A DNA stretch of 64,000 nucleotides from Micromonospora echinaurantiaca (GTDB lineage Bacteria; Actinomycetota; Actinomycetes; Mycobacteriales; Micromonosporaceae). Shown here one piece after another: positions 1 to 64,000 of this stretch. Both the position numbers and the translations under genes were made by a program. The stretch spans positions 6,591,501 through 6,655,500 of the forward strand of contig NZ_LT607750.1 in assembly GCF_900090235.1 (NCBI RefSeq), given 5' to 3'. Within the stretch, counting starts at the first letter, position 1, and every line of letters begins with the position of its first letter. The notes below the pieces were generated by a model. The model had not been told where the DNA came from and made no database searches. It saw only the letters and a list, made by a program, of their open reading frames with translations.

Positions 1-263
1 CGCCGGGCCGGCCGGGTGGCGGCCAGGGGCAGCAGCCGGGTGGTGGCGGGCGCCAGCCGAGCGGTGCCGGGCCGGGCCGGCCGGAACAGGGTGCGCAGGG
101 CGCCGGTCAGGGCAAGCCGGGCGCCGGTCAGGGTGGGCAGGGTGCCGAGGCCGCTCCCAGCTCGGCGGACCTGGCCGCGCAGGCCAGCGAGGCGCTCCGG
201 CAGGCCGGGCGCAGTGTCTGGGAGGCGATCCAGAGCGGGGTGAGCCAGCACCGGCCGCGCTGA
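1..263 (+). CDS. C-terminal tail of a Gly/Gln/Pro-rich protein (5' partial)
   Basis: The frame with codons starting at position 3 is open from the window edge to the TGA at 261-263, so the gene begins upstream. The first ~50 residues are low complexity (Gly, Gln, Pro, Ala, with GAGQG-type repeats). They are followed by a short amphipathic, Ala-rich end (SSADLAAQASEALRQAGRSV) that could be a helix. No catalytic motif is visible. A proline/glycine spacer ending in a helix is common in actinobacterial membrane or wall-associated proteins, but the function cannot be inferred. The other open frame here (16-243) is Arg/Pro-rich and looks like a GC-driven shadow. Confidence 0.55.
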   Translation, partial: PGRPGGGQGQQPGGGGRQPSGAGPGRPEQGAQGAGQGKPGAGQGGQGAEAAPSSADLAAQASEALRQAGRSVWEAIQSGVSQHRPR

Positions 264-281
264 CCGGAGGGATTCCACGCG

Positions 282-758
282 TCACATCGGGCCCAGGTGC
301 TCGATCGTGACGCGGTGCTGCTCGGCCAGCCGCTGGGCGATCAGCGAGCGGTGACAGGCCTCAGCGTCGCGCTCGACGCAGAGCAGCGCCGCGGTCCCGC
401 CGCTCGGCAGCGCCGACACGATCGGCGTGAGGTCGACGCGATCGAGGATCTCCATGCGGTAGCGGCGGGTGTACTCGGCGGCGAGCTGTTGGCGCGATCG
501 CTTGCCGACCCCGTGGCGGTCGTCCTCGGCGTACTGGAGTCGGCGTAGCTCGGTGGTCGGGGCGAGTTCGGGGTGATGCGCGTAGGCGATCCAGGCCTGG
601 GCGAGGGCCGCCTGCAGGCGGAGGGAGTTCGCCCAGGCGTACTCGGGGCCGCGGACGCTGCGGCGCTGGCGAACGTCGAGCAGCAGGCGGACGTCCGCGT
701 GCCGCAGTCGTCGCAGGAAGGACTCGGCGTCGAAGCCGTAGACGCCGATCGTCGCCAT
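282..758 (-). CDS. DUF488 family protein
   Basis: 158 aa from the ATG at 758; an ATG six codons upstream (776) is possible, but MATIGVYGF is the usual DUF488 opening. Visible family marks are the N-terminal TIGVYGFD strand, a DVR motif (LLLDVRQRRS) and the C-terminal CERDAEACHRSLIA signature, which resembles a metal- or nucleotide-binding Cys/His cluster. DUF488 proteins are small cytoplasmic proteins of unknown biochemical role. Length is normal for the family. It is on the same strand as the downstream-numbered RidA gene but separated from it by 76 bp. I see nothing that assigns a pathway. Confidence 0.85.
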   Translation of the reverse strand: MATIGVYGFDAESFLRRLRHADVRLLLDVRQRRSVRGPEYAWANSLRLQAALAQAWIAYAHHPELAPTTELRRLQYAEDDRHGVGKRSRQQLAAEYTRRYRMEILDRVDLTPIVSALPSGGTAALLCVERDAEACHRSLIAQRLAEQHRVTIEHLGPM

Positions 759-834
759 TCCGCGCACCGGAACCACCCGCCTGTCTGCTACTCGTGCCGC
801 CCCCGGCAGCCCTGCCGGGGGCGGCGAGGTCGGA

Positions 835-1236
835 TCACGCGACGGCGGTCCCCTCGAGCTCGACCATCAGGTCGGGGATCGCCAGCCGGGTCACCCCGAG
901 CATCGTGGTGGTCGGCGCCACCCCGGCCGCGCCCAACCGCGACGCCAGCACGCCGTAGTGCTCGAAGAGCAGATCGACGTCGGTGGTGTAGACGTTGAGC
1001 CGGACGAGGTTCTCCAGGGACATGCCGGCCTCGCCGAGCACAGCCTCCAGGTTGTCGAGGCTCAGCGCCAGCTGTGCCGCCATGTCACCGGCATGCTGGG
1101 GCTTGCCCTCGTCGTTCGTCGCGGTCTGCCCCGAGCAGTACAGGGTCCGGGTGTGCCGGGAGACGAGCTCACCCTGGTTGAATCCCATCGGCACCGACCA
1201 GGTCACCGGGTTGACCGCCGTTCGCTCCACAGCCAC
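835..1236 (-). CDS. RidA/YjgF family enamine/imine deaminase
   Basis: 133 aa from GTG at 1236, with a GGAG-type ribosome site just upstream. Family marks include the central SGQTATNDEGKP segment, an NLEAVLGEAGMS helix, and the VRLNVYTTD strand that places the conserved Arg near the active-site cleft. RidA proteins hydrolyse reactive enamine/imine intermediates released by PLP enzymes, and many paralogues have unknown substrates. It is divergent from a WYL regulator, and a palindrome lies between the two starts, so it is probably the regulator's target. A second RidA paralogue starts at 63756. Confidence 0.9.
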   Translation of the reverse strand: MAVERTAVNPVTWSVPMGFNQGELVSRHTRTLYCSGQTATNDEGKPQHAGDMAAQLALSLDNLEAVLGEAGMSLENLVRLNVYTTDVDLLFEHYGVLASRLGAAGVAPTTTMLGVTRLAIPDLMVELEGTAVA

Positions 1237-1311
1237 ATCTGCTCCATTCGGCTCATCGTCGATCGGCTCGGTAGCCAGCTCGACGTCGTGGTGAGGAGCC
1301 TGTCAACGAAT

Positions 1312-1330
1312 CACGACATCCTGTGTCGTG
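1312..1330. promoter_or_regulatory. Inverted repeat, probable WYL-regulator operator
   Basis: A perfect 7-bp inverted repeat, CACGACA-TCCTG-TGTCGTG, lies between the divergent RidA and WYL-regulator genes. It overlaps the in-frame GTG at 1323, so that codon is an unlikely start and ATG 1341 is preferred. Position and symmetry fit an autoregulatory operator for a dimeric HTH protein. Binding is inferred, not shown. Confidence 0.6.
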
Positions 1331-1340
1331 TATTCCTGGC

Positions 1341-2327
1341 ATGATCTTCCGGGTGCGGGCCGACCGGTTGGTCTCGCTGGTGCTGCTGCTGCGCCAGCGC
1401 GGTCGGCTGTCGGCGACCACGCTGGCCCGGGAGCTGGAGGTGTCCACCCGCACCGTGCTGCGGGACATCGAGGCGCTGTCCGCGGCCGGCGTTCCGGTCT
1501 ACGCCGAACGCGGCCGGCGCGGCGGTTTCGCGTTGTTGCCCGGCTTCCGGACCGAACTCACCGGACTGAACCACGAGGAAGCGCTCGCCCTGCTGGTCGC
1601 CGGATCGCGGCGCGGCGCGCAGGCATTCGGCCTCGGCTCGGCGCTCGCTTCGGCCATGCTCAAGGTGGTCGACGCGCTGCCCGAAAGCTATCGGGACACC
1701 GCGGCCGGCGCTGTCGAGCGACTGCTCATCGACCCGGAGACCGACCTGCTCGCGCGCCGGCAGGTCGCCGAGGAGGTGCCCGACGCCATCGTGGCCGAGG
1801 TCCGGCGCGCGGTGTTCGCCGGGCACAAGCTGCGCATCCACTACGCGGCCGTGGGCCGGGCCCCGCGGTGGCGCACGGTGGACCCGATCGGCCTGGTCAC
1901 GGTGCGCGACCAGGGCTACCTGCTGGCCACGCGGGCTGGCGAGGACCGTACCTACCGGCTGTCCCGGGTGCTGGCCGCCGAGGAACTCGCCGAACCCGCA
2001 CAGCGACCCGACCGGGTCGATCTGGACCGGGCCTGGCAGGAGCGCAGCACGCGGTTCCGGACCGGCGGCGACCAGGTCACCGTGCTGGTACGGGTGAACC
2101 CGGCGCGGCGCGAGGACCTGGTGGGCACCGCGCTGGCCGTCCTCGCCGAAGCGACCGAGGCGGACGGCTGGCTGCGGCTGGAGGTGACCTTCCAGGATTC
2201 GAGGCACGCCGAGTGGGCGCTGTGGCAGCTCGCCATGAACGCGGAGGCCCTGGCCCCGCAGTGGTTGCGCACCTCCCTGCGCAACCGCGCCGCCGCGATC
2301 ACCACCCGCTACGGAGCGCCGTCCTGA
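1341..2327 (+). CDS. YafY-type HTH/WYL-domain transcriptional regulator
   Basis: 328 aa from ATG 1341. An N-terminal DeoR-like winged helix (ADRLVSLVLLLRQRGRLSA, then LEVSTRTVLRDIEAL) is followed by the linker segment GVPVYAERGRRGGF typical of YafY proteins. A WYL domain sits around residues 165-240 (HKLRIHYAAVGR, then RTVDPIGLVTVRDQGYLLA), and a C-terminal WCX-like domain follows. WYL domains sense small ligands or nucleic acid and set DNA binding. The gene diverges from RidA across a palindrome, so it probably controls RidA and itself. Length is normal and no residues appear missing. Confidence 0.9.
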   Translation: MIFRVRADRLVSLVLLLRQRGRLSATTLARELEVSTRTVLRDIEALSAAGVPVYAERGRRGGFALLPGFRTELTGLNHEEALALLVAGSRRGAQAFGLGSALASAMLKVVDALPESYRDTAAGAVERLLIDPETDLLARRQVAEEVPDAIVAEVRRAVFAGHKLRIHYAAVGRAPRWRTVDPIGLVTVRDQGYLLATRAGEDRTYRLSRVLAAEELAEPAQRPDRVDLDRAWQERSTRFRTGGDQVTVLVRVNPARREDLVGTALAVLAEATEADGWLRLEVTFQDSRHAEWALWQLAMNAEALAPQWLRTSLRNRAAAITTRYGAPS

Positions 2328-2534
2328 GCTGACCAGGGTTGCGGCGACCGGGCTCGCCTACAGGTGGGGGTAGTGGTACGGGAGCGACCTGCAGCGAACG
2401 GGCAACCTGCGGCGGCGATCAGGGGCGAAGGGCGATCACGGCCAGCGACGATCACGGCAGCAGGGCCACATACAGCAAGATCCCCACCGACGTTTCCGCT
2501 GGTGGGGACCTCTGTAGCCCGGCGAAAGGCTATG

Positions 2535-2608
2535 TGGCCAGGGGCGGGGTCGAACCGCCGACCTTCCGATTTTCAGTCGGACGCTCGTACCAACTGAGCT
2601 ACCTGGCC
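2535..2608 (-). tRNA. tRNA-Phe (GAA)
   Basis: Read on the minus strand this folds as a cloverleaf: acceptor GGCCAGG pairs with CCTGGCC, the anticodon stem is TCCGA/TCGGA with loop CTGAAAA (anticodon GAA), and the T-arm is GGCGG-TTCGACC-CCGCC. The discriminator is A. CCA is not encoded: the next minus-strand bases are CAT. It is the last of three tRNAs in transcription order. Confidence 0.95.
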
Positions 2609-2708
2609 GTGCTCCCGGCTCATGCTACCCGCAGGGCGGGGAATCCGCCGCGAGGGTCGCACGCTCCGATACGCAGAACGCCGCGCGGGTTGGGCGCGGC
2701 GTCAGCGC

Positions 2709-2785
2709 TGGCGGTCCTGACGGGACTTGAACCCGCGACCTCCGCCTTGACAGGGCGGCGAGCACTCCGACTGCTCCACAGGACC
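2709..2785 (-). tRNA. tRNA-Asp (GTC), CCA encoded
   Basis: Minus-strand cloverleaf: acceptor GGTCCTG/CAGGACC, anticodon loop CTGTCAA on a CCGCC/GGCGG stem (anticodon GTC), T-arm GCGGG-TTCAAGT-CCCGT. The discriminator is G, as expected for Asp, followed directly by an encoded CCA (2709-2711). Its two neighbours lack encoded CCA. Confidence 0.95.
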
Positions 2786-2815
2786 TAGCTTTGTTGCTCC
2801 GGCTTGCGCCGGTCG

Positions 2816-2888
2816 TGCCCCCAACGGGATTCGAACCCGTGCTACCGCCTTGAAAGGGCGGCGTCCTGGGCCGCTAGACGATGAGGGC
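2816..2888 (-). tRNA. tRNA-Glu (TTC)
   Basis: Minus-strand cloverleaf: acceptor GCCCTCA pairs with TGGGGGC (one wobble pair), the anticodon loop is CTTTCAA on CCGCC/GGCGG (anticodon TTC), and the T-arm is ACGGG-TTCGAAT-CCCGT. The discriminator is A and CCA is not encoded. It is first in the Glu-Asp-Phe order, a known conserved actinobacterial tRNA cluster, and is probably cotranscribed with the other two. Confidence 0.95.
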
Positions 2889-3041
2889 GGCCCCGCCATC
2901 ATTGCACACTCGCAACTTCAAGCGGACTTGCTCCCATCCGGCCCCGCCGGAGGCTTGGAAAGCATACGTGATGCCCGGCCGGTCGACCAAACCGGTATGG
3001 CAGTAGCCACAACGATCCACGAAACCGCAGGTCAACCGGGT

Positions 3042-3830
3042 TCAGCGGAGCTTGGTGACGCCGTAGCGGCGCTTCAGGTCACCGATCAGGGCGGGGCAGG
3101 CGGCCAGGGTCGCGTGTCGGTCGCCGCCCCCGTCGTGCAGCAGCACGACCGCGCCGGGCCGGGCGGCGGTGTGCACCCGCTTGGCGATCGTGGCCGCGGG
3201 CGGCTTCCCCCAGTCCTGCGGGTCCACGGTCCAGTGCAGGGACTTCATGCCGAGCTGCTTGGCGGTCGCCACCACCTCGGCCGTCCACCGCCCGCCCGGC
3301 TGCCGGTAGAACGGCACCCGCGCCCCGGGGACGGCCGCCTGGATGGCCTTGTTCGTCCGGACCAGGTCGGCCCGGATCTCCGCCACCGGCCGCCGGCCGA
3401 GGTCCAGGTCGTGGTTCCAGCTGTGGTTGCAGAGCTGGTGGCCCTCCCGGACGATCCGCTGGACCAGTTGGGGGTGCCGGCGGGCGTTCCGCCCCACCAC
3501 GCAGAAGGTGGCGGTGACCCGGGCCGCCCGCAGCCGGTCGAGGACCTTCGGCGTCCAGACCGGGTCGGGCCCGTCGTCGAAGGTGAGCGCCACCTGGCGG
3601 ACGCCGGTGCCGCGCTGCAACCCAGCCGGCAGGGTCTTCGGCAGCGGACGCAGCCGGGGGCGGGACGGCGTGCTCCGGGTCGGGCGGGGTGCCGGGGTGG
3701 CGTCGGGCGTGGGGGTGGCCGTACCGGCGACGGTCGGTGGGGGTGCCGGCCGCACCTTCGCGGTGCTGCTCTCGCCGGCGAGGACGATCACCAGGACCAG
3801 GGCGTACGCCAGCAGGGCGCGGTGACGCAT
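3042..3830 (-). CDS. Secreted polysaccharide deacetylase (NodB / CE4)
   Basis: 262 aa from ATG 3830. A hydrophobic N-terminal signal or anchor (LLAYALVLVIVLA) is followed by a Pro/Thr/Arg-rich spacer and a NodB homology domain over about residues 85-262. All CE4 motifs are visible: TFDDGPDP (catalytic base and metal Asp), HxxxH as HSWNH, RQPGGR, DPQDWG and LLHDGGGD. CE4 enzymes are metal-dependent and remove N- or O-acetyl groups from peptidoglycan, chitin or similar glycans. An upstream ATG (3869) would put charged residues before the signal and is disfavoured. It is a single gene between the tRNA cluster and the carotenoid operon. Confidence 0.9.
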   Translation of the reverse strand: MRHRALLAYALVLVIVLAGESSTAKVRPAPPPTVAGTATPTPDATPAPRPTRSTPSRPRLRPLPKTLPAGLQRGTGVRQVALTFDDGPDPVWTPKVLDRLRAARVTATFCVVGRNARRHPQLVQRIVREGHQLCNHSWNHDLDLGRRPVAEIRADLVRTNKAIQAAVPGARVPFYRQPGGRWTAEVVATAKQLGMKSLHWTVDPQDWGKPPAATIAKRVHTAARPGAVVLLHDGGGDRHATLAACPALIGDLKRRYGVTKLR

Positions 3831-3906
3831 CGTTCGCTCCCGGAGGGGGTCGGGGTCCGCGGACCCCACGACGGTAGTGGACGCCCGCCGTGACCCGGGA
3901 GCCCGG

Positions 3907-4848
3907 TCAGCTCGCCGCCGGCCGGTCCAGCGCGTCCCGCACGGCCACTGCCAGCGACAACGCCTCGGAGAGATCGACCGGTCGGACCACCCCCGCGGGC
4001 AGCGTGTCGGCCTGCCAGCCCGGCCCCGCCGCGAGCACCAGCAGCGGCCGGCGGTGTGCCGCCAGCAGGGCGGCGAGCTGGCCCGGATCGGCGGTCGTCC
4101 GGGTGTGCGACCAGACCACCACGGCGGCCGGTCCGGTCCGGTTGACCGCCTCCAGCAGTGCCGGCACCGGCACCCGGGCGCCCAACATCCGGTAGCCGGC
4201 CCCGACCTCGGCGAGCGCGGCGGCCAACGCCTCCAGCGGCAGGCTGTGCTGCTCCTCGTCGGCGCAGGCGAGCAGGATGCGCGGCGGCCCGGCCGGCGCC
4301 GCGGCCCGGGCGGTCGCGGCGAGGGACTCGGAGACGCATCGGGACACCAGGTGCTCCACCTCGACCAGGCCGCCGGTGGCGTCGTGCCGCTCGCCGATGC
4401 CGACCAGCACCGGTCGCAGCAACCCGTCCCAGGTGGCGACCACCCCGTCGGTCGCGATCGCGCGGGCGATCGTCTCGCTGATCGCCACCGAGTCCAGCCG
4501 CAGCGCGGCCCGGGCCAGGCCCCGGGCCGCCGGACCGGCCCGGCCCACCGGGATGGTCGGTCCGCCGTCGCGGCCGACGGCGGTACGCGACCGTACGTCG
4601 GCGCCGGGGCGTGCGACGTCCGGACCCTGGCGGGCCCAGCGGGCCGCCTCGGCCGGGGCCACCCCCTCGGCGGTGAGCCGGCGCATCACCTCCAGCCGGG
4701 CGAGGTCGGCCGGCGTGTAGCGCCGGTGGTGCCCGGGGACGTGTTCGCTCGGCCCCAGCCCGTAGCGCTGGTGCCAGGTGCGCAGCGTGGTCACCGCGAC
4801 CCCGAGCCGCCGGGCGACCGCCCCCGCGCTCAGCGCCTCATCGGCCAC
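3907..4848 (-). CDS. MerR-family regulator with B12-binding domain (CarH/LitR-like)
   Basis: 313 aa. A MerR-type winged helix fills residues ~6-75 (AVARRLGVAVTTLRTWHQRYG, ...GHHRRYTPADLARLEV). It is followed by a helical bundle and a Rossmann-like cobalamin domain. In CarH a Wx9EH motif caps adenosylcobalamin and a later His is the lower axial ligand. Here the EH is present (E165-H166) and a likely axial His is H201 (DEEQH), but the Trp position ten residues before E165 is His155. The start overlaps the idi stop by 11 bp, so it is the last gene of the leftward carotenoid operon. By analogy it probably represses carotenoid genes in the dark; that is inference. Confidence 0.85.
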   Translation of the reverse strand: MADEALSAGAVARRLGVAVTTLRTWHQRYGLGPSEHVPGHHRRYTPADLARLEVMRRLTAEGVAPAEAARWARQGPDVARPGADVRSRTAVGRDGGPTIPVGRAGPAARGLARAALRLDSVAISETIARAIATDGVVATWDGLLRPVLVGIGERHDATGGLVEVEHLVSRCVSESLAATARAAAPAGPPRILLACADEEQHSLPLEALAAALAEVGAGYRMLGARVPVPALLEAVNRTGPAAVVVWSHTRTTADPGQLAALLAAHRRPLLVLAAGPGWQADTLPAGVVRPVDLSEALSLAVAVRDALDRPAAS

Positions 4849-5461
4849 CCGGCCGCTCCGGCGCGTCGTCGGCCGGCAACCCGGCCGGCAGTCCGGACGG
4901 GTTCACGGCCGGGCCGGCCAGTTGGCCGTCCGGGTTCAGCAGGCGGTTCACCACCCCGCCCAGCCACGGCGCGTACGCCCGGGGGTCGGTGTCCAGGTCG
5001 GCCGCCAGCTCGGCCGGGTCGACCCAGCGCAGCTCGGCCACCTCGTCGGGGTCTGGACGCAGCGGGCTGCCCGGCCGGAGGTCGCCGCGCAGGACGTGGT
5101 CGTACTCGAACTCGACCCGCCCGGTGACCGGATCCTCGGCGTAGTAGACGTACACCCCGAGCTCGGTGAGCTCGACCGGGCCGGCGCCCAACTCCTCGCG
5201 GAGCCGGCGGTTCGCGGCGTCGACCGGCGACTGGCCGGGCGTGGGGTGGCCGCAGCAGGAGTTGGCCCAGCGCAGCGGGAAGCGGGTCTTGGCCGCGGCC
5301 CGCCGTTGCAGCAGCACCCGGCCGTCCGGGTCGACCAGCACCACCGAGAAGGCGCGGTGCAGCTGGCCCGGCGGCTGGTGCGCAACCGACACGGTCGTCT
5401 CGCCGACCGCCCGACCGGCGTCGTCGACCAGCTCGACCAGGTGGCTCTCCCGGGAGGTCAC
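4838..5461 (-). CDS. idi: Isopentenyl-diphosphate delta-isomerase, type I
   Basis: 207 aa from GTG 5461. This Nudix-fold enzyme interconverts IPP and DMAPP in the cytosol, supplying the allylic primer for CrtE. Visible marks are the active-site Cys segment RWANSCCGHPTPGQ (Cys70 before GHP), the Nudix-like LREELG helix (~88-92) and the acidic EFEYDHVL strand that carries the metal-binding and proton-transfer Glu. Length fits type I enzymes (~180-210 aa); a Pro/Gly-rich tail of ~20 residues is extra. It lies 32 bp after crtI and overlaps the MerR start. The same frame stays open much further upstream into crtI, but only the part from 5461 resembles Idi. Confidence 0.9.
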   Translation of the reverse strand: MTSRESHLVELVDDAGRAVGETTVSVAHQPPGQLHRAFSVVLVDPDGRVLLQRRAAAKTRFPLRWANSCCGHPTPGQSPVDAANRRLREELGAGPVELTELGVYVYYAEDPVTGRVEFEYDHVLRGDLRPGSPLRPDPDEVAELRWVDPAELAADLDTDPRAYAPWLGGVVNRLLNPDGQLAGPAVNPSGLPAGLPADDAPERPGGR

Positions 5462-5493
5462 CGATTCCTGCCCTTCCAGTCCGAGGGGACGGC

Positions 5494-6975
5494 TCACCGG
5501 CCACCGCCGGTGATCCGGCCGGCGGCGAGCTTGCCGGAGATCAGCACCATCGGCACGCCGACGCCGGGCTGGGTGCCGGAGCCCACGAAGACCACGTTCG
5601 GCAGCGTGCGGTGCAGGTTGACCGGGCGGAACGGGCCGGTCTGGAACAGGTTGTGCGCGGCGGCGAACGGGGTGCCGGCGGCCATGCCCTGCTCGGCCCA
5701 GTCGGCCGGGGTGATCGTCCGGAGCACCTCGACGCCCGCACCGAAGCCGACGTAGCCGCGTTCCTCCAGCGTGCCGACGAGCTGGTCGGCGTAGCGGCGG
5801 TCGAGGTCGCCCCGCCACTCGAACGGCGCCCGGTCGAGGTTGGGCACCGGGGCGAGCACGTAGTAGGTGTGCCGCCCGGCCGGCGCCACCGACGGATCGG
5901 TCCGGCTCGGGTTGGTGACCAGCAGCGAGGGGTCGCTCATCAGCTTTCCGCGCCGGATGACCTCGTCGAAGGTGCCCCGCCAGGCGCGTCCGAAGTGGAT
6001 GTTGTGGTGGGCGATCTTCGAGTAGCCCTGGGTCGAGCCGACGTGCAGCACCACGCAGGAGGGCGAGTAGCGCAGCCGCCGCTGCCGGGCCGGCGGCAGC
6101 AGGTCGCGGTAGGCCACCGGCAGGTCGGGGTTGAGCACCACCACGTCCGCCGGGATCCGCTCGCCGTCGGCGGTCAGCACCCCGGTGGCCCGCCCGCCCG
6201 CGGTCTCCACCCGGCTGACCGTGGTGCCGTAGCGGATCTGCACGCCGTGCTTCTCGGCCGCGCCGGCCATCGCCCGGGAGACCGCGTGGATGCCGCCGCG
6301 CGGAAAGTAGACCCCGGCCACCGAGTCGAGGTACGCGATGACCGCGTAGATGGCCAGCGCGTCGTGCGGGGCGAGCCCGGCGTACATCGCCTGGAAGGAG
6401 AAGATCCGCCGGGTGCGCGGGTCCTGGAAGAACTGGTCGATCTTGGTCTGGAGCCGGCGGAACGCGCCGCCGGCGAGCAGCTTCAGCAGGTTGCCGGTGA
6501 GCAGGTCGGTCGGCGCGTCCAGGTTGCGCTCGATGAAGTCGGCCCGCTCCAGCTGCCACAGCCGCCGGGCGTAGTCGACGAAGCGCAGGTAGCCGTCGGC
6601 CTCCCGGGGCCCGCAGACCCGGGAGATCTCGGCCGCCATCCGGGTGGTGTCGGTGATGACGTCGAGCGTCGAGCCGTCCGGGTAGTAGGCCCGGTAGGCC
6701 GGGTCGAGCGGGGTGAGGTCGAGCCAGTCGGTCAGCTCCTCGCCGACCGCGCCGAGCGCCTCGGCGATCAGATCCGGCATGGTGAGCACGGTCGGCCCGG
6801 TGTCGAACTCGTAGCCGTCGACGCCGAGCCGGCCAGCCCGCCCGCCCGGCACCGGCTCCCGTTCCAGCACGGTCACCTGCCGGCCGCTGCCGGCCAGGTG
6901 CAGCGCGCAGGCCAGCCCGCCGAGGCCGGCCCCGACCACCACCACCCGGTCGGTGGGTCCGCTCACGGTCCGCAC
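5494..6975 (-). CDS. crtI: Phytoene desaturase (CrtI)
   Basis: 493 aa from GTG 6975. The start is set by a near-perfect anti-16S complement (AAGGAGGTGATC) a few bases upstream. The N-terminal dinucleotide-binding motif VVVGAGLGGLACALHLAGSG is followed by the E-x4-GGRAG FAD clamp. The C-terminal bacterial CrtI signature is NVVFVGSGTQPGVGVPMVLI. CrtI performs up to four FAD-dependent desaturations and a cis-trans isomerisation that turn phytoene into neurosporene or lycopene at the membrane. It sits 28 bp after crtE in a leftward operon, with crtB diverging. No lycopene cyclase is present in the window, so the locus itself supports an acyclic product. Confidence 0.93.
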   Translation of the reverse strand: MRTVSGPTDRVVVVGAGLGGLACALHLAGSGRQVTVLEREPVPGGRAGRLGVDGYEFDTGPTVLTMPDLIAEALGAVGEELTDWLDLTPLDPAYRAYYPDGSTLDVITDTTRMAAEISRVCGPREADGYLRFVDYARRLWQLERADFIERNLDAPTDLLTGNLLKLLAGGAFRRLQTKIDQFFQDPRTRRIFSFQAMYAGLAPHDALAIYAVIAYLDSVAGVYFPRGGIHAVSRAMAGAAEKHGVQIRYGTTVSRVETAGGRATGVLTADGERIPADVVVLNPDLPVAYRDLLPPARQRRLRYSPSCVVLHVGSTQGYSKIAHHNIHFGRAWRGTFDEVIRRGKLMSDPSLLVTNPSRTDPSVAPAGRHTYYVLAPVPNLDRAPFEWRGDLDRRYADQLVGTLEERGYVGFGAGVEVLRTITPADWAEQGMAAGTPFAAAHNLFQTGPFRPVNLHRTLPNVVFVGSGTQPGVGVPMVLISGKLAAGRITGGGR

Positions 6976-7003
6976 GCGATCACCTCCTTCACGAAGTTGC
7001 CCA

Positions 7004-8158
7004 TCATGCCCGCCGGTCGGTGGCGGTGCCGGCGAGGCCGGTGAGCGCGATGCGCGCGGTCTCGTCGATCGACGCGTCGTCGAGCGCGGCGAGCGCCTCC
7101 GCCACCCGGTCGGCGATCATCCGCTCGACCCGTTCGACGGCCCCGGTGTCGGCGACCAGCTCGGCCAGCCCGGCGATCTCCCGGTCGCCGCCGCCCGCGC
7201 CGGCCCGCTCCAGCGCCCGGCGCTGGCTCGGGGTGGCGAGCTGCCGGGCCAGCATGAGCAGCACCGTCGGCTTGCCGGTACGCAGGTCGTCGCCGGCCGG
7301 CTTGCCGGTGGTGGCCGGATCGCCGTAGACGCCGAGCAGGTCGTCGCGGAGCTGGAACGCCTCGCCGACCGCCCGGCCGTAGTGGGTGTAGGCGGCGACC
7401 AGCGCGTCGTCGGATCCGGCGCCGGCCAGGTGGGCGCCGAAGAGCAGCGGTCGCTGCACCGTGTAGCTGGCGGTCTTGTAGCGGGCGACCCGCAGCGCCC
7501 GGTCGACCGACCAGCGGGCGGCGTCACTCTCGCCGAGCACGTCGAGGTACTGCCCGGCCACGGTCTCCACCCGCATCTGGTCGTAGCAGCCGCGGACGTC
7601 CAACAGCCGTGCCGGGGGCACGGCCGCGCGGGCGAGCAGCCGGTCGGCCCAGACCATGCAGAGGTCGCCGACCAGCACCGCGACCGCCTCGCCGAACCGG
7701 CGCGGGTCGCCCCGACGGCCGGCGGCGACGTGCTGGGCGGCCAGCGCCACGTGGGCGGTCGGCCGGCCGCGCCGGGTGGTCGAGGCGTCCATCACGTCGT
7801 CGTGCACCAGCGCGAAGGTGTGCAGCAGCTCCAGGGCGGCGAGCGCCGGCAGCACCGGTGGCAGCGGCTCGCTGCCGCCCACCGCCCCGCGCCAGCCCCA
7901 GTAGGCGAACGTCGGGCGGACCCGCTTGCCGCCGGCGAGCACGTGGTCGCGTGCGGTCGCGGCGAACCCGCCCATCGCCGCGTCGATCTCGGCCAGCGCG
8001 TCGACCTCGGTGGTCAGGAAGTCGGCAAGGGTGTCGTCCACCGCCGTGACCAACTCGCGGGTGTACGCGGTGAGCACCGCGCGGACCGGATCGTCCCGGC
8101 CGGACGGGTTTGCCGGCACGTCGCGAAGCGTATTACCCGCGGGTGCGTCGTTGGCCAT
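7004..8158 (-). CDS. crtE: Geranylgeranyl diphosphate synthase (CrtE-type polyprenyl synthetase)
   Basis: 384 aa. This trans-prenyltransferase condenses IPP onto allylic diphosphates. It shows the GGKRVRPTF motif (~76-84), the first Asp-rich motif DDVMD (120-124) followed by TTRRGRPT, and the second Asp-rich motif RDDLLG (~271-276) preceded by GEAFQL. The DDVMD form without an inserted pair and small residues upstream fit a C20 producer, but chain length cannot be fixed from sequence. First gene of the leftward operon crtE-crtI-idi-merR. On its strand a TAGGGT -10 lies 12 nt before the ATG, which would give a very short leader. Confidence 0.9.
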   Translation of the reverse strand: MANDAPAGNTLRDVPANPSGRDDPVRAVLTAYTRELVTAVDDTLADFLTTEVDALAEIDAAMGGFAATARDHVLAGGKRVRPTFAYWGWRGAVGGSEPLPPVLPALAALELLHTFALVHDDVMDASTTRRGRPTAHVALAAQHVAAGRRGDPRRFGEAVAVLVGDLCMVWADRLLARAAVPPARLLDVRGCYDQMRVETVAGQYLDVLGESDAARWSVDRALRVARYKTASYTVQRPLLFGAHLAGAGSDDALVAAYTHYGRAVGEAFQLRDDLLGVYGDPATTGKPAGDDLRTGKPTVLLMLARQLATPSQRRALERAGAGGGDREIAGLAELVADTGAVERVERMIADRVAEALAALDDASIDETARIALTGLAGTATDRRA

Positions 8159-8223
8159 GCGGCTGAGCGTACCCTAGGGTTGTGAGTTGCGTCGATTGGT
8201 GCGTCGATTGTGAGGGAGGGCCG
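8159..8223. promoter_or_regulatory. Divergent crtE/crtB promoter with palindromic -10
   Basis: This 65-bp gap separates the crtE and crtB starts. At 8171-8180 is a perfect 10-bp palindrome, ACCCTAGGGT, which supplies a TAGGGT-type -10 on both strands. For crtE the -35 region would fall at about 8194-8199, inside the direct repeats at 8188-8210. For crtB the repeats would lie just after the predicted transcription start. One bound regulator could therefore block both directions. Promoter assignment is by eye. Confidence 0.55.
8188..8210. repeat. Two 11-bp direct repeats in the carotenoid promoter (candidate MerR/B12 operator)
   Basis: TGCGTCGATTG occurs at 8188-8198 and again at 8200-8210, identical copies with a 12-bp period. 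Direct rather than inverted repeats of about 11 bp overlapping a -35 element are the known operator style of CarH-type cobalamin repressors. A CarH-like gene ends this same operon. Binding is inferred. Confidence 0.6.
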
Positions 8224-9153
8224 GTGGACACTGATCTCACCGCTGCCTACGACCGCTGCCGTGAGCTGCACCGACGCCACGGTCACACCTACTATCTCGC
8301 CACCCGGCTGCTGCCCGGGTGGAAACGGCGGCACGTGCACGCCCTCTACGGCTTCACCCGGTACGCGGACGAGATCGTCGACCGCACCGACGACCTTGCC
8401 CCGGCCGAGCGCGCCGCCCGCCTCGACGACTGGGGCGGCCGGTTCATGGCGGGCCTGCACGGCCAGCCGATCGACGACCCGCTGCTGCCCGCCGTGCTGC
8501 ACACCATCGCCGTCTTCGACCTCGACCGCGACGACTTCGCCGCGTTCCTCAAGAGCATGGCGATGGACCTGACCGTCGACTCGTACCGGACCTACGACCA
8601 GCTGCTCGACTACATGGAGGGCTCGGCGGCGGTCATCGGCACGATGATGCTGCCGATCCTGGGCAGCAGCGACCCGGCCGCGGCCCGGGAACCGGCCCGG
8701 CAGCTCGGCTTCGCCTTTCAGCTCACCAACTTCATCCGGGACGTGGCCGAGGACCTGGACCGCGGGCGGACGTACCTGCCGGAGGAGGACCTGGCCCGGT
8801 TCGGCGTCACCCGGCAGGACCTGCTCGAGGCCCGCGCGCGGCGGCGGGCCAGCCGGGCCATCCGGGCGCTGATCGCGTACGAGGTGACCCGCGCCCAGGC
8901 GCACTACGCCGCGGCGGCGCCCGGGATCACCCTGCTCGCACCCGCCTCGCAGGCCTGCCTGCGGACCGCGTACGCGCTCTACGGCGGGATCCTCGACGAG
9001 GTGGCCGCGCAGGACTACGACGTCTTCGCCCGCCGGGCCGTGGTCGGCCAGCGGCGCCGGCTGGCCGTGGCGGCCCAGGCCCTGCTCACCCCGACCGGCA
9101 CGCCGGTGGTCGCCGTCCCCGGGCCACCGCTGCCCTCCCCGAGCGCGCCGTGA
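8224..9153 (+). CDS. crtB: Phytoene synthase (CrtB)
   Basis: 309 aa from GTG 8224, placed by a GGGAGG ribosome site at 8213-8219; an upstream GTG at 8182 lies inside the promoter repeats and is unlikely. CrtB condenses two GGPP molecules into phytoene. Both Asp-rich substrate-Mg motifs are visible: DEIVD (49-53, in YGFTRYADEIVDRTDD) and DVAED (173-177, in NFIRDVAEDLDRGR). The RTYLPEEDL segment that follows is also typical. Length is normal, with a short Pro-rich tail. It is divergent from crtE and likely co-controlled through the shared 65-bp promoter. Confidence 0.93.
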   Translation: MDTDLTAAYDRCRELHRRHGHTYYLATRLLPGWKRRHVHALYGFTRYADEIVDRTDDLAPAERAARLDDWGGRFMAGLHGQPIDDPLLPAVLHTIAVFDLDRDDFAAFLKSMAMDLTVDSYRTYDQLLDYMEGSAAVIGTMMLPILGSSDPAAAREPARQLGFAFQLTNFIRDVAEDLDRGRTYLPEEDLARFGVTRQDLLEARARRRASRAIRALIAYEVTRAQAHYAAAAPGITLLAPASQACLRTAYALYGGILDEVAAQDYDVFARRAVVGQRRRLAVAAQALLTPTGTPVVAVPGPPLPSPSAP

Positions 9154-9178
9154 CCGCCGGTGCCCGTCGGGCGGCGGC

Positions 9179-10246
9179 TCAGAGGCAGCTGTGCAGCGCG
9201 TCGACCAGGGCCTCCACCCGGTCGAATTCGGCCAGCCGGGCGGTCGCGTAGCCGAAGGTGTAGCCGCGGACCGGGTCGGCCCAGGCGCAGCTGCCGCCGA
9301 TCCCGCCCATGCCCCAGCTACCGTCCTCCTCCCACTGCATGCCCAACGTCCACCGGGTCCGCCGGTCGAGCAGCAGATCCGGGCCGTCGTACTGGACCCG
9401 GGTCGCCTCGGCGACCAGTTCCGGGCTGAACAGCCGTACGCCGTCGAGCGTGCCGCCGGCGAGCAGTCCCGCGTACAAACGGGCGAGGGCGCCGGCCGTC
9501 GAGTGCAGGTTGACGGCGGGCACCTCGGCGCCGCGCCAGAGCGGGCTGTTCACCACCGACAGGTCCCGGCCACCGGGCGGGTTGTCCAGGGCGCGCGCCC
9601 GCAGCGAACCCGGCTCACCGGCCACCCGGACCGGCCACTCCGGGGCGCCGTACGACAGGTCGGCGCAGCGGCGCTGGTCCGCCGGGTCCAGCCCGAAGCC
9701 GAGGTCCAGCCGCCACGGGCCGGCGATCTCCTCGGCGAGGAACCGTCCCACCGACCGACCGTCCACCCGCCGGACCAGCTCGCCCACCAGGTGCCCGTAC
9801 GTCCAGGCGTGCTCGCCCGCGACGCTGCCCGGCTCCCACTCCGGCTCGGCGGCGGCCAGGTCGCCGGCGAGCAGGTCCCAGTCGGCGATCGCCTCGGCCG
9901 GCCGGGGCACCGGGAAGACCGGCAGCCCGGCGGTGTGGTCGAGCACCTGCCGGACGGTGGCCGGAGTGCGGAAACCGGGCCAGTGGGCGGCGACCGGATC
10001 GTCCAGCCCGATCCGGCCCCGGTCCACCAGCAGCAGCAGGCAGAGCGCGGCCACCGGCTTGCCGACCGAGTAGACGTTGACCAGCGTGTCGGCCGGCCAC
10101 GGCCGGCCCGGCGACCGCTCGCCGCCGACGATGTCCACCACCGGCGCGCCGTCGTACCAGATGGCCAGGCCGGCCCCGGTCTCCCGGCCGCTGGCGAGCA
10201 GGTCGCGGAAGCAGTCGTGGACGGCGGCGAAGCGGGTGTCGGGCAT
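9179..10246 (-). CDS. Serine hydrolase, class C beta-lactamase / EstB-type esterase
   Basis: 355 aa from ATG 10246. The penicillin-binding fold signature SxxK is S60-V-G-K63 (VNVYSVGKP), and the second motif YxN is represented by Y150-G-H (AWTYGHLVGE), a form common in esterases of this family. The C-terminal GMGGIGGSCAWADP segment fits the loop near the KTG-equivalent motif. There is no signal peptide, so a cytoplasmic esterase or amidase is likelier than a secreted beta-lactamase. An ATG 42 nt upstream (10288) is possible. The substrate cannot be predicted. It is convergent with crtB and divergent from the FAD oxidoreductase across about 210 bp without other features. Confidence 0.85.
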   Translation of the reverse strand: MPDTRFAAVHDCFRDLLASGRETGAGLAIWYDGAPVVDIVGGERSPGRPWPADTLVNVYSVGKPVAALCLLLLVDRGRIGLDDPVAAHWPGFRTPATVRQVLDHTAGLPVFPVPRPAEAIADWDLLAGDLAAAEPEWEPGSVAGEHAWTYGHLVGELVRRVDGRSVGRFLAEEIAGPWRLDLGFGLDPADQRRCADLSYGAPEWPVRVAGEPGSLRARALDNPPGGRDLSVVNSPLWRGAEVPAVNLHSTAGALARLYAGLLAGGTLDGVRLFSPELVAEATRVQYDGPDLLLDRRTRWTLGMQWEEDGSWGMGGIGGSCAWADPVRGYTFGYATARLAEFDRVEALVDALHSCL

Positions 10247-10460
10247 CCGGCCACGGTAGGCGATCCGGGGCGTCAGCCGCGCCGCCATTCGACGGCCCGG
10301 CGCGACCCGCGCTCTACGGCCCGGGCGCGACCCGCTCCACGGCCCGGCGCGAGCGTCGCGGCGCCGCCCGCCGCCTTCGATGGCACCGGGGAGCGCACGG
10401 TACCGCGACCGTTCCCCCGACCGGCTGGCCCGTCGGCGGCGGCTGGGGGATGCTGTCCGG

Positions 10461-11936
10461 GTGGCGGAGCCGGAGCAGGTGGACGTGGTAGTGGTCGGGC
10501 TCGGCGTCGGCGGCGAGGAGGTGGCCGGGCGACTCGCCGAGGCCGGACTGAGCGTCGTCGGCGTCGAGCGGGACCTGGTCGGTGGGGAGTGCCCGTACTG
10601 GGGGTGCATCCCGAGCAAGATGATGATCAGGGCGGCGAACGCGCTCGCCGAGGCGCGCCGGGTCGACGGCCTCGCCGGCACCGTCGAGGTGCGCCCGGAC
10701 TGGGCGCCGGTGGCCAGGCGGATCCGCGAGGAGGCCACCGACAACTGGGACGACCGGGTCGCGGTGGACCGCTTCGTCGGGCGGGGTGGCCGGTTCGTCC
10801 GGGGCAGCGGCCGGCTGGCCGGGCCGGGCCGGGTCCAGGTCGGCGACCAGGTGTTCCAGGCCCGGTACGGCGTGGTGCTGGGCACCGGCACCCGGCCGAC
10901 GGTGCCGCCGATCGACGGGCTGGCCGGCACCCCGTACTGGACCAACCACCAGGCGGTCGAGGTCACGGAGCTGCCCGAGTCGCTGCTGGTGCTGGGCGGC
11001 GGGGCGATCGGGCTGGAGCTGTCGCAGGTCTTCGCCCGGTTCGGGGTCCGGGTCACCGTCGTGGAGGCGCTGGACCGGGTGCTCGCGGTCGAGGAGCCGG
11101 AGGCGTCCGAGGTCGTCGCCGCGGCGCTCCGCGCCGACGGGGTGGAGATCCACACCGGCGTGCGGGCGGAGCGGGTCGGCCACGACGGGCAGCGGTTCAC
11201 CCTGTCCGCCACCGGCGGCGCCGAGTTCACCGCCGAGCGGCTGCTGGTGGTGACCGGCCGCCGGGCGCACCTGGAGGAGCTGGGGCTGGACTCCGTCGGG
11301 GTGGACGCCGGCCAGCGCTATTTGCCGGTCGACGACCGGATGCAGGTCGCCGACGAGCTCTGGGCGGTGGGCGACGTGACCGGGGAGGGCGCGTTCACCC
11401 ACATCGCGATGTACCAGGCGGCGATCGTGATCGCCGACATCCTGGACCGTGCCCGGCACGCGCGGGCCGGAGCGGATCCGAGCGGCACCGCGAGCGTGGT
11501 GGGCGGCGCCATGGGCGCGGCCAGCAGCCTCAGTGCCAGCGGGTCGAGCGGCTCGGCCGGCACGGTGCCGCGCGCCGACTACCGGGCGCTGCCCCGGGTC
11601 ACCTTCACCGACCCGGAGGTGGGCGCGGTCGGGCTGACCGAAGAGCAGGCCCGGGCCCGCGGGATCAACGTGCAGGTGGGCTTCACCAAGCTGGGCAGCT
11701 CGACCCGGGGCTGGATCCACCGGGTCGGCGACGACGGCTTCATCAAGCTGGTCGCCGACGCCGACCAGGGGGTGCTGATCGGGGCGACCTCGGTCGGGCC
11801 GGCCGGCGGCGAGGTGCTCTCCGGGCTGGTGGTCGCGGTGCACGCGGCGGTGCCGCTCAGCCTGCTCCGGCACATGATCTACGCGTACCCGACCTTCCAC
11901 CGGGCCATCGAGGACGCGCTGCGCAAGCTGTCCTGA
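10461..11936 (+). CDS. Flavin disulfide reductase (dihydrolipoamide dehydrogenase-like)
   Basis: 491 aa from GTG 10461. The N-terminal FAD motif VVVGLGVGGEEVAGRLAEAG is followed by the redox-active pair GGECPYWGCIPSK (C44, C49), an NAD(P)-binding GGGAIGLELSQVFARFG, the second FAD motif (LWAVGDVTGEGAFTH) and a dimerisation domain. The usual HAHPT...E catalytic pair of lipoamide dehydrogenase is replaced by YAYPTFHRAIED, so His is absent at the normal place and the true substrate is uncertain. An unusual Gly/Ser/Ala-rich stretch (~residues 330-372) separates the FAD and interface domains. It stands alone, without E1/E2 dehydrogenase genes. Confidence 0.85.
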   Translation: MAEPEQVDVVVVGLGVGGEEVAGRLAEAGLSVVGVERDLVGGECPYWGCIPSKMMIRAANALAEARRVDGLAGTVEVRPDWAPVARRIREEATDNWDDRVAVDRFVGRGGRFVRGSGRLAGPGRVQVGDQVFQARYGVVLGTGTRPTVPPIDGLAGTPYWTNHQAVEVTELPESLLVLGGGAIGLELSQVFARFGVRVTVVEALDRVLAVEEPEASEVVAAALRADGVEIHTGVRAERVGHDGQRFTLSATGGAEFTAERLLVVTGRRAHLEELGLDSVGVDAGQRYLPVDDRMQVADELWAVGDVTGEGAFTHIAMYQAAIVIADILDRARHARAGADPSGTASVVGGAMGAASSLSASGSSGSAGTVPRADYRALPRVTFTDPEVGAVGLTEEQARARGINVQVGFTKLGSSTRGWIHRVGDDGFIKLVADADQGVLIGATSVGPAGGEVLSGLVVAVHAAVPLSLLRHMIYAYPTFHRAIEDALRKLS

Positions 11937-12051
11937 GCTGCCGGTCGAGGAGGCGGCGGCTGACGGGTGGCGGCAGCGTCCGGCAGAAGTGAGCAGCAGG
12001 CCGGCAGGTGGCTGCTCATTTCTTTCACTCCGATGACGTACGATTGCGGCC

Positions 12052-13050
12052 GTGACGAAGCGGTTGACCGAAGTTGCCAAGAAGGCGGGCGTCAGCGAGG
12101 CCACCGTCAGCCGGGTGCTCAACGGCCGAGAGGGAGTCTCCGAGGCGACCCGGACGGCGGTGCTGACCGCGCTGGACGTGCTCGGCTATGAGCGCCCGAC
12201 CAAGCTGCGCGGCGAGCGCGCCCGGCTGGTCGGGCTGGTCCTGCCCGAGTTGCAGAACCCGATCTTCCCGGCCCTCGCCGAGGTGGTCACCGGGTCCCTC
12301 GCCCAGCGGGGGTTCACCCCGGCGCTCTGCGCGCGCACCATCGGTGGCGTCTCCGAGATGGACTACGTGGAGATGCTCCTCGACCACCAGGTCTCCGGGG
12401 TGATCTTCGCCGGTGGCTCGTACGCGCTCGCCGACGCCCGGCACGACCACTACCGCCGGCTGACCGACCGGGGCCTGCCGGTGGTGCTGGTCAACGCGGG
12501 AGTGGACGAGCTGGGCTTCCCCCGCGTCTCCACTGACGACGCGGTGGCCGTGGAGCAGGCGTACGGGCACCTGCGCTCGCTCGGGCACGAGCGGATCGGG
12601 ATGGTGCTCGGCCCGGAGGGGCACGTGCCGTCCCGGCGCAAACTGAACGCGATGATCCAGGCCGCCGGCTGGGCCGACGACGAGTTCGTCGAGCGCTCCA
12701 GCTTCTCCATGGAGGGTGCCCGGGTCGCCGCCACCAAGTTGGTCGAGCGCGGGGTGACCGGCATCATCTGCGCCAGCGACGTGCTGGCGCTCGGTGCCAT
12801 CCGGGCCGCCCGGCGGCTCGGTCGGGCGGTGCCGGCCGACGTGTCGGTGGTGGGCTTCGACGACTCCGCGTTCATGACCTGCACCGACCCGCCGCTGACC
12901 ACCGTGCGGCAGCCGATCGAGACGATGGGGCAGGCCGCGGTGGACCTGCTGGTCACCCAGATCGAGGGGGCCGGCGTGCTGCACGACGAGCTGCTGTTCG
13001 AGCCCGAACTGGTGGTACGCGGCTCCACCGGGCCCGCCCCCGGCCGCTGA
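12052..13050 (+). CDS. LacI-family sugar-responsive repressor
   Basis: 332 aa from GTG 12052. An N-terminal LacI helix-turn-helix and hinge (LTEVAKKAGVSEATVSRVLNGR, then YERP) are followed by a periplasmic-binding-protein-like effector domain (LVGLVLPELQNPIFPALAEVV ... VSVVGFDDSAF ... LTTVRQPIE). A TACGAT -10 lies 7 nt before the start, so the message may be leaderless. It directly precedes, in the same direction, a sugar ABC transporter and glycosidases, and very probably represses that operon in the absence of an alpha-glucooligosaccharide. By layout it resembles the Agl3R regulator of Streptomyces; orthology is not proven. Confidence 0.9.
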   Translation: MTKRLTEVAKKAGVSEATVSRVLNGREGVSEATRTAVLTALDVLGYERPTKLRGERARLVGLVLPELQNPIFPALAEVVTGSLAQRGFTPALCARTIGGVSEMDYVEMLLDHQVSGVIFAGGSYALADARHDHYRRLTDRGLPVVLVNAGVDELGFPRVSTDDAVAVEQAYGHLRSLGHERIGMVLGPEGHVPSRRKLNAMIQAAGWADDEFVERSSFSMEGARVAATKLVERGVTGIICASDVLALGAIRAARRLGRAVPADVSVVGFDDSAFMTCTDPPLTTVRQPIETMGQAAVDLLVTQIEGAGVLHDELLFEPELVVRGSTGPAPGR

Positions 13051-13581
13051 CCGGCGCCCGCCTCCCGCCCGCCGACCCAGGCCTGCCTCCCGCCCGCTGA
13101 TCCGCGCCCGCTCCCGGCGGCCGAGGCGGTGCCACTGTCCATCGTGCTGCCCGCCGCTGACTGGACACCCTGGCCCGGGCCACCTGCCGGGTCGCTGACC
13201 CGACGCTCCGGCCGTCGACCGCTGCCCGCGGTCGGCGGCCGTTCTCGTCCTGCCCCGCGGATCGGGCACGCCCTGCCCGGCGCCCCGACCCAGGGCTCCC
13301 ATCACCGTCGCCAAAACGGGGCGAAGCATGGCTTTCCGGGTGCATCCGGGAGCGCTGTCGGCATCTATCGTACCAAAGTCGCGTCTTTTCATAATCACGT
13401 CGAAACCTTGCCGACGTTCGTTCGTCTCGTTACAGTGACTCCACTCACACCAGGCCCCGGAGTGGTTGCCGCGGGTCAGGTCGCATGACGGATGCATCAC
13501 GTAGCAGGGCATCGGCCGCGGTGACGATCACCGCAGTTCCGCGAAGGTCATGGAGACACCCGTTCCCGAAGGGATGGACAG
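13051..13581. other. Long intergenic region before the ABC operon
   Basis: No convincing gene in 531 bp. The first ~270 bp are C-rich, with a loose direct repeat of CCTCCCGCCCGC type. From about 13365 the sequence becomes less GC-rich (TCTTTTCATAATCACG) and carries the candidate promoter listed separately. Leader-like sequence then runs to a GGGATGGACAG ribosome site before ATG 13582. Confidence 0.6.
13408..13436 (+). promoter_or_regulatory. Candidate promoter and operator of the glucan operon
   Basis: TTGCCG (13408-13413), a 17-bp spacer and TACAGT (13431-13436) match a housekeeping-type promoter reasonably well. The spacer holds an imperfect dyad, GACG-TTCGTT-CGTC (13413-13426), whose CG-rich symmetry and position would suit a LacI-family operator. 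Neither the start site nor the binding has been shown. Confidence 0.4.
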
Positions 13582-14961
13582 ATGTCCGTACCGCAGTACC
13601 GGAAGGCTGCGGCGTTAGCGCTCGTGGCCGGCCTGGGGCTCAGCCTCACCGCCTGCTCCACGAAGGGCGACGACGCCTCGGACGAGGCAGGTGGCAAGGT
13701 CACCATCACCGTCGACTGCCAGCCGGTCGGCTCCCAGAAAGAGCTGTTGCAGAACTGGAACGACGACGTCGCCGAGTTCCAGCGACAGAACCCTGACATC
13801 GTCATCAAGAGCGTCAGCGTCGGCGAGCAGTGCAACAACCCGCCGGACTTCACCGCCCGCCTGGCCGGCGGCACCGTGACCGACGTCTTCTACGGGTACA
13901 TGACCGACCTGGCGCAGGTGCTCGACTCCGGCCAGGCGATGGACATCACCCAGTACGCCACCAAGGACACCATCCCGACCTGGGACAGCGTCGACCCGGC
14001 GCTCAAGGAGGTCTTCAGCGACGGCGGCAAGCTCTACGGCGTCCCGGTGAAGAACTACTCGATGGGCCTGGTCTACAACAAGGTCCTGTTCCAGCAGGCG
14101 GGGCTCGACGTGAACAACCCGCCGAAGACCTGGCCCGAGGTCCGGGTGGCGGCCAAGAAGATCGCCGCGCTCGGCAACGGCGTCGCCGGCTACGCGGAGT
14201 ACAGCGCCGGCAACACCGGCGGCTGGCACTTCACCTCCCTGCTCTACTCGCAGGGCGGGCAGGTGCTGACCGCGGACGGCAAGAAGGCCGACTTCAACAA
14301 CGCGATGGGCAAGCAGGTCCTGCAGAACCTCAAGGACATGCGGTACGGCGACAACAGCATGGGCAGCCGCCAGCTGCTGCAGTGGGGCGACCTGCTGACC
14401 AACGCCGCGGCGGGCAAGGTCGGCATGTTCATCGGCGCGCCGGACACCACCCAGGCGATCGTCAGCCAGTTCCAGGGCAAGTTCCAGGACTGGGCGATGG
14501 GCCCGCTGCCCGGCCAGGACGGTCCGGCGAAGGCGACGCTCGGCGGCGGCGAGGGCTACTTCTTCAAGAAGGGCCTCTCCCCGGAGCAGGTCAAGGCCGG
14601 TCTGAAGTGGATCGCGTACCAGAAGCTGACGCCGGGCAAGGGCCAGTTCGACTACGTCCGGTCCAAGCCGCAGAACTACCCGGTCGGCCTGCCCCAGCCG
14701 CTGCTCTTCGCGAACGGCAGTGAGGCGCAGAAGCAGGAGCTGGAACTGCGCAAGGCGAACGCGAACGTGGACACCGCGAACTTCGCGGTCTTCGAGGCGA
14801 ACCCGGTCCCGATCAAGGGCGAACCGCGCAACGCGCAGGCGATCTACGCGGTGCTCGACGCGGCGATGTCCGGGGTGCTGACCAACCCGAACGCGAACAT
14901 CGACGCGCTGCTCAAGACGGCTGAGGACAAGGTCAACCAACTCCTCGCGGCGGAGAGCTGA
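13582..14961 (+). CDS. Sugar ABC transporter substrate-binding lipoprotein
   Basis: 459 aa. A type II signal peptide with lipobox LTAC (Cys ~25) anchors it outside the membrane. The rest is a family 1 extracellular solute-binding protein: an N-terminal ITVDCQPVGSQKELLQNWN lobe, then GKLYGVPVKNYSMGLVYNKVLFQQAG at the hinge and PKTWPEVRVAAKKIA. Such proteins capture oligosaccharides for the two following permeases. No ATPase gene is present in the operon, as is usual for actinobacterial CUT1 systems that share an MsiK-type ATPase encoded elsewhere. Context with GH87 and GH13 genes points to nigero- or malto-oligosaccharide uptake; the ligand is inferred. Confidence 0.92.
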   Translation: MSVPQYRKAAALALVAGLGLSLTACSTKGDDASDEAGGKVTITVDCQPVGSQKELLQNWNDDVAEFQRQNPDIVIKSVSVGEQCNNPPDFTARLAGGTVTDVFYGYMTDLAQVLDSGQAMDITQYATKDTIPTWDSVDPALKEVFSDGGKLYGVPVKNYSMGLVYNKVLFQQAGLDVNNPPKTWPEVRVAAKKIAALGNGVAGYAEYSAGNTGGWHFTSLLYSQGGQVLTADGKKADFNNAMGKQVLQNLKDMRYGDNSMGSRQLLQWGDLLTNAAAGKVGMFIGAPDTTQAIVSQFQGKFQDWAMGPLPGQDGPAKATLGGGEGYFFKKGLSPEQVKAGLKWIAYQKLTPGKGQFDYVRSKPQNYPVGLPQPLLFANGSEAQKQELELRKANANVDTANFAVFEANPVPIKGEPRNAQAIYAVLDAAMSGVLTNPNANIDALLKTAEDKVNQLLAAES

Positions 14962-14969
14962 TCGACGGT

Positions 14970-14995
14970 GTGGGGGCCGGCGCGCCGGCCCCCAC
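14970..14995 (+). terminator. Perfect 26-bp palindrome after the binding-protein gene (attenuator/stabiliser hairpin)
   Basis: Two perfectly complementary 13-nt arms (GTGGGGGCCGGCG and CGCCGGCCCCCAC) begin 8 nt after the stop codon. The RNA would fold into a very stable GC hairpin without a U-tract. In sugar ABC operons such hairpins give the binding protein more transcript than the permeases, by partial termination or 3'-end protection. The in-frame GTG at 14970 lies in this stem and is therefore an unlikely permease start. Confidence 0.75.
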
Positions 14996-15047
14996 CCACC
15001 GTCCGGGTCCAGACCGTCCGGTCACCGACTTCCGCGCAGGAGCTGCC

Positions 15048-15998
15048 TTGACCATCACCACCGTTCCCGGCACCACCAGGAAGCCAGGCCGCCCGCCGGC
15101 CCCGGCGGGGCGACGACCCACCGGCCTCGGCCGCAAGGTGCGGGACAACCTCACCGGGCACGCGTTCCTGATCGGCGCGCTCCTCTGCTTCGTGGTCTTC
15201 TCCTGGTACCCGATGGTCCGTGGCGTCGTGATGAGCTTCCAACGCACCCGGCGCGGCGAGACCACCTGGGTGGGCTGGGACAACTACGCCCGCATCATCG
15301 ACGACCCGAGCTTCTGGACCGCCTGGAAGAACACCTTCTACTTCACCGTCCTCGCGCTCGCCCTCGGCTACGCGGTGCCGTTCTTCGTGGCGATCCTGCT
15401 CAACGAGTTCCGCCACGCCAAGGGCTACCTGCGGATCCTGGTCTACCTGCCGGTGATGCTGCCGCCCGCCTCGGCGCTCTTCCTGTTCAAGTTCTACGCG
15501 TACGACCCCAGCGACGCGGGGCTGTTCAACGCGATCCTCAAGGCGCTGCACCTGCCCACGTCGCAGTGGATGCAGTCCCCGGAGATGACCATGCCGGCGA
15601 TGGTGATCGCGTCGACCTGGATGAACATGGGCAGCGCCGTGCTGATCTACCTGGCCGCGCTGCAGAACATCCCCGGCGAACTCTACGAGGCGGCCGAGCT
15701 GGACGGCGCCGGGCTCTGGCGGCGGATCCGGCACGTGACCATCCCGCAGACCCGGCTGATCCTCGCGCTGCTGGCGATGCTCCAGATCGTCGCCACCATG
15801 CAGCTCTTCATCGAGCCGCTGATCCTCGCCAACGGCGCGGGCGCCCAGGACTCGGCGACCTCGGTCGCGTACCTCATCTACCAGCACGGTTTCTTCCAGA
15901 ACGACCTCAACGGGGCCGCCGCGCTCGGCGTGATCATGCTCGTGGTGCTGGCCGGCTTCTCCGCCGTGTACGCGCGGCTGACCGCGAAACAGGACTAG
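15048..15998 (+). CDS. Sugar ABC transporter permease (MalF-type)
   Basis: 316 aa from TTG 15048 (GGAG ribosome site just upstream). A start at GTG 14970 would lie within the palindromic hairpin and is rejected. Six membrane helices are visible, the first near residues 40-60 (FLIGALLCFVVFSWYPMV). The binding-protein-dependent transport EAA loop is EAAELDGAGLWRRIRHVTIP, which docks the cytoplasmic ATPase. It pairs with the next permease, 12 bp away, to form the channel for the oligosaccharide delivered by the upstream lipoprotein. Confidence 0.92.
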   Translation: MTITTVPGTTRKPGRPPAPAGRRPTGLGRKVRDNLTGHAFLIGALLCFVVFSWYPMVRGVVMSFQRTRRGETTWVGWDNYARIIDDPSFWTAWKNTFYFTVLALALGYAVPFFVAILLNEFRHAKGYLRILVYLPVMLPPASALFLFKFYAYDPSDAGLFNAILKALHLPTSQWMQSPEMTMPAMVIASTWMNMGSAVLIYLAALQNIPGELYEAAELDGAGLWRRIRHVTIPQTRLILALLAMLQIVATMQLFIEPLILANGAGAQDSATSVAYLIYQHGFFQNDLNGAAALGVIMLVVLAGFSAVYARLTAKQD

Positions 15999-16010
15999 GA
16001 CGGACGACCG

Positions 16011-16898
16011 ATGGCACAGGACTCCGGGAACCGCACCCTCATCTCCCACGCCCAGCTCCGGCGGGGGCGTGGCAAGGCGATCTACTGGACGCTGCTGGCC
16101 GTCGTCGTGGTGGTGTTCACGCTCGTCTTCCTCGGGCCGCTCTACTGGATGGTCACCGGCGCGCTCAAGTCCGGCCAGGAGATCGCGCAGACCCCGCCGA
16201 CGCTGTGGCCGAAGGACCCGCAGCCGCAGAACTACGTCGACGCGTGGCACAACCTGGACCTCGCCAAGCTGCTGTTCAACACCTTCTACTACGCGGCCGG
16301 CGCGGTGGCGTTCCAGCTCGTCCTCGACACCGCCGCGGCGTACTCCCTGTCGAAGCTGCGGCCGGTCCTCGGCAACGTGATCCTCGGCCTGATGCTGACC
16401 ACGCTGATGATCCCGGCGATGGTCCTCATCGTCCCGCAGTACGTGACGGTGATCGACCTGCCGATCCTGCACCTCAACCTGCTCGACTCACCCTTCGCGA
16501 TCTGGCTGCCGCTGGTCGCTAACGCGTTCAACATCTTCCTGCTGAAGCGGTTCTTCGACTCGATCCCGGAGGACCTCATGGCGGCGGCGCTGATGGACGG
16601 GGCCACGCCACTGCGCACGCTCTGGTCGATCATCCTGCCGATGTCGCGTCCCATCCTCGGCGTGGTCTCGATCTTTGCGGTGACCGCGGTCTGGAAGGAC
16701 TTCCTCTGGCCGAAGCTGGTCATGCCGCACCCGGAGACCCGGACGGTCAGCGTCGGCATCTACGCCTTCTCGGGCGGCACACCGATGAACGTGGTGGTCG
16801 CCGCGTCGGTCATCGCCGCCATCCCGACCGTGATCGTCTTCCTGATCTTCCAACGGAACATCATGTCCGGCCTGACCACCGGCAGCCTCAAGGGTTGA
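16011..16898 (+). CDS. Sugar ABC transporter permease (MalG-type)
   Basis: 295 aa from ATG 16011. The first helix is WTLLAVVVVVFTLVFLGPLYW, followed by the GALKSGQEI segment usual in MalG proteins. The EAA loop reads MAAALMDGATPLRTLWSIILP, and the C-terminal IFQRNIMSGLTTGSLKG end is the standard MalG tail. It completes the membrane part of the transporter. Translation is probably coupled to the first permease because only 12 bp separate them. It is followed by a region with alternative RNA hairpins before the alpha-glucosidase gene. Confidence 0.93.
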   Translation: MAQDSGNRTLISHAQLRRGRGKAIYWTLLAVVVVVFTLVFLGPLYWMVTGALKSGQEIAQTPPTLWPKDPQPQNYVDAWHNLDLAKLLFNTFYYAAGAVAFQLVLDTAAAYSLSKLRPVLGNVILGLMLTTLMIPAMVLIVPQYVTVIDLPILHLNLLDSPFAIWLPLVANAFNIFLLKRFFDSIPEDLMAAALMDGATPLRTLWSIILPMSRPILGVVSIFAVTAVWKDFLWPKLVMPHPETRTVSVGIYAFSGGTPMNVVVAASVIAAIPTVIVFLIFQRNIMSGLTTGSLKG

Positions 16899-16922
16899 CC
16901 CCCGGCCAGCGCAACCACCCGC

Positions 16923-16965
16923 GGCGGACAACGACGTCCGCCCGACCCGTCCGCCTCCGGCGGAC
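16923..16965 (+). promoter_or_regulatory. Four complementary 7-nt arms: alternative hairpins before the GH13 gene
   Basis: GGCGGAC (16923-16929), GTCCGCC (16936-16942), GTCCGCC (16949-16955) and GGCGGAC (16959-16965) can pair 1-2 plus 3-4, or 1-3 and 2-4 in competition. Mutually exclusive stems in a leader are typical of attenuators or RNA processing sites. There is no U-tract. A regulatory role is inferred. Confidence 0.5.
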
Positions 16966-16998
16966 CCGCCGACGTACCGACGCAGAAAGCAGGTGCTC

Positions 16999-18648
16999 GT
17001 GTCCACAGCAGACGACGGTCCGTGGTGGCGTGGCGCGGTGATCTACCAGGTGTACCCGCGTAGCTTCGCCGACGGCGACGGTGACGGGATCGGCGACGTC
17101 GCCGGCATCCGGTCCCGGCTGGATCACCTCGCCGCGCTCGGCGTCGACGCGATCTGGTTCAGCCCCTGGTACCCCTCCCCGATGGCCGACGCCGGCTACG
17201 ACGTGGCCGACTACCGCGACATCGACCCGGTCTTCGGCACCCTGGCCGAGGTGGAGGCGTTGATCGCCGAGGCGCACGCGGTCGGCATCAGGACCATCGT
17301 CGACGTGGTGCCCAACCACTGCTCCGACGCGCACCCGTGGTTCCAGGCGGCGCTCGCCAGCCCGGACGCGCCGGAACGGGAGCTGTTCTGGTTCCGCCCC
17401 GGCCGTGGCCCGGACGGGGCGCGCAAGCCCACCGACTGGGTCTCGCCGTTCGCTGGCGACACCTGGACCCGGACCACCAACCCGGACGGCACGCCCGGCG
17501 ACTGGTACCTGCACCTCTTCGCCCCCGAGCAGCCGGACTTCAACTGGGACCACCCCCGGGTGCGCGCCGAGTTCGAGGACATCCTGCGGTTCTGGCTCGA
17601 CCGGGGCGTGGACGGCATCCGCATCGACTCCGCGGCGATGCTGGCCAAGGACCCGACGCTGCCGGAGGCGACGCCGGACGGCCCGAGCCCGTTCGTCGAC
17701 GTGGACGCGGTGCACGACATCTACCGCGGCTGGCGGCGGATCACCGACAGCTACCCGGGCGACCGGGCGCTGATCGGCGAGGTGTGGCTCCCCGACCATG
17801 AGCGGTTCGCCAACTACCTGCGCCCGGACGAGCTGCACGCCGCGTTCAACTTCGACTTCCTCGGCTGCGCCTGGGACGCGGTCGCGCTGCGGGCCTGCAT
17901 CGACACCACGCTCACCGCGCACGCCCCGGTGGGCGCCCCGGCCACCTGGGTGCTCTCTAACCACGACGTCACCCGGCACGTCACCCGGTACGGCCGGGCG
18001 GACACCACGTTCAGCTTCGCCGCCAAGCGCGAGGGCATCCCCACCGACCTGGAGCTGGGCACCCGGCGCGCCCGGGCGGCGGCGCTGCTCTCCCTCTCCC
18101 TGCCCGGCGCCGCCTACGTCTACCAGGGCGAGGAACTGGGCCTGTGGGAGGTCGAGGACATCCCGCGCGAGCTGCGCCAGGACCCGATGTACCACCGTTC
18201 CGGCGGGGTCGACCCCGGCCGGGACGGCTGTCGGGTGCCGATCCCGTGGACCGGTGACGAGCCGCCCTTCGGGTTCAGTCCCGACGGCGCCGCCGCACCC
18301 TGGCTGCCGCAGCCGGCCGACTGGAAGGACCGGACGGTGCGGGCGCAGACCGGCGACCCGACCTCGATGCTCGAGCTGTACCGGGCGGCGATCCGGATCC
18401 GGCGCACCCACCCGGCGCTCGGCGACGGAACGATGAGCTGGCTGCCCGCCCCGGACGGGGTGCTCGCCTTCCACCGCCCGCCCGGCTTCACCTGCCTGGT
18501 CAACCTCTCCGCCGCGGCGGTGCCGCTGCCGCCGCACACCGAGCGGCTGCTCGCCAGCGGGCCACTCGACGACGACCTGCTTCCGCCGGACACCGCCGTC
18601 TGGCTGCGTACCGCCGATCCGAGGTCGGCCGGACCCGCAACGGCCTGA
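16999..18648 (+). CDS. GH13 alpha-glucosidase (oligo-alpha-glucosidase), cytoplasmic
   Basis: 549 aa from GTG 16999, placed by an AAAGCAGG ribosome site; a GTG two codons upstream is too close to that site. The GH13 barrel opens with WWRGAVIYQVYPRSFADGDG. Region I is DVVPNH, the nucleophile is the Asp of GIRIDS, the acid/base is the Glu in IGEVW, and the third Asp is in LSNHDV. QPDFNWDHP is typical of alpha-glucosidases. With no signal peptide it should act in the cytoplasm on oligosaccharides imported by the preceding ABC transporter, releasing glucose. Exact linkage preference (1,3, 1,4 or 1,6) is not readable from sequence. Confidence 0.92.
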   Translation: MSTADDGPWWRGAVIYQVYPRSFADGDGDGIGDVAGIRSRLDHLAALGVDAIWFSPWYPSPMADAGYDVADYRDIDPVFGTLAEVEALIAEAHAVGIRTIVDVVPNHCSDAHPWFQAALASPDAPERELFWFRPGRGPDGARKPTDWVSPFAGDTWTRTTNPDGTPGDWYLHLFAPEQPDFNWDHPRVRAEFEDILRFWLDRGVDGIRIDSAAMLAKDPTLPEATPDGPSPFVDVDAVHDIYRGWRRITDSYPGDRALIGEVWLPDHERFANYLRPDELHAAFNFDFLGCAWDAVALRACIDTTLTAHAPVGAPATWVLSNHDVTRHVTRYGRADTTFSFAAKREGIPTDLELGTRRARAAALLSLSLPGAAYVYQGEELGLWEVEDIPRELRQDPMYHRSGGVDPGRDGCRVPIPWTGDEPPFGFSPDGAAAPWLPQPADWKDRTVRAQTGDPTSMLELYRAAIRIRRTHPALGDGTMSWLPAPDGVLAFHRPPGFTCLVNLSAAAVPLPPHTERLLASGPLDDDLLPPDTAVWLRTADPRSAGPATA

Positions 18649-18657
18649 CCGACCGCC

Positions 18658-18688
18658 GTGCCGGCGGCCCCGTCCCGGCCGCCGGCAC
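18658..18688 (+). terminator. 12-bp hairpin after the GH13 gene
   Basis: Perfect arms GTGCCGGCGGCC (18658-18669) and GGCCGCCGGCAC (18677-18688) with loop CCGTCCC begin 9 nt after the stop codon. No U-tract follows. The next gene starts about 110 bp later in the same direction, so partial termination or transcript processing within the operon is likely. Confidence 0.65.
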
Positions 18689-18801
18689 CGCACCACCCCG
18701 CCGGCCCCGACCGGCCCGAGCCCGACAAGGAGGTAGGCCACCCCAGCGCCACGCCGCAACGCACGGGGGACCTGGACCACACGAAAGGGAGAGCCCAGCT
18801 C

Positions 18802-21639
18802 ATGCCCGACCACGCCACCGCCACCCCGCCCCGAAAAAGCCGGACCCGCGCGGGCATCGCCGCCCTCGCCGGTGCCGCCCTCACCGCGACCTCGCTCACC
18901 GCCATCGCGCTGACCAGCACCGCCACCCCCGCCCAGGCCGCCGGGATCTCCCCGTTCGACATCCCGGGCCGGGGCGCGACGGTCCCGTTCGTCGAGCACG
19001 AGGCGGAGGAGGTCGCGCACACCGGCACGAAGATTGGCCCGGACCGGCACTACGGCACGCTGCCGTCCGAGGCGTCCGGCCGCGAGGCGGTCACCCTCGA
19101 CGCCGTCGGCGAGTACGTCGAGTTCACCCTGACCGCGCCGGCCAACGTGGTCACCTTCCGGTACAGCATCCCGGACAACGCCGCCGGCACCGGCCGGGAT
19201 GCCAGCATCGACCTGCGGGCCAACGGCGCCCTGGTCAAGGCGGTGCCGGTGACCTCCCGGTACGGCTGGTACTACGGCGGCTACCCGTTCAACAACAACC
19301 CGGGCGACACCAACCCGCACCACTTCTACGACGAGACCCGCACCATGTTCGGGACCACCTACCCGGCCGGCACGAAGATCCGGCTCCAGGTCTCCTCGAC
19401 CGCCCAGTCGCCCACCTTCACCATCGACCTGGCCGACTTCGAACTGGTCGGCGACCCGATCACCAAGCCGGCGGGCGTCCTCGACGTGGTCGCCGACTTC
19501 GGCGCCGATCCGACCGGCGCCACCGACTCCACCGCCAAGTTCCAGGCCGCGGTGGACGCCGGCCGGGCCCAGGGCCGGGCGGTCTGGATCCCGACCGGCA
19601 CCTTCACGCTCTGGGACCACGTGGTCGTCGACGGGGTGACGCTGCGCGGCGCCGGCCCCTGGTACTCGGTCCTCGGCGGCCGGCACCCCACCGACCGCAA
19701 GCGCGCCGCCGGCATCTACGGCAAGTACGTTCCCGGCGGCGGCTACAGCGGCGAGATCCGCCCGCACGAGGCCGGCGGCCCGAGCCGCAACGTCACCCTG
19801 CGGGACTTCGCGATCATCGGCGACATCCGCGAGCGGGTGGACGAGCACCAGGTCAACGCCATCGGCGGGGCCATGTCGAACTCGGTGGTGGACAACGTCT
19901 GGATGCAGCACACCAAGGTCGGCGCCTGGATGGACGGCCCGATGGACAGCTTCACCATCCGCAACAGCAGGATCCTCGACCAGACCGCGGACGGGGTGAA
20001 CTTCCACTGGGGAGTCACCAACTCCACGGTCACCAACACCTTCGTCCGCAACACCGGCGACGACGCCCTGGCCATGTGGGCGCAGAACGTGCCGAACGTC
20101 AACAACTCCTTCACGTTCAACACGATCGGCGTGACCATCCTCGCCAACCACCTGGTCACCTACGGCGGGCGGGACATCCGGATCACCGACAACGTGACCG
20201 CCGACTCGGTCACCAACGGCGGCGGCATCCACGTCGCCAACCGCTACCCCGGAGTGAACGGCCCGACCGCCGTCTCGGGCACGATCACGGTCGCCCGGAA
20301 CACCCTGATCCGCAACGGCAACTCCGACTACAACTGGCGCTTCGGGGTCGGCGCGGTCTGGTTCTCCGCGCTGAACGAGCCGATCCAGGGCGCGTCGATC
20401 ACCGTCACCGACACCGACATCCTCGACAGCTCGTACGCCGCGCTGCACTGGATCGAGGGCGCCACCAGCGGGATCAGCTTCTCGAACGTGCGCATCGACG
20501 GCGCCGGCACGTACGCCCTCCAGGTGCAGGCGCCCAGCCAGGTCTCCTTCACCAACGTCCGGGCCACCGGGATCGCCCAGGCCAACCCGATCCACAACTG
20601 TGTGGGCAGCGGCTTCCAGATCACCCAGGGGCCCGGCAACTCCGGCTGGTACACGCCCACCCCGTACTGCGGGCCGTGGCCGGAACCCCAGTGGGGCGGC
20701 GGCCCGACCAGCCCACCGCCGACGACCACCCCGCCGCCGACCACTCCGCCGCCCACCGGCGGGAACCTGGCGTTGGGCCGGCCGGTGACGGCCACCAGCT
20801 CCACCCAGAACTACGTGGCGACGAACGCGGTGGACGGCGCCGCCGCCAGCTACTGGGAGAGCGCCAACAACGCGTTCCCGCAGACGCTCACCGTCGACCT
20901 CGGCGCGAACCGCGCCGTCGACCGGGTGGTGCTGAAACTGCCCGCCGGCTGGGAGCGGCGTACCCAGACGCTGTCGGTGCTCGGCTCCACCGACGGCTCG
21001 GCGTGGGCCACGCTCGCCGGCCCGGCCGGCCGCACCTTCGACCCGGCCAGCGGCAACACCGCCAGCATCGCCCTGCCGGCCGGTGACCGCCGCTACGTGC
21101 GGCTGAGCTTCACCGGCAACACCGGCTGGCCGGCCGGCCAGGTCGCCGAGTTCGAGGTGTACGGCGACGGCGGCACCCCGCCACCGACCACCCCGCCACC
21201 GACCACGCCGCCGCCGCCGACCGGCAACCTGGCGCTCGGCCGGCCGATCACGGAGACCAGCCACGCCGACGTGTACGTGGCCGCCAACGCGGTCGACGGC
21301 AACCCGAACACCTACTGGGAGAGCGCCAACAGCGCCTTCCCGCAGTCGGTGACGGTCGACCTGGGTGCGGCCCGTCCGGTGTCCCGGGTGGTGTTGAAGC
21401 TGCCGCCGTCCCCGGCCTGGCAGACCCGTACCCAGACGCTGTCGGTGCTCGGGTCCACCGACGGCTCGTCGTGGGCCACGCTCGCCGGCCCGGCCGGCCG
21501 CACCTTCGACCCGGCCACGGGCAACACGGTGTCGATCAGCGTGCCGACCGGCGACCGCCGGTACGTCCGGATCACCATCTCCGGCAACACCGGCTGGCCC
21601 GCCGGTCAGCTCGCCGAGTTCGAGGTCCACGCCACCTGA
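18802..21639 (+). CDS. Secreted GH87-type alpha-1,3-glucanase (mycodextranase/mutanase-like) with two discoidin domains
   Basis: 945 aa from ATG 18802 (GAAAGGGAGAG upstream). The signal peptide ends near TPAQA (residue ~46). Residues ~50-215 form a CBM6/35-like beta-sandwich; ~225-625 form a right-handed beta-helix with N/T/S-rich rungs. Two Pro/Thr linkers (~633-653 and ~789-808) each precede an F5/8C discoidin domain (654-788 and 809-945). The helix contains D397 in ADGVNFH and D420-D421 in NTGDDALAMW. The +23/+24 spacing equals that of the catalytic Asp trio I recall for characterised GH87 alpha-1,3-glucanase. It likely cuts alpha-1,3-glucan outside the cell to feed the ABC transporter. 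Family is inferred from motifs and context. Confidence 0.8.
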   Translation: MPDHATATPPRKSRTRAGIAALAGAALTATSLTAIALTSTATPAQAAGISPFDIPGRGATVPFVEHEAEEVAHTGTKIGPDRHYGTLPSEASGREAVTLDAVGEYVEFTLTAPANVVTFRYSIPDNAAGTGRDASIDLRANGALVKAVPVTSRYGWYYGGYPFNNNPGDTNPHHFYDETRTMFGTTYPAGTKIRLQVSSTAQSPTFTIDLADFELVGDPITKPAGVLDVVADFGADPTGATDSTAKFQAAVDAGRAQGRAVWIPTGTFTLWDHVVVDGVTLRGAGPWYSVLGGRHPTDRKRAAGIYGKYVPGGGYSGEIRPHEAGGPSRNVTLRDFAIIGDIRERVDEHQVNAIGGAMSNSVVDNVWMQHTKVGAWMDGPMDSFTIRNSRILDQTADGVNFHWGVTNSTVTNTFVRNTGDDALAMWAQNVPNVNNSFTFNTIGVTILANHLVTYGGRDIRITDNVTADSVTNGGGIHVANRYPGVNGPTAVSGTITVARNTLIRNGNSDYNWRFGVGAVWFSALNEPIQGASITVTDTDILDSSYAALHWIEGATSGISFSNVRIDGAGTYALQVQAPSQVSFTNVRATGIAQANPIHNCVGSGFQITQGPGNSGWYTPTPYCGPWPEPQWGGGPTSPPPTTTPPPTTPPPTGGNLALGRPVTATSSTQNYVATNAVDGAAASYWESANNAFPQTLTVDLGANRAVDRVVLKLPAGWERRTQTLSVLGSTDGSAWATLAGPAGRTFDPASGNTASIALPAGDRRYVRLSFTGNTGWPAGQVAEFEVYGDGGTPPPTTPPPTTPPPPTGNLALGRPITETSHADVYVAANAVDGNPNTYWESANSAFPQSVTVDLGAARPVSRVVLKLPPSPAWQTRTQTLSVLGSTDGSSWATLAGPAGRTFDPATGNTVSISVPTGDRRYVRITISGNTGWPAGQLAEFEVHAT

Positions 21640-21645
21640 CGTGTG

Positions 21646-21678
21646 GGCGAGGCCCCGTACGCCGACCGGGGTCCCGCC
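21646..21678 (+). terminator. Imperfect 12-bp hairpin between the two glucanase genes
   Basis: Arms GGCGAGGCCCCG (21646-21657) and CGGGGTCCCGCC (21667-21678) pair with one wobble and one mismatch around a 9-nt loop, starting 7 nt after the stop codon. This is another hairpin at a gene boundary of this operon, probably modulating read-through to the second glucanase. Confidence 0.5.
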
Positions 21679-21749
21679 CGCGCCGCACCACCACACCGCA
21701 GCACCCGCACACGCCTCTCCACGTCCCCGGAAGAAGGTGTTCCCCCACC

Positions 21750-24700
21750 ATGTCCAGACTCCGTACCCGGGTCGTCGCGGCGCTCGCCGTGCTCGGCCTC
21801 GCCGTCACCGCGGCGCCCGCGCCGCCGGCCGTCGCGGCCGGCGGACCCAACCTCGCCGCCGGCCGCACCGCCGCGGCCAGCAGCGGCAACGGCCCGTACG
21901 TCGCGGCCAACCTCACCGACGGCAACCCGGCGACCTACTGGGAGAGCAGCGGCGCCCTCCCGCAGTGGGCCCAGGTCGACCTCGGCTCCGGCCGGTCGAT
22001 CGACCAGGTCAAGCTGAAGCTGCCGGCCGGCTGGGAGGCGCGCACCCAGACGCTGTCGGTGCAGGGCAGCGCCGACGGCAGCGGCTTCAACACCATCGTC
22101 GCCTCGGCCGGCCGCGCGTTCAGCCCGGCCAACGGCAACACCGTCACCCTCGACTTCCCGGCCACCACCACCCGGTACGTCCGGGTCGTCATCACCGCGA
22201 ACACCGGCTGGGGTGCGGCGCAGCTCGCCGAGCTGGAGGTCTACGGCGCGGCGGCCTCCTCGGCGAACCTGGCGTCGGGGCGGACCATGACCGCCAGCGC
22301 CCACGCGGACGTCTATATCGCGGGCAACGCCAACGACGGCAACCAGGGCAGCTACTGGGAGAGCGCGAACAACGCGTTCCCGCAGTGGCTCCAGGTCGAC
22401 CTCGCGGCCACGGTGAGCGTCAACCGGCTGGTGCTCAAGCTGCCCGCCGGCTGGGACGCGCGGACCCAGACGATCACCGTGCAGGGCGGCACCAACGGCT
22501 CCACCTTCGGCACCATCGTCGCCTCGGCCGGGTACGCGTTCACCCCCGGCGCCAACAACACGGTGACCATCACGTTCACCGCGGCCAGCACCCGCTACCT
22601 GCGGCTGCTCTTCACCGGGAACACCGGCTGGCCCGCCGGGCAGCTCGCCGAACTGGAGGTCTACGGCCCGGCGACCGGTGACACCCAGCCGCCGTCCGCG
22701 CCCGGCAACCTCGCCTACACCGAGCCGGCGAGCGGGCAGATCCGGCTGACCTGGAGCGCCTCGACCGACAACGTCGGGGTGGCCGGGTACGACGTCTACG
22801 CCAACGGCACCCTGCGCACCAGCGTCAGCGGCGGCACGCTCAGCTACACCGACACCCAGCCGGCCGGCGTCACCGTCAGCTACGTCGTCCGGGCCCGGGA
22901 CGCGGCCGGCAACGTGTCGGCGGACAGCAACACGGTGACCCGGACCGGCGACACCGGCGACACGGTCGCGCCGACCGCGCCAAGCAGCCTGGCCTACACC
23001 CAACCGGCCGCCGGGCAGATCCGGCTGACCTGGACGGCGTCGACCGACAACGTCGGGGTGACCGGCTACGACGTCTACGCCAACGGCGCGCTGCGGGGCA
23101 GCGTGAACGGCTCCACCCTCAGCTACACCGACAACCAGCCGGACACCGCCACGGTCTCCTACGTCGTCCGGGCCCGGGACGCGGCCGGCAACGTGTCGGC
23201 GAACAGCAACACGGTGACCCGGACCGGCAGCACGCCGGGCGGCAGCAACCTCGCGGTCGACAAGCCGATCACCGCCTCGTCGATGGTGCACGTCTTCGCC
23301 GCAGCCAACGCCAACGACGACGACGTCACCACCTACTGGGAGGGCGCGCCCGGGGCGTACCCGAGCACGCTGACCGTCGCGCTGGGCGCGAACGCGAGCA
23401 TCAGCGCGCTGGTGGTGAAGCTGAACCCGGACCCGGTCTGGGGTCCGCGTACCCAGACCTTCCAGGTGCTCGGCCGGGAGCAGTCGGCGTCCGGCTTCAG
23501 CACGCTGGTCGGCTCGGCGACGTACTCGTTCAGCCCGACCGGCAGCAACACGGTGACCATCCCGGTGTCGGCGACGGCCGCCGACGTCCGGCTCCAGTTC
23601 ACCGCCAACTCCGGCTCCTCCAACGGGCAGGTCGCCGAACTCCAGGTGATCGGCGTGCCGGCGCCAAACCCGGACCTCACCGTCACCGGGATCTCCGTCT
23701 CACCCGCCGCGCCGGTGGAGACGGATCCGATCACCCTGTCGGCCACCGTGCGCAACGCTGGCGCGGCGGCCTCCGCTGCCACCACCGTCGACCTCCACCT
23801 GGGTACGACGAAGGTCGGCACGGCCGCCGTCGGCCCGCTGGCGGCCGGCGCGTCGACCACCGTCTCGGCGAACATCGGCCCGCGCGACGCCGGCAGCTAC
23901 CAGGTCGGCGCCACGGTCGACCCGGCGAACACGGTCATCGAGCAGAACGAGGCGAACAACGGCCACACCAGCCCGACCGCGCTCACGGTCAGCCCGGTGG
24001 CCAGCTCGGACCTGGTCGCCTCGGCGGTGACCTGGTCGCCCGGCACGCCGAGCGCGGGCGCCACGGTCAGCTTCGCGGTGACCATCCGCAACCAGGGCAC
24101 GATCGCCTCGGCGGGCGGCGGGCACGGCATCACGCTGACCGTGCGCACCGACACCGGCACCGTGGTCCGCACGCTGACCGGCTCGTACAGCGGCACCATC
24201 GCCGCCGGGGGCAGCGTCGGCCCGGTCAACCTGGGCACCTGGACCGCCGCCAACGGCCGGTACACGGTCCGGGTGGTGCTCGCCGACGACGCCAACGAGC
24301 TGCCGGTGAAGCGGCCGAACAACACCAGCGAGCGGTCGCTCTTCGTCGGGCGCGGCGCCAACCTGCCGTACGACATGTACGAGGCCGAGGAGGGCTCCGT
24401 CGGCGGCGGGGCGCAGCTGGTCGGGCCGAACCGGACCATCGGCGATCTGGCCGGCGAGGCCTCCGGCCGGCGCGCGGTGACCCTGAACAGCACCGGCGCG
24501 TACGTCGAGTGGACCACCCGGGCCCCGGCCAACGCCCTGGTCACCCGCTTCTCCATCCCGGACGCGCCGGGCGGCGGGGGGATCACCTCGACGTTGAACG
24601 TCTACGTCAACGGCGTGCTGCACAAGCCGATCAGCCTCACCTCGAAGCACATCTGGCTGTACGGCGCGGAGGCCAGCCCGAGCGACTCGCCCAGCGCCGG

Positions 24701-26036
24701 CCCGCCGCGGCACATCTACGACGAGGCGAACGTGCTGCTGGACTCGACCATCCCGGCGGGCAGCCGGATCCGGCTGCAGAAGGACCCGGCCAACAGCACC
24801 ACGTACGCCATCGACTTCGTCAACCTGGAGCAGGTGGCGCCGCGGGCCAACCCGGACCCGGCGAAGTACAAGGTGCCGAACGGGTTCAGCCACTCCGACG
24901 TGCAGAACGCCCTGGACGCGGTCCGGATGGACACCACCGGCACCCTGGTCGGCGTCTACCTGCCGGCCGGCACGTACGAGACCGCGCAGAAGTTCCAGGT
25001 CTACGGCAAGGCGGTCAAGGTGGTCGGCGCCGGCATGTGGTTCACCCGGTTCCAGACGCCGGTGTCCCAGCAGAACACCGACGCCGGCTTCCGGGTGGAG
25101 TCCTCGGCCAGTGGGTCGTCCTTCGAGCACCTGGCCTTCTTCGGCAACTACACCAACCGCATCGACGGCCCCGGCAAGGTCTGGGGTGAGCTGCGCGACG
25201 TCGACAACCTGACGCTGGACAACGTCTGGGTCGAGCACACCGTCTGCGCGTACTGGGGGGTGAGCGTCAGCGGCCTGAAGATCACCAACAGCCGCTTCCG
25301 GAACACCTTCGCCGACGCGGTCAACATGACCAACGGCAGCACCGACAACCTGGTCAGCAACTCCGAGGGCCGGTCGAACGGCGACGACGCGTTCGCCCTC
25401 TTCTCGGCCATCGACCAGGGCGGGTCCACGGCCAACCACGGCAACGTCTTCGAGAACCTGACCGCCACGCTCACCTGGCGGGCGGCCGGGATCGCGGTGT
25501 ACGGCGGCTACGACAACATCTTCCGCAACCTCTACATCGCGGACATGCTGACGTACTCCGGCATCACGATCAGCTCGCTGGACTTCGGCTATCCGTTCAT
25601 CGGGTTCGGCGCCAGCCCGCCGACCCAGTTCCAGAACATCTCGCTGATCCGGGCCGGCGGCCACTTCTGGGGCGCGCAGACCTTCCCGGCGATCTGGGTC
25701 TTCTCGGCGTCGAAGGAGTTCCGCGGCATCCGGGTGTCCGACGTGGACATCGTCGACCCCACGTACTCGGGGATCATGTTCCAGACCAAGTACAACGGGA
25801 GCCAGCCGGAGAACCCGATCACCGACACGGTCTTCACCAACGTGTCGATCTCCGGGGCGCGGCGCAGCGGTGACGCGTTCGACGCCAAGTCGGGCTTCGG
25901 CATCTGGGTCAACGAGATGCCCGAGCAGGGCCAAGGCCCGGCCGTCGGCTCGGCCACCTTCGTGAACCTGCGGCTGACCGACAACTGGCAGGACATCCGC
26001 AACACCACGTCGACCTTCACCATCAACCGCAGCTGA
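21750..26036 (+). CDS. Large secreted GH87-type alpha-1,3-glucanase, multi-domain
   Basis: 1428 aa from ATG 21750 (GGAAGAAGG upstream). Order: signal peptide (1-30); discoidin 1 (31-163) and 2 (171-306); FN3 1 (311-400) and 2 (404-494); discoidin 3 (495-637); two CARDB-type domains (~640-749 and 750-867); a CBM6/35-like domain (~870-1030); C-terminal beta-helix (~1034-1428). The helix carries D1189 (FADAVNMTN) and D1212-D1213 (SNGDDAFALF), the same Asp, +23, +24 pattern as its neighbour. This inverts the domain order of the previous gene: binding modules first, catalysis last. The array should bind insoluble glucan or cell walls. The FN3 pair is nearly identical at DNA level. Confidence 0.8.
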   Translation: MSRLRTRVVAALAVLGLAVTAAPAPPAVAAGGPNLAAGRTAAASSGNGPYVAANLTDGNPATYWESSGALPQWAQVDLGSGRSIDQVKLKLPAGWEARTQTLSVQGSADGSGFNTIVASAGRAFSPANGNTVTLDFPATTTRYVRVVITANTGWGAAQLAELEVYGAAASSANLASGRTMTASAHADVYIAGNANDGNQGSYWESANNAFPQWLQVDLAATVSVNRLVLKLPAGWDARTQTITVQGGTNGSTFGTIVASAGYAFTPGANNTVTITFTAASTRYLRLLFTGNTGWPAGQLAELEVYGPATGDTQPPSAPGNLAYTEPASGQIRLTWSASTDNVGVAGYDVYANGTLRTSVSGGTLSYTDTQPAGVTVSYVVRARDAAGNVSADSNTVTRTGDTGDTVAPTAPSSLAYTQPAAGQIRLTWTASTDNVGVTGYDVYANGALRGSVNGSTLSYTDNQPDTATVSYVVRARDAAGNVSANSNTVTRTGSTPGGSNLAVDKPITASSMVHVFAAANANDDDVTTYWEGAPGAYPSTLTVALGANASISALVVKLNPDPVWGPRTQTFQVLGREQSASGFSTLVGSATYSFSPTGSNTVTIPVSATAADVRLQFTANSGSSNGQVAELQVIGVPAPNPDLTVTGISVSPAAPVETDPITLSATVRNAGAAASAATTVDLHLGTTKVGTAAVGPLAAGASTTVSANIGPRDAGSYQVGATVDPANTVIEQNEANNGHTSPTALTVSPVASSDLVASAVTWSPGTPSAGATVSFAVTIRNQGTIASAGGGHGITLTVRTDTGTVVRTLTGSYSGTIAAGGSVGPVNLGTWTAANGRYTVRVVLADDANELPVKRPNNTSERSLFVGRGANLPYDMYEAEEGSVGGGAQLVGPNRTIGDLAGEASGRRAVTLNSTGAYVEWTTRAPANALVTRFSIPDAPGGGGITSTLNVYVNGVLHKPISLTSKHIWLYGAEASPSDSPSAGPPRHIYDEANVLLDSTIPAGSRIRLQKDPANSTTYAIDFVNLEQVAPRANPDPAKYKVPNGFSHSDVQNALDAVRMDTTGTLVGVYLPAGTYETAQKFQVYGKAVKVVGAGMWFTRFQTPVSQQNTDAGFRVESSASGSSFEHLAFFGNYTNRIDGPGKVWGELRDVDNLTLDNVWVEHTVCAYWGVSVSGLKITNSRFRNTFADAVNMTNGSTDNLVSNSEGRSNGDDAFALFSAIDQGGSTANHGNVFENLTATLTWRAAGIAVYGGYDNIFRNLYIADMLTYSGITISSLDFGYPFIGFGASPPTQFQNISLIRAGGHFWGAQTFPAIWVFSASKEFRGIRVSDVDIVDPTYSGIMFQTKYNGSQPENPITDTVFTNVSISGARRSGDAFDAKSGFGIWVNEMPEQGQGPAVGSATFVNLRLTDNWQDIRNTTSTFTINRS

Positions 26037-26050
26037 GCCGGCAGCGAACG

Positions 26051-26088
26051 GGGCGCCGCCGGGAGGAACCACCCTCCCGGTGGCGCCC
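26051..26088. terminator. Strong terminator at the end of the glucan operon
   Basis: GGGCGCCGCCGGGAGG (26051-26066) pairs with CCTCCCGGTGGCGCCC (26073-26088), 16 bp with one wobble and a 6-nt loop. It lies between the convergent glucanase and enoyl-CoA hydratase genes and probably serves both. No T-run is present, as is usual in high-GC actinobacteria. Confidence 0.75.
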
Positions 26089-26126
26089 GCCGTTCCGAGC
26101 CGCCCTCGGGTTGCGGCAGGACCGGG

Positions 26127-26891
26127 TCAGTCGGCCGGGGCGCCGTGCCGTCCGGCGCCGGCCGCGAACCGGGCCGCGCCGGCCGCCGCATCGGCGGCCA
26201 GCGAGTCCATCCCGTACGCCAGTTCGGTGGCGAGCGCCGCCGGCTCCGACAGGCCCGCGCCGGCCAGCACCGAGGCCCGGTCGTTGCGCAGACAGGTCTG
26301 CGGGTGTCGGGCGATCTCGGCGGCCAGCCGCTCGGCCGCCGCCCGCGCCTCACCCGGCGCGACCAGCCGGTTCACCAACCCGATGGCGTACGCCTCCGCG
26401 GCCGGCACCGGCCGGCCGGTGAGGATCAGGTCCATCGCCCGGCTCTCGCCGATCAGCCGGGGCAGCCGGACCGTCCCGCCGTCGATCAGCGGCACCCCCC
26501 ACCGCCGGCAGAACACCCCGAGCACCGCGTCGGACTCGGCGACCCGCAGGTCGCACCAGAGCGCCAGCTCCAACCCGCCGGCCACCGCGTACCCGGAGAC
26601 GGCGGCGATCACCGGCTTGGTCAGGGTCATCCGGGTGGGCCCCATCGGGCCGTCGCCCTCCGCCTCCACCCGGTTGCCGCTCGGCGTGCCGATCGCCTTC
26701 AGGTCGGCCCCCGAGCAGAAGGTGCCGCCGGCCCCCCAGAGCACGGCCACCGCCGCGTCGGGGTCGGCGTCGAAGGCCCGGAACGCGTCGGCCAGTGCCC
26801 GGGCGGTCGGCCCGTCGACGGCGTTGCGCGCCGCCGGCCGGTCCAGGATCACCGTGGTCACCGGCCCGTCGCGTTCGACCCGTACGCCCAT
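26127..26891 (-). CDS. Enoyl-CoA hydratase/isomerase (crotonase family)
   Basis: 254 aa from ATG 26891. Crotonase marks are GVRVERDGPVTTVILDRPAARNAVD at the N-terminus, the oxyanion-hole segment GTFCSGADLKAIG, GYAVAGGLELALWCDLRVA, and the WGVPLIDGGTVRLPRLIG helix. The second catalytic Glu region reads as GGTVRL, where classic hydratases have a Glu-containing motif. Hydratase, isomerase or another crotonase chemistry therefore cannot be separated. It is cytoplasmic, a single gene divergent from the Rieske protein, and has no obvious beta-oxidation neighbours. Another frame stays open far beyond 26891 but does not resemble the family there. Confidence 0.85.
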   Translation of the reverse strand: MGVRVERDGPVTTVILDRPAARNAVDGPTARALADAFRAFDADPDAAVAVLWGAGGTFCSGADLKAIGTPSGNRVEAEGDGPMGPTRMTLTKPVIAAVSGYAVAGGLELALWCDLRVAESDAVLGVFCRRWGVPLIDGGTVRLPRLIGESRAMDLILTGRPVPAAEAYAIGLVNRLVAPGEARAAAERLAAEIARHPQTCLRNDRASVLAGAGLSEPAALATELAYGMDSLAADAAAGAARFAAGAGRHGAPAD

Positions 26892-27053
26892 CGGCACAGC
26901 ATGCCCCCGGCGGTGCCGGCCCGCCAGAGGCGGCCGGCAGCCGACCCGACCGGCGTTGCCCGACTGCGGTGCCGGCGGCCCGTCGTCACGTACGGCGGCG
27001 GATCCGTCACCGCCGACCGGTTTGCGACCGCGAACGCCGGGAAGTCGGTACGG

Positions 27054-27905
27054 GTGCGAGCACTGTTGACGAAGATCGAACAGAACACCCGGCTGGACCG
27101 GGTGGGTGACCGGTTGCAGCGCGCGGTGCAGGCGACGCTGCGGCCGCAGCGGGTCCGCGACCTGCTGCACGGGGTGTGGCTGGGCCACCCGTTGCACCCG
27201 GCGATGGTGCAGGTGCCGGTGGGCGCCTGGATCAGCGCGGCGGTTCTGGACGTGCTGCCCGGGCAGCAGCGGGCGGCCACCACGCTCACCACGCTGGGCA
27301 CGGTGAGCGCCCTGCCGGCGGCGGTCGCCGGCCTCAACGACTGGGCCGCGCTCGCCCCCGACCAGCGCCGGGTCGGCCTGGTGCACGCCGCGTCCAACAC
27401 CGTCGCCCTGGCCTGCTACGCCGGCTCGGTGAGCGCGCGCCTGCGCGGCCGGCACGGGCTCGGCCGCGCCCTCGGCATGATGGGGCTCGGCGCGGCGAGC
27501 ATGGGCGCCTACATCGGCGGGCACCTGGCGTACAAGCAGGGCGCGCAGGTCAACCAGAGCATCTCCGAGCTGCACCGGATGAGCGGCGGCTGGCATCCGC
27601 TGGGCGACCTGGCGGCCCTGCCGCAGCGCGAGCTGATCACCCGGGAGATCGACGACGTGTCGGTGATCCTCTACCGGCACGGCGACGACGTGACGGTGAT
27701 GCTGGAGCGCTGCCCGCACCAGAGCGGCCCGCTCGGCGAGGGTGAGGTGCAGGTGGTCGACGGGCACGAGTGCGTGGTCTGCCCGTGGCACGGCAGCACG
27801 TTCCGGCTCAACGGCGGCGAGGTCGTGCACGGCCCGTCCGGCAACGACCAGCAGATCCTGCCCACCCGGGTCCGTGCGGGCGTGCTGGAGGCACGGCTTC
27901 CCTGA
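27054..27905 (+). CDS. Membrane DUF2231 domain fused to a Rieske [2Fe-2S] domain
   Basis: 283 aa from GTG 27054. The N-terminal half is a DUF2231-type membrane domain with LLHGVWLGHPLHPAMVQVPVGAW and about four hydrophobic helices (TLTTLGTVSALPAAVAG, ASNTVALACYAG, GMMGLGAASMGAYIGGHLAY). The C-terminal ~100 residues are a Rieske domain with cluster ligands C-P-H (ERCPHQSGPLGEGEV) and C-P-W-H (CVVCPWHGSTF). The pair suggests a membrane-tethered electron carrier. The partner oxidase is not in the window. Fusions like this occur in actinobacteria; function is unassigned. Confidence 0.88.
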   Translation: MRALLTKIEQNTRLDRVGDRLQRAVQATLRPQRVRDLLHGVWLGHPLHPAMVQVPVGAWISAAVLDVLPGQQRAATTLTTLGTVSALPAAVAGLNDWAALAPDQRRVGLVHAASNTVALACYAGSVSARLRGRHGLGRALGMMGLGAASMGAYIGGHLAYKQGAQVNQSISELHRMSGGWHPLGDLAALPQRELITREIDDVSVILYRHGDDVTVMLERCPHQSGPLGEGEVQVVDGHECVVCPWHGSTFRLNGGEVVHGPSGNDQQILPTRVRAGVLEARLP

Positions 27906-28020
27906 CCCCGCGGTGGCGCGCTGACTCGGTGGCGCGCGGTCCGCAACCACGCGACTGTGCCCCCGGCGGGTCGCGTCGCTCGTCGGCGTGTCGTGGGCTG
28001 CGAGCGAGGTGGCCGTAGAG

Positions 28021-28062
28021 CTTGATGACTCTGCGGCATATTCATGCCGGAGAGTCATCAAG
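28021..28062. repeat. 42-nt near-perfect palindrome (candidate dispersed intergenic repeat)
   Basis: CTTGATGACTCT (28021-28032) is the exact complement of AGAGTCATCAAG (28051-28062). Inside it CGGCAT pairs with ATGCCG around an ATTC loop, with a single mismatch between stem parts. The element is much less GC-rich than its surroundings. It stands alone between two convergent genes, over 100 bp from either stop, so it is not an ordinary stop-proximal terminator. A REP-like repeat or protein-binding site is possible. Confidence 0.7.
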
Positions 28063-28117
28063 CCTCTGTGGATGTGTCGCCGGACCGGCGTGACCGTCGG
28101 TGACGATCCCCGCACCT

Positions 28118-28134
28118 CCGGCCTGCTCGGCCGG
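28118..28134 (-). terminator. Weak candidate terminator after the Tad operon
   Basis: CCGGCC (28118-28123) and GGCCGG (28129-28134) pair around a TGCTC loop, with further CC/GG pairs outside one mismatch. It lies about 60 nt past the end of the last leftward gene of the Tad operon. The stem is short, so the call is tentative. Confidence 0.35.
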
Positions 28135-28192
28135 TGGTTCCGGGGCCGAGCTAGGTAGCAGGGCCGGTGTGGGCGCTCCCTGGGCAGTACAG

Positions 28193-29503
28193 CTAGTCGC
28201 GGCGGTGCCGGCCCACCGGGAGCTCTCCGGCCGCGCTCGCGTGCGCTCTGGCCTGGCCGCGCCCGGATCTCGCACCACGCACGGCGCCGCCTCGCCGCCG
28301 GGCGGTGCCGCCGAGCCCGCTGGAGTCGGCGCGCACGGTGGCCGGGCGGCGGCGCAGGCCGAGGACGGCGCCGACCTGGGCGCCGACGATGCTGGCCACG
28401 GTCAGCACGGCGGCGACCGCCAGCGGCCGGTTCATCCGATCCGCCTCGCCTGCCCTTGCCGCCCCGACCGTCACCGGGGCGCCGCCGGGTGCCTGCGCTT
28501 CCGGCGGAGCCGCTCCCGGCCGTCCCTGCGTTGCCCCGGCCGAGCCTTCAACGGCCTGGCCGGAGCCGGCCTTCCCCTGGGCCACCCGACCCGGCGTGGT
28601 CTGGCCCGGGGCCTGCTGGCCCGCGGCGGCCTTGCCCGGGGCGGGCTGTTCCGGTGCGGTCCGGCCGGGGATCGGGCGACCAGGGAGTGCGGGCCGGGTG
28701 GGGCGGGCGACCAGGCGGCCGGTGGCGTGCGGGCGGGCGCCCCGGTCGCTGGCCTGCGCGGGCAGCTTCAACAACTGGCCGGCGCGGATCCGGTCCGGGT
28801 CGTCCAGCCGGTTGAGCCGCGCCAACTCCCGGTAGTCGCCGAACTCGCCCAGGTACCGCTCGGCGACGGCACCGAGGTAGTCCCCCTTCGCCACCCGGTA
28901 GACGGGCGTGCCGGCACCCGGCGCCCGGCTCCCCGACCCGCCCGCGCCGGGCGACAGCGCGCCCGACCCGCCCGCGCCGGGCGACAGCGCGGGCGACGCG
29001 ATCGAGTACCAGGCGGCTTCGGACGCCGACGGTGGGACCGATGCCGGCACCAGCGGCGCGACCGCGGCCGGGGCCGCCGGCTGGGCGTACGGCTGCATGG
29101 TGGCCGTGGCGGCGCTCGCCGCCGGCGCGGTGGCGACGATCAGCGCGACCGACCCGACCAGCGCGGCGGCCGCGCGCTGCTGGCGGCTCATCCCGGGCAG
29201 CCGGGGCGCCGGTCGGCGCAGCGCCTGCGCCCCCAGTTCGACCAGCACGGAGAGGGCGAAGCTGGCCCAGCCCAACCAGCCGGCCAGCGCCAGCGCCCGC
29301 AGGAAGAGCCGGCCGTCGTCGCGGCTGGTCAGGGTGGCGCCGATCTCGCCGACGGTGGGCACGTGGTCGGGCAGCGGGTTGCCGGCGAGAGCGAGCAGCG
29401 CCACCGGCCCGCCGACCAGCACCGCGCAGAGCACGACGAGCGCGACGAACCCGGTCAGGATCCGTCCGGTCCGCCGTGCCACGGAGCGACCCGATGCGGC
29501 CAT
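28193..29503 (-). CDS. LysM-domain membrane protein at the end of the Tad operon
   Basis: 436 aa. The N-terminus has three hydrophobic segments (VALVVLCAVLVGGPVALLAL; LALAGWLGWASFALSVLVEL; AAALVGSVALIVATAPAASA). A Pro/Ala/Gly-rich spacer with a near-duplicate SPGAGGSG motif follows. A single LysM domain reads YRVAKGDYLGAVAERYLGEF ... LARLNRLDDPDRIRAGQLLKLP. Then come a long Pro/Gly/Gln-rich tail and a fourth helix (PLAVAAVLTVASIVGAQVGAVLGL). LysM binds peptidoglycan, so it may tie the pilus machinery to the wall. It lies 15 bp after the TadG-like gene and ends the operon. Confidence 0.85.
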   Translation of the reverse strand: MAASGRSVARRTGRILTGFVALVVLCAVLVGGPVALLALAGNPLPDHVPTVGEIGATLTSRDDGRLFLRALALAGWLGWASFALSVLVELGAQALRRPAPRLPGMSRQQRAAAALVGSVALIVATAPAASAATATMQPYAQPAAPAAVAPLVPASVPPSASEAAWYSIASPALSPGAGGSGALSPGAGGSGSRAPGAGTPVYRVAKGDYLGAVAERYLGEFGDYRELARLNRLDDPDRIRAGQLLKLPAQASDRGARPHATGRLVARPTRPALPGRPIPGRTAPEQPAPGKAAAGQQAPGQTTPGRVAQGKAGSGQAVEGSAGATQGRPGAAPPEAQAPGGAPVTVGAARAGEADRMNRPLAVAAVLTVASIVGAQVGAVLGLRRRPATVRADSSGLGGTARRRGGAVRGARSGRGQARAHASAAGELPVGRHRRD

Positions 29504-29518
29504 GGCTGCCTTCCTTCC

Positions 29519-29947
29519 CTACGGCGCCTCGGTGAGCGCCCGCGCGGTGGCCTCCCCGGAGACGGTGACGGTGTCGTCAAAGCCGAAGAGGCCGAGCATG
29601 GACCTGCGGTAGGTGACGGTGACCTCGACCCGGACGAGGGTCTCGCCGTCGACGGTCGGGAAGCTCACCGTGTGCCGGGTCGCGCCGGCCGCGGCGAGGT
29701 AGTCGGCTATCGCCCGGCGCGCCTGGGGCTGGTTGATCCGCTTCGGCCCGCCCTCGATCGCGGTGGCCCGGTCGATGGCCTGGCCGCCCGTCCGGGCCGC
29801 CTCGGCGGCGAGGTTGTCGGCCCGCTGCAGGGTGCGTAGCTGCCCCGCGCCGTCGAAGGCGAGACCGATGATCGCCAGGACGCCGACCATCGTCACGGCG
29901 AGGAACACGCTCACCCGGCCGGTGTCGTCGGCGCGGCGGGCGTTCAT
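29519..29947 (-). CDS. TadG-like pilus assembly protein
   Basis: 142 aa. A short basic N-terminus precedes one hydrophobic helix (VSVFLAVTMVGVLAIIGLAFDGAGQLRT), the classic RGxVxxFLAVxMxxLLxxxGLxxDG opening of actinobacterial TadG-like proteins, then a small extracytoplasmic domain. The start overlaps the previous TadE stop by 4 bp, so translation is coupled. Such proteins are minor pseudopilins or assembly factors anchored in the membrane. It is shorter than proteobacterial TadG, with no von Willebrand domain. Confidence 0.8.
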   Translation of the reverse strand: MNARRADDTGRVSVFLAVTMVGVLAIIGLAFDGAGQLRTLQRADNLAAEAARTGGQAIDRATAIEGGPKRINQPQARRAIADYLAAAGATRHTVSFPTVDGETLVRVEVTVTYRRSMLGLFGFDDTVTVSGEATARALTEAP

Positions 29948-30423
29948 CCCCGGCTCCGGTAGCGGTCCAGCGGCGAGGTGAAGCTCGCCGCCACCCGGTT
30001 CCCGGCCGGCATTCCGGGCAGCGCCGCGAGCTGGATGTCCGCGAAGGAGACCGTGCAGGCCACCTGGACGGTGACCGTCGCCTCCTGCCCGGCGCGGCTG
30101 CGGAACGCCGCGTCGAAGGTGGCCGGGTTGCCCCGTACCGAACCGCTGAAGGTCACCTCCGGGATGCCCGCGCAGTCCAGCCCACGCCAGACCAGTTGCC
30201 GGCGGGCCGCCTCCCGCGCCGCACGCCGGGCGGTGGCCGGGTCCCGGGAGATCGACGCGGCCCGGGCGGCGTCGTGCGCGGCGGCGTCGATCGCCTCGGC
30301 CGCCACCGCGGTACGCCCGGCCACCCCCGCCAGCACGATCAGCGCGATGAAGGCCGGCGCCAACACCGCCACCTCGATGGAGACCGAGCCCCGCTCGGCG
30401 GTACGCCTCACGGCTCGGTCCAC
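29944..30423 (-). CDS. TadE-like pseudopilin (second copy)
   Basis: 159 aa. The N-terminal segment ERGSVSIEVAVLAPAFIALIVLAG matches the TadE pattern of a charged leader, a Glu a few residues into a hydrophobic helix, and a prepilin-peptidase-type boundary. The rest is an extracytoplasmic domain with two Cys (DCAGIPE and VACTVS) that may form a disulfide. It overlaps the preceding gene by 16 bp and the following one by 4 bp. It is probably processed by the A24 peptidase encoded at 38125. Confidence 0.85.
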   Translation of the reverse strand: MDRAVRRTAERGSVSIEVAVLAPAFIALIVLAGVAGRTAVAAEAIDAAAHDAARAASISRDPATARRAAREAARRQLVWRGLDCAGIPEVTFSGSVRGNPATFDAAFRSRAGQEATVTVQVACTVSFADIQLAALPGMPAGNRVAASFTSPLDRYRSRG

Positions 30424-30848
30424 CGTTCCACCGTCCCGTGCGCGGTCTGGCGCACCGGAAAGTCCACGCCGGGGATCACCGACAGGGAGCGTCCGCGCAC
30501 CGTGCAGGTCACCTCGGTGGCGCTGGTGACGCAGTTCGGTCCGGGGTCGTCCCAGCCGACCAGCCAGTCGCCGGCGGCCCGCAGGAAACGGGTGGCCCGC
30601 GCCTCCCCGGCCCCGGGCGGGGCCTGGTGCAACCGCTGCGCGTTGACCGCGCTCTGCGCCGCGTTCAGCGCGGTGGCCCGGGCCACGAACCAGACCGCCA
30701 CCTGGATGGAAGCGAAGAGCAGCACCAGGATCAGCGGCAGCAGCACGGCCAACTCCACCGGGTTGGCCCCCCGGTCAGCGGGCGGGCGCGGGCGCCGGGC
30801 GGTGGCGGCGACCGCCCGGCGCCCGCTGGAGAAAGCCGTGTGACGCAT
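30408..30848 (-). CDS. TadE-like pseudopilin (first copy)
   Basis: 146 aa. After an Arg/Ala-rich leader comes DRGANPVELAVLLPLILVLLFASIQVAVWF, again with Glu near the start of the helix as in type IV pseudopilins. Two Cys (NCVTS, TCTV) sit in the small external domain. It is about the size of its neighbour but divergent, so this is an old duplication or a functionally split pair of minor pilins. It overlaps the second TadE gene by 16 bp. Confidence 0.85.
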   Translation of the reverse strand: MRHTAFSSGRRAVAATARRPRPPADRGANPVELAVLLPLILVLLFASIQVAVWFVARATALNAAQSAVNAQRLHQAPPGAGEARATRFLRAAGDWLVGWDDPGPNCVTSATEVTCTVRGRSLSVIPGVDFPVRQTAHGTVERWTEP

Positions 30849-30854
30849 CGCCGA

Positions 30855-31058
30855 TTACTGCGGGTTCTTGTGGCCCGGGATGGCGTTCATCCAGTCGTTG
30901 GCCTTGGCCAGCGCCACCCCGGTGACCACCGTGGCCACGAAGACCAGGCCGAAGATGATCACCGCGGTGGGCACCGGGCTGTCGCCGCGCTCGCCGTCGC
31001 GGCGCAGCTCGGCCAGGCGCGTCGTCAGCGCGACGTGCAGGTAGGTGACGAGGGACAT
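30855..31058 (-). CDS. Small Flp-like membrane peptide
   Basis: 67 aa with one hydrophobic segment (PTAVIIFGLVFVATVVTGVALAKANDW) after a charged N-terminus (RLAELRRDGERGDSP). Position and size between tadC and tadE fit the major Flp pilin, and the GDSP boundary before the helix could be the processing site. The usual Flp Glu at position +5 and the following Tyr are not visible. It is therefore either a divergent pilin or a membrane accessory peptide. Spacing is tight on both sides (6 and 23 bp). Confidence 0.6.
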   Translation of the reverse strand: MSLVTYLHVALTTRLAELRRDGERGDSPVPTAVIIFGLVFVATVVTGVALAKANDWMNAIPGHKNPQ

Positions 31059-31081
31059 GACGTACTCCTTCTCTTACCGGG

Positions 31082-31957
31082 TCAGACCCGGGCGATGAAC
31101 GGATAGACGGCGAAGCCGAGCAGGACGAAGACGAGCAGCGCGCCGGGGATGTCCAGCCGGCTGGTCACTCCCTCCGCGCGGGCCAGGTTGTCGGTACGGA
31201 TCTGGTCCCGCAGCGAGTCGGCCCGGCTGCGCAGGGTCTCGTGCACCTGGGCGCCCTCGCTGCCGGAGGAGCGCATGATCGCGCCCACGTCGCCCAGTTC
31301 CGGGATGCCGATCCGGTCGGCGAGGTCGCGCAGCTCGTCCCAGGGCGAGTGCATCTGCAACTGGGCCAGCCGCAGCGCCTCCCGGAGCCGGTCGAAGACC
31401 CAGCCGTCGCAGACCGCCGCGGCCCGCTCCAGCGACTGCACCGGCCCGTGGGCGGCGCTGAGCTGCAACGCCACCAGGTCCAGGTAGGTGCAGACCGCCT
31501 GGCGGAACTCGTCCCGCGCGGCGTCCGCCCGGGTGAGCACCGCGCGGTGGGCGAGCAACGCGCCGAGCAACGCCATGCCGAGGCTGCCCAGCACCGGTAC
31601 GACCACCGGCACCCCGATGCCGAGCACGAACAGGGCCACCCCGAGCACGCTCGGCATGGCGAGCCCGACCAGCGCGGAGAGCAGCAGCGACAGCGCGTAC
31701 TGCTCGGGGGTGCGGTCGATCAGCGCGAGCTGCCGGTGCGGCGGTCGCAGCCAGCGGGACAGGCCGGCGAGCCACTCCAGCCGGCGGCCGGTGGCGGTGG
31801 CGGCCCGCCCCGGGCCAGCGGCCGGCTGGTGCAGCCGGCGCAGCGCGGGGCCGAGCGCCGGAGTCGCCGGCACCAGCTCCCGGACCACCAGGAACAGGCC
31901 GAGCCCGACCGTGGCCCCGCCGCAGACCGCGATCGCGAGCTGCCAGTTGCCGATCAT
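31082..31957 (-). CDS. tadC: TadC-like inner-membrane platform protein (type II secretion F family)
   Basis: 291 aa. Hydrophobic segments lie near the N-terminus (LAIAVCGGATVGLGLFLVVREL), in the middle (VPVVVPVLGSLGMALLGALLAH) and at the C-terminus (IPGALLVFVLLGFAVYPFIARV). The T2SSF cytoplasmic domain contains REALRLAQLQMHSPWDELRDLADRIGIPELGDVGAIM, a typical TadC stretch. It pairs with TadB to form the membrane platform that the TadA ATPase drives. It starts 40 bp after tadB. Confidence 0.88.
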   Translation of the reverse strand: MIGNWQLAIAVCGGATVGLGLFLVVRELVPATPALGPALRRLHQPAAGPGRAATATGRRLEWLAGLSRWLRPPHRQLALIDRTPEQYALSLLLSALVGLAMPSVLGVALFVLGIGVPVVVPVLGSLGMALLGALLAHRAVLTRADAARDEFRQAVCTYLDLVALQLSAAHGPVQSLERAAAVCDGWVFDRLREALRLAQLQMHSPWDELRDLADRIGIPELGDVGAIMRSSGSEGAQVHETLRSRADSLRDQIRTDNLARAEGVTSRLDIPGALLVFVLLGFAVYPFIARV

Positions 31958-31997
31958 CCTCGTCCTCCGTTCCGCCCCGCGAGGTCCGGGCGCGCGC

Positions 31998-32900
31998 TCA
32001 CGCGATCGCCTCCTGCGGATCGGGGGCGGGTAGGAAGCGGGCCGGCCGCTGCGGCTGGCTCATCGACCGCACCCAGGCCAGCAGCCCGACGAAGGCCGCG
32101 CCCAGGGCGGCCATCACCAGCTGCCCGGCCGGCGTGCCGTACGGGCGGATGTACTCGGTGTTGACCAGCCCGTACGCCAGCGTGGCCAGGGTCATCCCGG
32201 TGAGGAAACGGACCGCGAACCGGGGTTGGGTGCGCTTGGCCTCGATCTCCCGGCGGGTGGCCACCTCGGCGGCCGCCGCCGACGCGATCGAGCCGAGCAC
32301 GTCGCCGAGCCGCTCGCCCCGGTCGGACAGGTGCAGGATCAGCGCCGCCACCACCTGGTCACCGACCGGGTCGCCGATCTCCTCGGCGAAGGCGAGCAGC
32401 GCCGAGCGGGCCAGCCAGCCGGCCTGGAGCCGGGCGGCGAGCAGCCGTACCTCCTCTTGAATCTCCTCCGGCGCGGTGGCGACCGTGCCGATCACCGCCT
32501 GCTGGAGCCCCTGGCCGGTGGCGGAGACGTCCTTGAGCCGGCGGGTCCACTCGCCGACCGCCTCGATCCGGGCGATCGCCCGCTGCTCGGCCCGCCCGAC
32601 CGAGAAGAGCCACGGCGTGCCCGGCACGGCCACCGCCACCAGCAGGCCGACCACCGGCAGCCCGGTGACCAGGAAGGCCAGCGCGCCGGCGACCAGCGCG
32701 CCGGCCAGCAGGGCCTGGTACGCCCGCTGCTCCCGGGGCGTCGCGCCGGAGCCGCGCCAGAGCCGGTCGACTCCCCGCCCCGCGCCCGGTGCCGGGCCGG
32801 GTGGCCGGCGGGTGCCGACCAGCGCCACCACCGCCAGCAGCAGCCCGGCGACGCAGGCCGCCCCGGAGACCACCGCGATCAGTTCGACGTTGGCGAGCAC
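31998..32900 (-). CDS. tadB: TadB-like inner-membrane platform protein (type II secretion F family)
   Basis: 300 aa. One N-terminal helix (VVSGAACVAGLLLAVVALVG), a central pair (ALVAGALAFLVTGLPVVGLLVAVAVP) and C-terminal helices flank the T2SSF cytoplasmic domain (ATGQGLQQAVIGTVATAPEEI; FAEEIGDPVGDQVVAALILHLSDRGERLGDVL). The SDRGERLGDVL loop is characteristic of actinobacterial TadB. It begins 3 bp after the tadA stop, so the ATPase and platform are translated as a unit. Confidence 0.9.
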   Translation of the reverse strand: MLANVELIAVVSGAACVAGLLLAVVALVGTRRPPGPAPGAGRGVDRLWRGSGATPREQRAYQALLAGALVAGALAFLVTGLPVVGLLVAVAVPGTPWLFSVGRAEQRAIARIEAVGEWTRRLKDVSATGQGLQQAVIGTVATAPEEIQEEVRLLAARLQAGWLARSALLAFAEEIGDPVGDQVVAALILHLSDRGERLGDVLGSIASAAAAEVATRREIEAKRTQPRFAVRFLTGMTLATLAYGLVNTEYIRPYGTPAGQLVMAALGAAFVGLLAWVRSMSQPQRPARFLPAPDPQEAIA

Positions 32901-32903
32901 CGG

Positions 32904-34511
32904 TCACCGCCGGCCGAGTCGGGTCTGCAGGGGCCGCCGCCAGGCGCCGGTGCCGACCTCGATCCACCGGGTCAGCAGGCGGGCGTCGTAGCCGACCCGG
33001 AGCAGCTGGGCGCGGATCCGCTCGGGCAGGTGCCGGGGCACCGCCCGGCCGTCCGGGCCGGGGCCGAAGACGGCGGTGGTGACGATCCGGTTGCCCTCGC
33101 CGACGCCGATCACCTCCTCGACGTGCGAGACGAAGCGGTGCTTGCGCCCGCCGATCGCTGTCTCGTCCTCGACGGTGACGTAGACGATCAGATCGAGCGC
33201 GTTGCCGGCCATCCGGCGGGCCTGGTCGACGGTCATCTCCCGGCCGTGCGCCAGCGCCAGCTCGATGATCCGTTCGCTCACCCCGGCCGGGGTCCGGGCG
33301 TGGATGGTGCACATCGAGCCCCGGCTGGTGGTCATCGCCTGGAGCATCGGGACGATCTCCCGGGACCGGACCTCGCCGACGATGATCCGCAGTACGCCCA
33401 TCCGCAGCGAGACTGGGATCAGGTCGGCGATGCTCACCTCGCCGGCCGGTCGGCCGTCCAGCCCCCGTTCGCCGTGCCCCTCCCGGGCCTCGAAGCTCAT
33501 CACCGCCCGGTGCCGCAGCCGGCGGCGGGCCGGCAGCAGCTCGCGGCTCTCCTCCAGCAGCACGTACGGCTCGTCGGCCGGGATCTCGCTCATCAGGGCC
33601 CGGATGACCGTGGTCTTCCCCGCCCCGGCCAGCCCGGCGACCATGATGTTCAACCCGGCCCGCAGGGACGCGCGGAGGAAGTCGCGCAGCAGCGGGTCGA
33701 TCATCTCGTCCAGGTCGCCCCGGCCGCCGGTGATGTCGTCCAGGCTCACGTCCAGCGTGTTGTGCTTGCGGATCACCGCGTACGGGCGGTGGCTGACCAG
33801 GAACACGGCGGCGAGCCGGCTGCCGTCGGGCAGTTGCAGGTCGAGGGTGGGCTTCGAGGTGGACAGCGACCGCTCGGTGGCGCCGGCCCGGCGGGCGGCC
33901 GCCTGGAGGATCTCCACCAGTTCGTCGTCGCTGTCGGCGATCGGCTCGGCCCAGTCGACCCCGCCGCCGTGCCGGGTGATGCGCACCTGATCGCAGCCGA
34001 GGATGTGCACCTCCTCGATGGTGTCGTCGACCAGCAGCGTCTGCAGCCGGCCGAGCCCGGCCAGCTCGGCGGTGACCTGGTCGAGCAGCAGCCGCTCCTC
34101 GCCGGCCGCCATCGGGGTGCCGGCCCGGCGCACCGAGTCGGCGTACTCGGCGACCACCGCCACGGCCAGCCGGGCCCGCTCGGTGTCCTCGGCGTCGGCG
34201 TCGAACTCCCGGCCGCGCTGCCAGCGGGTGAGCCGTTCGCTGAGCTCCCGGCGCAGCTCGCGGACCACCTGGAAGTCCACCCGCGGTCGGGGTGGCGGCT
34301 CCGGCGGCGCGCCGACCGGCGCCGGCGCGGCGTGCTGGTGCCGACCGTTCGACAGCACCCCGTTCGTCGGCGTCCCGTGCCCCGTGCCGGGCGGGATCGT
34401 GCCGTTCGCCCCGGTCGGCACGGCCCCGTTCGGCGCGGGCAGCGGCGGCGCGGTGGAGGTGGCCCCGGGCGGCTGGCGGCGCGGGTCCGACGAGACCGGC
34501 TCAAAGCGCAT
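32904..34511 (-). CDS. tadA: CpaF/TadA-type secretion ATPase
   Basis: 535 aa. A Pro/Gly-rich N-terminal extension of ~80 residues is followed by the CpaF N-domain (RVDFQVVRELRREL). The RecA-like motor carries the Walker A GLAGAGKTTVIRAL (~residues 292-305), an Asp-box/Walker B area (ADEPYVLLEESRELL) and the His-box (TTSRGSMCTIHARTPAG). The hexameric ATPase powers assembly of Flp/Tad pili through TadB/TadC. Its start overlaps the TadZ-like gene by 11 bp. Normal CpaF proteins are ~450-500 aa, so only the N-terminal extension is unusual. Confidence 0.93.
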   Translation of the reverse strand: MRFEPVSSDPRRQPPGATSTAPPLPAPNGAVPTGANGTIPPGTGHGTPTNGVLSNGRHQHAAPAPVGAPPEPPPRPRVDFQVVRELRRELSERLTRWQRGREFDADAEDTERARLAVAVVAEYADSVRRAGTPMAAGEERLLLDQVTAELAGLGRLQTLLVDDTIEEVHILGCDQVRITRHGGGVDWAEPIADSDDELVEILQAAARRAGATERSLSTSKPTLDLQLPDGSRLAAVFLVSHRPYAVIRKHNTLDVSLDDITGGRGDLDEMIDPLLRDFLRASLRAGLNIMVAGLAGAGKTTVIRALMSEIPADEPYVLLEESRELLPARRRLRHRAVMSFEAREGHGERGLDGRPAGEVSIADLIPVSLRMGVLRIIVGEVRSREIVPMLQAMTTSRGSMCTIHARTPAGVSERIIELALAHGREMTVDQARRMAGNALDLIVYVTVEDETAIGGRKHRFVSHVEEVIGVGEGNRIVTTAVFGPGPDGRAVPRHLPERIRAQLLRVGYDARLLTRWIEVGTGAWRRPLQTRLGRR

Positions 34512-35301
34512 CCGGCACCCCCTGCGACACCGGCCAGGCCAACCGGGCCCGCCGCCGCTCCAGCAGCGACCCGATCGGCACCTCCAGCGCGCCGGCCGCG
34601 CGCATCAGCGGCCGTCCGGCCCGCACGGTGCCGCCCAGGCCGAGCACCTCGGCGGTACGCGGGTCGTGCGGCAGCCGGGCGATCACCGGCAGCCGCAGCA
34701 CCTTGCTGATCTCGCCCCGCCCGTGGCCGTCGCCGACCAGCAGCAGCCGCGGCGTGCCGGGGGAGACCCGGTGTTCGGTGAAGTCCCGCTCGATCGCCCG
34801 GACCATCGCCCGGGTGCCGGAGAGGTCGGGCAGCTGGGCCCGGCTGACCAGCAGCACCACCGAGGCGGCCCGCAGGATCGGCCAGGGCGGGCCGGCGACC
34901 TGCAACCGGCCACAGTCGACCAGCACGTCGTAGCCGGGCTCGCCCCGCTCCAACCCGGTGAGGAAGTCGGCGAACCGCTGCCAGAGCGGCGTGACGCTGC
35001 CGGCCTGCGCGGGGTCCACCACGCCGGGCAGCAGCAGCCGTTCCCGCTTCGGCGCGTCGAGGTCGACCAGTTGTGACCAGAAGGCGGTCTCCAGGTTGCC
35101 GTCCCGCAGTTCGCCGACGGCCAGCTCACCGATGCCGCGGGGCCCGTCCAGCGCGCCGCCGAGATAGCCGGCGAGGATCGACCCGCCGGCCGGGTCGGCC
35201 TCGACCAGCACCAGCCGGCGGTGCCAGCTCAGCGCGCAGGCCAGGGCGGTGGTGGTGACGCCCGGCGAGCCCTTCGCCGACACCAGCGCGATGATCGCCA
35301 T
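34501..35301 (-). CDS. CpaE/TadZ-like MinD-type ATPase
   Basis: 266 aa. The deviant Walker A is KGSPGVTTTALACALSW, followed by VLVEADPAGGSILAGYLG in the P-loop NTPase core; DVLVDCGRLQV is the likely Walker B/switch region. Unlike MinD, the signature Lys of the P-loop is replaced by Thr (GSPGVTTTA), as in many actinobacterial TadZ-like proteins, so ATP hydrolysis may be weak. TadZ/CpaE proteins position the pilus machine. It overlaps tadA by 11 bp and lies 2 bp after the SAF gene. Confidence 0.85.
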   Translation of the reverse strand: MAIIALVSAKGSPGVTTTALACALSWHRRLVLVEADPAGGSILAGYLGGALDGPRGIGELAVGELRDGNLETAFWSQLVDLDAPKRERLLLPGVVDPAQAGSVTPLWQRFADFLTGLERGEPGYDVLVDCGRLQVAGPPWPILRAASVVLLVSRAQLPDLSGTRAMVRAIERDFTEHRVSPGTPRLLLVGDGHGRGEISKVLRLPVIARLPHDPRTAEVLGLGGTVRAGRPLMRAAGALEVPIGSLLERRRARLAWPVSQGVPDAL

Positions 35302-35303
35302 GC

Positions 35304-35963
35304 TCAGGCCGCCTCGGTGAGCACGACGGCGATCCGCTCCTGGGCCGAGAGCGCCACCACCGCCGGCACGTCCCGCACCCCGAGCGCCAGGTAGAGCACG
35401 ATCTCGGTGTCGCTCTGGCCGGTCGCCGTGTCGATCACGGTGGCCTCGAACCGGGTGGCGGTGGCCGCCGGGCCGGTGTCGTCGTCGTCCGGGGTGCTCA
35501 CCAGCAGGACCTGGTCGCCGGGGTGCAGCTCGCGGGCCGGCACCTCGGCCGGGCCGAGGCCCAGCGCGAGCTGCTGCTGGCCGGGGGCGAGCAGCGGGTC
35601 GTCGGTGAGCTGGGCCATGGTGAGCAGGGTCCCCGGGGTGAGCGACACCGCTGCCCGCTTGCCGACCACCTCGTCGAGCCGGCCGGCCGGCACCGGTTTC
35701 AGGCCCTGGCCGCCGGCCACCTGCACCGGCACCAGGTCGTCCGCGCTGAGCTGCCGGCCGACCTCGACCGGTCGGGCCACCGCCAGGTAGCTGCCGGTGG
35801 CCCGGACCGAGGTGACCGCGAACGCGGCGCCGAGCCCGCCGAGGGCGATCAGCAGCACGGCCAGACCGAGCAGTCCGGGGCGGGTCCGGCGCTGCCGGAC
35901 CACCTTGGGCGGGGCGACCGGCGCGTCCACCGGTCCGGTTCCGTTGCGGGTCGCCAGGCTCAT
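35304..35963 (-). CDS. SAF-domain protein, RcpC/CpaB-like
   Basis: 219 aa from ATG 35963. One N-terminal membrane helix (GLLGLAVLLIALGGLGAAFAV) precedes an SAF domain (YLAVARPVEVGRQLSADDLVPVQV) and an RcpC-like part with LTPGTLLTMAQLTDD and LHPGDQVLLVSTPDDDD. CpaB/RcpC proteins are periplasmic or extracytoplasmic pilus-assembly factors thought to bind the wall. The start overlaps the upstream stop by 4 bp (ATGA), showing coupling. An open frame extends further upstream but without similarity. Confidence 0.88.
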   Translation of the reverse strand: MSLATRNGTGPVDAPVAPPKVVRQRRTRPGLLGLAVLLIALGGLGAAFAVTSVRATGSYLAVARPVEVGRQLSADDLVPVQVAGGQGLKPVPAGRLDEVVGKRAAVSLTPGTLLTMAQLTDDPLLAPGQQQLALGLGPAEVPARELHPGDQVLLVSTPDDDDTGPAATATRFEATVIDTATGQSDTEIVLYLALGVRDVPAVVALSAQERIAVVLTEAA

Positions 35964-36919
35964 CGGGTCACCACCTGCAGTTCGTTGATCTGGATCGGGA
36001 CGGTGCCGCTGGTCCGGGTCTGCGGGATCTCGCCGCTCTGGCCGCCGCCGCTCCAGGTCACCGTCCAGTACGTGGTGGCGCTGACCCGGTACGTGCCGGC
36101 CTTCGGGTAGCCGGTGTGGTAGCCGCAGTCGGGGGAGGGCCGCCCGGCGCGCGGCCCGGTGGCCGAGTACGCGGTGCCCGGCCCGGTGCAGGTGACCTTC
36201 CGGCCGTTGCCCATGCTCCAGACGATCCGGTCGACCTTGGCCTCGATGACGACGCGCAAGCCGCGGTCCTCCGCGTCGGCGCGCAGCGGGCCGAAATAGT
36301 TCTCGCCCCGGCTGGCCCACATCCACACCGGCAGCCCGACCAGCCCGGGGCCCTTGCTCTTGCGCGGCGCCACGGCCACCCGGGGCGGGAGCAGCCGGAT
36401 CGAGGCGAGCGCCCGGCGGGCCAACTCCTCCGGGTCGGGTGGCGCGCCGAACCCGGGCGGCGGGCTGTCCCGCAGCACGGTGGTCTGGTCGCCCAGGTCG
36501 CCGCCGTTGCAGGTGCGGACGTACCACTGCTGGCCGGGTGGGGTGTTGGCCGGCTGCGGCTGGGCGAGCTTGTAGTAGCAGCCGTCGCCGTTGTTGAACC
36601 AGCCGAGCAGGTCGTCGTAGCAGGGGATGGTGCGGCCGTTCCACTGGCACCTGCCGGCGCCGCCACCCCCGGAGTCCCCGCCCCCGCCGGTGTCGCCGCC
36701 GCCCGGGCCACCGGGCGTGCCCGGGTCGTCGTCCCAGACACTGCAGTCGGGCTGCCCGGGCGGGCACTCGACACCCGGGTCGGCCCGGCCGGCGGCGACC
36801 GCCGGCACGGTGGCCGCGGCGGCCAGCAGCAGCGCCAGGCCGACGCCGCCGAGCGCGCGGCGGGCCGCCCCGACCCGGGTGGTGCGGCCCGGGGCGGCCC
36901 TTCCTCCCCAGGTCAGCAC
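35960..36919 (-). CDS. Secreted Cys-rich protein of the Tad locus
   Basis: 319 aa from GTG 36919, which overlaps the preceding stop by 7 bp. The signal peptide is about residues 20-42 (GVGLALLLAAAATVPAVAA). A mature N-terminus with CPPGQPDCSVWDDDP, a Gly-rich linker, then CQWNGRTIPCYDDLLGWFNNGDGCYY and VRTCNGGD give up to six Cys that could pair. The C-terminal part is a beta-rich domain (VEAKVDRIVWSMGNGRKVTCTG-like, GTYRVSATTYWTVTWSGGGQ). I do not recognise a named family. Position between a lipoprotein and SAF genes suggests a structural or adhesive role in the pilus. Confidence 0.75.
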   Translation of the reverse strand: MLTWGGRAAPGRTTRVGAARRALGGVGLALLLAAAATVPAVAAGRADPGVECPPGQPDCSVWDDDPGTPGGPGGGDTGGGGDSGGGGAGRCQWNGRTIPCYDDLLGWFNNGDGCYYKLAQPQPANTPPGQQWYVRTCNGGDLGDQTTVLRDSPPPGFGAPPDPEELARRALASIRLLPPRVAVAPRKSKGPGLVGLPVWMWASRGENYFGPLRADAEDRGLRVVIEAKVDRIVWSMGNGRKVTCTGPGTAYSATGPRAGRPSPDCGYHTGYPKAGTYRVSATTYWTVTWSGGGQSGEIPQTRTSGTVPIQINELQVVTR

Positions 36920-37479
36920 GGCTGGTCCTGGTGGCCTGCGCCGGCGCTGATCAACCAGCGGCCGTCGGGGTAGCGGGTGGCGGTGGCGGTGGCCAGGTGC
37001 CGGGTTCCACCGGTGCCGGGGACCACCCGGTTGGTCCGGGCGTAGACCAGCCGGTAGCCGGTCGCGTCCAGGCAGTCCTGGATCTCCACGGTCGGCGGGT
37101 CGGCGGCCAGGTCGACCGAGGTGACGGTCGGGGCGGAGCGCAACGTCCCGGTACGCATCGCGCCGTGCTCCTTCGCCTCCCGAATGGCCACCCGGACCCG
37201 GGTCAACAGCGGGTCGGCGAGGAATCTGGACAGTTCCGGATGATGCGGATCGCTTCTCCGGCTGGCCGTACGGGATGCGTCGAGATAACCCGAGTACGCG
37301 GCCAGTGCCGCTTTTCCGGCCGCCTGTTCCTCCGCTTTCCGCTGCTCGGGGGCGGGCGCCCGCCGGTCGTCGCCCGGCCGGCCGATCGCCTCCCGCTCGG
37401 CTCCGCAGGCGGTGGCCGAACCGACCGCCGCGAGCGTGAGCAGGCAGGCCAGCCAGCGGTTGAGCTGCCGTCCTCGCAC
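36913..37479 (-). CDS. Lipoprotein, first gene of the Tad operon
   Basis: 188 aa from GTG 37479, placed by a GGAGG ribosome site (GAGGAGGC) upstream. A lipoprotein signal (LNRWLACLLTLAAVGSATAC) ends in a lipobox Cys. A charged helix (EQRKAEEQAAGKAALAAYSGYLDA) and an alpha+beta domain similar in style to actinobacterial NTF2-like lipoproteins follow (VEIQDCLDATGYRLVYA; RYPDGRWLISAG). An upstream ATG (37587) would add 36 residues before the signal and is rejected. The function is unknown; its place at the operon head and overlap with the next gene suggest a pilus-linked envelope role. Confidence 0.75.
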   Translation of the reverse strand: MRGRQLNRWLACLLTLAAVGSATACGAEREAIGRPGDDRRAPAPEQRKAEEQAAGKAALAAYSGYLDASRTASRRSDPHHPELSRFLADPLLTRVRVAIREAKEHGAMRTGTLRSAPTVTSVDLAADPPTVEIQDCLDATGYRLVYARTNRVVPGTGGTRHLATATATRYPDGRWLISAGAGHQDQPC

Positions 37480-38124
37480 CGTCGTGCCTCCTCGGTGGTG
37501 ACCCGGGGCCGCCGTCGCGGTGACCTCCGGGCATGCGGCAGCGCGGCCGGATGACCACATCCGGGCCGGTGAATTGCGCAGCCACATTTACCGGTATGGA
37601 TTAGTTGCGAATGCACGTTCCAGCAAGCGTCCTGTCGTTTGAACGTGTGTTGCGTCACACCCAAGGGGCGAGCATAGGCTGACGTCCGCCGATGCAACAG
37701 AGGCAATTCAATCGAATACCGAGAGTGATGACAGGTGGTGGCGACCGGTGGCCGACGTGCGACCGCGGGAAGGGCAGGGACGTGGCGGGCTGATCGCCTC
37801 GCAGCGTTCGCGGCATGGATTTCCCATGCGACATCGAACTGGACCTGCCGACGGGAAGGAGTCGATCCGGCGCGGCATCTGGCCCGATCCGTCCACCGGT
37901 CACGCTGGCCGGACCGGGCGCTACTCGCAAATTATGGGAATCCCATCAATGCAGAAGCCGGATTTCCCGCCGCGCGCCAACTGTGTCGCTGGATCGGTCG
38001 GGAACGCGCCCGCCCGTTACACCTCGCGGCTAATCGCACTACGGTCCGTGTCCACTGTTGGCCACCGCTTCAGCCACCGGAGCCGGGCCGCGCGGCTCGG
38101 CGCCGCTTCGTCGGGGGTTCCGGC
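37480..38124. other. Divergent control region of the Tad operon and prepilin peptidase
   Basis: About 645 bp without a convincing gene. The part from ~37560 to 37720 is noticeably less GC-rich. It contains an inverted repeat GTGTG-TTGCGT-CACAC (37645-37660), a candidate operator between the leftward Tad operon and the rightward peptidase gene. The rest up to 38124 has open frames without recognisable features. No terminator-like hairpin was found. Confidence 0.45.
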
Positions 38125-38994
38125 ATGGCGCTGAGCGAACCCCCCGAAGGGCTCGACCGCGCGACCGGACGCTCCCGCGGGCTCGCCCCGGCGACCGCCC
38201 CCGCTGAGGTCCCCACCACCGCGTCGACCGATAGGCGCTCCTCCGTTACCCCGCCGGCCGGTTCGCGCCGCTGGTCGAGGTGGTTGGCCGCGCTGGCGCT
38301 CACCCCGCTGCTGCGGCTGGCCGCGATCCGGTACGCCGTACACCCGGACCGGCCGGAGCGGACCGGCTGCGACGGCTGCGCCGCCCCGATCGGGCTGGAC
38401 CGGCCCTGGCCGGCGCTCGGCCCGGCGGCCCGCTGCGGCGGCTGCGGCGCGCGGATCGGCCCGCCACCCGGCGCCGTCGAGCTGGCTGTGCTGGCGGTGC
38501 TGGCGCTGCTGGCGCTGACCGGTCCGCCGCCGGTCGAACTGGCCGCGACGGCCTGGTGGCTGGGCTGGGCGGTGCCGCTGGTCTTCGTGGACCTGGCGGT
38601 GCACCGGCTGCCGAACCGGCTCACCTGGCCGGCGGCGGCCGGGACCTGGCTGCTGCTCGGGGTGGCGGCGCTGGCCGGGGCCGGCCCGGCGTCCTGGCTG
38701 CGGGCCACCGGCGCCGGGCTGGGGCTGGCCGCCTTCTTCGCGACCAGCACGCTGCTGCTCGGCCGGCGCGGCTTCGGCCTCGGCGACGCGAAACTGGCGC
38801 TGAGTGCCGGTGCCCTGCTCGGCTGGTACGGCTGGGCGTTGCCGGTGGTCGGGCTGCTGCTCGCGGTCACCGCCTCCGGGCTGGTCGCGGCGGGCCTGCT
38901 GGTGGCGCGCCGGGTGCGCTGGTCGAGTCACCTGCCGTTCGGCCCCTACCTGGTGCTCAGCACCGCCGGCGCCCTGCTCCTGGCCCGGTGGTAG
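38125..38994 (+). CDS. Prepilin peptidase (A24 family) of the Tad system
   Basis: 289 aa from ATG 38125. It has the PilD-type N-terminal zinc motif of two CxxC pairs (GCDGCAAPIG and CGGCGARIG), then membrane helices with the two catalytic Asp segments: FVDLAVHRLPNRL and the GxGD motif GLGDAKLALSAG. Type IV prepilin peptidases cut the leader of pilins such as the Flp-like and TadE proteins encoded across the divergent promoter. Tad peptidases (TadV) are usually short and lack the CxxC region, so a PilD-like form here is notable. A ~55-residue Pro/Thr/Arg N-terminus precedes the first helix. Confidence 0.88.
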   Translation: MALSEPPEGLDRATGRSRGLAPATAPAEVPTTASTDRRSSVTPPAGSRRWSRWLAALALTPLLRLAAIRYAVHPDRPERTGCDGCAAPIGLDRPWPALGPAARCGGCGARIGPPPGAVELAVLAVLALLALTGPPPVELAATAWWLGWAVPLVFVDLAVHRLPNRLTWPAAAGTWLLLGVAALAGAGPASWLRATGAGLGLAAFFATSTLLLGRRGFGLGDAKLALSAGALLGWYGWALPVVGLLLAVTASGLVAAGLLVARRVRWSSHLPFGPYLVLSTAGALLLARW

Positions 38995-39085
38995 CTCGAC
39001 CCGCCTCCGTCCGGGCAGGTACGCGGATGCGCGGATGCGGGGCTCGGGGGTCCAGACGCGCCGGCCCCCGCCCGGGCCGTTAAAA

Positions 39086-39099
39086 GTGACCCAGGTCAC
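39086..39099. promoter_or_regulatory. Inverted repeat upstream of the subtilase gene
   Basis: GTGACC-CA-GGTCAC is a perfect 6-bp dyad about 70 bp before the subtilase start, next to an AT-containing stretch (GTTAAAAG). It could be an operator or a promoter-overlapping control site. The binding factor is unknown. Confidence 0.4.
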
Positions 39100-39169
39100 A
39101 CCAGATGAACTTTCATCCGCCCGTCACGTCCGGTGCACCTGGATACCTCTCGCTCATCCAGGGAGAACG

Positions 39170-42100
39170 ATGCGTTCAATTCGGAAGTTATCGGCGCTGA
39201 CACTGCTGGTGCTCGGCGTCTCGGCGGTGGCTCCGGGCGGTTCGCCGGCATCGGCGCAGCCCGGGGCCGCGCAGCCGGCGACCACACCCCCGGTCGCGGC
39301 CAAGCCCCGGACGGTCACTCTGCTCACCGGCGACACCGTCCACCTCAGCACCGTGAACGGCCAGACGGCTGTCGACGTCGTGCCGGGCAAGGGGCGGGAA
39401 AAGATCCCGTTCCTCACTCACCGGGCCGGCGAGGACGTGCGGGTCATCCCCGCCGACGCCGTCGGCCTGCTCAACCGGGGCAAGCTCGACGAGCGGCTCT
39501 TCGACATCTCGACGCTGGTCGACTTCGGCTACGACGACAAGCGGGCCACCCTGCCGCTCATCGTCCAGCACAGCGGTGCCGCCCCCGCCGGCCTGACCGG
39601 CGCCCGGACCACCCGGAAGCTTTCCGGGGCGAGCGCTGTCGCGGAGAGCCGGGCGGACGCGGTGTCCTTCTGGAACACCGTCACGTCCACCGCGAGCGGG
39701 ACCGAGCGGCACCTGCGGGCCGGGTTCGACAAGATCTGGCTCGACGGGCTGCGCCAACCCACCCTCGACGTCAGCGTCCCGCTCACCGGCGCGCCCGAAG
39801 CCTGGCAGGCCGGCTGGACGGGAACGGGGGTGAAGGTCGGCGTGATCGACACCGGCGTCGACCAGACCCACCCCGACCTGGCCGGCAACGTCGCCGCCGC
39901 GGAGAACTTCACCGCCGAGCCGGACGCCCTCGACCGGATCGGCCACGGCACCCACGTCGCCTCCACCATCGTCGGTAGCGGGGCTGCGTCGCAGGGCCGC
40001 TACAAGGGCATGGCGCCCGGCGCGAGCCTCTACAGCGCCAAGGTCTGCATGGAGGAGGGCTGCCCGGAATCGGCGATCCTGGCTGGCATGACCTGGGCGG
40101 CGGAGCAGGGCGTCAAGGTCGCCAACATGAGCCTCGGCGGACCGGACAGCCCGGGAACCGACCCGATCGAGGCGGCCGTGGCCGACCTCACTCAGCGCTA
40201 CGGCGTCCTTTTCGTCGTCGCCGCTGGCAACAGCGGCGAGGGCGGCGAGTCCACGGTGAACTCGCCCGGCAGCGCGGCCGAGGCGCTCACCGTGGGCGCC
40301 GTGACCAAGGCGGGCGAGCTGGCCTGGTTCTCGAGCCGGGGTCCGCGCGTGGGTGACGCCGGCATCAAGCCGGACATCACCGCGCCCGGCGTCGGGATCG
40401 TCGCCGCCCGCAGTTCGATCTCCGCCTACGAGCCGGACGCCGGGAACCCGCAGTACACCAGCCTCAACGGCACCTCGATGGCGACTCCGCACGTGGCCGG
40501 TGCGGCGGCGATCCTGGCCCAGCAGCACCCGGACTGGACGCCTGAACGGATCAAGTCCACGCTGATGGCCGCCGCGCAGCCGAACGCCGACATCGGCGTC
40601 TACGAGCAGGGCGCGGGCTTCCTCGACGTCGCCCGGGCGACCCGGCAGACCGTCACGGCGAGCCCGGTCAGCGTCGCCTTCGAGCGGAACACCGCTGCGC
40701 AGCAGCGCACCATCACGTACGCGAACAGCGGCTCTTCCGCCCGCACCCTGGCCGTCTCGTTCGACGCCAGGGACGCCGACGGCGCCCCGGCGCCGGCCGG
40801 CCTGTTCAGCCTCAGCGCCTCCTCGGTGACGGTCCCGGCCGGCGGCACGGCCACCGTGACCGTCACCGTGCAGGCCCGCGCCGACCTGCCCGAGCGCTAC
40901 TTCGGCGGTGCGGTGACCGCCACCGGCGGCGGCGTGCAGGTGCAGACCCCGGTCGCGCTCGACCTCGCCCATCACCGGCTGACCCTCAAGCTCGTCGGAC
41001 CGGACGGGGAAGCGCCCACGCCCGAGCAGAGCTGGGTGAGCGTCCTGACCGACCTGGACCGGCAGACCGTCCTGGTGCTCGGCGACCCGGCGACCACCAC
41101 GTACCGGGTCCGCGCAGGCCGGTACGTGGTCCAGACCTACCTGGTGAGTGGCGACCCGTCCCTCCCGCACGTCACGTCGCTGGTGCGCCCGAGCCTCGAC
41201 CTGACCACGGACGCGGCGCTCACCATGGACGCCCGCCTGGCGAAGCCGATCGCGGTGTCGGTGCCGAATCCGAAGGCCACTGCGGTCTTCCAGGAGGCCG
41301 GCTGGACGATCCGGACCGAGCAGCCGCAGATCTGGGGCAGCAACGATCCGTACGGCGCGCTGATGTACGTCTCCCTCGACCGCCTGCGGACCGCGCAGAT
41401 CGGGGCCGGCAGGACGCCCGGCTTCGTCTCCTACGTGCACGGGATGTGGGGCCAGCGGGCCGAGGACGGCAGCCTGCACAACAGCCCGTACGTCTACCGG
41501 GTCTACCTCTACGAGCCGGAGAAGATGATGACCGGGCTGACCCGCAAGCTGCGCGCGGGCGACTTCGCCACGGTCCGCTCCCAGATCAGCGCGGACGTGG
41601 CCGGCATGCCGGTGGCGCGGACCGCGGTCGCGCACGCGCCCGGCAACTCACCGGTCTATCGGGAGGGGCGCAACGTCCCGCCGAGCTTCACCTACGACGT
41701 GCCCAGCACGATCACCGAGTACTACAACCAGGACAAGAAGGCGGTGTGGCAGTCGACCTCGGCCCAGATCGGGTACACGTACTACCAGTCGGCGTGGACC
41801 AGCTTCCGGCCCGGGCGTACGTACACCGTGAAGTGGGCCAACGCGGTGGCCGGGCCGGTCTTCCCGGAGCCGAACTTCGGCCAGCAGTTCGCCACCCGCT
41901 ACTGGGGCGACCTGATCGGCGGGCCGGGGCCGCTGCACGGCGACGGCAGCGGACACATGGGCTTCCGGCACACCGTCGGCGGCAGCGTGCAGGTGGACCT
42001 CTACCGCAACGGGGTGAAGATCGGCGACGCGAGCGAGGCGCCCTGGGTGTGGAACGTGCCGGCGGAGACTGGTGACTACCGGCTGGCCGCGACCTTCCGC

Positions 42101-42505
42101 AGCGACCCGGCGTTCACCCTGTCGACCCAGGTCGACGCCGAGTGGACCTTCAAGTCCGGGCACGTGGCCGACGGCGAGCTGGTGAAGCTGCCGATGACGG
42201 CGATCCGGTTCACCCCGGAGCTCGACATCGACAACCGGGCGCCGGCCGGCCGGCTGTTCGCGATCCCGGTCTCGCTCGACCGGCAGGTCGGGGCGGCGCC
42301 GGGCCGGACCAGGACCTTGTCCGTCGAGGCGTCCTTCGACGACGGCAAGACCTGGCAGCAGCTGACCGTACGGCGGTCCGGCGAGAAGGCGGTCGCCTGG
42401 GTGCACAACCCGGCCGGCACCGGCTTCGTCTCGCTGCGGGCCGCCGCGACGGACACCAGCGGTAACACGGTCAAGCAGACCATCATCCGCGCCTACCGGT
42501 ACTGA
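39170..42505 (+). CDS. Large secreted subtilisin-like serine protease (S8)
   Basis: 1111 aa from ATG 39170 (GGGAGA upstream). The signal peptide is ~1-30 (LTLLVLGVSAVAPGGSPASA), followed by a ~190-residue prodomain region. The catalytic triad is D227 (VGVIDTGVDQTHPDL), H259 (GHGTHVAS) and S436 (GTSMATPHVAG), with the oxyanion Asn in VVAAGNSGEGG. After the ~410-residue catalytic unit comes an FN3-like segment (~residues 490-590) and a long C-terminal beta-rich part of ~500 residues. The extent suggests a processed, wall-associated or extracellular protease. It is convergent with the AfsR-like gene; a strong terminator separates them. Confidence 0.93.
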   Translation: MRSIRKLSALTLLVLGVSAVAPGGSPASAQPGAAQPATTPPVAAKPRTVTLLTGDTVHLSTVNGQTAVDVVPGKGREKIPFLTHRAGEDVRVIPADAVGLLNRGKLDERLFDISTLVDFGYDDKRATLPLIVQHSGAAPAGLTGARTTRKLSGASAVAESRADAVSFWNTVTSTASGTERHLRAGFDKIWLDGLRQPTLDVSVPLTGAPEAWQAGWTGTGVKVGVIDTGVDQTHPDLAGNVAAAENFTAEPDALDRIGHGTHVASTIVGSGAASQGRYKGMAPGASLYSAKVCMEEGCPESAILAGMTWAAEQGVKVANMSLGGPDSPGTDPIEAAVADLTQRYGVLFVVAAGNSGEGGESTVNSPGSAAEALTVGAVTKAGELAWFSSRGPRVGDAGIKPDITAPGVGIVAARSSISAYEPDAGNPQYTSLNGTSMATPHVAGAAAILAQQHPDWTPERIKSTLMAAAQPNADIGVYEQGAGFLDVARATRQTVTASPVSVAFERNTAAQQRTITYANSGSSARTLAVSFDARDADGAPAPAGLFSLSASSVTVPAGGTATVTVTVQARADLPERYFGGAVTATGGGVQVQTPVALDLAHHRLTLKLVGPDGEAPTPEQSWVSVLTDLDRQTVLVLGDPATTTYRVRAGRYVVQTYLVSGDPSLPHVTSLVRPSLDLTTDAALTMDARLAKPIAVSVPNPKATAVFQEAGWTIRTEQPQIWGSNDPYGALMYVSLDRLRTAQIGAGRTPGFVSYVHGMWGQRAEDGSLHNSPYVYRVYLYEPEKMMTGLTRKLRAGDFATVRSQISADVAGMPVARTAVAHAPGNSPVYREGRNVPPSFTYDVPSTITEYYNQDKKAVWQSTSAQIGYTYYQSAWTSFRPGRTYTVKWANAVAGPVFPEPNFGQQFATRYWGDLIGGPGPLHGDGSGHMGFRHTVGGSVQVDLYRNGVKIGDASEAPWVWNVPAETGDYRLAATFRSDPAFTLSTQVDAEWTFKSGHVADGELVKLPMTAIRFTPELDIDNRAPAGRLFAIPVSLDRQVGAAPGRTRTLSVEASFDDGKTWQQLTVRRSGEKAVAWVHNPAGTGFVSLRAAATDTSGNTVKQTIIRAYRY

Positions 42506-42512
42506 GGGTGGG

Positions 42513-42545
42513 CCCGGACGCGGCGCAGACCGCGCCGCGTCCGGG
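42513..42545. terminator. Bidirectional terminator between subtilase and AfsR-like gene
   Basis: Perfect 14-bp arms CCCGGACGCGGCGC (42513-42526) and GCGCCGCGTCCGGG (42532-42545) with loop AGACC. The flanking GGGTG/CACCC can extend the stem. It begins 7 bp after the subtilase stop and abuts the stop codon of the convergent gene. Confidence 0.85.
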
Positions 42546-45404
42546 TCACCCGTGCCAGCGCAGCCGGACGCGGATCTCCCGGGACATCGGCGAGTCCGTC
42601 CCGTCGAGCTCGGCGAGGGCCTCGCTCCACGCCTGCCCGGCCAGAGCCGGGTCGCCGTTGGCGGAGTGGAAGTCGCCGATGGAGACCAGCACCTCGGCGG
42701 TGTGGTGGGTGGCCTGGGCACCGCGGAACGTGTCGATCGCCTGCTGCCAGATCGCCAGCGCGTGCGGCAGGTCGTCGATCATCGAGTACGTGTGCGCCAG
42801 CCAGGCCTGGGTGGTGCCCATTCCGTGCAGGTCGCCGAGAACCTCGAACTGCCGCCGTGCCTCGACGAACATGCCCAGCGCCTCGGCGTGCCGGCCGAGC
42901 CAGCCCTGTGCCCGTGCGATGGCCAGCAGGGAGTTGGTGGCGCCTCGCACGTTGCCCTCGGCGAGGAGAAGCGCCCGCGCGGCCTCGGCATGCCGGATCG
43001 CCTCGTGGTAGCGCCGCTGGGCCAGCCGGATCTCGGCGATGTTGTTCTCCACGTGGCCCTGCTCGGTGCGCCGGCCGAGCCGGTCGAAGAGCGCCCGGGC
43101 GTGCTGCAGGTGCGACAGCCCGCGGTCCAGATCGGCCAGGAAGTAGCAGGCACCGGCGAGGCTGCGGTGCAGCAGGGCCTGCGCGGCGGGATCGTCCCCG
43201 GTCACGGCGAGGGCGGTGCTCACCGCCGCCGCCCACTGCTTGAACTGCGCGGTGTCCTGGAAGAAGTTCTGCAGGGCCAACGCGATCCGCCAGGCCGTGT
43301 GCGGCCGGCGCTCCCCGGCCCGCGCGACGATCTCGGTCAGCACCCGCTGCTCGACGGCGAACCAGTCCATCGCGTCGGCCCGACCGGTGAAGCCGCGCCC
43401 GGTCACCCCGCGCTCGGCCGGCTCCGGCTCGGGCAGCGGTACCTGCGGCTGCAAGGGCAGATGCGCCGCGTACGCACTGAGCTGGTAATAGTCGTAGACC
43501 CGCTCGATGGCGGCGTTCCGCACGGCCGCGTCGTCGTGCTCCTCCCCGAGCTCTGCGGCATAGGCGCGCAGCAAATCGTGCATCCGCCACCGGCCGTCGC
43601 TGGGCTGGACCAGCAGCTGCGCCCCCAGCTCGGCGAGCAGACCGCGGGCCGAGCGCGGCGGGAGGCCGCCCAGGGCGGCCGCCGCTTCCGTGCTCAGCTC
43701 CCCGGTCGGGTGCAGGGGCAACAACCGGAAGAGCCGAGCGGCCTCGGGAGTCAGCGCCCGGTAGGACCAGGAGAAGATCGCCTCCAGATCGGCGTGTGCG
43801 TCCCCGAAGCCGGACAGCCGGCCGTCGGCCTCGGCCAGCTCACCGGCGACCGCGGGCAGGCTGAGCCCGGGCCGGCCGACGCTGCGGGTGGCGACCAGCG
43901 CCAGGGCCAGCGGCAGCCGGCCGCAGCGCGCGATGATCTCGTCGACGGCCGGGTCGGTGGCCGCCGCCTCGCCGAGCCAGCGGGCGAGCAGCTCGCGGGC
44001 CTCGGCGTCGGTCAGCAGGTCGAGGTGCAGTGGGTGGGCGCCCGCCGGGCCGGCGACGCCGGTGATCCGGCGGCGGCTGGTGGCGATGACGAGACTGCTG
44101 CCGGTTCCCGGCAGCAGGTGCCGGATGTGGTCCCAGTCGCGACAGTTGTCGAGCAGGATGAGCATCCGGCGCTCGGCCAGGATGCTGCGGTAGAGACCGG
44201 CCTGGGCGTGCAGCTCGGCCGGGATGGCGGCCGGCGCGACCCCGAGGGACCACAGGAAGCCGCGCAGTGCCTCCGCCGGTGTCATGACCGATTCGCCGGA
44301 GTCGAAAGCACGCAGGTCTGCGTGCAACTGCCCATCGGGATAGCGGGCGGCCAGCTGGTGGGCCAGATGCACCGCGAGGGTGCTCTTCCCGACGCCGGGC
44401 ATTCCGTCGATGACCAGCGCGGTGGGCCGCGGGTCTCCGGCCAGCAGTTCCTTCACCGCGGCCACGACGCCGCGGCGGCCGGTGAAGTAGGGGTGGTCGG
44501 CCGGCAACTGCGCCGGCGGCTCGACCCGGGTCGGCTGGGACAACTCCAACTCGGCTGGCGGCCATAATTCGGCCTCCGCGCCGCTAAACGGCACTCCGGA
44601 CCGAATGAAGGCCGGGCTGACGCCGTGCCGCGACCCGGCGCCATCAGCCGGGGCGACGTGGTCGAGCAGGCTGTCCCGGGCCGCGCGCAGGTCGGCGCCG
44701 GGCTGGATGCCGAGTTCGTCGGCGAGCCGGTGCTCGATGTCGGCATAAGCCGCGAGGGCCTCGGCCCGCCGGCCGTCCGCGGCGAGGGCGAGCAGCAGCC
44801 GCGCCTGCAGCGCCTCGTCCAGCGGCTCCTGGTCGGCGGCCAGCCGGATCGCGGGCAGCACCGCGTGGACGCGTCCGGCCCGCAGGGCGGCGTCGGTCGC
44901 CGCCCGGACGGCCGCGTACCGCTCACCGTCGACTGCGACGAACTCCGGATGGGTTCGGCCGCCGGTCTGCAGACCAGCGGCGCACCGGTCGCGCCACAGC
45001 GCCAGCGCCTCCCGGTAGAACTCGATGGCCGGCTCGCCGGAGCTGCCCTCGGCCTGGGCGACCAGGCGCCGGAAACGCAGCAGGTCGAGCGACTCCCGGT
45101 CCATCCGCAGCCGGTATTCGGCACCGTCGCGGATCAGTACCGAGCCCGCCGCCCGCGTCGGCAGGCCCGGCTCGAAGCGCCGCCGGAGCATCCCGACGTG
45201 CCGGTGCACCACGTTGACCGCGCTGGCTGGGGGGTCGGACTCCCAGAGCAGGTCGACGAGCTCGGTGACGCTGACCGCGCCGCCGGCCCGGGCGAGCAGC
45301 AGTGCCAGGATCAGCCGTTGCTGCCGGGTGCCCAGGTCGATCTCGGACTGGCCGGCCCAGGCCCGCACCGGACCGAGAACGGCGAACGAGAGCGGGCTGG
45401 TCAT
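42546..45404 (-). CDS. AfsR/SARP-like regulator 1 (wHTH-BTAD-NB-ARC-TPR)
   Basis: 952 aa from ATG 45404. An OmpR-type winged helix (FAVLGPVRAW ... LGTRQQRLILALLLARAGG ... VVHRHVGMLRRRFEPG) and a bacterial activation domain (to ~250, DLRAARDSLLDHV) precede a STAND NB-ARC ATPase. Its Walker A is VIDGMPGVGKSTLAVHLA (~residues 330-345), with RMLILLDNCRDWDHIRHLLPG as Walker B and the GLPPR arm after it. A C-terminal superhelix of TPR-like repeats follows. AfsR-type proteins integrate signals by nucleotide-driven oligomerisation and activate promoters. A second paralogue lies at 46177 with an ECF sigma gene between. Confidence 0.9.
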   Translation of the reverse strand: MTSPLSFAVLGPVRAWAGQSEIDLGTRQQRLILALLLARAGGAVSVTELVDLLWESDPPASAVNVVHRHVGMLRRRFEPGLPTRAAGSVLIRDGAEYRLRMDRESLDLLRFRRLVAQAEGSSGEPAIEFYREALALWRDRCAAGLQTGGRTHPEFVAVDGERYAAVRAATDAALRAGRVHAVLPAIRLAADQEPLDEALQARLLLALAADGRRAEALAAYADIEHRLADELGIQPGADLRAARDSLLDHVAPADGAGSRHGVSPAFIRSGVPFSGAEAELWPPAELELSQPTRVEPPAQLPADHPYFTGRRGVVAAVKELLAGDPRPTALVIDGMPGVGKSTLAVHLAHQLAARYPDGQLHADLRAFDSGESVMTPAEALRGFLWSLGVAPAAIPAELHAQAGLYRSILAERRMLILLDNCRDWDHIRHLLPGTGSSLVIATSRRRITGVAGPAGAHPLHLDLLTDAEARELLARWLGEAAATDPAVDEIIARCGRLPLALALVATRSVGRPGLSLPAVAGELAEADGRLSGFGDAHADLEAIFSWSYRALTPEAARLFRLLPLHPTGELSTEAAAALGGLPPRSARGLLAELGAQLLVQPSDGRWRMHDLLRAYAAELGEEHDDAAVRNAAIERVYDYYQLSAYAAHLPLQPQVPLPEPEPAERGVTGRGFTGRADAMDWFAVEQRVLTEIVARAGERRPHTAWRIALALQNFFQDTAQFKQWAAAVSTALAVTGDDPAAQALLHRSLAGACYFLADLDRGLSHLQHARALFDRLGRRTEQGHVENNIAEIRLAQRRYHEAIRHAEAARALLLAEGNVRGATNSLLAIARAQGWLGRHAEALGMFVEARRQFEVLGDLHGMGTTQAWLAHTYSMIDDLPHALAIWQQAIDTFRGAQATHHTAEVLVSIGDFHSANGDPALAGQAWSEALAELDGTDSPMSREIRVRLRWHG

Positions 45405-45537
45405 GCTGATGCGATCCGTACAGAGCTGGTTGCCACGACCGCCACAGCATGGCAGGGCCGGCCGCGAGACGGTTCCGCGCTACGGCTGTGAGCTTCGACT
45501 CAGCACCCCGATCGCCGGCCGGCGGTGTCGTCCCTGC

Positions 45538-46062
45538 TCAGGCCGCCTCGAGGCCGGTGCGCAGGGCGCGCAGCGCGTAGTGGGTCCGGGACTTCACCGT
45601 GCCGATCGGCACTCCCAGCCGGCCCGCGACCTCTTCCGCGGACCGCCCGACCAGGTAAACCTCGGAGAGCAGGTTGCGCTGCGCCGGGCTCAGCCGGCCG
45701 AGCGCGTGCCGGATGGCGTGCGCGGCCAGGGCACTGCCGGTGGTGTCGTCACCAGCGGGGATCCAGGTCATGTCGACCAGATGGACCTCGGCCGGGCGGC
45801 CCCGCCGCAGCCGGACGCCGTCGATGACGAGCCGCCGGGCGACGGTGCAGAGCCACCGGCGGGCGGCGTCGGGCTCGGCCGGCACCGAGTCGAGGTGCCG
45901 CCAGGCCCGCAACATCGTCTCCTGGAGCAGATCCTCGGCGGTCTGCCGCTGGTCGCGGGTCAGCACGAGCAAGAGACGCAGTACGGCACGGGCGTGGTCC
46001 GCGTGCAGCGCGGTCATCCGCTCGGCCCGGCCGGCCAGTGATCCGTCGAGTGCCCGCAGCAC
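45538..46062 (-). CDS. ECF RNA polymerase sigma factor
   Basis: 174 aa from GTG 46062, set by a strong GGGGGAGG site upstream. Sigma-2 is visible as ALHADHARAVLRLLLVLTRDQRQTAEDLLQETMLRAWRH, and sigma-4 as ALGRLSPAQRNLLSEVYLVG ... LGVPIGTVKSRTHYALRAL. No anti-sigma gene with a zinc-binding HxxxCxxC motif flanks it. Instead it sits between two AfsR-like regulators on the same strand (132 bp to the next and 114 bp from the previous). It may be transcribed from its own or a shared promoter. Confidence 0.92.
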   Translation of the reverse strand: MLRALDGSLAGRAERMTALHADHARAVLRLLLVLTRDQRQTAEDLLQETMLRAWRHLDSVPAEPDAARRWLCTVARRLVIDGVRLRRGRPAEVHLVDMTWIPAGDDTTGSALAAHAIRHALGRLSPAQRNLLSEVYLVGRSAEEVAGRLGVPIGTVKSRTHYALRALRTGLEAA

Positions 46063-46176
46063 GATGCCTCCCCCACAGCCAGCAGCAACGGTGGATGAGT
46101 TACGAGCCTAGGGACGACGGATGTGAATGGACTGACGCGTGAGTGCCGATCGAGTGCCGTCGCCGGTCGCAACCGG

Positions 46177-48990
46177 TCACGGACGTGACGTGACCGCCGC
46201 GAGCAGAGCGGCCAGCCGCCGGCCGGTCCGGGTCTGCGCGTACGGGATCAGGGCCAGCGCCTCCTGCCACGCCCGTACCGCGGCGTCCTGGTCGCCGGCG
46301 GCAGCGAGGGCGTCGCCGAGCAGCGCCAGCACCTCCGCGGCCGGTGCCGACGCCGAGGCCTCCTGGTAGGCGACGGCCGCCTCGCGCCAGCAGTCGATCG
46401 CCTTGCCGGGCTCCCGGCGGACGGAATGCACCTGGCCGAGCACCTCCCACGCCTCGGCGATGCCCAGCCTGTACTGCGCACCGCGCGACAGCGCCATCGC
46501 CTGCTCGGCGCAGCGCACGGCCTCGTCCTCCCGGCCCAGTTCGGCGTAGCTCGCGGCCATGATCACCAAGGCGTCCGCGAGCAGTTTGTCGTCTCCGGTC
46601 GTCCATGGCCCCAGCGCCGCGCAAAGCGCCCGGACGACCTCCTCGTGTCGCCCCTGGGCGGCCAGGATCATCGCCCGGTTGATCTCGGCCCGGGTCATCT
46701 CGTCGTACAGGCCGAGCCGGGCGAGTAGCTCGAGCGCCCGGTCGAGATGCCCGACCGCAATCTCGTGCTCGCGCCGGAAGTAGGCCGCCCCGGCCAGGCT
46801 GCGGTGCATCCGGGCCTGCCCGACCAGGTCGCCGCCCGCGCGGGCGGCCTCGAGGGCAACCTCGCCGGTCGTCGTCCAGTCGACCCACCGGCCGCTGCGG
46901 TCGAAGAAGTGCTGCATGCCCAGGGCGAGCTGCCAGGCGTCGGTGTGCCGGCCCTGCCGGGCGGCCCGGCCGACCAGCGCGATCAGGACCTGCCGCTCGG
47001 CGACGAACCAGCGCATCGCGTCGCCGTGGCCGGCGAAGCGCAGCGGGGTCTCGCCCGGCCCCGGCTCGATCATCGGGTGGTACTCGGAGGCCAGCAGCCG
47101 CCGGTGCGCCTGATAGCAGGTGGCCCGGTAGAACTCCAGGCAGCGCAGTTCCGCGGCGGCGCGCTCGGCCGGGCTGTCGACCTCCTCGCCGAGCTCCGTG
47201 GCATAGGCCAACAGCAGGTCGTGAGTGCGGTAGCGGCCGGGCAGGTCCTCGCCGATCAGGTGCGCGCGGCTCAGTTCGCCGATCAGCGCCCGGCCGGTCG
47301 GCAGCGGGACGCCGGCCAGGCCCGCCGCGCCGGCGATCGAGATGTCGGGGCCGGGGTGGGTCGGCAGCAGCCGGAAGAGCCGGGCGGCCGGGGCGGAGAG
47401 TGCCTGGTAGGACCAGGAGAAGGCGGCGCGCAGTCCGGTCCGCGGGTCCTCGCAGTGGAAGCCGTCCAGGCTTCCGGGCGCCTGAACCAGCTCGGCGGCG
47501 ATCTGCGCCGGTGGCGTACCCGGCTGGCTCGCCGCGCGGGCGGCCACCACGGCCAGCGCGAGCGGAAGCCGCCCGCAACTGGTGATGATGGCGTCGATCG
47601 CGGCCGGATCCGCCGCGACACGGATGGCGCCGAGCGGCCGAAGGAGCGCCGCGCGGGCCTCGTCGACGCTCGGCAGGCCGACCGGCAACGGGTGGGCGCC
47701 GGCCGTGGTCAGCAGGGTGCTGAGTCGGCCGCGGCTGGTGACGATCACCAGACAGCCGGGACTGCCCGGTAGCAGGTGCCGGATCTGCTCGGCGTCCCGG
47801 CAGTTGTCGAGCACGATCAGCACGCGCTTGCCGGCCAGGCTGCTGCGGTACATGCCGGCCTGCGCGTGCAGCTCGGCGGGAATGCCCTCCTGCGGCACCC
47901 CGAGCGAGCCGAGGAAGCCGCGCAGCGCCTCGGCCGGACACATCGCCGGCTCCCGCCCGTCGTATCCGCGCAGGTCGACATAGAGCTGCCCGTCCGGATA
48001 GCCGGCGGCGAACTGGTGGGCGAGGTGGACGGCGAGGGCGGTCTTGCCGATCCCGGGCATGCCGTCGATCGCGAGCACCTTCGGCCCGCCCGGGCGCGCG
48101 ACCGCCGCGCGGGCCTCGGCGATGAGGTCGTCGCGGCCGCTGAAGAAGGGCAGGTCCGGCGGCAGCTGCGCGGGCCGGGGGAGGGGCGCCGGCGACCCGG
48201 CACGTGTCGGCCGGGTGCGCTGGTGCAGCAGCCGGTCGTACGCCTCCCGCAACTCCTCGCCCGGATCGATGCCCAGCTCGTCGGCGAGCCGGCGACGCAC
48301 CACCCGGTACGTCTGGACGGCCTCCGCCTGGCGGCCGTCGGCGGCGAGCGCCAGCAGCAGCCGGCTCTGCAGCGACTCGTCGAGCGGGTGCTGCTCGGCG
48401 GCCTGCCGCAACGGCGCCAGCACCGCGCTCAGCCGGTCGCAACGCTCGGCGGCGTCGGCGGCCTCGCGCACGGCCTGGGCGCGTTCGGCCTCCACGGCGA
48501 TGAACGCGGGATGCAGGCGGGAGGCCGGTTCCAGGCCCGCAGCGCACCGGCCGCGCCACAGCCGCAGCCCGTCGAGGGAATGTCGCAGCGCCGACTCCGG
48601 GTCGCCGTCCTGCAGGCTCCGGCCTGCCAGCCGGCTCAGCGACCGGAACTTCAGCAGGTCAAGGGACTCCTCGTCGGCGCGCAGCCGATAGCCGGAGAGG
48701 TCCCGGAGAATGTGCCGGCCTGCCGACCGGGTGGGCAGGCCGGGCTCGAGCAGCCGCCGGAGCACCCCGACGTGGCGGTGCACGACGTTCGCGGCGCTTG
48801 CCGGGGACTCCTCGTCCCAGAGCAGCTCGACCAGCTCGGCCAGGGAGACCGGTGAACCGGCCCGGGCCAGCAGTAACGCGAGCACCAGGCGCTGCTGGCG
48901 GGCGCCCAGATGCAGCTCGGTGCCGGCGCGGACGACCCGGATCGAGCCGAGCACCGAGAAGCCGATCGTGTCGCCCGCCTCCGCCCGCAC
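46177..48990 (-). CDS. AfsR/SARP-like regulator 2 (wHTH-BTAD-NB-ARC-TPR)
   Basis: 937 aa from GTG 48990. Same layout as the gene at 42546: winged helix (FSVLGSIRVVRAG ... LGARQQRLVLALLLARAGS ... VVHRHVGVLRRLLEPG), BTAD, NB-ARC with Walker A AIDGMPGIGKTALAVHLA (~310-325) and RVLIVLDNCRDAEQIRHLLPG, and a TPR-rich C-terminus. The two proteins can be aligned by eye over most of their length, so they are tandem paralogues with diverged sensor arms. It is first in the leftward order AfsR2, sigma, AfsR1. Confidence 0.9.
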   Translation of the reverse strand: MRAEAGDTIGFSVLGSIRVVRAGTELHLGARQQRLVLALLLARAGSPVSLAELVELLWDEESPASAANVVHRHVGVLRRLLEPGLPTRSAGRHILRDLSGYRLRADEESLDLLKFRSLSRLAGRSLQDGDPESALRHSLDGLRLWRGRCAAGLEPASRLHPAFIAVEAERAQAVREAADAAERCDRLSAVLAPLRQAAEQHPLDESLQSRLLLALAADGRQAEAVQTYRVVRRRLADELGIDPGEELREAYDRLLHQRTRPTRAGSPAPLPRPAQLPPDLPFFSGRDDLIAEARAAVARPGGPKVLAIDGMPGIGKTALAVHLAHQFAAGYPDGQLYVDLRGYDGREPAMCPAEALRGFLGSLGVPQEGIPAELHAQAGMYRSSLAGKRVLIVLDNCRDAEQIRHLLPGSPGCLVIVTSRGRLSTLLTTAGAHPLPVGLPSVDEARAALLRPLGAIRVAADPAAIDAIITSCGRLPLALAVVAARAASQPGTPPAQIAAELVQAPGSLDGFHCEDPRTGLRAAFSWSYQALSAPAARLFRLLPTHPGPDISIAGAAGLAGVPLPTGRALIGELSRAHLIGEDLPGRYRTHDLLLAYATELGEEVDSPAERAAAELRCLEFYRATCYQAHRRLLASEYHPMIEPGPGETPLRFAGHGDAMRWFVAERQVLIALVGRAARQGRHTDAWQLALGMQHFFDRSGRWVDWTTTGEVALEAARAGGDLVGQARMHRSLAGAAYFRREHEIAVGHLDRALELLARLGLYDEMTRAEINRAMILAAQGRHEEVVRALCAALGPWTTGDDKLLADALVIMAASYAELGREDEAVRCAEQAMALSRGAQYRLGIAEAWEVLGQVHSVRREPGKAIDCWREAAVAYQEASASAPAAEVLALLGDALAAAGDQDAAVRAWQEALALIPYAQTRTGRRLAALLAAVTSRP

Positions 48991-49055
48991 ACCGGCAACG
49001 GTAACCGCCGGTCAGCCGCCCGGAGCTTCCGGCCAGGGGACCCGGGGGCGACCGG

Positions 49056-49691
49056 TCAGCGGCGGGCCGGGCGGCCCAGGGCGTCGGCGACCGGGCGCTC
49101 GGCGCGCCGGGCCCAGCGGCGCAGCAGGTCACCGCCTGGCCGGGCGAGCAGCGCCGTCACCAGCACCGCCACCAGCGCGCCGAGCAGTGCTCCGGCGATG
49201 ACGTCGTGCGGGTAGTGCACGCCGACGAAGGTGCGGGAGAACGCGCCCAGCACCGCCACCGGCAGGGCGACCAGCCCGACCCGGCGGGACAGCAGCAGGG
49301 CCGCCGCAGCCAGCGCGCCCGCGATGGTGGCGTGGTTGCTCGGGAAGGACCAGTCGCCGGTCGGCGGGCAACTGCTCGCCACGATCACCACGTCGGCCAC
49401 CGCCCGGCACGGCCGCTCCTGGTCGACCACCGACTTCAGCGCCTCGCTGGACCCGTACGCCAGAATGACCGACAGCGGCGCGACCAGCGCGAGCGCCCGG
49501 TCCCGGGGCCCGCCGCCGAGCCGGGTCAGGGCCGCCGCCAGCAGCAGCGCGCCGAGCAGCAGGATCGCCCCCTCGGTGAAGTGCCCGGCGAACCACCGCA
49601 CCGGTTGCGGGGTGCCCGCCGCGAAGCTGACGATGTCCTGGTACCACTCGACGCTGATCTCCGGAACATCCGGCTTGCTGGCAACAACCAT
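49056..49691 (-). CDS. PAP2-superfamily membrane phosphatase
   Basis: 211 aa from ATG 49691 (GAGGTGAG upstream). Membrane helices carry the three PAP2 signatures: KSVVDQERP (Kx6RP), WSFPSNHATIAG (PSGH-type, with N in place of G) and SRTFVGVHYPHDVIAG (SRx5Hx3D). Such enzymes dephosphorylate lipid phosphates, for example undecaprenyl diphosphate or phosphatidic acid, on the outer membrane face. It diverges from the GH65 gene. The Gly-to-Asn change in the second motif is common in bacterial members. Confidence 0.9.
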   Translation of the reverse strand: MVVASKPDVPEISVEWYQDIVSFAAGTPQPVRWFAGHFTEGAILLLGALLLAAALTRLGGGPRDRALALVAPLSVILAYGSSEALKSVVDQERPCRAVADVVIVASSCPPTGDWSFPSNHATIAGALAAAALLLSRRVGLVALPVAVLGAFSRTFVGVHYPHDVIAGALLGALVAVLVTALLARPGGDLLRRWARRAERPVADALGRPARR

Positions 49692-49861
49692 GACTCACCT
49701 CACCAACCGTTCATACCGGGTTTACCGCCCAGACAAGGTTGGAACACCGTGGCGGTCACCGCAGTGTGCGATGGTCGGGACGGGCACCTGACTTTCGTCT
49801 CAGTGGCCTCACAGCCGGGTCTGCTTCGGTGATGACAGGTACGTCGAACCAGGGAGGCGCG

Positions 49862-52249
49862 GTGCCGCAGACCCGTACCAGTGATCGACCGCCGGCCGGG
49901 CCGGTGACGGACGACGAGAGCTGGCGGATCCGGCGTACCGAGGCGGACCTGCACCGACTCGCCGAGACCGAGTCGATCTTCGCGCTCGGTAACGGGTGGG
50001 TGGGTTGGCGCGGCAACCTCGACGAGGGCGAGCCGTACGGCATGCCGGGCAGCTATCTCAACGGCTTCTACGAGGAACGCGAGCTCAGCTACCCCGAGGA
50101 CGGGTACGGCTTCCCGCAGCTCAGCGACACCGCGGTCAGCGCACCCAACGCCGCACTGATCCGGCTCTGGGTCGGCGACGAACCGCTGGACCTGCGTACC
50201 GGCACGCTGCGTACCCACGAGCGGGTGCTGGACCTGCGGGCCGGCACGGTCGAGCGGTACACCGAGTGGATCTCACCGGCCGGCCACGGCGTACGCGTCC
50301 GCAGCACCCGGCTGGTGTCGCTGCCCCGGCGCCCGGTCGCGGCGGTGCGCTGGGCGGTCGAGCCGCTGGACGGGCCGGTCGAGGTGCGGATCGTCGCCGA
50401 TCTGCTGGCCAACCAGCGGGTGCCCGAACGCTCCGACGACCCCCGGGCCGCCGCCGTCATCACCGACCCGCTGACCGCCGAGTACCGCCGCTGCACCGGC
50501 CACGACGGCGTGCTGGTACACCGCACCGAGCGCAGCGGGCAGCGGGTGGCGGTCGCGGTGGCCCACCAGGTCGACGCGCCGGACGGGTTCGGCTCGGACG
50601 TCGACCGCACCCCGGACCGGCTGCGCCTGACGCTGGCCGGCACGCTGCGCCCCGGCGAGCCGGCCCGGCTGGTCAAGTTCGCCGCGTACGAGTGCGCGCG
50701 GGTGGACGCCACGCCGCCGGAGGAGTTGGCCGACCTGGCCGTACGGGAGGCGGAGGACGCTCGCGCGGACGGGTTCGACGCGCTGCTCACCGGCCAGCGC
50801 GCGGTGCTCGACGCCGCCTGGCGGGTGGCCGACGTGCAGCTCGACGGGGACGCCGAGTTGCAGCAGGCGATCCGGTTCGCGATCTTCCACCTGATTCAGG
50901 CCGGCCGCGCGGAGGGCGACCGGACCATCCCGGCGAAGGGGTTGACCGGCAACGGCTACGACGGGCACGTGCTCTGGGACACCGAGGGCTACGTGCTGCC
51001 GGTGCTGACGTACCTCGCCCCACGGGTGGCCCGCTCGGCGCTGCGCTGGCGGCACGCGCACCTGCCCGAGGCCCGCGAGCGGGCGGCCGAGTTGCGGCTG
51101 CCCGGGGCCACCTTCCCGTGGCGCACCATCGGCGGCCGGGAGTGCTCCGGCTACTGGCCGGCCGGCACCGCTGGGCTGCACGTCAACGCCGACATCGCTG
51201 ACGCCGTGCTGCGCTACGTCGCGGCCACCGGCGACCAGGAGTTCCTCGCCGAGACGGGGTTGGACCTGCTGGTGGAGACGGCCCGGCTGTGGCACGGCTT
51301 CGGCCACTGGTCCGACACCGGCGCCTTCCACCTGCACGGGGTCACCGGCCCGGACGAGTACTCCGCGGTGGTCGACGACAACGTCTTCACCAACCTGATG
51401 GCCCGGCGCAATCTGCGCGGCGCCGCCGACGCCGCCGAGCGGCACCCGGCGGCGGCCGCCCGGCTCGGCGTCGACCCGGCCGAGGTGGCCGGCTGGCGGG
51501 CCGCCGCCGACGCGGTCTTCATCCCGTACGACCGCAAGCGCGGGGTGCACCAGCAGTCGGCCGGCTTCACCGAGCAGCCGGAGTGGAACTTCGCCCGCAC
51601 CGGCGAGGACGACTATCCGCTGCTGCTGCACTTCCCCTACCTGGAGCTGTACCGCAAGCAGGTGGTCAAGCAGGCCGATCTGGTGCTGGCCATGCAGCGC
51701 TGCCCGGGCGAGTTCACCGCCGACGAGAAGGCCCGCAACGTCGCCTACTACGAGGCCCGCACGGTCCGGGACTCGTCGCTGTCGGCCTCCCCGCAGGCGG
51801 TGCTCGCCGCCGAGGTCGGGCACCTCGACCTGGCGTACGACCTGTTCGCCGAGTCGGTCCTGCAGGACCTCGCCGATCTGGGTGACAAGACCGGCGACGG
51901 GCTGCACCTGGCGTCGCTGGCCGGTGCCTGGCTGGCGCTGGTGCAGGGCTTCGGCGGGCTGCGCGACGATCGGGGAGTGCTCTCCTTCGACCCGCGGCTG
52001 CCGGCGGCGATCGACCGGCTGGTGTTCCACCTGTACTGGCACGGCCAGCGGCTGCGGGTCACCCTCACCTGGAACGAGGCCCGCTACGAGCTTCCGGACG
52101 CCGACCCGGAGACCTCCGTCGACCTGTGGCACCACGGCGAACCGCTCCAGGTCACCGGCGGGACCCCGGTGATCCGACCGATGCCGCCGGTCCCCGATCC
52201 AGGCCCCGAGCCCCCGTCGCCCCCCGGCCGCCGCCCCGCCCACCGCTGA
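49862..52249 (+). CDS. GH65 family disaccharide phosphorylase
   Basis: 795 aa from GTG 49862, chosen because AGGGAGG lies 5 nt upstream; ATG 49832 is in frame but has no ribosome site. The N-terminal beta-sandwich shows WRIRRTEADLHRLAETESIFALGNGWVGWRG. The (alpha/alpha)6 barrel carries the general acid Glu499 in HGVTGPDEYS, the KQADLV motif, and RDSSLSASPQ as the phosphate-binding Ser pair. GH65 enzymes phosphorolyse maltose, trehalose, kojibiose or nigerose to beta-glucose 1-phosphate and glucose. No beta-phosphoglucomutase gene is adjacent. The Pro-rich tail of ~25 residues is extra. Confidence 0.88.
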   Translation: MPQTRTSDRPPAGPVTDDESWRIRRTEADLHRLAETESIFALGNGWVGWRGNLDEGEPYGMPGSYLNGFYEERELSYPEDGYGFPQLSDTAVSAPNAALIRLWVGDEPLDLRTGTLRTHERVLDLRAGTVERYTEWISPAGHGVRVRSTRLVSLPRRPVAAVRWAVEPLDGPVEVRIVADLLANQRVPERSDDPRAAAVITDPLTAEYRRCTGHDGVLVHRTERSGQRVAVAVAHQVDAPDGFGSDVDRTPDRLRLTLAGTLRPGEPARLVKFAAYECARVDATPPEELADLAVREAEDARADGFDALLTGQRAVLDAAWRVADVQLDGDAELQQAIRFAIFHLIQAGRAEGDRTIPAKGLTGNGYDGHVLWDTEGYVLPVLTYLAPRVARSALRWRHAHLPEARERAAELRLPGATFPWRTIGGRECSGYWPAGTAGLHVNADIADAVLRYVAATGDQEFLAETGLDLLVETARLWHGFGHWSDTGAFHLHGVTGPDEYSAVVDDNVFTNLMARRNLRGAADAAERHPAAAARLGVDPAEVAGWRAAADAVFIPYDRKRGVHQQSAGFTEQPEWNFARTGEDDYPLLLHFPYLELYRKQVVKQADLVLAMQRCPGEFTADEKARNVAYYEARTVRDSSLSASPQAVLAAEVGHLDLAYDLFAESVLQDLADLGDKTGDGLHLASLAGAWLALVQGFGGLRDDRGVLSFDPRLPAAIDRLVFHLYWHGQRLRVTLTWNEARYELPDADPETSVDLWHHGEPLQVTGGTPVIRPMPPVPDPGPEPPSPPGRRPAHR

Positions 52250-52584
52250 CCCCCCGGGCACCCACCGTCGGCCCGCGCCTGCCCCCGCGCCTGCCCCCCG
52301 CTCCGCGGCGCCACGCTCCGCGCTCCCGCCCACGGCGGCCGCCTCGCGTCGTTCGCGCCGGCGGTGGTGCGCCCCATGTCCGCGTCCGTGCTCCGCCCTG
52401 CGCCCGCACCGCAAGATCGTGCTGTAACCAGGATGTAGTGGCATCGATGTAGCTGGGAGGCCACTACATCCATGTTCCAACGCGATGTTCTCGCGTCGCG
52501 CGTGGTCACCGCCGCCGCGCCTCCTCGCCGGGAGCCGGGTGAAAGTCGGCGGCGTGAGGGGCGGGTGATCGGTAGGGTGGCGCG
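52250..52584. other. Intergenic region before the acetyltransferase
   Basis: No convincing gene. The first ~150 bp are extremely C-rich (CCCCCGGGC, GCCTGCCCCCGCG). A palindromic element follows at 52431-52471, then a short region with a TAGGGT -10 at 52573-52578, 6 nt before the next start. Confidence 0.6.
52431..52471. repeat. 41-nt palindromic element with perfect 12-bp arms
   Basis: GGATGTAGTGGC (52431-52442) and GCCACTACATCC (52460-52471) are exact complements around a 17-nt spacer that repeats GATGTAG. The element is far less GC-rich than its surroundings, is not at a gene end (180 bp after GH65), and has the same 12-bp arm length as the palindrome at 28021, with unrelated sequence. Candidate dispersed repeat or protein-binding site. 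Confidence 0.65.
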
Positions 52585-53076
52585 GTGGCTGATCTTGAGC
52601 GCCTGGCGGAACGGCACGCCGAGGCGGTGTTGCGGTTCGAGCGGGAGAACCGGGAGTGGTTCGCGCGTTCGGTGCCGGACCGCGGCGACGACTACTTCGC
52701 CCGGTTCGCCGCGCGGCACGCGGCGCTCCTCGCCGAGCAGGCCACCGGACGGTGCCACTTCCACGTCCTGGTCGACGACGACGGTGCGGTGATCGGCCGG
52801 TTCAACCTGGTCGACGTCGCGAACGGCGAGGCCGAGCTGGGCTACCGGGTGGCCGAGCGGGTCGCCGGCCGGGGCGTGGCTACCGAGGGCGTCCGCCGTG
52901 TCTGCGAGCTGGCTCGCGACGAGTACGGCCTGCGCCGGCTGGTCGCCGACACCACGCTGGACAACGCCGGCTCACGGGCGGTGCTCCGGCGCACCGGGTT
53001 CACCCCGGTGGGCGAGGTGCTGCTCGGCGGCCGCCCCGGGCTGCGGCACGTCCGCGAGCTGACCGCCACCGACTGA
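52585..53076 (+). CDS. GNAT-family N-acetyltransferase (RimJ/RimL-like)
   Basis: 163 aa from GTG 52585. The GNAT core is visible: VIGRFNLVDVANGEAELGYRV (beta4), the acetyl-CoA pyrophosphate loop ERVAGRGVATEGVRRVCELA (Q/RxxGxG/A), and LVADTTLDNAGSRAVLRRTGFTPVGEV (beta5-helix, beta6). Substrates of such stand-alone enzymes range from ribosomal protein N-termini to small amines, so none is assigned. TAGGGT ends 6 nt before the GTG, so the mRNA is probably leaderless. Confidence 0.88.
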   Translation: MADLERLAERHAEAVLRFERENREWFARSVPDRGDDYFARFAARHAALLAEQATGRCHFHVLVDDDGAVIGRFNLVDVANGEAELGYRVAERVAGRGVATEGVRRVCELARDEYGLRRLVADTTLDNAGSRAVLRRTGFTPVGEVLLGGRPGLRHVRELTATD

Positions 53077-53090
53077 TCGGGCGAAGGCCG

Positions 53091-53555
53091 TCAGCCGGCG
53101 GCGAGACCGCCGGACATCCGCTGCTTGACCTCCTCCAGCGCCTCGAAGGCGTACGCCCAGTTGTGGCACTTGAAGCTGCGTAGCCCCTCGATGGGGGTGC
53201 GGCAGTCGGAGCAGTTCACCCCGGCGATCGCGGCCGGGATCTCGGTGTTGACGTACTTGCGGTCGCCGAGGATCACCGTCGCGATCATCATCGGGTCGTG
53301 CACCCCGGTCAGCGCCGAGGAGACGATGTCGTACCAGCTGATCCGGCGGCCGCACTTCGGGCAGTCCGGATGGTCGCCGCTGACCCAGAGCGGCGCGCCG
53401 ATGCTGCGCAACGGCATGCCGAGCAGCTTCTCGATCCGCCGGACGTCCGACTCGGGCGTGGTCCACCGGTGCTCGCCGGGCAGCGAGGCCGGCGAGTCGT
53501 ACACGGCGCGGAACAGGTCCGGATCGACCTGCACGGTCTCCCGCTGACTGGTCAC
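53091..53555 (-). CDS. Zinc-ribbon protein of unknown function
   Basis: 154 aa from GTG 53555, set by GAGGAGG 6 nt upstream. Two CxxC pairs (HPDCPKCGRRISW and VNCSDCRTPIEG) about 50 residues apart can form one structural zinc site. Between them is GVHDPMMIATVILGDRKYVNTEIPAAIAG. The C-terminus has an amphipathic helix (WAYAFEALEEVKQRM). No catalytic family was recognised; it is plausibly a small soluble metal-binding protein. The frame continues upstream without similarity. It is convergent with the acetyltransferase. Confidence 0.7.
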   Translation of the reverse strand: MTSQRETVQVDPDLFRAVYDSPASLPGEHRWTTPESDVRRIEKLLGMPLRSIGAPLWVSGDHPDCPKCGRRISWYDIVSSALTGVHDPMMIATVILGDRKYVNTEIPAAIAGVNCSDCRTPIEGLRSFKCHNWAYAFEALEEVKQRMSGGLAAG

Positions 53556-53646
53556 GGCGTCCTCCTCGACGGTCGGTGCCCCCACCGTGGTCCGGGTGAT
53601 CGACGGGTGCAGCCGGATCAACGACAGGACGCCGCCGCCGGTCGTC

Positions 53647-53736
53647 GCGAGTGCCGACGCACCCGACCGGCTGCCGGGCTGGACCCGGCACGCGAGCGCC
53701 GACGCACCCGGGCGGCTCCGGGCCAGACCCGGCGTC
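53647..53736. repeat. Tandem 45-bp duplication upstream of ltrA
   Basis: Two adjacent 45-bp units, each opening GCGAG(T/C)GCCGACGCACCCG, at 53647-53691 and 53692-53736, with scattered differences toward the end of the unit. They lie in the gap between the divergent zinc-ribbon and LtrA genes, so they could affect promoter spacing. No function is evident. Confidence 0.6.
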
Positions 53737-53798
53737 GGGCGATTGCGGATCGGCGTGAATGGTACGAATTGAGCAGGTCGTCCGCCGGAAGGAGTGCG

Positions 53799-54962
53799 AT
53801 GAAGAGCGGGTCCGAGCGGCTGCTCCGCCGACGCGACGACCCCATCCGCACCTCGTTCCTGGAACTCCTCTTCGACCTGTCGTTCGTTCTCCCGCTCAGC
53901 CAGTTGTCCAGCGTCCTGCTGGCGGACCTGAGCGTCCCCGGTGCGCTGCGGGCGATGCTGCTGCTGGCACCGGTCTTCTGGGTCTGGCTGACCGTCATCT
54001 CGTCGACCGACTGGTACGACCCCGGCACCGGGGCGGTGCGGCTCCTGCTGGGCGGCGCGGCGTTGGGCAGCCTGCTGATGGGGGTGGCCGTCCCAGAGGC
54101 GCTGGACGACCGCGCCCTCATGTTCGCCGCGGCGTACGTCGCGGTCCACCTCGGTCGTGGGCTGATCGTCGGCGTCGCGCTGCGGCGCCACCCGCTGCGC
54201 CGACGAACCCTGCGGGTCCTCACCTGGTACGGCGCCACCAGCGTCCTCTGGCTGGCCGGGGCGTTCGTGCCGGCGGTGCGGGTGCCGCTCTGGCTGGTCG
54301 CGTTGGCGGTGGACCTCGTCGGGCCGGTGCTCGGCTGGCCCGCTCCCCGACTCGGCCGGACCCGGCCGGACGAACTGCGCCTCAGCGGCACGCATGTCGC
54401 CGAGCGCTTCCAGCAGATCTTCATCGTCTCGCTGGGTGAGTTGATCCTGTCCGCCGGCCTGTCGTACGCCCGCGCCGGCCCGAGTCCCGCTCGGACCGCC
54501 ACGTTCATGCTGGCATTCGCCGTGGCCGTGCTGATCGGTCTGCTCTACGTGACGCCCGCGGGGGTTGCGCTCGCCCCGGCGATCGACCGATCCACCCCGG
54601 CCCGACTGGCCGTGACCGTGGGTTACCTGCACATCGTGATGATCGCCGGGGTGGTGGCCACCGCGGTCGGTACCGAGTTGGCCATCGCCCGCCCGACCGA
54701 ACCGGCCAAGACGGGCGCGCTGGTGGTCACCGTCGCCGGCCCCACGCTCTTCCTGGCCGGGCGGATGTTGCTCTCCGCGGCCATCTACCGCCGATTCTCC
54801 TGGCCGCAGTTGGCCGCCCTGCTCGCGATGCCCGCCGTGGCGGTGGTGACGGTGGAGCTTCCGCTGCTGGTGCTCGCCGCGGCCACCACCTCGGTGCTGT
54901 TCCTGACGGCCGCCCTCGACCACACCGGCTTTTTCGCGCCACGCCCGTCGAGGCCGGCCTGA
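53799..54962 (+). CDS. LtrA family membrane protein (low temperature requirement A)
   Basis: 387 aa from ATG 53799 (GGAAGGAG upstream). The family hallmark near the N-terminus is TSFLELLFDLSFVLPLSQLSS, followed by ~10 membrane helices and the conserved HVAERFQQIFIVSLGELIL motif. LtrA was named from a Listeria mutant; its transport or enzymatic activity is unknown. The Glu-containing LGE and FLELLFD motifs are intact and length is normal. No partner gene is nearby. Confidence 0.9.
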   Translation: MKSGSERLLRRRDDPIRTSFLELLFDLSFVLPLSQLSSVLLADLSVPGALRAMLLLAPVFWVWLTVISSTDWYDPGTGAVRLLLGGAALGSLLMGVAVPEALDDRALMFAAAYVAVHLGRGLIVGVALRRHPLRRRTLRVLTWYGATSVLWLAGAFVPAVRVPLWLVALAVDLVGPVLGWPAPRLGRTRPDELRLSGTHVAERFQQIFIVSLGELILSAGLSYARAGPSPARTATFMLAFAVAVLIGLLYVTPAGVALAPAIDRSTPARLAVTVGYLHIVMIAGVVATAVGTELAIARPTEPAKTGALVVTVAGPTLFLAGRMLLSAAIYRRFSWPQLAALLAMPAVAVVTVELPLLVLAAATTSVLFLTAALDHTGFFAPRPSRPA

Positions 54963-55020
54963 TCGCCCGACCGCCGTCTCGATGACTGCGACACCACGAC
55001 GCCCGGCCGCCCGGCCGCCC

Positions 55021-55190
55021 GGAGCGGTCCGACGCCGGCCGCCCGCCGTTGGGTCGCCGGGAGCGGTCCAACGCCCGGCCGCCCGCCGTTGGGCCGCCGG
55101 GAGCGGTCCAACGCCCGGCCGCCCGCCGCTGGGCCGCCGGAAGCGGTCCGACACCCGCCCGCCCGGTCGGCCCGACCGCCGGGAGCGGCC
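55021..55190. repeat. 40-bp tandem repeat of hairpins between convergent genes
   Basis: Units start at 55021, 55060, 55100 and 55140 (periods 39, 40, 40) with a degenerate fifth start at 55182, each opening GGAGCGGTCC. In the type unit GGTCCAACG pairs with CGTTGGGCC, so every unit can form a 9-bp hairpin, some with wobble pairs or one mismatch. A further perfect CGGTCG-GCC-CGACCG stem lies in the last unit. Sited between LtrA (+) and TetR (-) ends, the array may act as a multi-hairpin terminator. Confidence 0.75.
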
Positions 55191-55195
55191 CGGTT

Positions 55196-55774
55196 TCAGC
55201 CGAGGATCTTCGCGAGCGCGCGCAGCCCCGCGACGACGTCGGCCCCGGTGGGGGCGTTGTCGGGGTCGGCGAGCGCCTGCATGACCACGCCGGACATCAG
55301 CGCGAGCTGCACCGTGCCGAGGGTCCGGACCGTGCGGTCCGGCACCTCCGCTTCGGGGACGCTGGCCAGGATCGCGGCCATCCCGCTGCGGCCCTGCCGC
55401 ATCCCGTCGGCGAGTTGCGGCAGCAGGTCCGGCTGTCGCTGGGCCTGCATGAACAGCTCGACCGAGGTGAGCCAGAGCTTCGGGTGCGCCCGGGCCTGCG
55501 CGAGCAGCTCGTCCCACATCCGCTCGTACGCCTGCTCCGGGCCGAGGTCCGGCGCGTCGGCGGGTACCAGGGCCCGCCCGGCCAGGTCACCCCACTCGTC
55601 GAGGAGCGAGAAGAGCGCCTGGAACAGCAGGTTCTCCCGCGAGCCGAAGTGGTAGCCGATCGCGGCCATGCTCACGCCCGCCGTGGTGGCGATGTCGCGC
55701 ACGCTCGTCCGGTCGAAGCCCTTTTCCAGCAGGCACGTCCTGGCCCCGGCGAGCAGGGCTTCGCGATTCCCCAT
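55196..55774 (-). CDS. TetR-family repressor
   Basis: 192 aa from ATG 55774. The N-terminal TetR helix-turn-helix is NREALLAGARTCLLEKGFDRTSVRDIATTAGVSMAAIGYHFGSRENLL. The C-terminal helical domain binds an unknown ligand. An upstream in-frame start (55849) would lie in the operator region. It diverges from a secreted carboxylesterase across ~135 bp that contains nested palindromes, the usual arrangement for a self-regulating TetR that also controls the divergent gene. Confidence 0.9.
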   Translation of the reverse strand: MGNREALLAGARTCLLEKGFDRTSVRDIATTAGVSMAAIGYHFGSRENLLFQALFSLLDEWGDLAGRALVPADAPDLGPEQAYERMWDELLAQARAHPKLWLTSVELFMQAQRQPDLLPQLADGMRQGRSGMAAILASVPEAEVPDRTVRTLGTVQLALMSGVVMQALADPDNAPTGADVVAGLRALAKILG

Positions 55775-55794
55775 GGTGGCAGGGTAGCAGCATC

Positions 55795-55849
55795 TTGGAC
55801 GACCGACTAAGGCGATCGTCTTAGGCGAGCGCCTTGCGCGATCGTCCAA
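55795..55849. promoter_or_regulatory. Compound TetR operator between tetR and the esterase
   Basis: An 18-bp near-perfect palindrome, CTAAGGCGATCGTCTTAG (55807-55824, one mismatched pair), sits within a longer dyad whose outer arms are TTGGACGACCGACTAAGG (55795-55812) and CCTTGCGCGATCGTCCAA (55832-55849). The outer 8 bp (TTGGACGA/TCGTCCAA) match exactly. The overlapping CGATCGTC motifs suggest two cooperating TetR dimers. Confidence 0.7.
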
Positions 55850-55909
55850 ACATGCCCTACGGTTCTCGGCACGACCACTCCGGTCCCTTCAATCCGCAGG
55901 AGAACCGCC

Positions 55910-57487
55910 ATGCAGACCTCGCCCCGCCGCCGGAAGCGCACCCTCGCGGGCCTGGCGCTCGCCATGCTGACCGCGCTGACCGCCGGAGCGGCCGCACCGG
56001 CGGTCGCCGGTAGCGGCGACCCCGCCGTCGTCGGCACCGACCAGGGCGCGGTCCGCGGCACGGTCACCGCCGGCCTGCGGTCCTTCCAGGGCATCCCGTA
56101 CGCAGCGCCTCCGGAGCGCTGGACCTCACCGTCACCCGCTCCGAACTGGACCGGGGTGCGCGACGCCACCCGCCCGGGCCCGGCCTGCGCCCAGCCGGTC
56201 GGCCTGCCCATCGGGGTGCCCGGCGAGGCCGAGGACTGCCTCTACCTGAACGTCACGACGCCCGGCCGGAAGGGCGACGACCTGCCGGTCGTCGTGTGGA
56301 TCCACGGCGGCAGCCTGATGTTCGGCACCGGCGACATGTACCGGCCGGACCGGCTCGCCGCCGACGCCGTGGTGGTCTCGATGAACTACCGGCTCGGCGT
56401 CATGTCGTTCCTCACCCACCCGGCGCTCGACGCCGGCTCCGCGTACGGCTCGGGCAGCCTGGCGCTGGAGGACCAGCAGGCCGCGCTGCGCTGGGTACGG
56501 GCGAACATCGACGCGTTCGGTGGCGACCCGGGCAACGTCACGATCATGGGCCAGTCCGGCGGCGGATACACGGTCTGCGACCACCTCGCCTCACCGATGT
56601 CGGCGGGCCTGTTCCAGCGGGCGATCATCCAGAGCGCGCCCTGCGCGGCGGGCGGTTCGCGCACCCGGGCCGAGGCGGAGACGGACAGCACCGGCGTGAT
56701 CAAGACCGTCGGCTGCGAAGACGCTGCGGACGTGGCCGCGTGCCTGCGGTCGGCCGAGACCACGGTGGCCGACCTGCTGGCGGCGTACGGCGCGTGGGGC
56801 GAGCCGCGGCCGGTGTCCGGTACCCCGCTGCTGCCGCTGAGCCCGGCCGAGGCGTTCCGCACCGGCCGGTTCAACCGGGTCCCCGTCCTGGTCGGGGTGA
56901 ACCACGACGAGGAGAACGGCATGTACGGCGGCCTGGAGGTCAACCCGGGCGGCAGCCCCATCCCGGCCGAGGCGTACGAGTCGACGGTCCGCGAGCAGTA
57001 CCCCGCCGATGCCGACGCGATCCTGGCCCGGTACCCGCTGTCGGCGTACGACAACTCGGCGGGTCTGGCCCTGTCGACCATCGGGACCGACCGGAACTGG
57101 GCGAAGCCGACCTTCGACACCGCGAAGCTGCTGTCGAGGTGGACGCCGACGTACCTGTTCGAGTTCGCCGAGCAGCAGACGCCTTGGTTCGTCGGCTACG
57201 ACGAGCCGAGCTTCCCGTGGCGGGCCCAGCACATGTCCGAGCTGGCGTACCTGTTCGACCTGGACCTCTTCCTGCCGCGGACCCGGCAGCAGGATCGGCT
57301 CGCCGACCGGCTGATCGGCGCCTGGACGCGGTTCGCCGCGGACGGCGACCCGAACGGCGGGCGTGACCGCGGCTGGCAGCGGTTCACCGAGCGCCGCCCG
57401 CACGTGCAGTCGCTCACCTCGGCCCGCTGGAAGCCGACCGAGTTCGTCCGCGACCACGAGTACGCGTTCTGGTCGCGGCTGAGCTGA
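55910..57487 (+). CDS. Secreted type-B carboxylesterase
   Basis: 525 aa with an Arg-rich signal peptide (~1-33, ending APAVAG). Alpha/beta-hydrolase marks are the oxyanion loop VVWIHGGSLMFGTG, nucleophile elbow GQSGGG (S216; the family norm is GESAGG), the acidic member in NHDEENGMY, and the His region WRAQHMSELAY. EDCLYLNV is the classic type-B signature. Substrates are esters of unknown nature. It diverges from a TetR regulator across a compound operator and is therefore probably inducible. The Gln and Gly changes in the elbow are worth noting but preserve Ser. Confidence 0.92.
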   Translation: MQTSPRRRKRTLAGLALAMLTALTAGAAAPAVAGSGDPAVVGTDQGAVRGTVTAGLRSFQGIPYAAPPERWTSPSPAPNWTGVRDATRPGPACAQPVGLPIGVPGEAEDCLYLNVTTPGRKGDDLPVVVWIHGGSLMFGTGDMYRPDRLAADAVVVSMNYRLGVMSFLTHPALDAGSAYGSGSLALEDQQAALRWVRANIDAFGGDPGNVTIMGQSGGGYTVCDHLASPMSAGLFQRAIIQSAPCAAGGSRTRAEAETDSTGVIKTVGCEDAADVAACLRSAETTVADLLAAYGAWGEPRPVSGTPLLPLSPAEAFRTGRFNRVPVLVGVNHDEENGMYGGLEVNPGGSPIPAEAYESTVREQYPADADAILARYPLSAYDNSAGLALSTIGTDRNWAKPTFDTAKLLSRWTPTYLFEFAEQQTPWFVGYDEPSFPWRAQHMSELAYLFDLDLFLPRTRQQDRLADRLIGAWTRFAADGDPNGGRDRGWQRFTERRPHVQSLTSARWKPTEFVRDHEYAFWSRLS

Positions 57488-57498
57488 CCGACCGAGGA

Positions 57499-57528
57499 GC
57501 GGTCCCGGTGCGCGCGCACCGGGACCGC
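57499..57528. terminator. Bidirectional terminator, perfect 30-bp palindrome
   Basis: Exact 15-nt arms GCGGTCCCGGTGCGC (57499-57513) and GCGCACCGGGACCGC (57514-57528) lie between the convergent esterase and SD-repeat protein genes, 12 nt after the esterase stop. A TT follows. The RNA can fold with a small loop at the centre. Confidence 0.85.
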
Positions 57529-57546
57529 TTCCGCGTCGGAGTTCGG

Positions 57547-58434
57547 TCAGCTACGGGTGACCAGGCCGGCGTCGACCACGTACTCGCCGCCGTGTACCGC
57601 TTCGAACTCGCCGCTCGCGGTGAGCAGGATCGGGTCCCACTGGTAGGTGCTCACCAGGTCCGAGTCGGTGGCGTCGTCGCCCACGTTGGCGGCGGTGCGG
57701 TCGTAGCTGCTCGCGGCCTCCAGCCAGACCTGGTAGAGCAGTTCGGTGCGGGTGGTCAGCGACCAGGTGCCGTCCGGGTTGACGGTGGCGGAGCCGCCGC
57801 CGATGGCCTGGCCCTGCCGGGCCCCGACCCGCACGCTGAGCACACCGTCCGGGCCGGGGGCGATGCCCGGCTCACCCTCGTCGCGCTGGCCGTCCCGGTC
57901 CAGGTCGTGCCAGACGACGCCGCGCACCACGCAACTGCCGGAGATCGCCACGGTCACCGAGGCCGTGTTGTTCTCGGTGCTGATCTCCTTGCGCTGCGGG
58001 GCGATCGTCGCGGTGATCGCCGGCCGGGAACCCGGCTCGGCGCCGGCCACCACGAACGGCAGCCACAGCCGCGGCGCCCAGCCGGGCGCCACCGCCGGGT
58101 GGGCGCAGGTGTAGCTCGTCGCACCGGCCACCGCGCAGGTCCACTCGCCGTCGGTGGGGGTGAGGTCAGTGGTCCGCAGCCCCGCCGGCACGGAGACGGT
58201 GAGGCTGACCGGCCCCGACTCGCCGGTGCCGCCGTTGTAGGCGTCCACGTGGGCGCGGAAGGTCTCGCCCTCCGCCGGGTTCAGCACGTCGGTCATCATC
58301 AGCTCGACGAACAGGTCGGGCTGGGTGCGTCCGGCCGCCACCGCGTCGGCCGGGAGCAGTGTCGCCGCGGCGCCGGCCAGGGCCAGGGCGGCCAGCGAGC
58401 TGGCGAGGGTACGTCGGATCGAACGGGATCGCAT
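57547..58434 (-). CDS. Secreted protein with SD-repeat (SdrD B-like) domain
   Basis: 295 aa from ATG 58434 (GAGG site upstream); the ATG ten codons earlier would precede the signal unnaturally. The signal peptide is ~1-34 (LASSLAALALAGAAATLLPADAVAAG). An N-terminal DUF11-like beta domain (QPDLFVELMMTDVLNPAEGE; CAVAGATSYTCAHPA) is followed by an SD-repeat-type domain with GVVWHDLDRDGQRDEGEPGI, the usual Ca-binding Asp-rich turn. Such secreted Ig-like modules are typical of surface proteins. There is no LPxTG or wall anchor, so it is probably released. Confidence 0.82.
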   Translation of the reverse strand: MRSRSIRRTLASSLAALALAGAAATLLPADAVAAGRTQPDLFVELMMTDVLNPAEGETFRAHVDAYNGGTGESGPVSLTVSVPAGLRTTDLTPTDGEWTCAVAGATSYTCAHPAVAPGWAPRLWLPFVVAGAEPGSRPAITATIAPQRKEISTENNTASVTVAISGSCVVRGVVWHDLDRDGQRDEGEPGIAPGPDGVLSVRVGARQGQAIGGGSATVNPDGTWSLTTRTELLYQVWLEAASSYDRTAANVGDDATDSDLVSTYQWDPILLTASGEFEAVHGGEYVVDAGLVTRS

Positions 58435-58564
58435 TGCGTCCTCACGTCGCAGGTTCGGCCGCACCGGAGGCGGCGACCGAGGCGGAGATCAACTCTCCTC
58501 CATTCATCCGGCGTCCTCGATGCCTTGGGTGTTACGCCCCGCGGCTGTCGCACCCGGCGGACAC

Positions 58565-58876
58565 AATGGCGGCTCGGCCTGCCCCTCACGGACACCTCGC
58601 CGGCCAGCGCCGCCGAGCTCGGCATCGACCTCGCCGCCCGCCCCTCGTACGCCGAGGTGGTGGCGGTCTTCGCCGACCGCCCGGCGGGTGCGCGAGGTCG
58701 TCGCGGCGGTCACCGACGCGGAGCTGACGGAGACCCGCACCGCCGCGCTGACGCCGGAGTGGGGGGTGGAGTCGCATCCGGTCGGCGAGTGCCTCCGGGT
58801 GGTGCTGGAGGAGCACTGCGAACACCGCCGCTTCGCGGTACGCGACCTCACGCTGATCGAGGCGAGGTCGGCGTAG
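58565..58876 (+). pseudogene. Truncated, frameshifted DinB-family protein remnant
   Basis: Two frames together read as the middle and end of a DinB/DUF664 protein. From 58565 comes RLGLPLTDTSPASAAELGIDLAARP-type sequence, running to about 58680. In another frame from ~58683 VREVVAAVTDAELTETRTA and VLEEHCEHRRFAVRDLTLIEARSA continue to the stop at 58876. The N-terminal half of the family, including its first metal-binding His region, is missing; upstream lies only the divergent signal-peptide gene. It is therefore a decaying gene, not an active DinB-like metalloenzyme. Confidence 0.75.
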
Positions 58877-58887
58877 CGCGCGGGGGC

Positions 58888-59175
58888 CTACGCGTCCACG
58901 GTCAGCCGGACCGTCACCGTGTCGCCCACCTCGAGCTCCTCGGCCTTCCGTACGCCCGCCTTCACCGGCACGATGTAGCGCCCGTCCTTGGGCCAGAGGG
59001 AGGTCTGCCAGTCGGTCGCCCCGATCCGGGCGGTCACCGGGATCATGCCCCAGCCGTAGCTGACCAGCGTGGCGGTCGCTTCCAGGGCGGCGCACTGCTC
59101 CTCGGGGACGGTGACGAAGTGCCACGGCGCCGGCCCGCGCCAGAACCAGATCTCCCCGCTGAACTCCAGGTCCAC
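58888..59175 (-). CDS. DUF1905 family protein
   Basis: 95 aa from GTG 59175; a GTG eight codons upstream (59199) is also possible. The family opening VDLEFSGEIWFWRGPAPWHFVTVPEE is clear, followed by GWGMIPVTARIGATDWQTSLWPKDGRYIVPVKAGVRKAE and a short beta end (GDTVTVRLTV). DUF1905 proteins form small beta-barrels of unknown role, sometimes fused to YdhG/DUF1801 domains; no such fusion is seen. It ends 11 bp after the DinB remnant on the opposite strand. Confidence 0.85.
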   Translation of the reverse strand: MDLEFSGEIWFWRGPAPWHFVTVPEEQCAALEATATLVSYGWGMIPVTARIGATDWQTSLWPKDGRYIVPVKAGVRKAEELEVGDTVTVRLTVDA

Positions 59176-59309
59176 CGCCGCAGGATACGAGTCGGAGACA
59201 ATCCGCCGCGGACGACGGGGAGGGGCCCGTCGAGATTGACCGGTTGGGTTAGCGTGTCGTCGGTCTGCTGGGGAGAGCCCCGGCATCCTTCGGGGAAAGA
59301 AGCTGTCAC

Positions 59310-60143
59310 GTGTCCTTGTGGAAGAAAACCACGGTAGTTGCGGTCTCCGCGCTCACGGCGCTCGCCGTGTCCGCCTGCGGCTCGGAGTCGGGCTCGTCCG
59401 ACGCGCCGAAGCAGCCGAGCGTGCTGGAGTTGCTGGCAACCGATCTCAAGGGATCGCTGCAGAAGACGGTCGACGCCACCGCCAAGAGCGACTCCGTGAC
59501 CGTGAAGATGGAGGGCACGGCCGGCGGCGAGAAGGTCTCGATGCAGGGCGTCATGGACCTGGGCGACCCGGTCAAGGCCGAGATGACGACGGAGGGCCCG
59601 GACGGCGCCCCGACCACCGTGCGCATGATCGGCGGCGTGTTCTACGTCGAGATCCCCGAGGAGGACCGCGAGAGCACCGGCGGTAAGCGCTGGATGAAGC
59701 TGGACCTGGCCGCCGCCGGCGCCCAGTCGGGGATGGACTTCAGCAAGCAGTTCGAGGACATCGACCCGACCAAGCAGGTCAAGACGCTGCTCGCCACCGA
59801 GGGCACCACCGTCGTCGGTGAGGAGACGGTGAACGGGGCGCGCACCGTGCACTACACCGTCACCGCGCCGGTGGCGACCTACCTGGGGCAGGTCGACGCC
59901 CAGATGCGGGCGGACGTCGAGAAGGAGTTCGCCAAGCAGGGCGTCAAGGAGATCAAGCTCGATCTCTGGGTCGACGAGCAGTACCAGCCGCGTCGGGTGC
60001 ACATGGTCATGGGCAAGATGGGCGACCTGACCGTCGACTACACCGACTACGGCAAACCGGTGAACATCGAGACGCCGCCGCCGGCGGAGACCGCCGACTT
60101 CGCCGAGCTGCTGGAGGGCCTGAAGGACCTGGCCACCAGCTGA
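59310..60143 (+). CDS. LppX/LprG-like lipoprotein
   Basis: 277 aa from GTG 59310. Lipoprotein signal with lipobox VSAC (Cys ~23). The mature part has the LolA-like beta-sheet plan of LppX/LprAFG proteins: DLKGSLQKTVDATAKSDSVTVKMEGTA, AEMTTEGPDGAPTTVRMIGGVFYVE, VVGEETVNGARTVHYTVT, KLDLWVDEQYQPRRVHM. In mycobacteria such lipoproteins carry lipids across the envelope. The ligand here is unknown. It stands alone, with a very strong hairpin terminator after it. Confidence 0.88.
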   Translation: MSLWKKTTVVAVSALTALAVSACGSESGSSDAPKQPSVLELLATDLKGSLQKTVDATAKSDSVTVKMEGTAGGEKVSMQGVMDLGDPVKAEMTTEGPDGAPTTVRMIGGVFYVEIPEEDRESTGGKRWMKLDLAAAGAQSGMDFSKQFEDIDPTKQVKTLLATEGTTVVGEETVNGARTVHYTVTAPVATYLGQVDAQMRADVEKEFAKQGVKEIKLDLWVDEQYQPRRVHMVMGKMGDLTVDYTDYGKPVNIETPPPAETADFAELLEGLKDLATS

Positions 60144-60157
60144 CCCAGCGGGAACAC

Positions 60158-60189
60158 TGCCCGGCCGGCGATCTCTCGCCGGCCGGGCA
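60158..60189. terminator. Bidirectional terminator, 14-bp perfect stem
   Basis: TGCCCGGCCGGCGA (60158-60171), loop TCTC, TCGCCGGCCGGGCA (60176-60189). It lies between the convergent lipoprotein and methyltransferase genes, 15 nt after the lipoprotein stop, and is followed by GTTG on the plus strand. Confidence 0.85.
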
Positions 60190-60240
60190 GTTGCGTATCG
60201 GGAGGCGTCCCACCGGCGCCGCGGGACCGGCGGGTGTCTG

Positions 60241-60987
60241 TCAGTGGGCGTCGATGGGCTTGCGCCAGACCGACACGTGGCTCTCGCTGTCGGAGGTGAA
60301 GGGCGACCCGTCCCAGTCCGCCACCCGCTGCTCCAGCTCCAACCCGGCCAGCCGCGCCATGAGATCGCACTCGGCCGGCCAGATGTAGCGGAAGTTGCTG
60401 TAGCCGTACCGGAGGCTCCCGTCGTCCAGCCGCCGGTAGTGGTGCGAGGTCCCGCGCTGGGTGACCATGTCGTACGTGTCGAAGCCGACGTGTCGGTCGG
60501 TCACCTCGAACGGCACCGCCGACTGCCCGGGCGGGAACCGCCGGATGGGCGGGACCCACAGTTCGACGACGAAGCGGCCACCGGGCGACAGGTGCCGGGC
60601 GGCGTTGCGGAAGCAATCCACCTGCTCGTCCTGGGTGCGCACGTTGCCGATGCTGTTCCACACGACGTACACCAGCGAGAACTGACCCGGCACCCTGGTG
60701 GTGGCCATGTCACCGACGACGACCGGCACCTGCTCCCCGGGCGCCTTGCGCCGTAGCTGGTCGACCATCGGCGCCGACAGCTCGATCCCGCTCACCGGGA
60801 TGCCGCGGGCGGCGAGCGGGATCGCCACCCGGCCGGTGCCGATCGCGAACTCCAGCGCGGGGCCGGAGCCGGCCAGCCGGGCGAGGAAGTCCACCGCCGG
60901 GTCGAGCACCTGGGGTGCGAACATCTCGGCCGAGAGGTCGTCGTACTTCTCCGCGGTGTCCTCGTCCCACAGATCGCTGCTCGTCAT
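60241..60987 (-). CDS. SAM-dependent methyltransferase (class I)
   Basis: 248 aa from ATG 60987. The SAM motif I is ALEFAIGTGRVAIPLAARG, motif II VVVGDMATT, and the post-motif region SLVYVVWNSIGNV. N-terminal LWDEDTAEKYDDLSAEMF is typical of the 25/31 family. The target is unknown. C-terminal sequence EQRVADWDGSPFTSDSESHVSVWRKP matches small-molecule methyltransferases. It is convergent with the lipoprotein gene and divergent from DoxX across 240 bp with no other gene. Confidence 0.9.
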   Translation of the reverse strand: MTSSDLWDEDTAEKYDDLSAEMFAPQVLDPAVDFLARLAGSGPALEFAIGTGRVAIPLAARGIPVSGIELSAPMVDQLRRKAPGEQVPVVVGDMATTRVPGQFSLVYVVWNSIGNVRTQDEQVDCFRNAARHLSPGGRFVVELWVPPIRRFPPGQSAVPFEVTDRHVGFDTYDMVTQRGTSHHYRRLDDGSLRYGYSNFRYIWPAECDLMARLAGLELEQRVADWDGSPFTSDSESHVSVWRKPIDAH

Positions 60988-61225
60988 GGGCCCGAGCCTG
61001 CTAGCTCCGCTGTGCTGGCGCGACCCATTAACGACGGCCGTCCGCCTCGCCGCCAGCCGGTTCCGGCGGCTACTCGATGGTGGAGCCCGCGTCCCCGTCC
61101 TGCCGCCGATGCTGCTCCGAGCCAGCCTGCCAGTTCGGCCCGCCGATGTCCGGTGCGGGTCGCTGGCCTCGACGTCTCTGGCGACGGGCACCACCGAGGT
61201 GCCGGCACGAGGAGAGGACAGGGCC

Positions 61226-61657
61226 GTGTCACGGAAGAAGGCACTCCCGAGAACCCGCAGAGCGGCCACGATCACCGCCTGGGTGCTGCAGATCCTGCTC
61301 GGCTTCGCCATCGCCGGGGCCGGGCTGCTCAAGCTCACCGGCGACCCCACCATGGTCGAGTTGTTCGACGACATCGGTGCCGGCCAGTGGCTGCGCTTCG
61401 TGGTCGGCGCACTCGAAGTGGCGGGCGGGGTGGGTCTGCTGATCCCACGAGTGCGAGCCCTGGCCGCACTCTGCCTACTGGGGCTGCTCCTCGGCGCAGC
61501 CGTCACCAACGTGGCAGTGCTTCACACCAGTCCGCTCAGCGCTCTCGCCTTCGCTGCCCTGGCGCTGGCCATCCTGCTGCTGCGTCGACACGAGCTGCTG
61601 ACCACGGCGAGCTCCGTCACGTCCTGGTCGAAGTCCGGAAGCCGTGCACCTCAGTAG
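61226..61657 (+). CDS. DoxX family membrane protein
   Basis: 143 aa from GTG 61226 (GGAGAGGACAGG upstream). Four hydrophobic helices: WVLQILLGFAIAGAGLLKLTG, WLRFVVGALEVAGGVGLLIP, ALAALCLLGLLLGAAVTNVAVLH and LAFAALALAILLLRRHELL. The GLLKL and EVAGGVGLLIP segments are DoxX/DoxD hallmarks. DoxX proteins are linked to thiosulfate/quinone chemistry or redox stress in some species, but function here is open. Its end overlaps the convergent gene at 61651 by 7 bp. Confidence 0.85.
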   Translation: MSRKKALPRTRRAATITAWVLQILLGFAIAGAGLLKLTGDPTMVELFDDIGAGQWLRFVVGALEVAGGVGLLIPRVRALAALCLLGLLLGAAVTNVAVLHTSPLSALAFAALALAILLLRRHELLTTASSVTSWSKSGSRAPQ

Positions 61658-62358
61658 TCGAGGAGAAGAGGCTGGCGGTGCTCGATCGCGGTCTCGGCCA
61701 GGTCGAGCATCACCGCGAGGCCGAACCGGGCGAGGTCCTCCACCGTCGGGTCGCCGGTGGACAGCCCTCGCCGCAGCTCGGCCGGGTCGTACCCGGCAAG
61801 GAGGCCGGTGCGTTCGGCCAGCAGGCGCAGCTCCGCGGCGAGCCGGTCGACCGAACCCATCCGGGTCGGCTGACCCGTCGGTCGGGACGCCTCGATGACG
61901 AGTGGATCCGCCGCGAGCGGCAACCACCACTCCACCCCGGACAGCAGGGTGAGGTAGCGCTCGGGCTGCGCCGAGGCCGCCTGGTACGCGGGAGCGCCGG
62001 CGAACTCACGCGGGCTGTCCGGCTTGTCCCAGGGGCTCGGCTGCAGGTCCGGATGCTCGTCGTACGCGGCGAGCAGCAGCACGGCGCCGAATCCGTCCCA
62101 GTCGGGCTTGTCGGTCCAGTACGGCTGGGACGCGCTCTCCGACCAGTCCACCGGGCCGCCGAGCGCCTCCCCGAGCCACTGCTGCCAGTCCCGTACGGCG
62201 GCCTGCACCACGTCGGGGTCGGTCTCGGGCTCCTCGTCCTCCTGCGCCCGGATGACCCGCACGGTGAATCCGTCCTGCGCGCCGATCTGCTGTGTGATGG
62301 TCAGCCAGTCGTTCAGGTGGTAGCGGGTCAGTGGTCCGACGTAGAGATCAAGGCCCAT
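61651..62358 (-). CDS. Hypothetical protein (MGLDLYVGPLTRY-type)
   Basis: 235 aa. I recognise the N-terminal MGLDLYVGPLTRYH opening from uncharacterised proteins common in actinobacteria, but no functional domain. It is acidic and Trp-rich (VRDWQQWLGEALGG, PYWTDKPDWDGFGAVLLL) with a C-terminal helix (VEDLARFGLAVMLDLAETAIEHRQPLLL). No signal peptide or membrane segment is present, so it is cytoplasmic. A role in toxin immunity has been suggested for similar acidic proteins, but I see no toxin neighbour. The start near 62358 follows an EEP gene pointing away. Confidence 0.7.
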   Translation of the reverse strand: MGLDLYVGPLTRYHLNDWLTITQQIGAQDGFTVRVIRAQEDEEPETDPDVVQAAVRDWQQWLGEALGGPVDWSESASQPYWTDKPDWDGFGAVLLLAAYDEHPDLQPSPWDKPDSPREFAGAPAYQAASAQPERYLTLLSGVEWWLPLAADPLVIEASRPTGQPTRMGSVDRLAAELRLLAERTGLLAGYDPAELRRGLSTGDPTVEDLARFGLAVMLDLAETAIEHRQPLLLDY

Positions 62359-62591
62359 GGGGAAGCATTCTGCCTACGGCGCGCGTGACGTGTCGACCTG
62401 GGTCGAAGCCTCGGGCGGAACGTCTGGCGCCGCGCGATCCGGGTACCGGCTGTACAGATCTGCGCGACGAGGCCTGGCACCACGAATTGCGCCATGAAGC
62501 GATGGGCGACGGCTGCTGCCCCGAGAATGAATGTCGACCCCATCCAGGACCTGAGGATGCGGCAGTGGCCGGTGGTGAGCGAGGACGGACG

Positions 62592-63671
62592 ATGAAGCAG
62601 GTGGACACGGCGGAGGCCGGGCAGGGTGGCGCCGGCCGCCGGGGTACCGGCGCCGGGACCTGGCGCGAGCGCATCCGCCGGGCGACACGCGCCGCCTCCC
62701 GGCCGGGCCTGTGGAAGCGCGGCCGGGTGCTCGCGGCGCTGGCGCTGCTGCTCGGGCTGTTCATGCTGCTGCACGCGCAGATCCCGAACCGGATCGGCAA
62801 CCTCGGCAGCCTGGTGGAGACCTTCCTGCCGTGGTTCGGCCTGTTGATTCCCGTACTGCTGATCGGGGCGCTGTGGCGCCGCTCCGCCTCCGCGGTGGCC
62901 GCGTTGCTGTTGCCGGTGGTGGTGTGGCTGAACCTCTTCGGCGGGCTGCTCGGCGACAAGTCCCACCCGGGCGGCGGCCTCACCGTGGCTCAGCACAACG
63001 TCGGCGCCGGCAATCCCGACCCGGCCGGCACCGCCACCGACCTGGCGACCGCCGGGGCCGACGTGCTGGCCCTGGTCGAGCTGACCGAGCAGGCCCGGGG
63101 CACGTACGAGAGCGAGCTGGCGGAGGCGTACGCCTACCACACGGTGCAGGGAACGGTCGGGCTGTGGAGCAAGCTGCCGCTGTCGGACACCCAGCCGGTC
63201 GACATCAAGATGGACGCCGGGCCGCTGGCGGACACCAAGCCGGTCGACATCAAGATGACCTACACCCGGGCGCTGCGCGCCACGGTGACCACCGACCAGG
63301 GTCCACTGGCGGTGTATGTAGCCCACCTGGGGTCTGCGCGGGTGAATCTCAAGGCGGGCTTCTGGACGGCCCACCGGGACAGGAACGCGCAGGCGCTCGG
63401 CCAGGCCATCGCCGCCGAGCAGAACGAGCGGGTGGTGCTGCTCGGGGACTTGAACGGCACCATGGACGATCGTGCGTTCGCCAGCATCACCGCGCAGCTG
63501 AGCTCGGCCCAGGACGCGGCCGGGAACGGCTTCGGCTTCACCTGGCCGGCCGAGTTCCCGGTGGTGCGGATCGACCAGATCCTGGTCAGAGGCGTCAAGG
63601 CGGAAAGCTCGTGGGTGCTGCCGGCCACCGGCAGCGATCACCGGCCGGTGGCGGCCCGGATCACGCCCTGA
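62592..63671 (+). CDS. Endonuclease/exonuclease/phosphatase (EEP) family membrane protein
   Basis: 359 aa from ATG 62592. The N-terminus has a cytoplasmic basic stretch, then three helices (VLAALALLLGLFMLLHA; LVETFLPWFGLLIPVLLIGALW; SAVAALLLPVVVWLNLFGGLL). The EEP domain shows LTVAQHNVGAG, the Mg-binding Glu in ADVLALVELTE, the HLGSARV His area, GDLNGTMDD and the terminal TGSDHRPVAARI. Related proteins act on phosphodiesters or phospholipids outside the membrane. Within the domain is an in-frame 15-residue tandem duplication (DTQPVDIKM then DTKPVDIKM), unusual for the fold. Confidence 0.87.
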   Translation: MKQVDTAEAGQGGAGRRGTGAGTWRERIRRATRAASRPGLWKRGRVLAALALLLGLFMLLHAQIPNRIGNLGSLVETFLPWFGLLIPVLLIGALWRRSASAVAALLLPVVVWLNLFGGLLGDKSHPGGGLTVAQHNVGAGNPDPAGTATDLATAGADVLALVELTEQARGTYESELAEAYAYHTVQGTVGLWSKLPLSDTQPVDIKMDAGPLADTKPVDIKMTYTRALRATVTTDQGPLAVYVAHLGSARVNLKAGFWTAHRDRNAQALGQAIAAEQNERVVLLGDLNGTMDDRAFASITAQLSSAQDAAGNGFGFTWPAEFPVVRIDQILVRGVKAESSWVLPATGSDHRPVAARITP

Positions 63672-63755
63672 GCACAGCGTTCCCGGCACCCCACAAGTCC
63701 GTTCCTAGGAGTGCGGCTCGAACCCGCCCGGAGGCGCGGCCCTAGGGTGGTCGCC

Positions 63756-64000
63756 ATGGCCGACATCGAGCTCACGACACCGCCGACGCTCCCGCAACCC
63801 AACGGGTACAGCCATGTGGCCAGCATCGGTCCGGGGCATCGGCTGGTCTGGACGTCGGGTCAGGTGCCCATCGCCGCGGACGGCAGCGCAGCGCCCGCCG
63901 ACGACTGGGAGGCCCAGACCCGCCAGGCCATGCAGAACGTCGGTGCCGCCCTGGCCGCCGCGGGCGCAACCTGGGACGACGTCTTCAAGCTCACCTTCTA
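63756..64000 (+). CDS. RidA family protein, 3' partial
   Basis: At least 81 aa from ATG 63756, running off the window. IELTTPPTLPQPNGYSHVASI, then RLVWTSGQVPIAADGS and AMQNVGAALAAAGATWDDVFKLT, are RidA/YjgF marks. TAGGGT (63743-63748) lies 7 nt before the ATG, so the transcript is probably leaderless. It is a second RidA-type gene in the window, clearly divergent from that at 835-1236. The C-terminal active-site Arg region is not included in the window. Confidence 0.85.
   Translation, partial: MADIELTTPPTLPQPNGYSHVASIGPGHRLVWTSGQVPIAADGSAAPADDWEAQTRQAMQNVGAALAAAGATWDDVFKLTF

Follow-up and report, generated by a model that had tools for sequence, protein, structure and literature searches.

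A CarH/LitR-type regulator with histidine in place of the motif tryptophan and a candidate 12-bp tandem operator at the carotenoid genes of Micromonospora echinaurantiaca

Micromonospora echinaurantiaca is an orange soil bacterium. In the stretch of 64,000 nucleotides of its genome analyzed here (the window), a carotenoid operon ends in a gene for a MerR-type regulator in which the tryptophan of the Wx9EH motif is missing, and the locus raises the question of whether such a protein can still act as a cobalamin-dependent light sensor. In excerpts of PMC8156234, Wx9EH is regarded as critical and defining for CarH, and its residues are under suspicion in the diversion of AdoCbl photochemistry by this protein. 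An earlier note on this DNA had the tryptophan packing against the adenosyl group in CarH, and stacking of that kind agrees with an excerpt of PMC10442372. The note also suggested that the change could affect photochemistry, the choice of cobalamin or even dependence on B12. Since the motif is defining for CarH, and since the related CarA acts independently of B12, we regard as evenly poised our preferred reading, in which the sequence would encode a tryptophan-less (W-less) counterpart of LitR, i.e., a light-responsive, cobalamin-bound repressor of a photoprotection regulon. Its rivals are weighed below.

The class I architecture, consisting of a MerR head, a four-helix bundle and a Rossmann B12 domain, was recovered in the regulator both with Pfam, where the Rossmann part scored below the cut-off, and by fold comparison, where the model resembled dark CarH. 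Together with the idi-, crtI- and crtE-like genes found upstream on the same strand, this bears out the earlier description of a MerR protein with a cobalamin-type tail encoded in a carotenoid operon. Identity to Thermus thermophilus CarH was ~25%, and the regulator scored 51.9 bits against the NCBIfam CarH equivalog, the cut-off of which is 400. In an ungapped alignment with the Thermus protein, His155 fell on Trp131, E165-H166 on E141-H142 and His201 on the axial H177. Thus, the tryptophan-to-histidine change proposed in the earlier note is real, and the EH pair and the candidate axial histidine are retained as it had stated. A misplaced motif with the tryptophan elsewhere was rejected, as residues 146-172 contain no tryptophan, and so was a sequencing error or local mutation, given that histidine was present in 121/121 aligned sequences (the query and 120 matches listed of 3667). 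With regard to the B12 motif taken to define class I CarH/LitR proteins (E/DxHx2G/Px41SxT/Vx22-27GG), the regulator has E199xH201x2P204, 42 residues, S247xT249, 25 residues and GPG in place of GG; T249 is variable among its W-less relatives. Apart from these small departures, it presents the combination seen in CarA, i.e., no tryptophan with the EH pair and the B12 motif kept.

Table 1. Location of the regulator, its domains and key codons, the adjoining carotenoid genes and the putative promoter elements within the window.
Feature	Positions	Strand	Basis
MerR-type regulator with cobalamin-binding domain, Hx9EH replacing Wx9EH	3907..4848	-	ORF and translation, Pfam, CarH as best PDB sequence matches, fold
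MerR winged-helix DNA-binding domain, residues 7-73, recognition segment RTWHQRY	4630..4830	-	Pfam MerR_1, 57.2 bits
Four-helix bundle cap (B12-binding_2), residues 109-178	4315..4524	-	Pfam, 33.8 bits, above cut-off; model
Rossmann B12-binding domain, residues 190-278	4015..4281	-	Pfam, 27.0 bits, below cut-off of 32.1; fold match to CarH
His155 codon, position of CarH Trp131	4384..4386	-	Alignment to CarH
Glu165-His166 codons, EH pair	4351..4356	-	Invariant in 70/70 clade rows
His201 codon, expected lower axial cobalt ligand	4246..4248	-	Aligned to H177; invariant in 70/70 clade rows
idi-like NUDIX gene with an assumed start codon, stop overlapping the merR start by 11 bp	4838..5479	-	Pfam NUDIX, 83.8 bits
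crtI-like phytoene desaturase	5494..6975	-	Pfam Amino_oxidase, 141.5 bits; named on the basis of its family and of synteny
crtE-like polyprenyl synthase	7004..8158	-	Pfam polyprenyl_synt, 174.6 bits
crtB-like phytoene synthase, likely GTG start at 8224 (ORF listed from 8182)	8224..9153	+	Pfam SQS_PSY, 256.1 bits for 8182-9153
Candidate operator, tandem direct repeat TTGCGTCGATT-nn-TGCGTCGATT, period 12	8187..8209	+	Sequence comparison across loci
Putative -10 TACGCT, crtE-crtI-idi-merR promoter	8166..8171	-	Sequence reading
Putative -10 TAGGGT, crtB promoter, just upstream of the repeats	8175..8180	+	Sequence reading; similar in many relatives

Matches to the regulator protein were found in 89/121 genomes of the family (E<=1e-10) and in 203/393 genomes of the class, its own included (E<=1e-12). 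These matches are defined by E-value and do not each imply orthology; in one Micromonosporaceae genome (G030), the sole match was a distant, W-bearing CarH-like protein (L079) with 31% identity. Across 136 aligned rows, the motif position was occupied by H in 54, W in 51, Y in 12, Q in 6, a gap in 5, F in 3, A in 2, P in 2 and T in 1, while the EH pair and, likewise, the axial histidine were present in 133. The rows related to the regulator formed a single W-less clade, the 70 rows of which represent 67 distinct genes (three are present twice) and come from the Micromonosporaceae plus, for three copies, another family (f18). They have H in 54, Y in 12, Q in 2, A in 2 and W in none. Replacement of the tryptophan is therefore fixed clade-wide and is not a local oddity.

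This group was recovered in a quick tree of 128 full-length rows (125 different) with an SH-aLRT of 82, its neighbors being rows from Streptomyces and from a second family (f17), all with W (14/14 sister rows). A careful, motif-masked tree of 89 rows, 48 of them from the clade, required a single state change for the W-less group, with moderate support (75/88, and 71% of 200 bootstrap trees); it omits 39 rows (close copies, long branches and some W rows), and the Q rows from f17 and the F rows were counted with the rest. L079 and L168 are left out of the conservation table, and L080-L087 out of both tree and table. Outside the clade, the 128-row tree placed separate losses of the tryptophan in a subgroup of f17 (Q, four rows: L164, L165, L173 and L192) and in two lineages with F. 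An ECF sigma gene lies near all four of these Q loci, and crt matches lie near two.

The change might be neutral, with histidine or tyrosine capping the adenosine adequately in an ordinary AdoCbl photoreceptor. Retention of the EH pair and the axial histidine is consistent with this, as is the presence of Q in 4 and F in 3 of the 42 other actinomycete rows. However, tryptophan is fixed in all sister rows and present in 35 of those 42, it was never regained in the 70 rows of the clade, and the repeat spacing described below is altered in the clade as well, so we consider neutrality quite improbable.

Residues E165, H166, E199, H201, P227, G275, G277 and W278 did not vary in the 70 W-less rows. 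Mean entropy of the Rossmann domain was 1.26 in the clade vs. 1.24 in the W-bearing sisters (70 vs. 14 rows), while that of the four-helix bundle was higher (1.29 vs. 1.01). Invariance of E165, H166, E199 and H201, together with the sister-like Rossmann entropy, indicates that the cofactor contacts checked are strongly constrained, with the exception of the swapped residue.

Thermus CarH carries both Trp131 and His132, the latter of which ligates cobalt following photolysis, and the regulator lacks both residues. The equivalent of H132 (position 156) is alanine in 49/70 W-less rows, with histidine at the 131 position instead. This would suit a different upper ligand, with His155 over the cobalt giving a bis-His, hydroxo- or methylcobalamin form that senses the cobalamin state or redox and not AdoCbl photolysis. 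We find this unlikely: Tyr, Gln or Ala replaces His in 16/70 rows, and such variability (H, Y, Q, A) is unlike one strict ligand role. Further, the neighbors and the repeat-bearing genes look like photoprotection and not B12 metabolism.

Regarding these neighbors, the order crtB | (crtE) crtI idi merR, with the crtB-like gene divergent, was found in 36/53 compared loci, the window included. A photolyase gene was next beyond crtB in 22/43 loci with crtB, and some loci without crtB have a photolyase by merR; here, "next" refers to the ten genes covered by the tblastn search, and the counts are lower bounds because contig ends shorten some loci. In the window, the place beyond crtB is taken by a minus-strand gene that reads as a serine-hydrolase-like frame. 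No PF00875 photolyase was found in the window's own genome, which does encode a cobalamin adenosyltransferase.

The promoter region between the crtB- and crtE-like genes contains two direct repeats of TGCGTCGATT, at 8188 and 8200, which we take as the probable operator of the regulator. Tandem direct repeats are what CarH operators consist of, with an 11-bp period according to excerpts of PMC9304148, and here the two predicted half-sites have a period of 12. The sequence TCGACG at 8190-8195, a putative -35 for the crtE operon, lies within the proximal repeat, 18 nucleotides from the -10, and its position fits repression. The same promoter pattern fitted 26/55 scanned loci, with a spacer of 17-19 in 24 of these. 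The signal lies in the tandem: single half-sites matched twice in the window, no better than chance (shuffle mean 2.4), and the exact tandem occurs once in the 7.2-Mb genome.

Among the 55 W-less loci with long flanks on which the repeat was scored (loci of the remaining clade rows were short), 51 carried a TGCRTCG pair near the start of a crt, merR or photolyase gene, with a period of 12 in every case (35 perfect, 15 with one mismatch and one with two). The remaining four had no repeat in the searched region, and three loci (L054, L058 and L094) had a third half-site. Perfect pairs were also present somewhere in 3/57 other loci of the class; one other W locus (L182) has a perfect pair at period 12. 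Chance was rejected as the source of the tandem repeat, with 0/121 family genomes matching a reversed-pattern control, though 26% of mononucleotide-shuffled locus sets yielded a loose pair (>=12/14) when any period of 9-15 was allowed. The repeat, with no more than one mismatch, was found in 66/89 genomes with a match to the regulator vs. 1/32 without (Fisher p 4e-13), and in that single genome (G031) it precedes a photolyase gene.

Other copies of the repeat were located at a photolyase gene, a photolyase-related gene and MMPL genes. The only other site in the own genome (<=3 mismatches) has three mismatches and is closely followed by an MMPL gene (C1:796045-798203), the orthologue of which in another genome of the genus (L279, Pfam MMPL) has a site with one mismatch. 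The MMPL-family transporter gene is thus a likely further member of the regulon. A gene of this family also follows the repeat in L286, and in L276-L278 an ORF of like size lies at the repeat site. In L283, a photolyase-related (DPRP) gene has the repeat at its start and adjoins a divergent sigma-70 factor gene.

The comparison with Streptomyces bears on both the residue and the spacing. Streptomyces LitR is a coenzyme-B12 photosensor according to an excerpt of PMC12705666, and its class I proteins form a sister clade sharing the domains, the EH pair, the axial histidine and similar half-sites with the regulator. We compared the best 80 of 431 named Streptomyces loci, whose litR orthology rests on synteny. 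Unlike the W-less clade, they keep the tryptophan as Wx10EH in 74/74 parsed, and YGCRTCG-YGCRTCG (<=1 mismatch) was found upstream of merR at period 11, vs. 12 in the clade, in 77/80. A photolyase gene was nearby in 75/80 and an ECF sigma gene in 59/80, and crtE, crtI, crtB and idi gave no match in the fetched stretches. The 11-bp repeat in these loci (L196-L275) resembles YGCRTCGnTTnTGCRTCGTATAG and is a candidate LitR operator. In other actinomycete families, a loosened (T/C)GCRTCG model found no such site up to 400 bp upstream of merR in 39/50 W, 4/4 Q and 3/3 F loci; the remaining 11 W loci had period 11 (seven) or other periods (four). Since this search was mostly empty, the contrast of 11 with 12 holds only for the W-less clade and its sisters. 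The Thermus CarH repeat (nnnnTnnACAn, 11 bp) differs from that of the regulator in sequence as well as period. At the sequence level, then, at least two things set the clade apart from its sisters: the residue in the cap and a repeat spacing that is one base pair longer. With the loss of the tryptophan the period went from 11 to 12 bp, which probably means an altered dimer geometry as well; that the first two changes are mechanically linked is a guess.

A photoprotection regulon is favored by the linkage to photolyase, by the litR-like nature of the sister group and by the copies of the repeat at photolyase genes. In the reading that we prefer, the regulator would play in the Micromonosporaceae the part that LitR plays in Streptomyces, that of a MerR repressor with a cobalamin domain. 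It would bind two TGCGTCGA half-sites, arranged head to tail in the divergent promoter of crtB and crtE-crtI-idi-merR, where it would cover the -35 of one promoter together with the start region of the second, and would repress its own operon. His201 would still hold a cobalamin beneath the EH cap, and repression would come from the dimer in the dark, while light, through loss of the upper ligand, might, less certainly, still lift repression of the carotenoid, photolyase and MMPL-transporter genes. The cap would be remodelled, with His155 (or Tyr) in the place of the tryptophan and possibly ligating cobalt after photolysis, as H132 does in Thermus CarH. Clade invariance, the single change in the tree, the period-12 repeat and its co-occurrence with the gene, the photolyase neighbors, the further repeat copies at photolyase and MMPL genes, the adenosyltransferase and the dark-CarH-like model all suggest this, as do, by analogy, photosensing by Streptomyces LitR and the carotenoid of Salinispora tropica, which is raised by light. 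At 28 °C, total carotenoid in that species was 628 ug/g in the dark vs. 800 in the light, and the sioxanthin peak rose from 208.4 to 502.5 (excerpts of PMC8469146), a comparison by pigment alone. Pointing the other way are the critical role of Wx9EH in CarH, the B12-independence of CarA, the variability of the replaced site (H, Y, Q, A), the looser four-helix bundle, the own genome without a PF00875 photolyase, the high dark carotenoid of Salinispora, the repeatless loci, the shuffled-set pairs and the perfect pairs elsewhere in the class, the B12-binding score below the Pfam cut-off and the moderate clade support.

The main rival follows from CarA of Myxococcus xanthus, which, in the excerpts of PMC9304148, controls crt genes, lacks the tryptophan, keeps the EH pair and the B12 motif, is dimeric whether B12 is present or not and functions in its absence. 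Loss of the tryptophan would then have left a B12- and light-independent repressor that sits on the repeats as a constitutive dimer, with relief coming from some other factor or from a balance set by autoregulation. A pair of half-sites is what one would expect for a dimer, the bundle is less conserved than that of the sisters, and the high dark carotenoid of Salinispora (PMC8469146, in excerpt, by pigment alone) fits as well. Against this, none of the four cofactor-contact residues varies in the 70 rows, and constraint on the Rossmann domain matches that in the W-bearing sisters; since CarA also retains the EH pair and the B12 motif, this invariance is not decisive. CarA belongs to a distant lineage, lacks four flanking residues as well, and coexists with a W-bearing CarH, whereas no second MerR-B12 protein was found in the window's genome: PF02607 marked three places there, the regulator and two without a recognized MerR head. 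A W-bearing MerR-B12 paralogue as the light sensor was thus rejected for this genome, and light input to a CarA-like repressor would need another route. Overall, we judge this rival rather unlikely. Class II LitR of Pseudomonas (PplR/PmlR) is likewise a MerR protein with B12-binding_2 in a light-response circuit, but has no recognizable Rossmann B12 domain according to an excerpt of PMC9758184, whereas the regulator has one, below the Pfam cut-off.

The CarH/LitR superfamily is already known; as far as we searched, the clade-wide loss of the tryptophan and the 12-bp repeat are new, with no earlier report of a W-less CarH/LitR clade in excerpts of the open-licence literature on CarH and on Micromonospora/Salinispora carotenoids and light. 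It is a tentative and somewhat doubtful proposal that the clade holds a rebuilt B12 sensor, with a His/Tyr cap that would provide a built-in cobalt ligand, a different response to light, redox or cofactor, and a 12-bp-spaced dimer that would still run a photoprotection regulon. The clade nonetheless offers a natural experiment on B12 light sensors: as the tryptophan is swapped throughout while the EH pair and axial histidine are kept, and a likely DNA target is named, cofactor choice, light response and DNA spacing are measurable in one small system. The regulator also bears on dark pigment production in Micromonospora-type bacteria, and could yield a light tool with other properties.

Two further sets of B12-domain proteins were observed. 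L080-L087, from the Micromonosporaceae, are relatives without a matching MerR head that have the EH pair and axial histidine in 6/8 and tryptophan at the motif position in 0/8; the tandem repeat was absent from these loci except for one weak pair in L085, and the proteins are possible partners or antirepressors of the regulator. In the own genome, L004:1213-2262 (C1 ~2309618-2310667) is a second cobalamin photoreceptor candidate, which keeps Wx9EH and the axial histidine, has a C-terminal extension as in photocobilins and, by sequence reading, is flanked by a PP2C-like phosphatase gene on one side and by STAS-like and response-regulator genes on the other.
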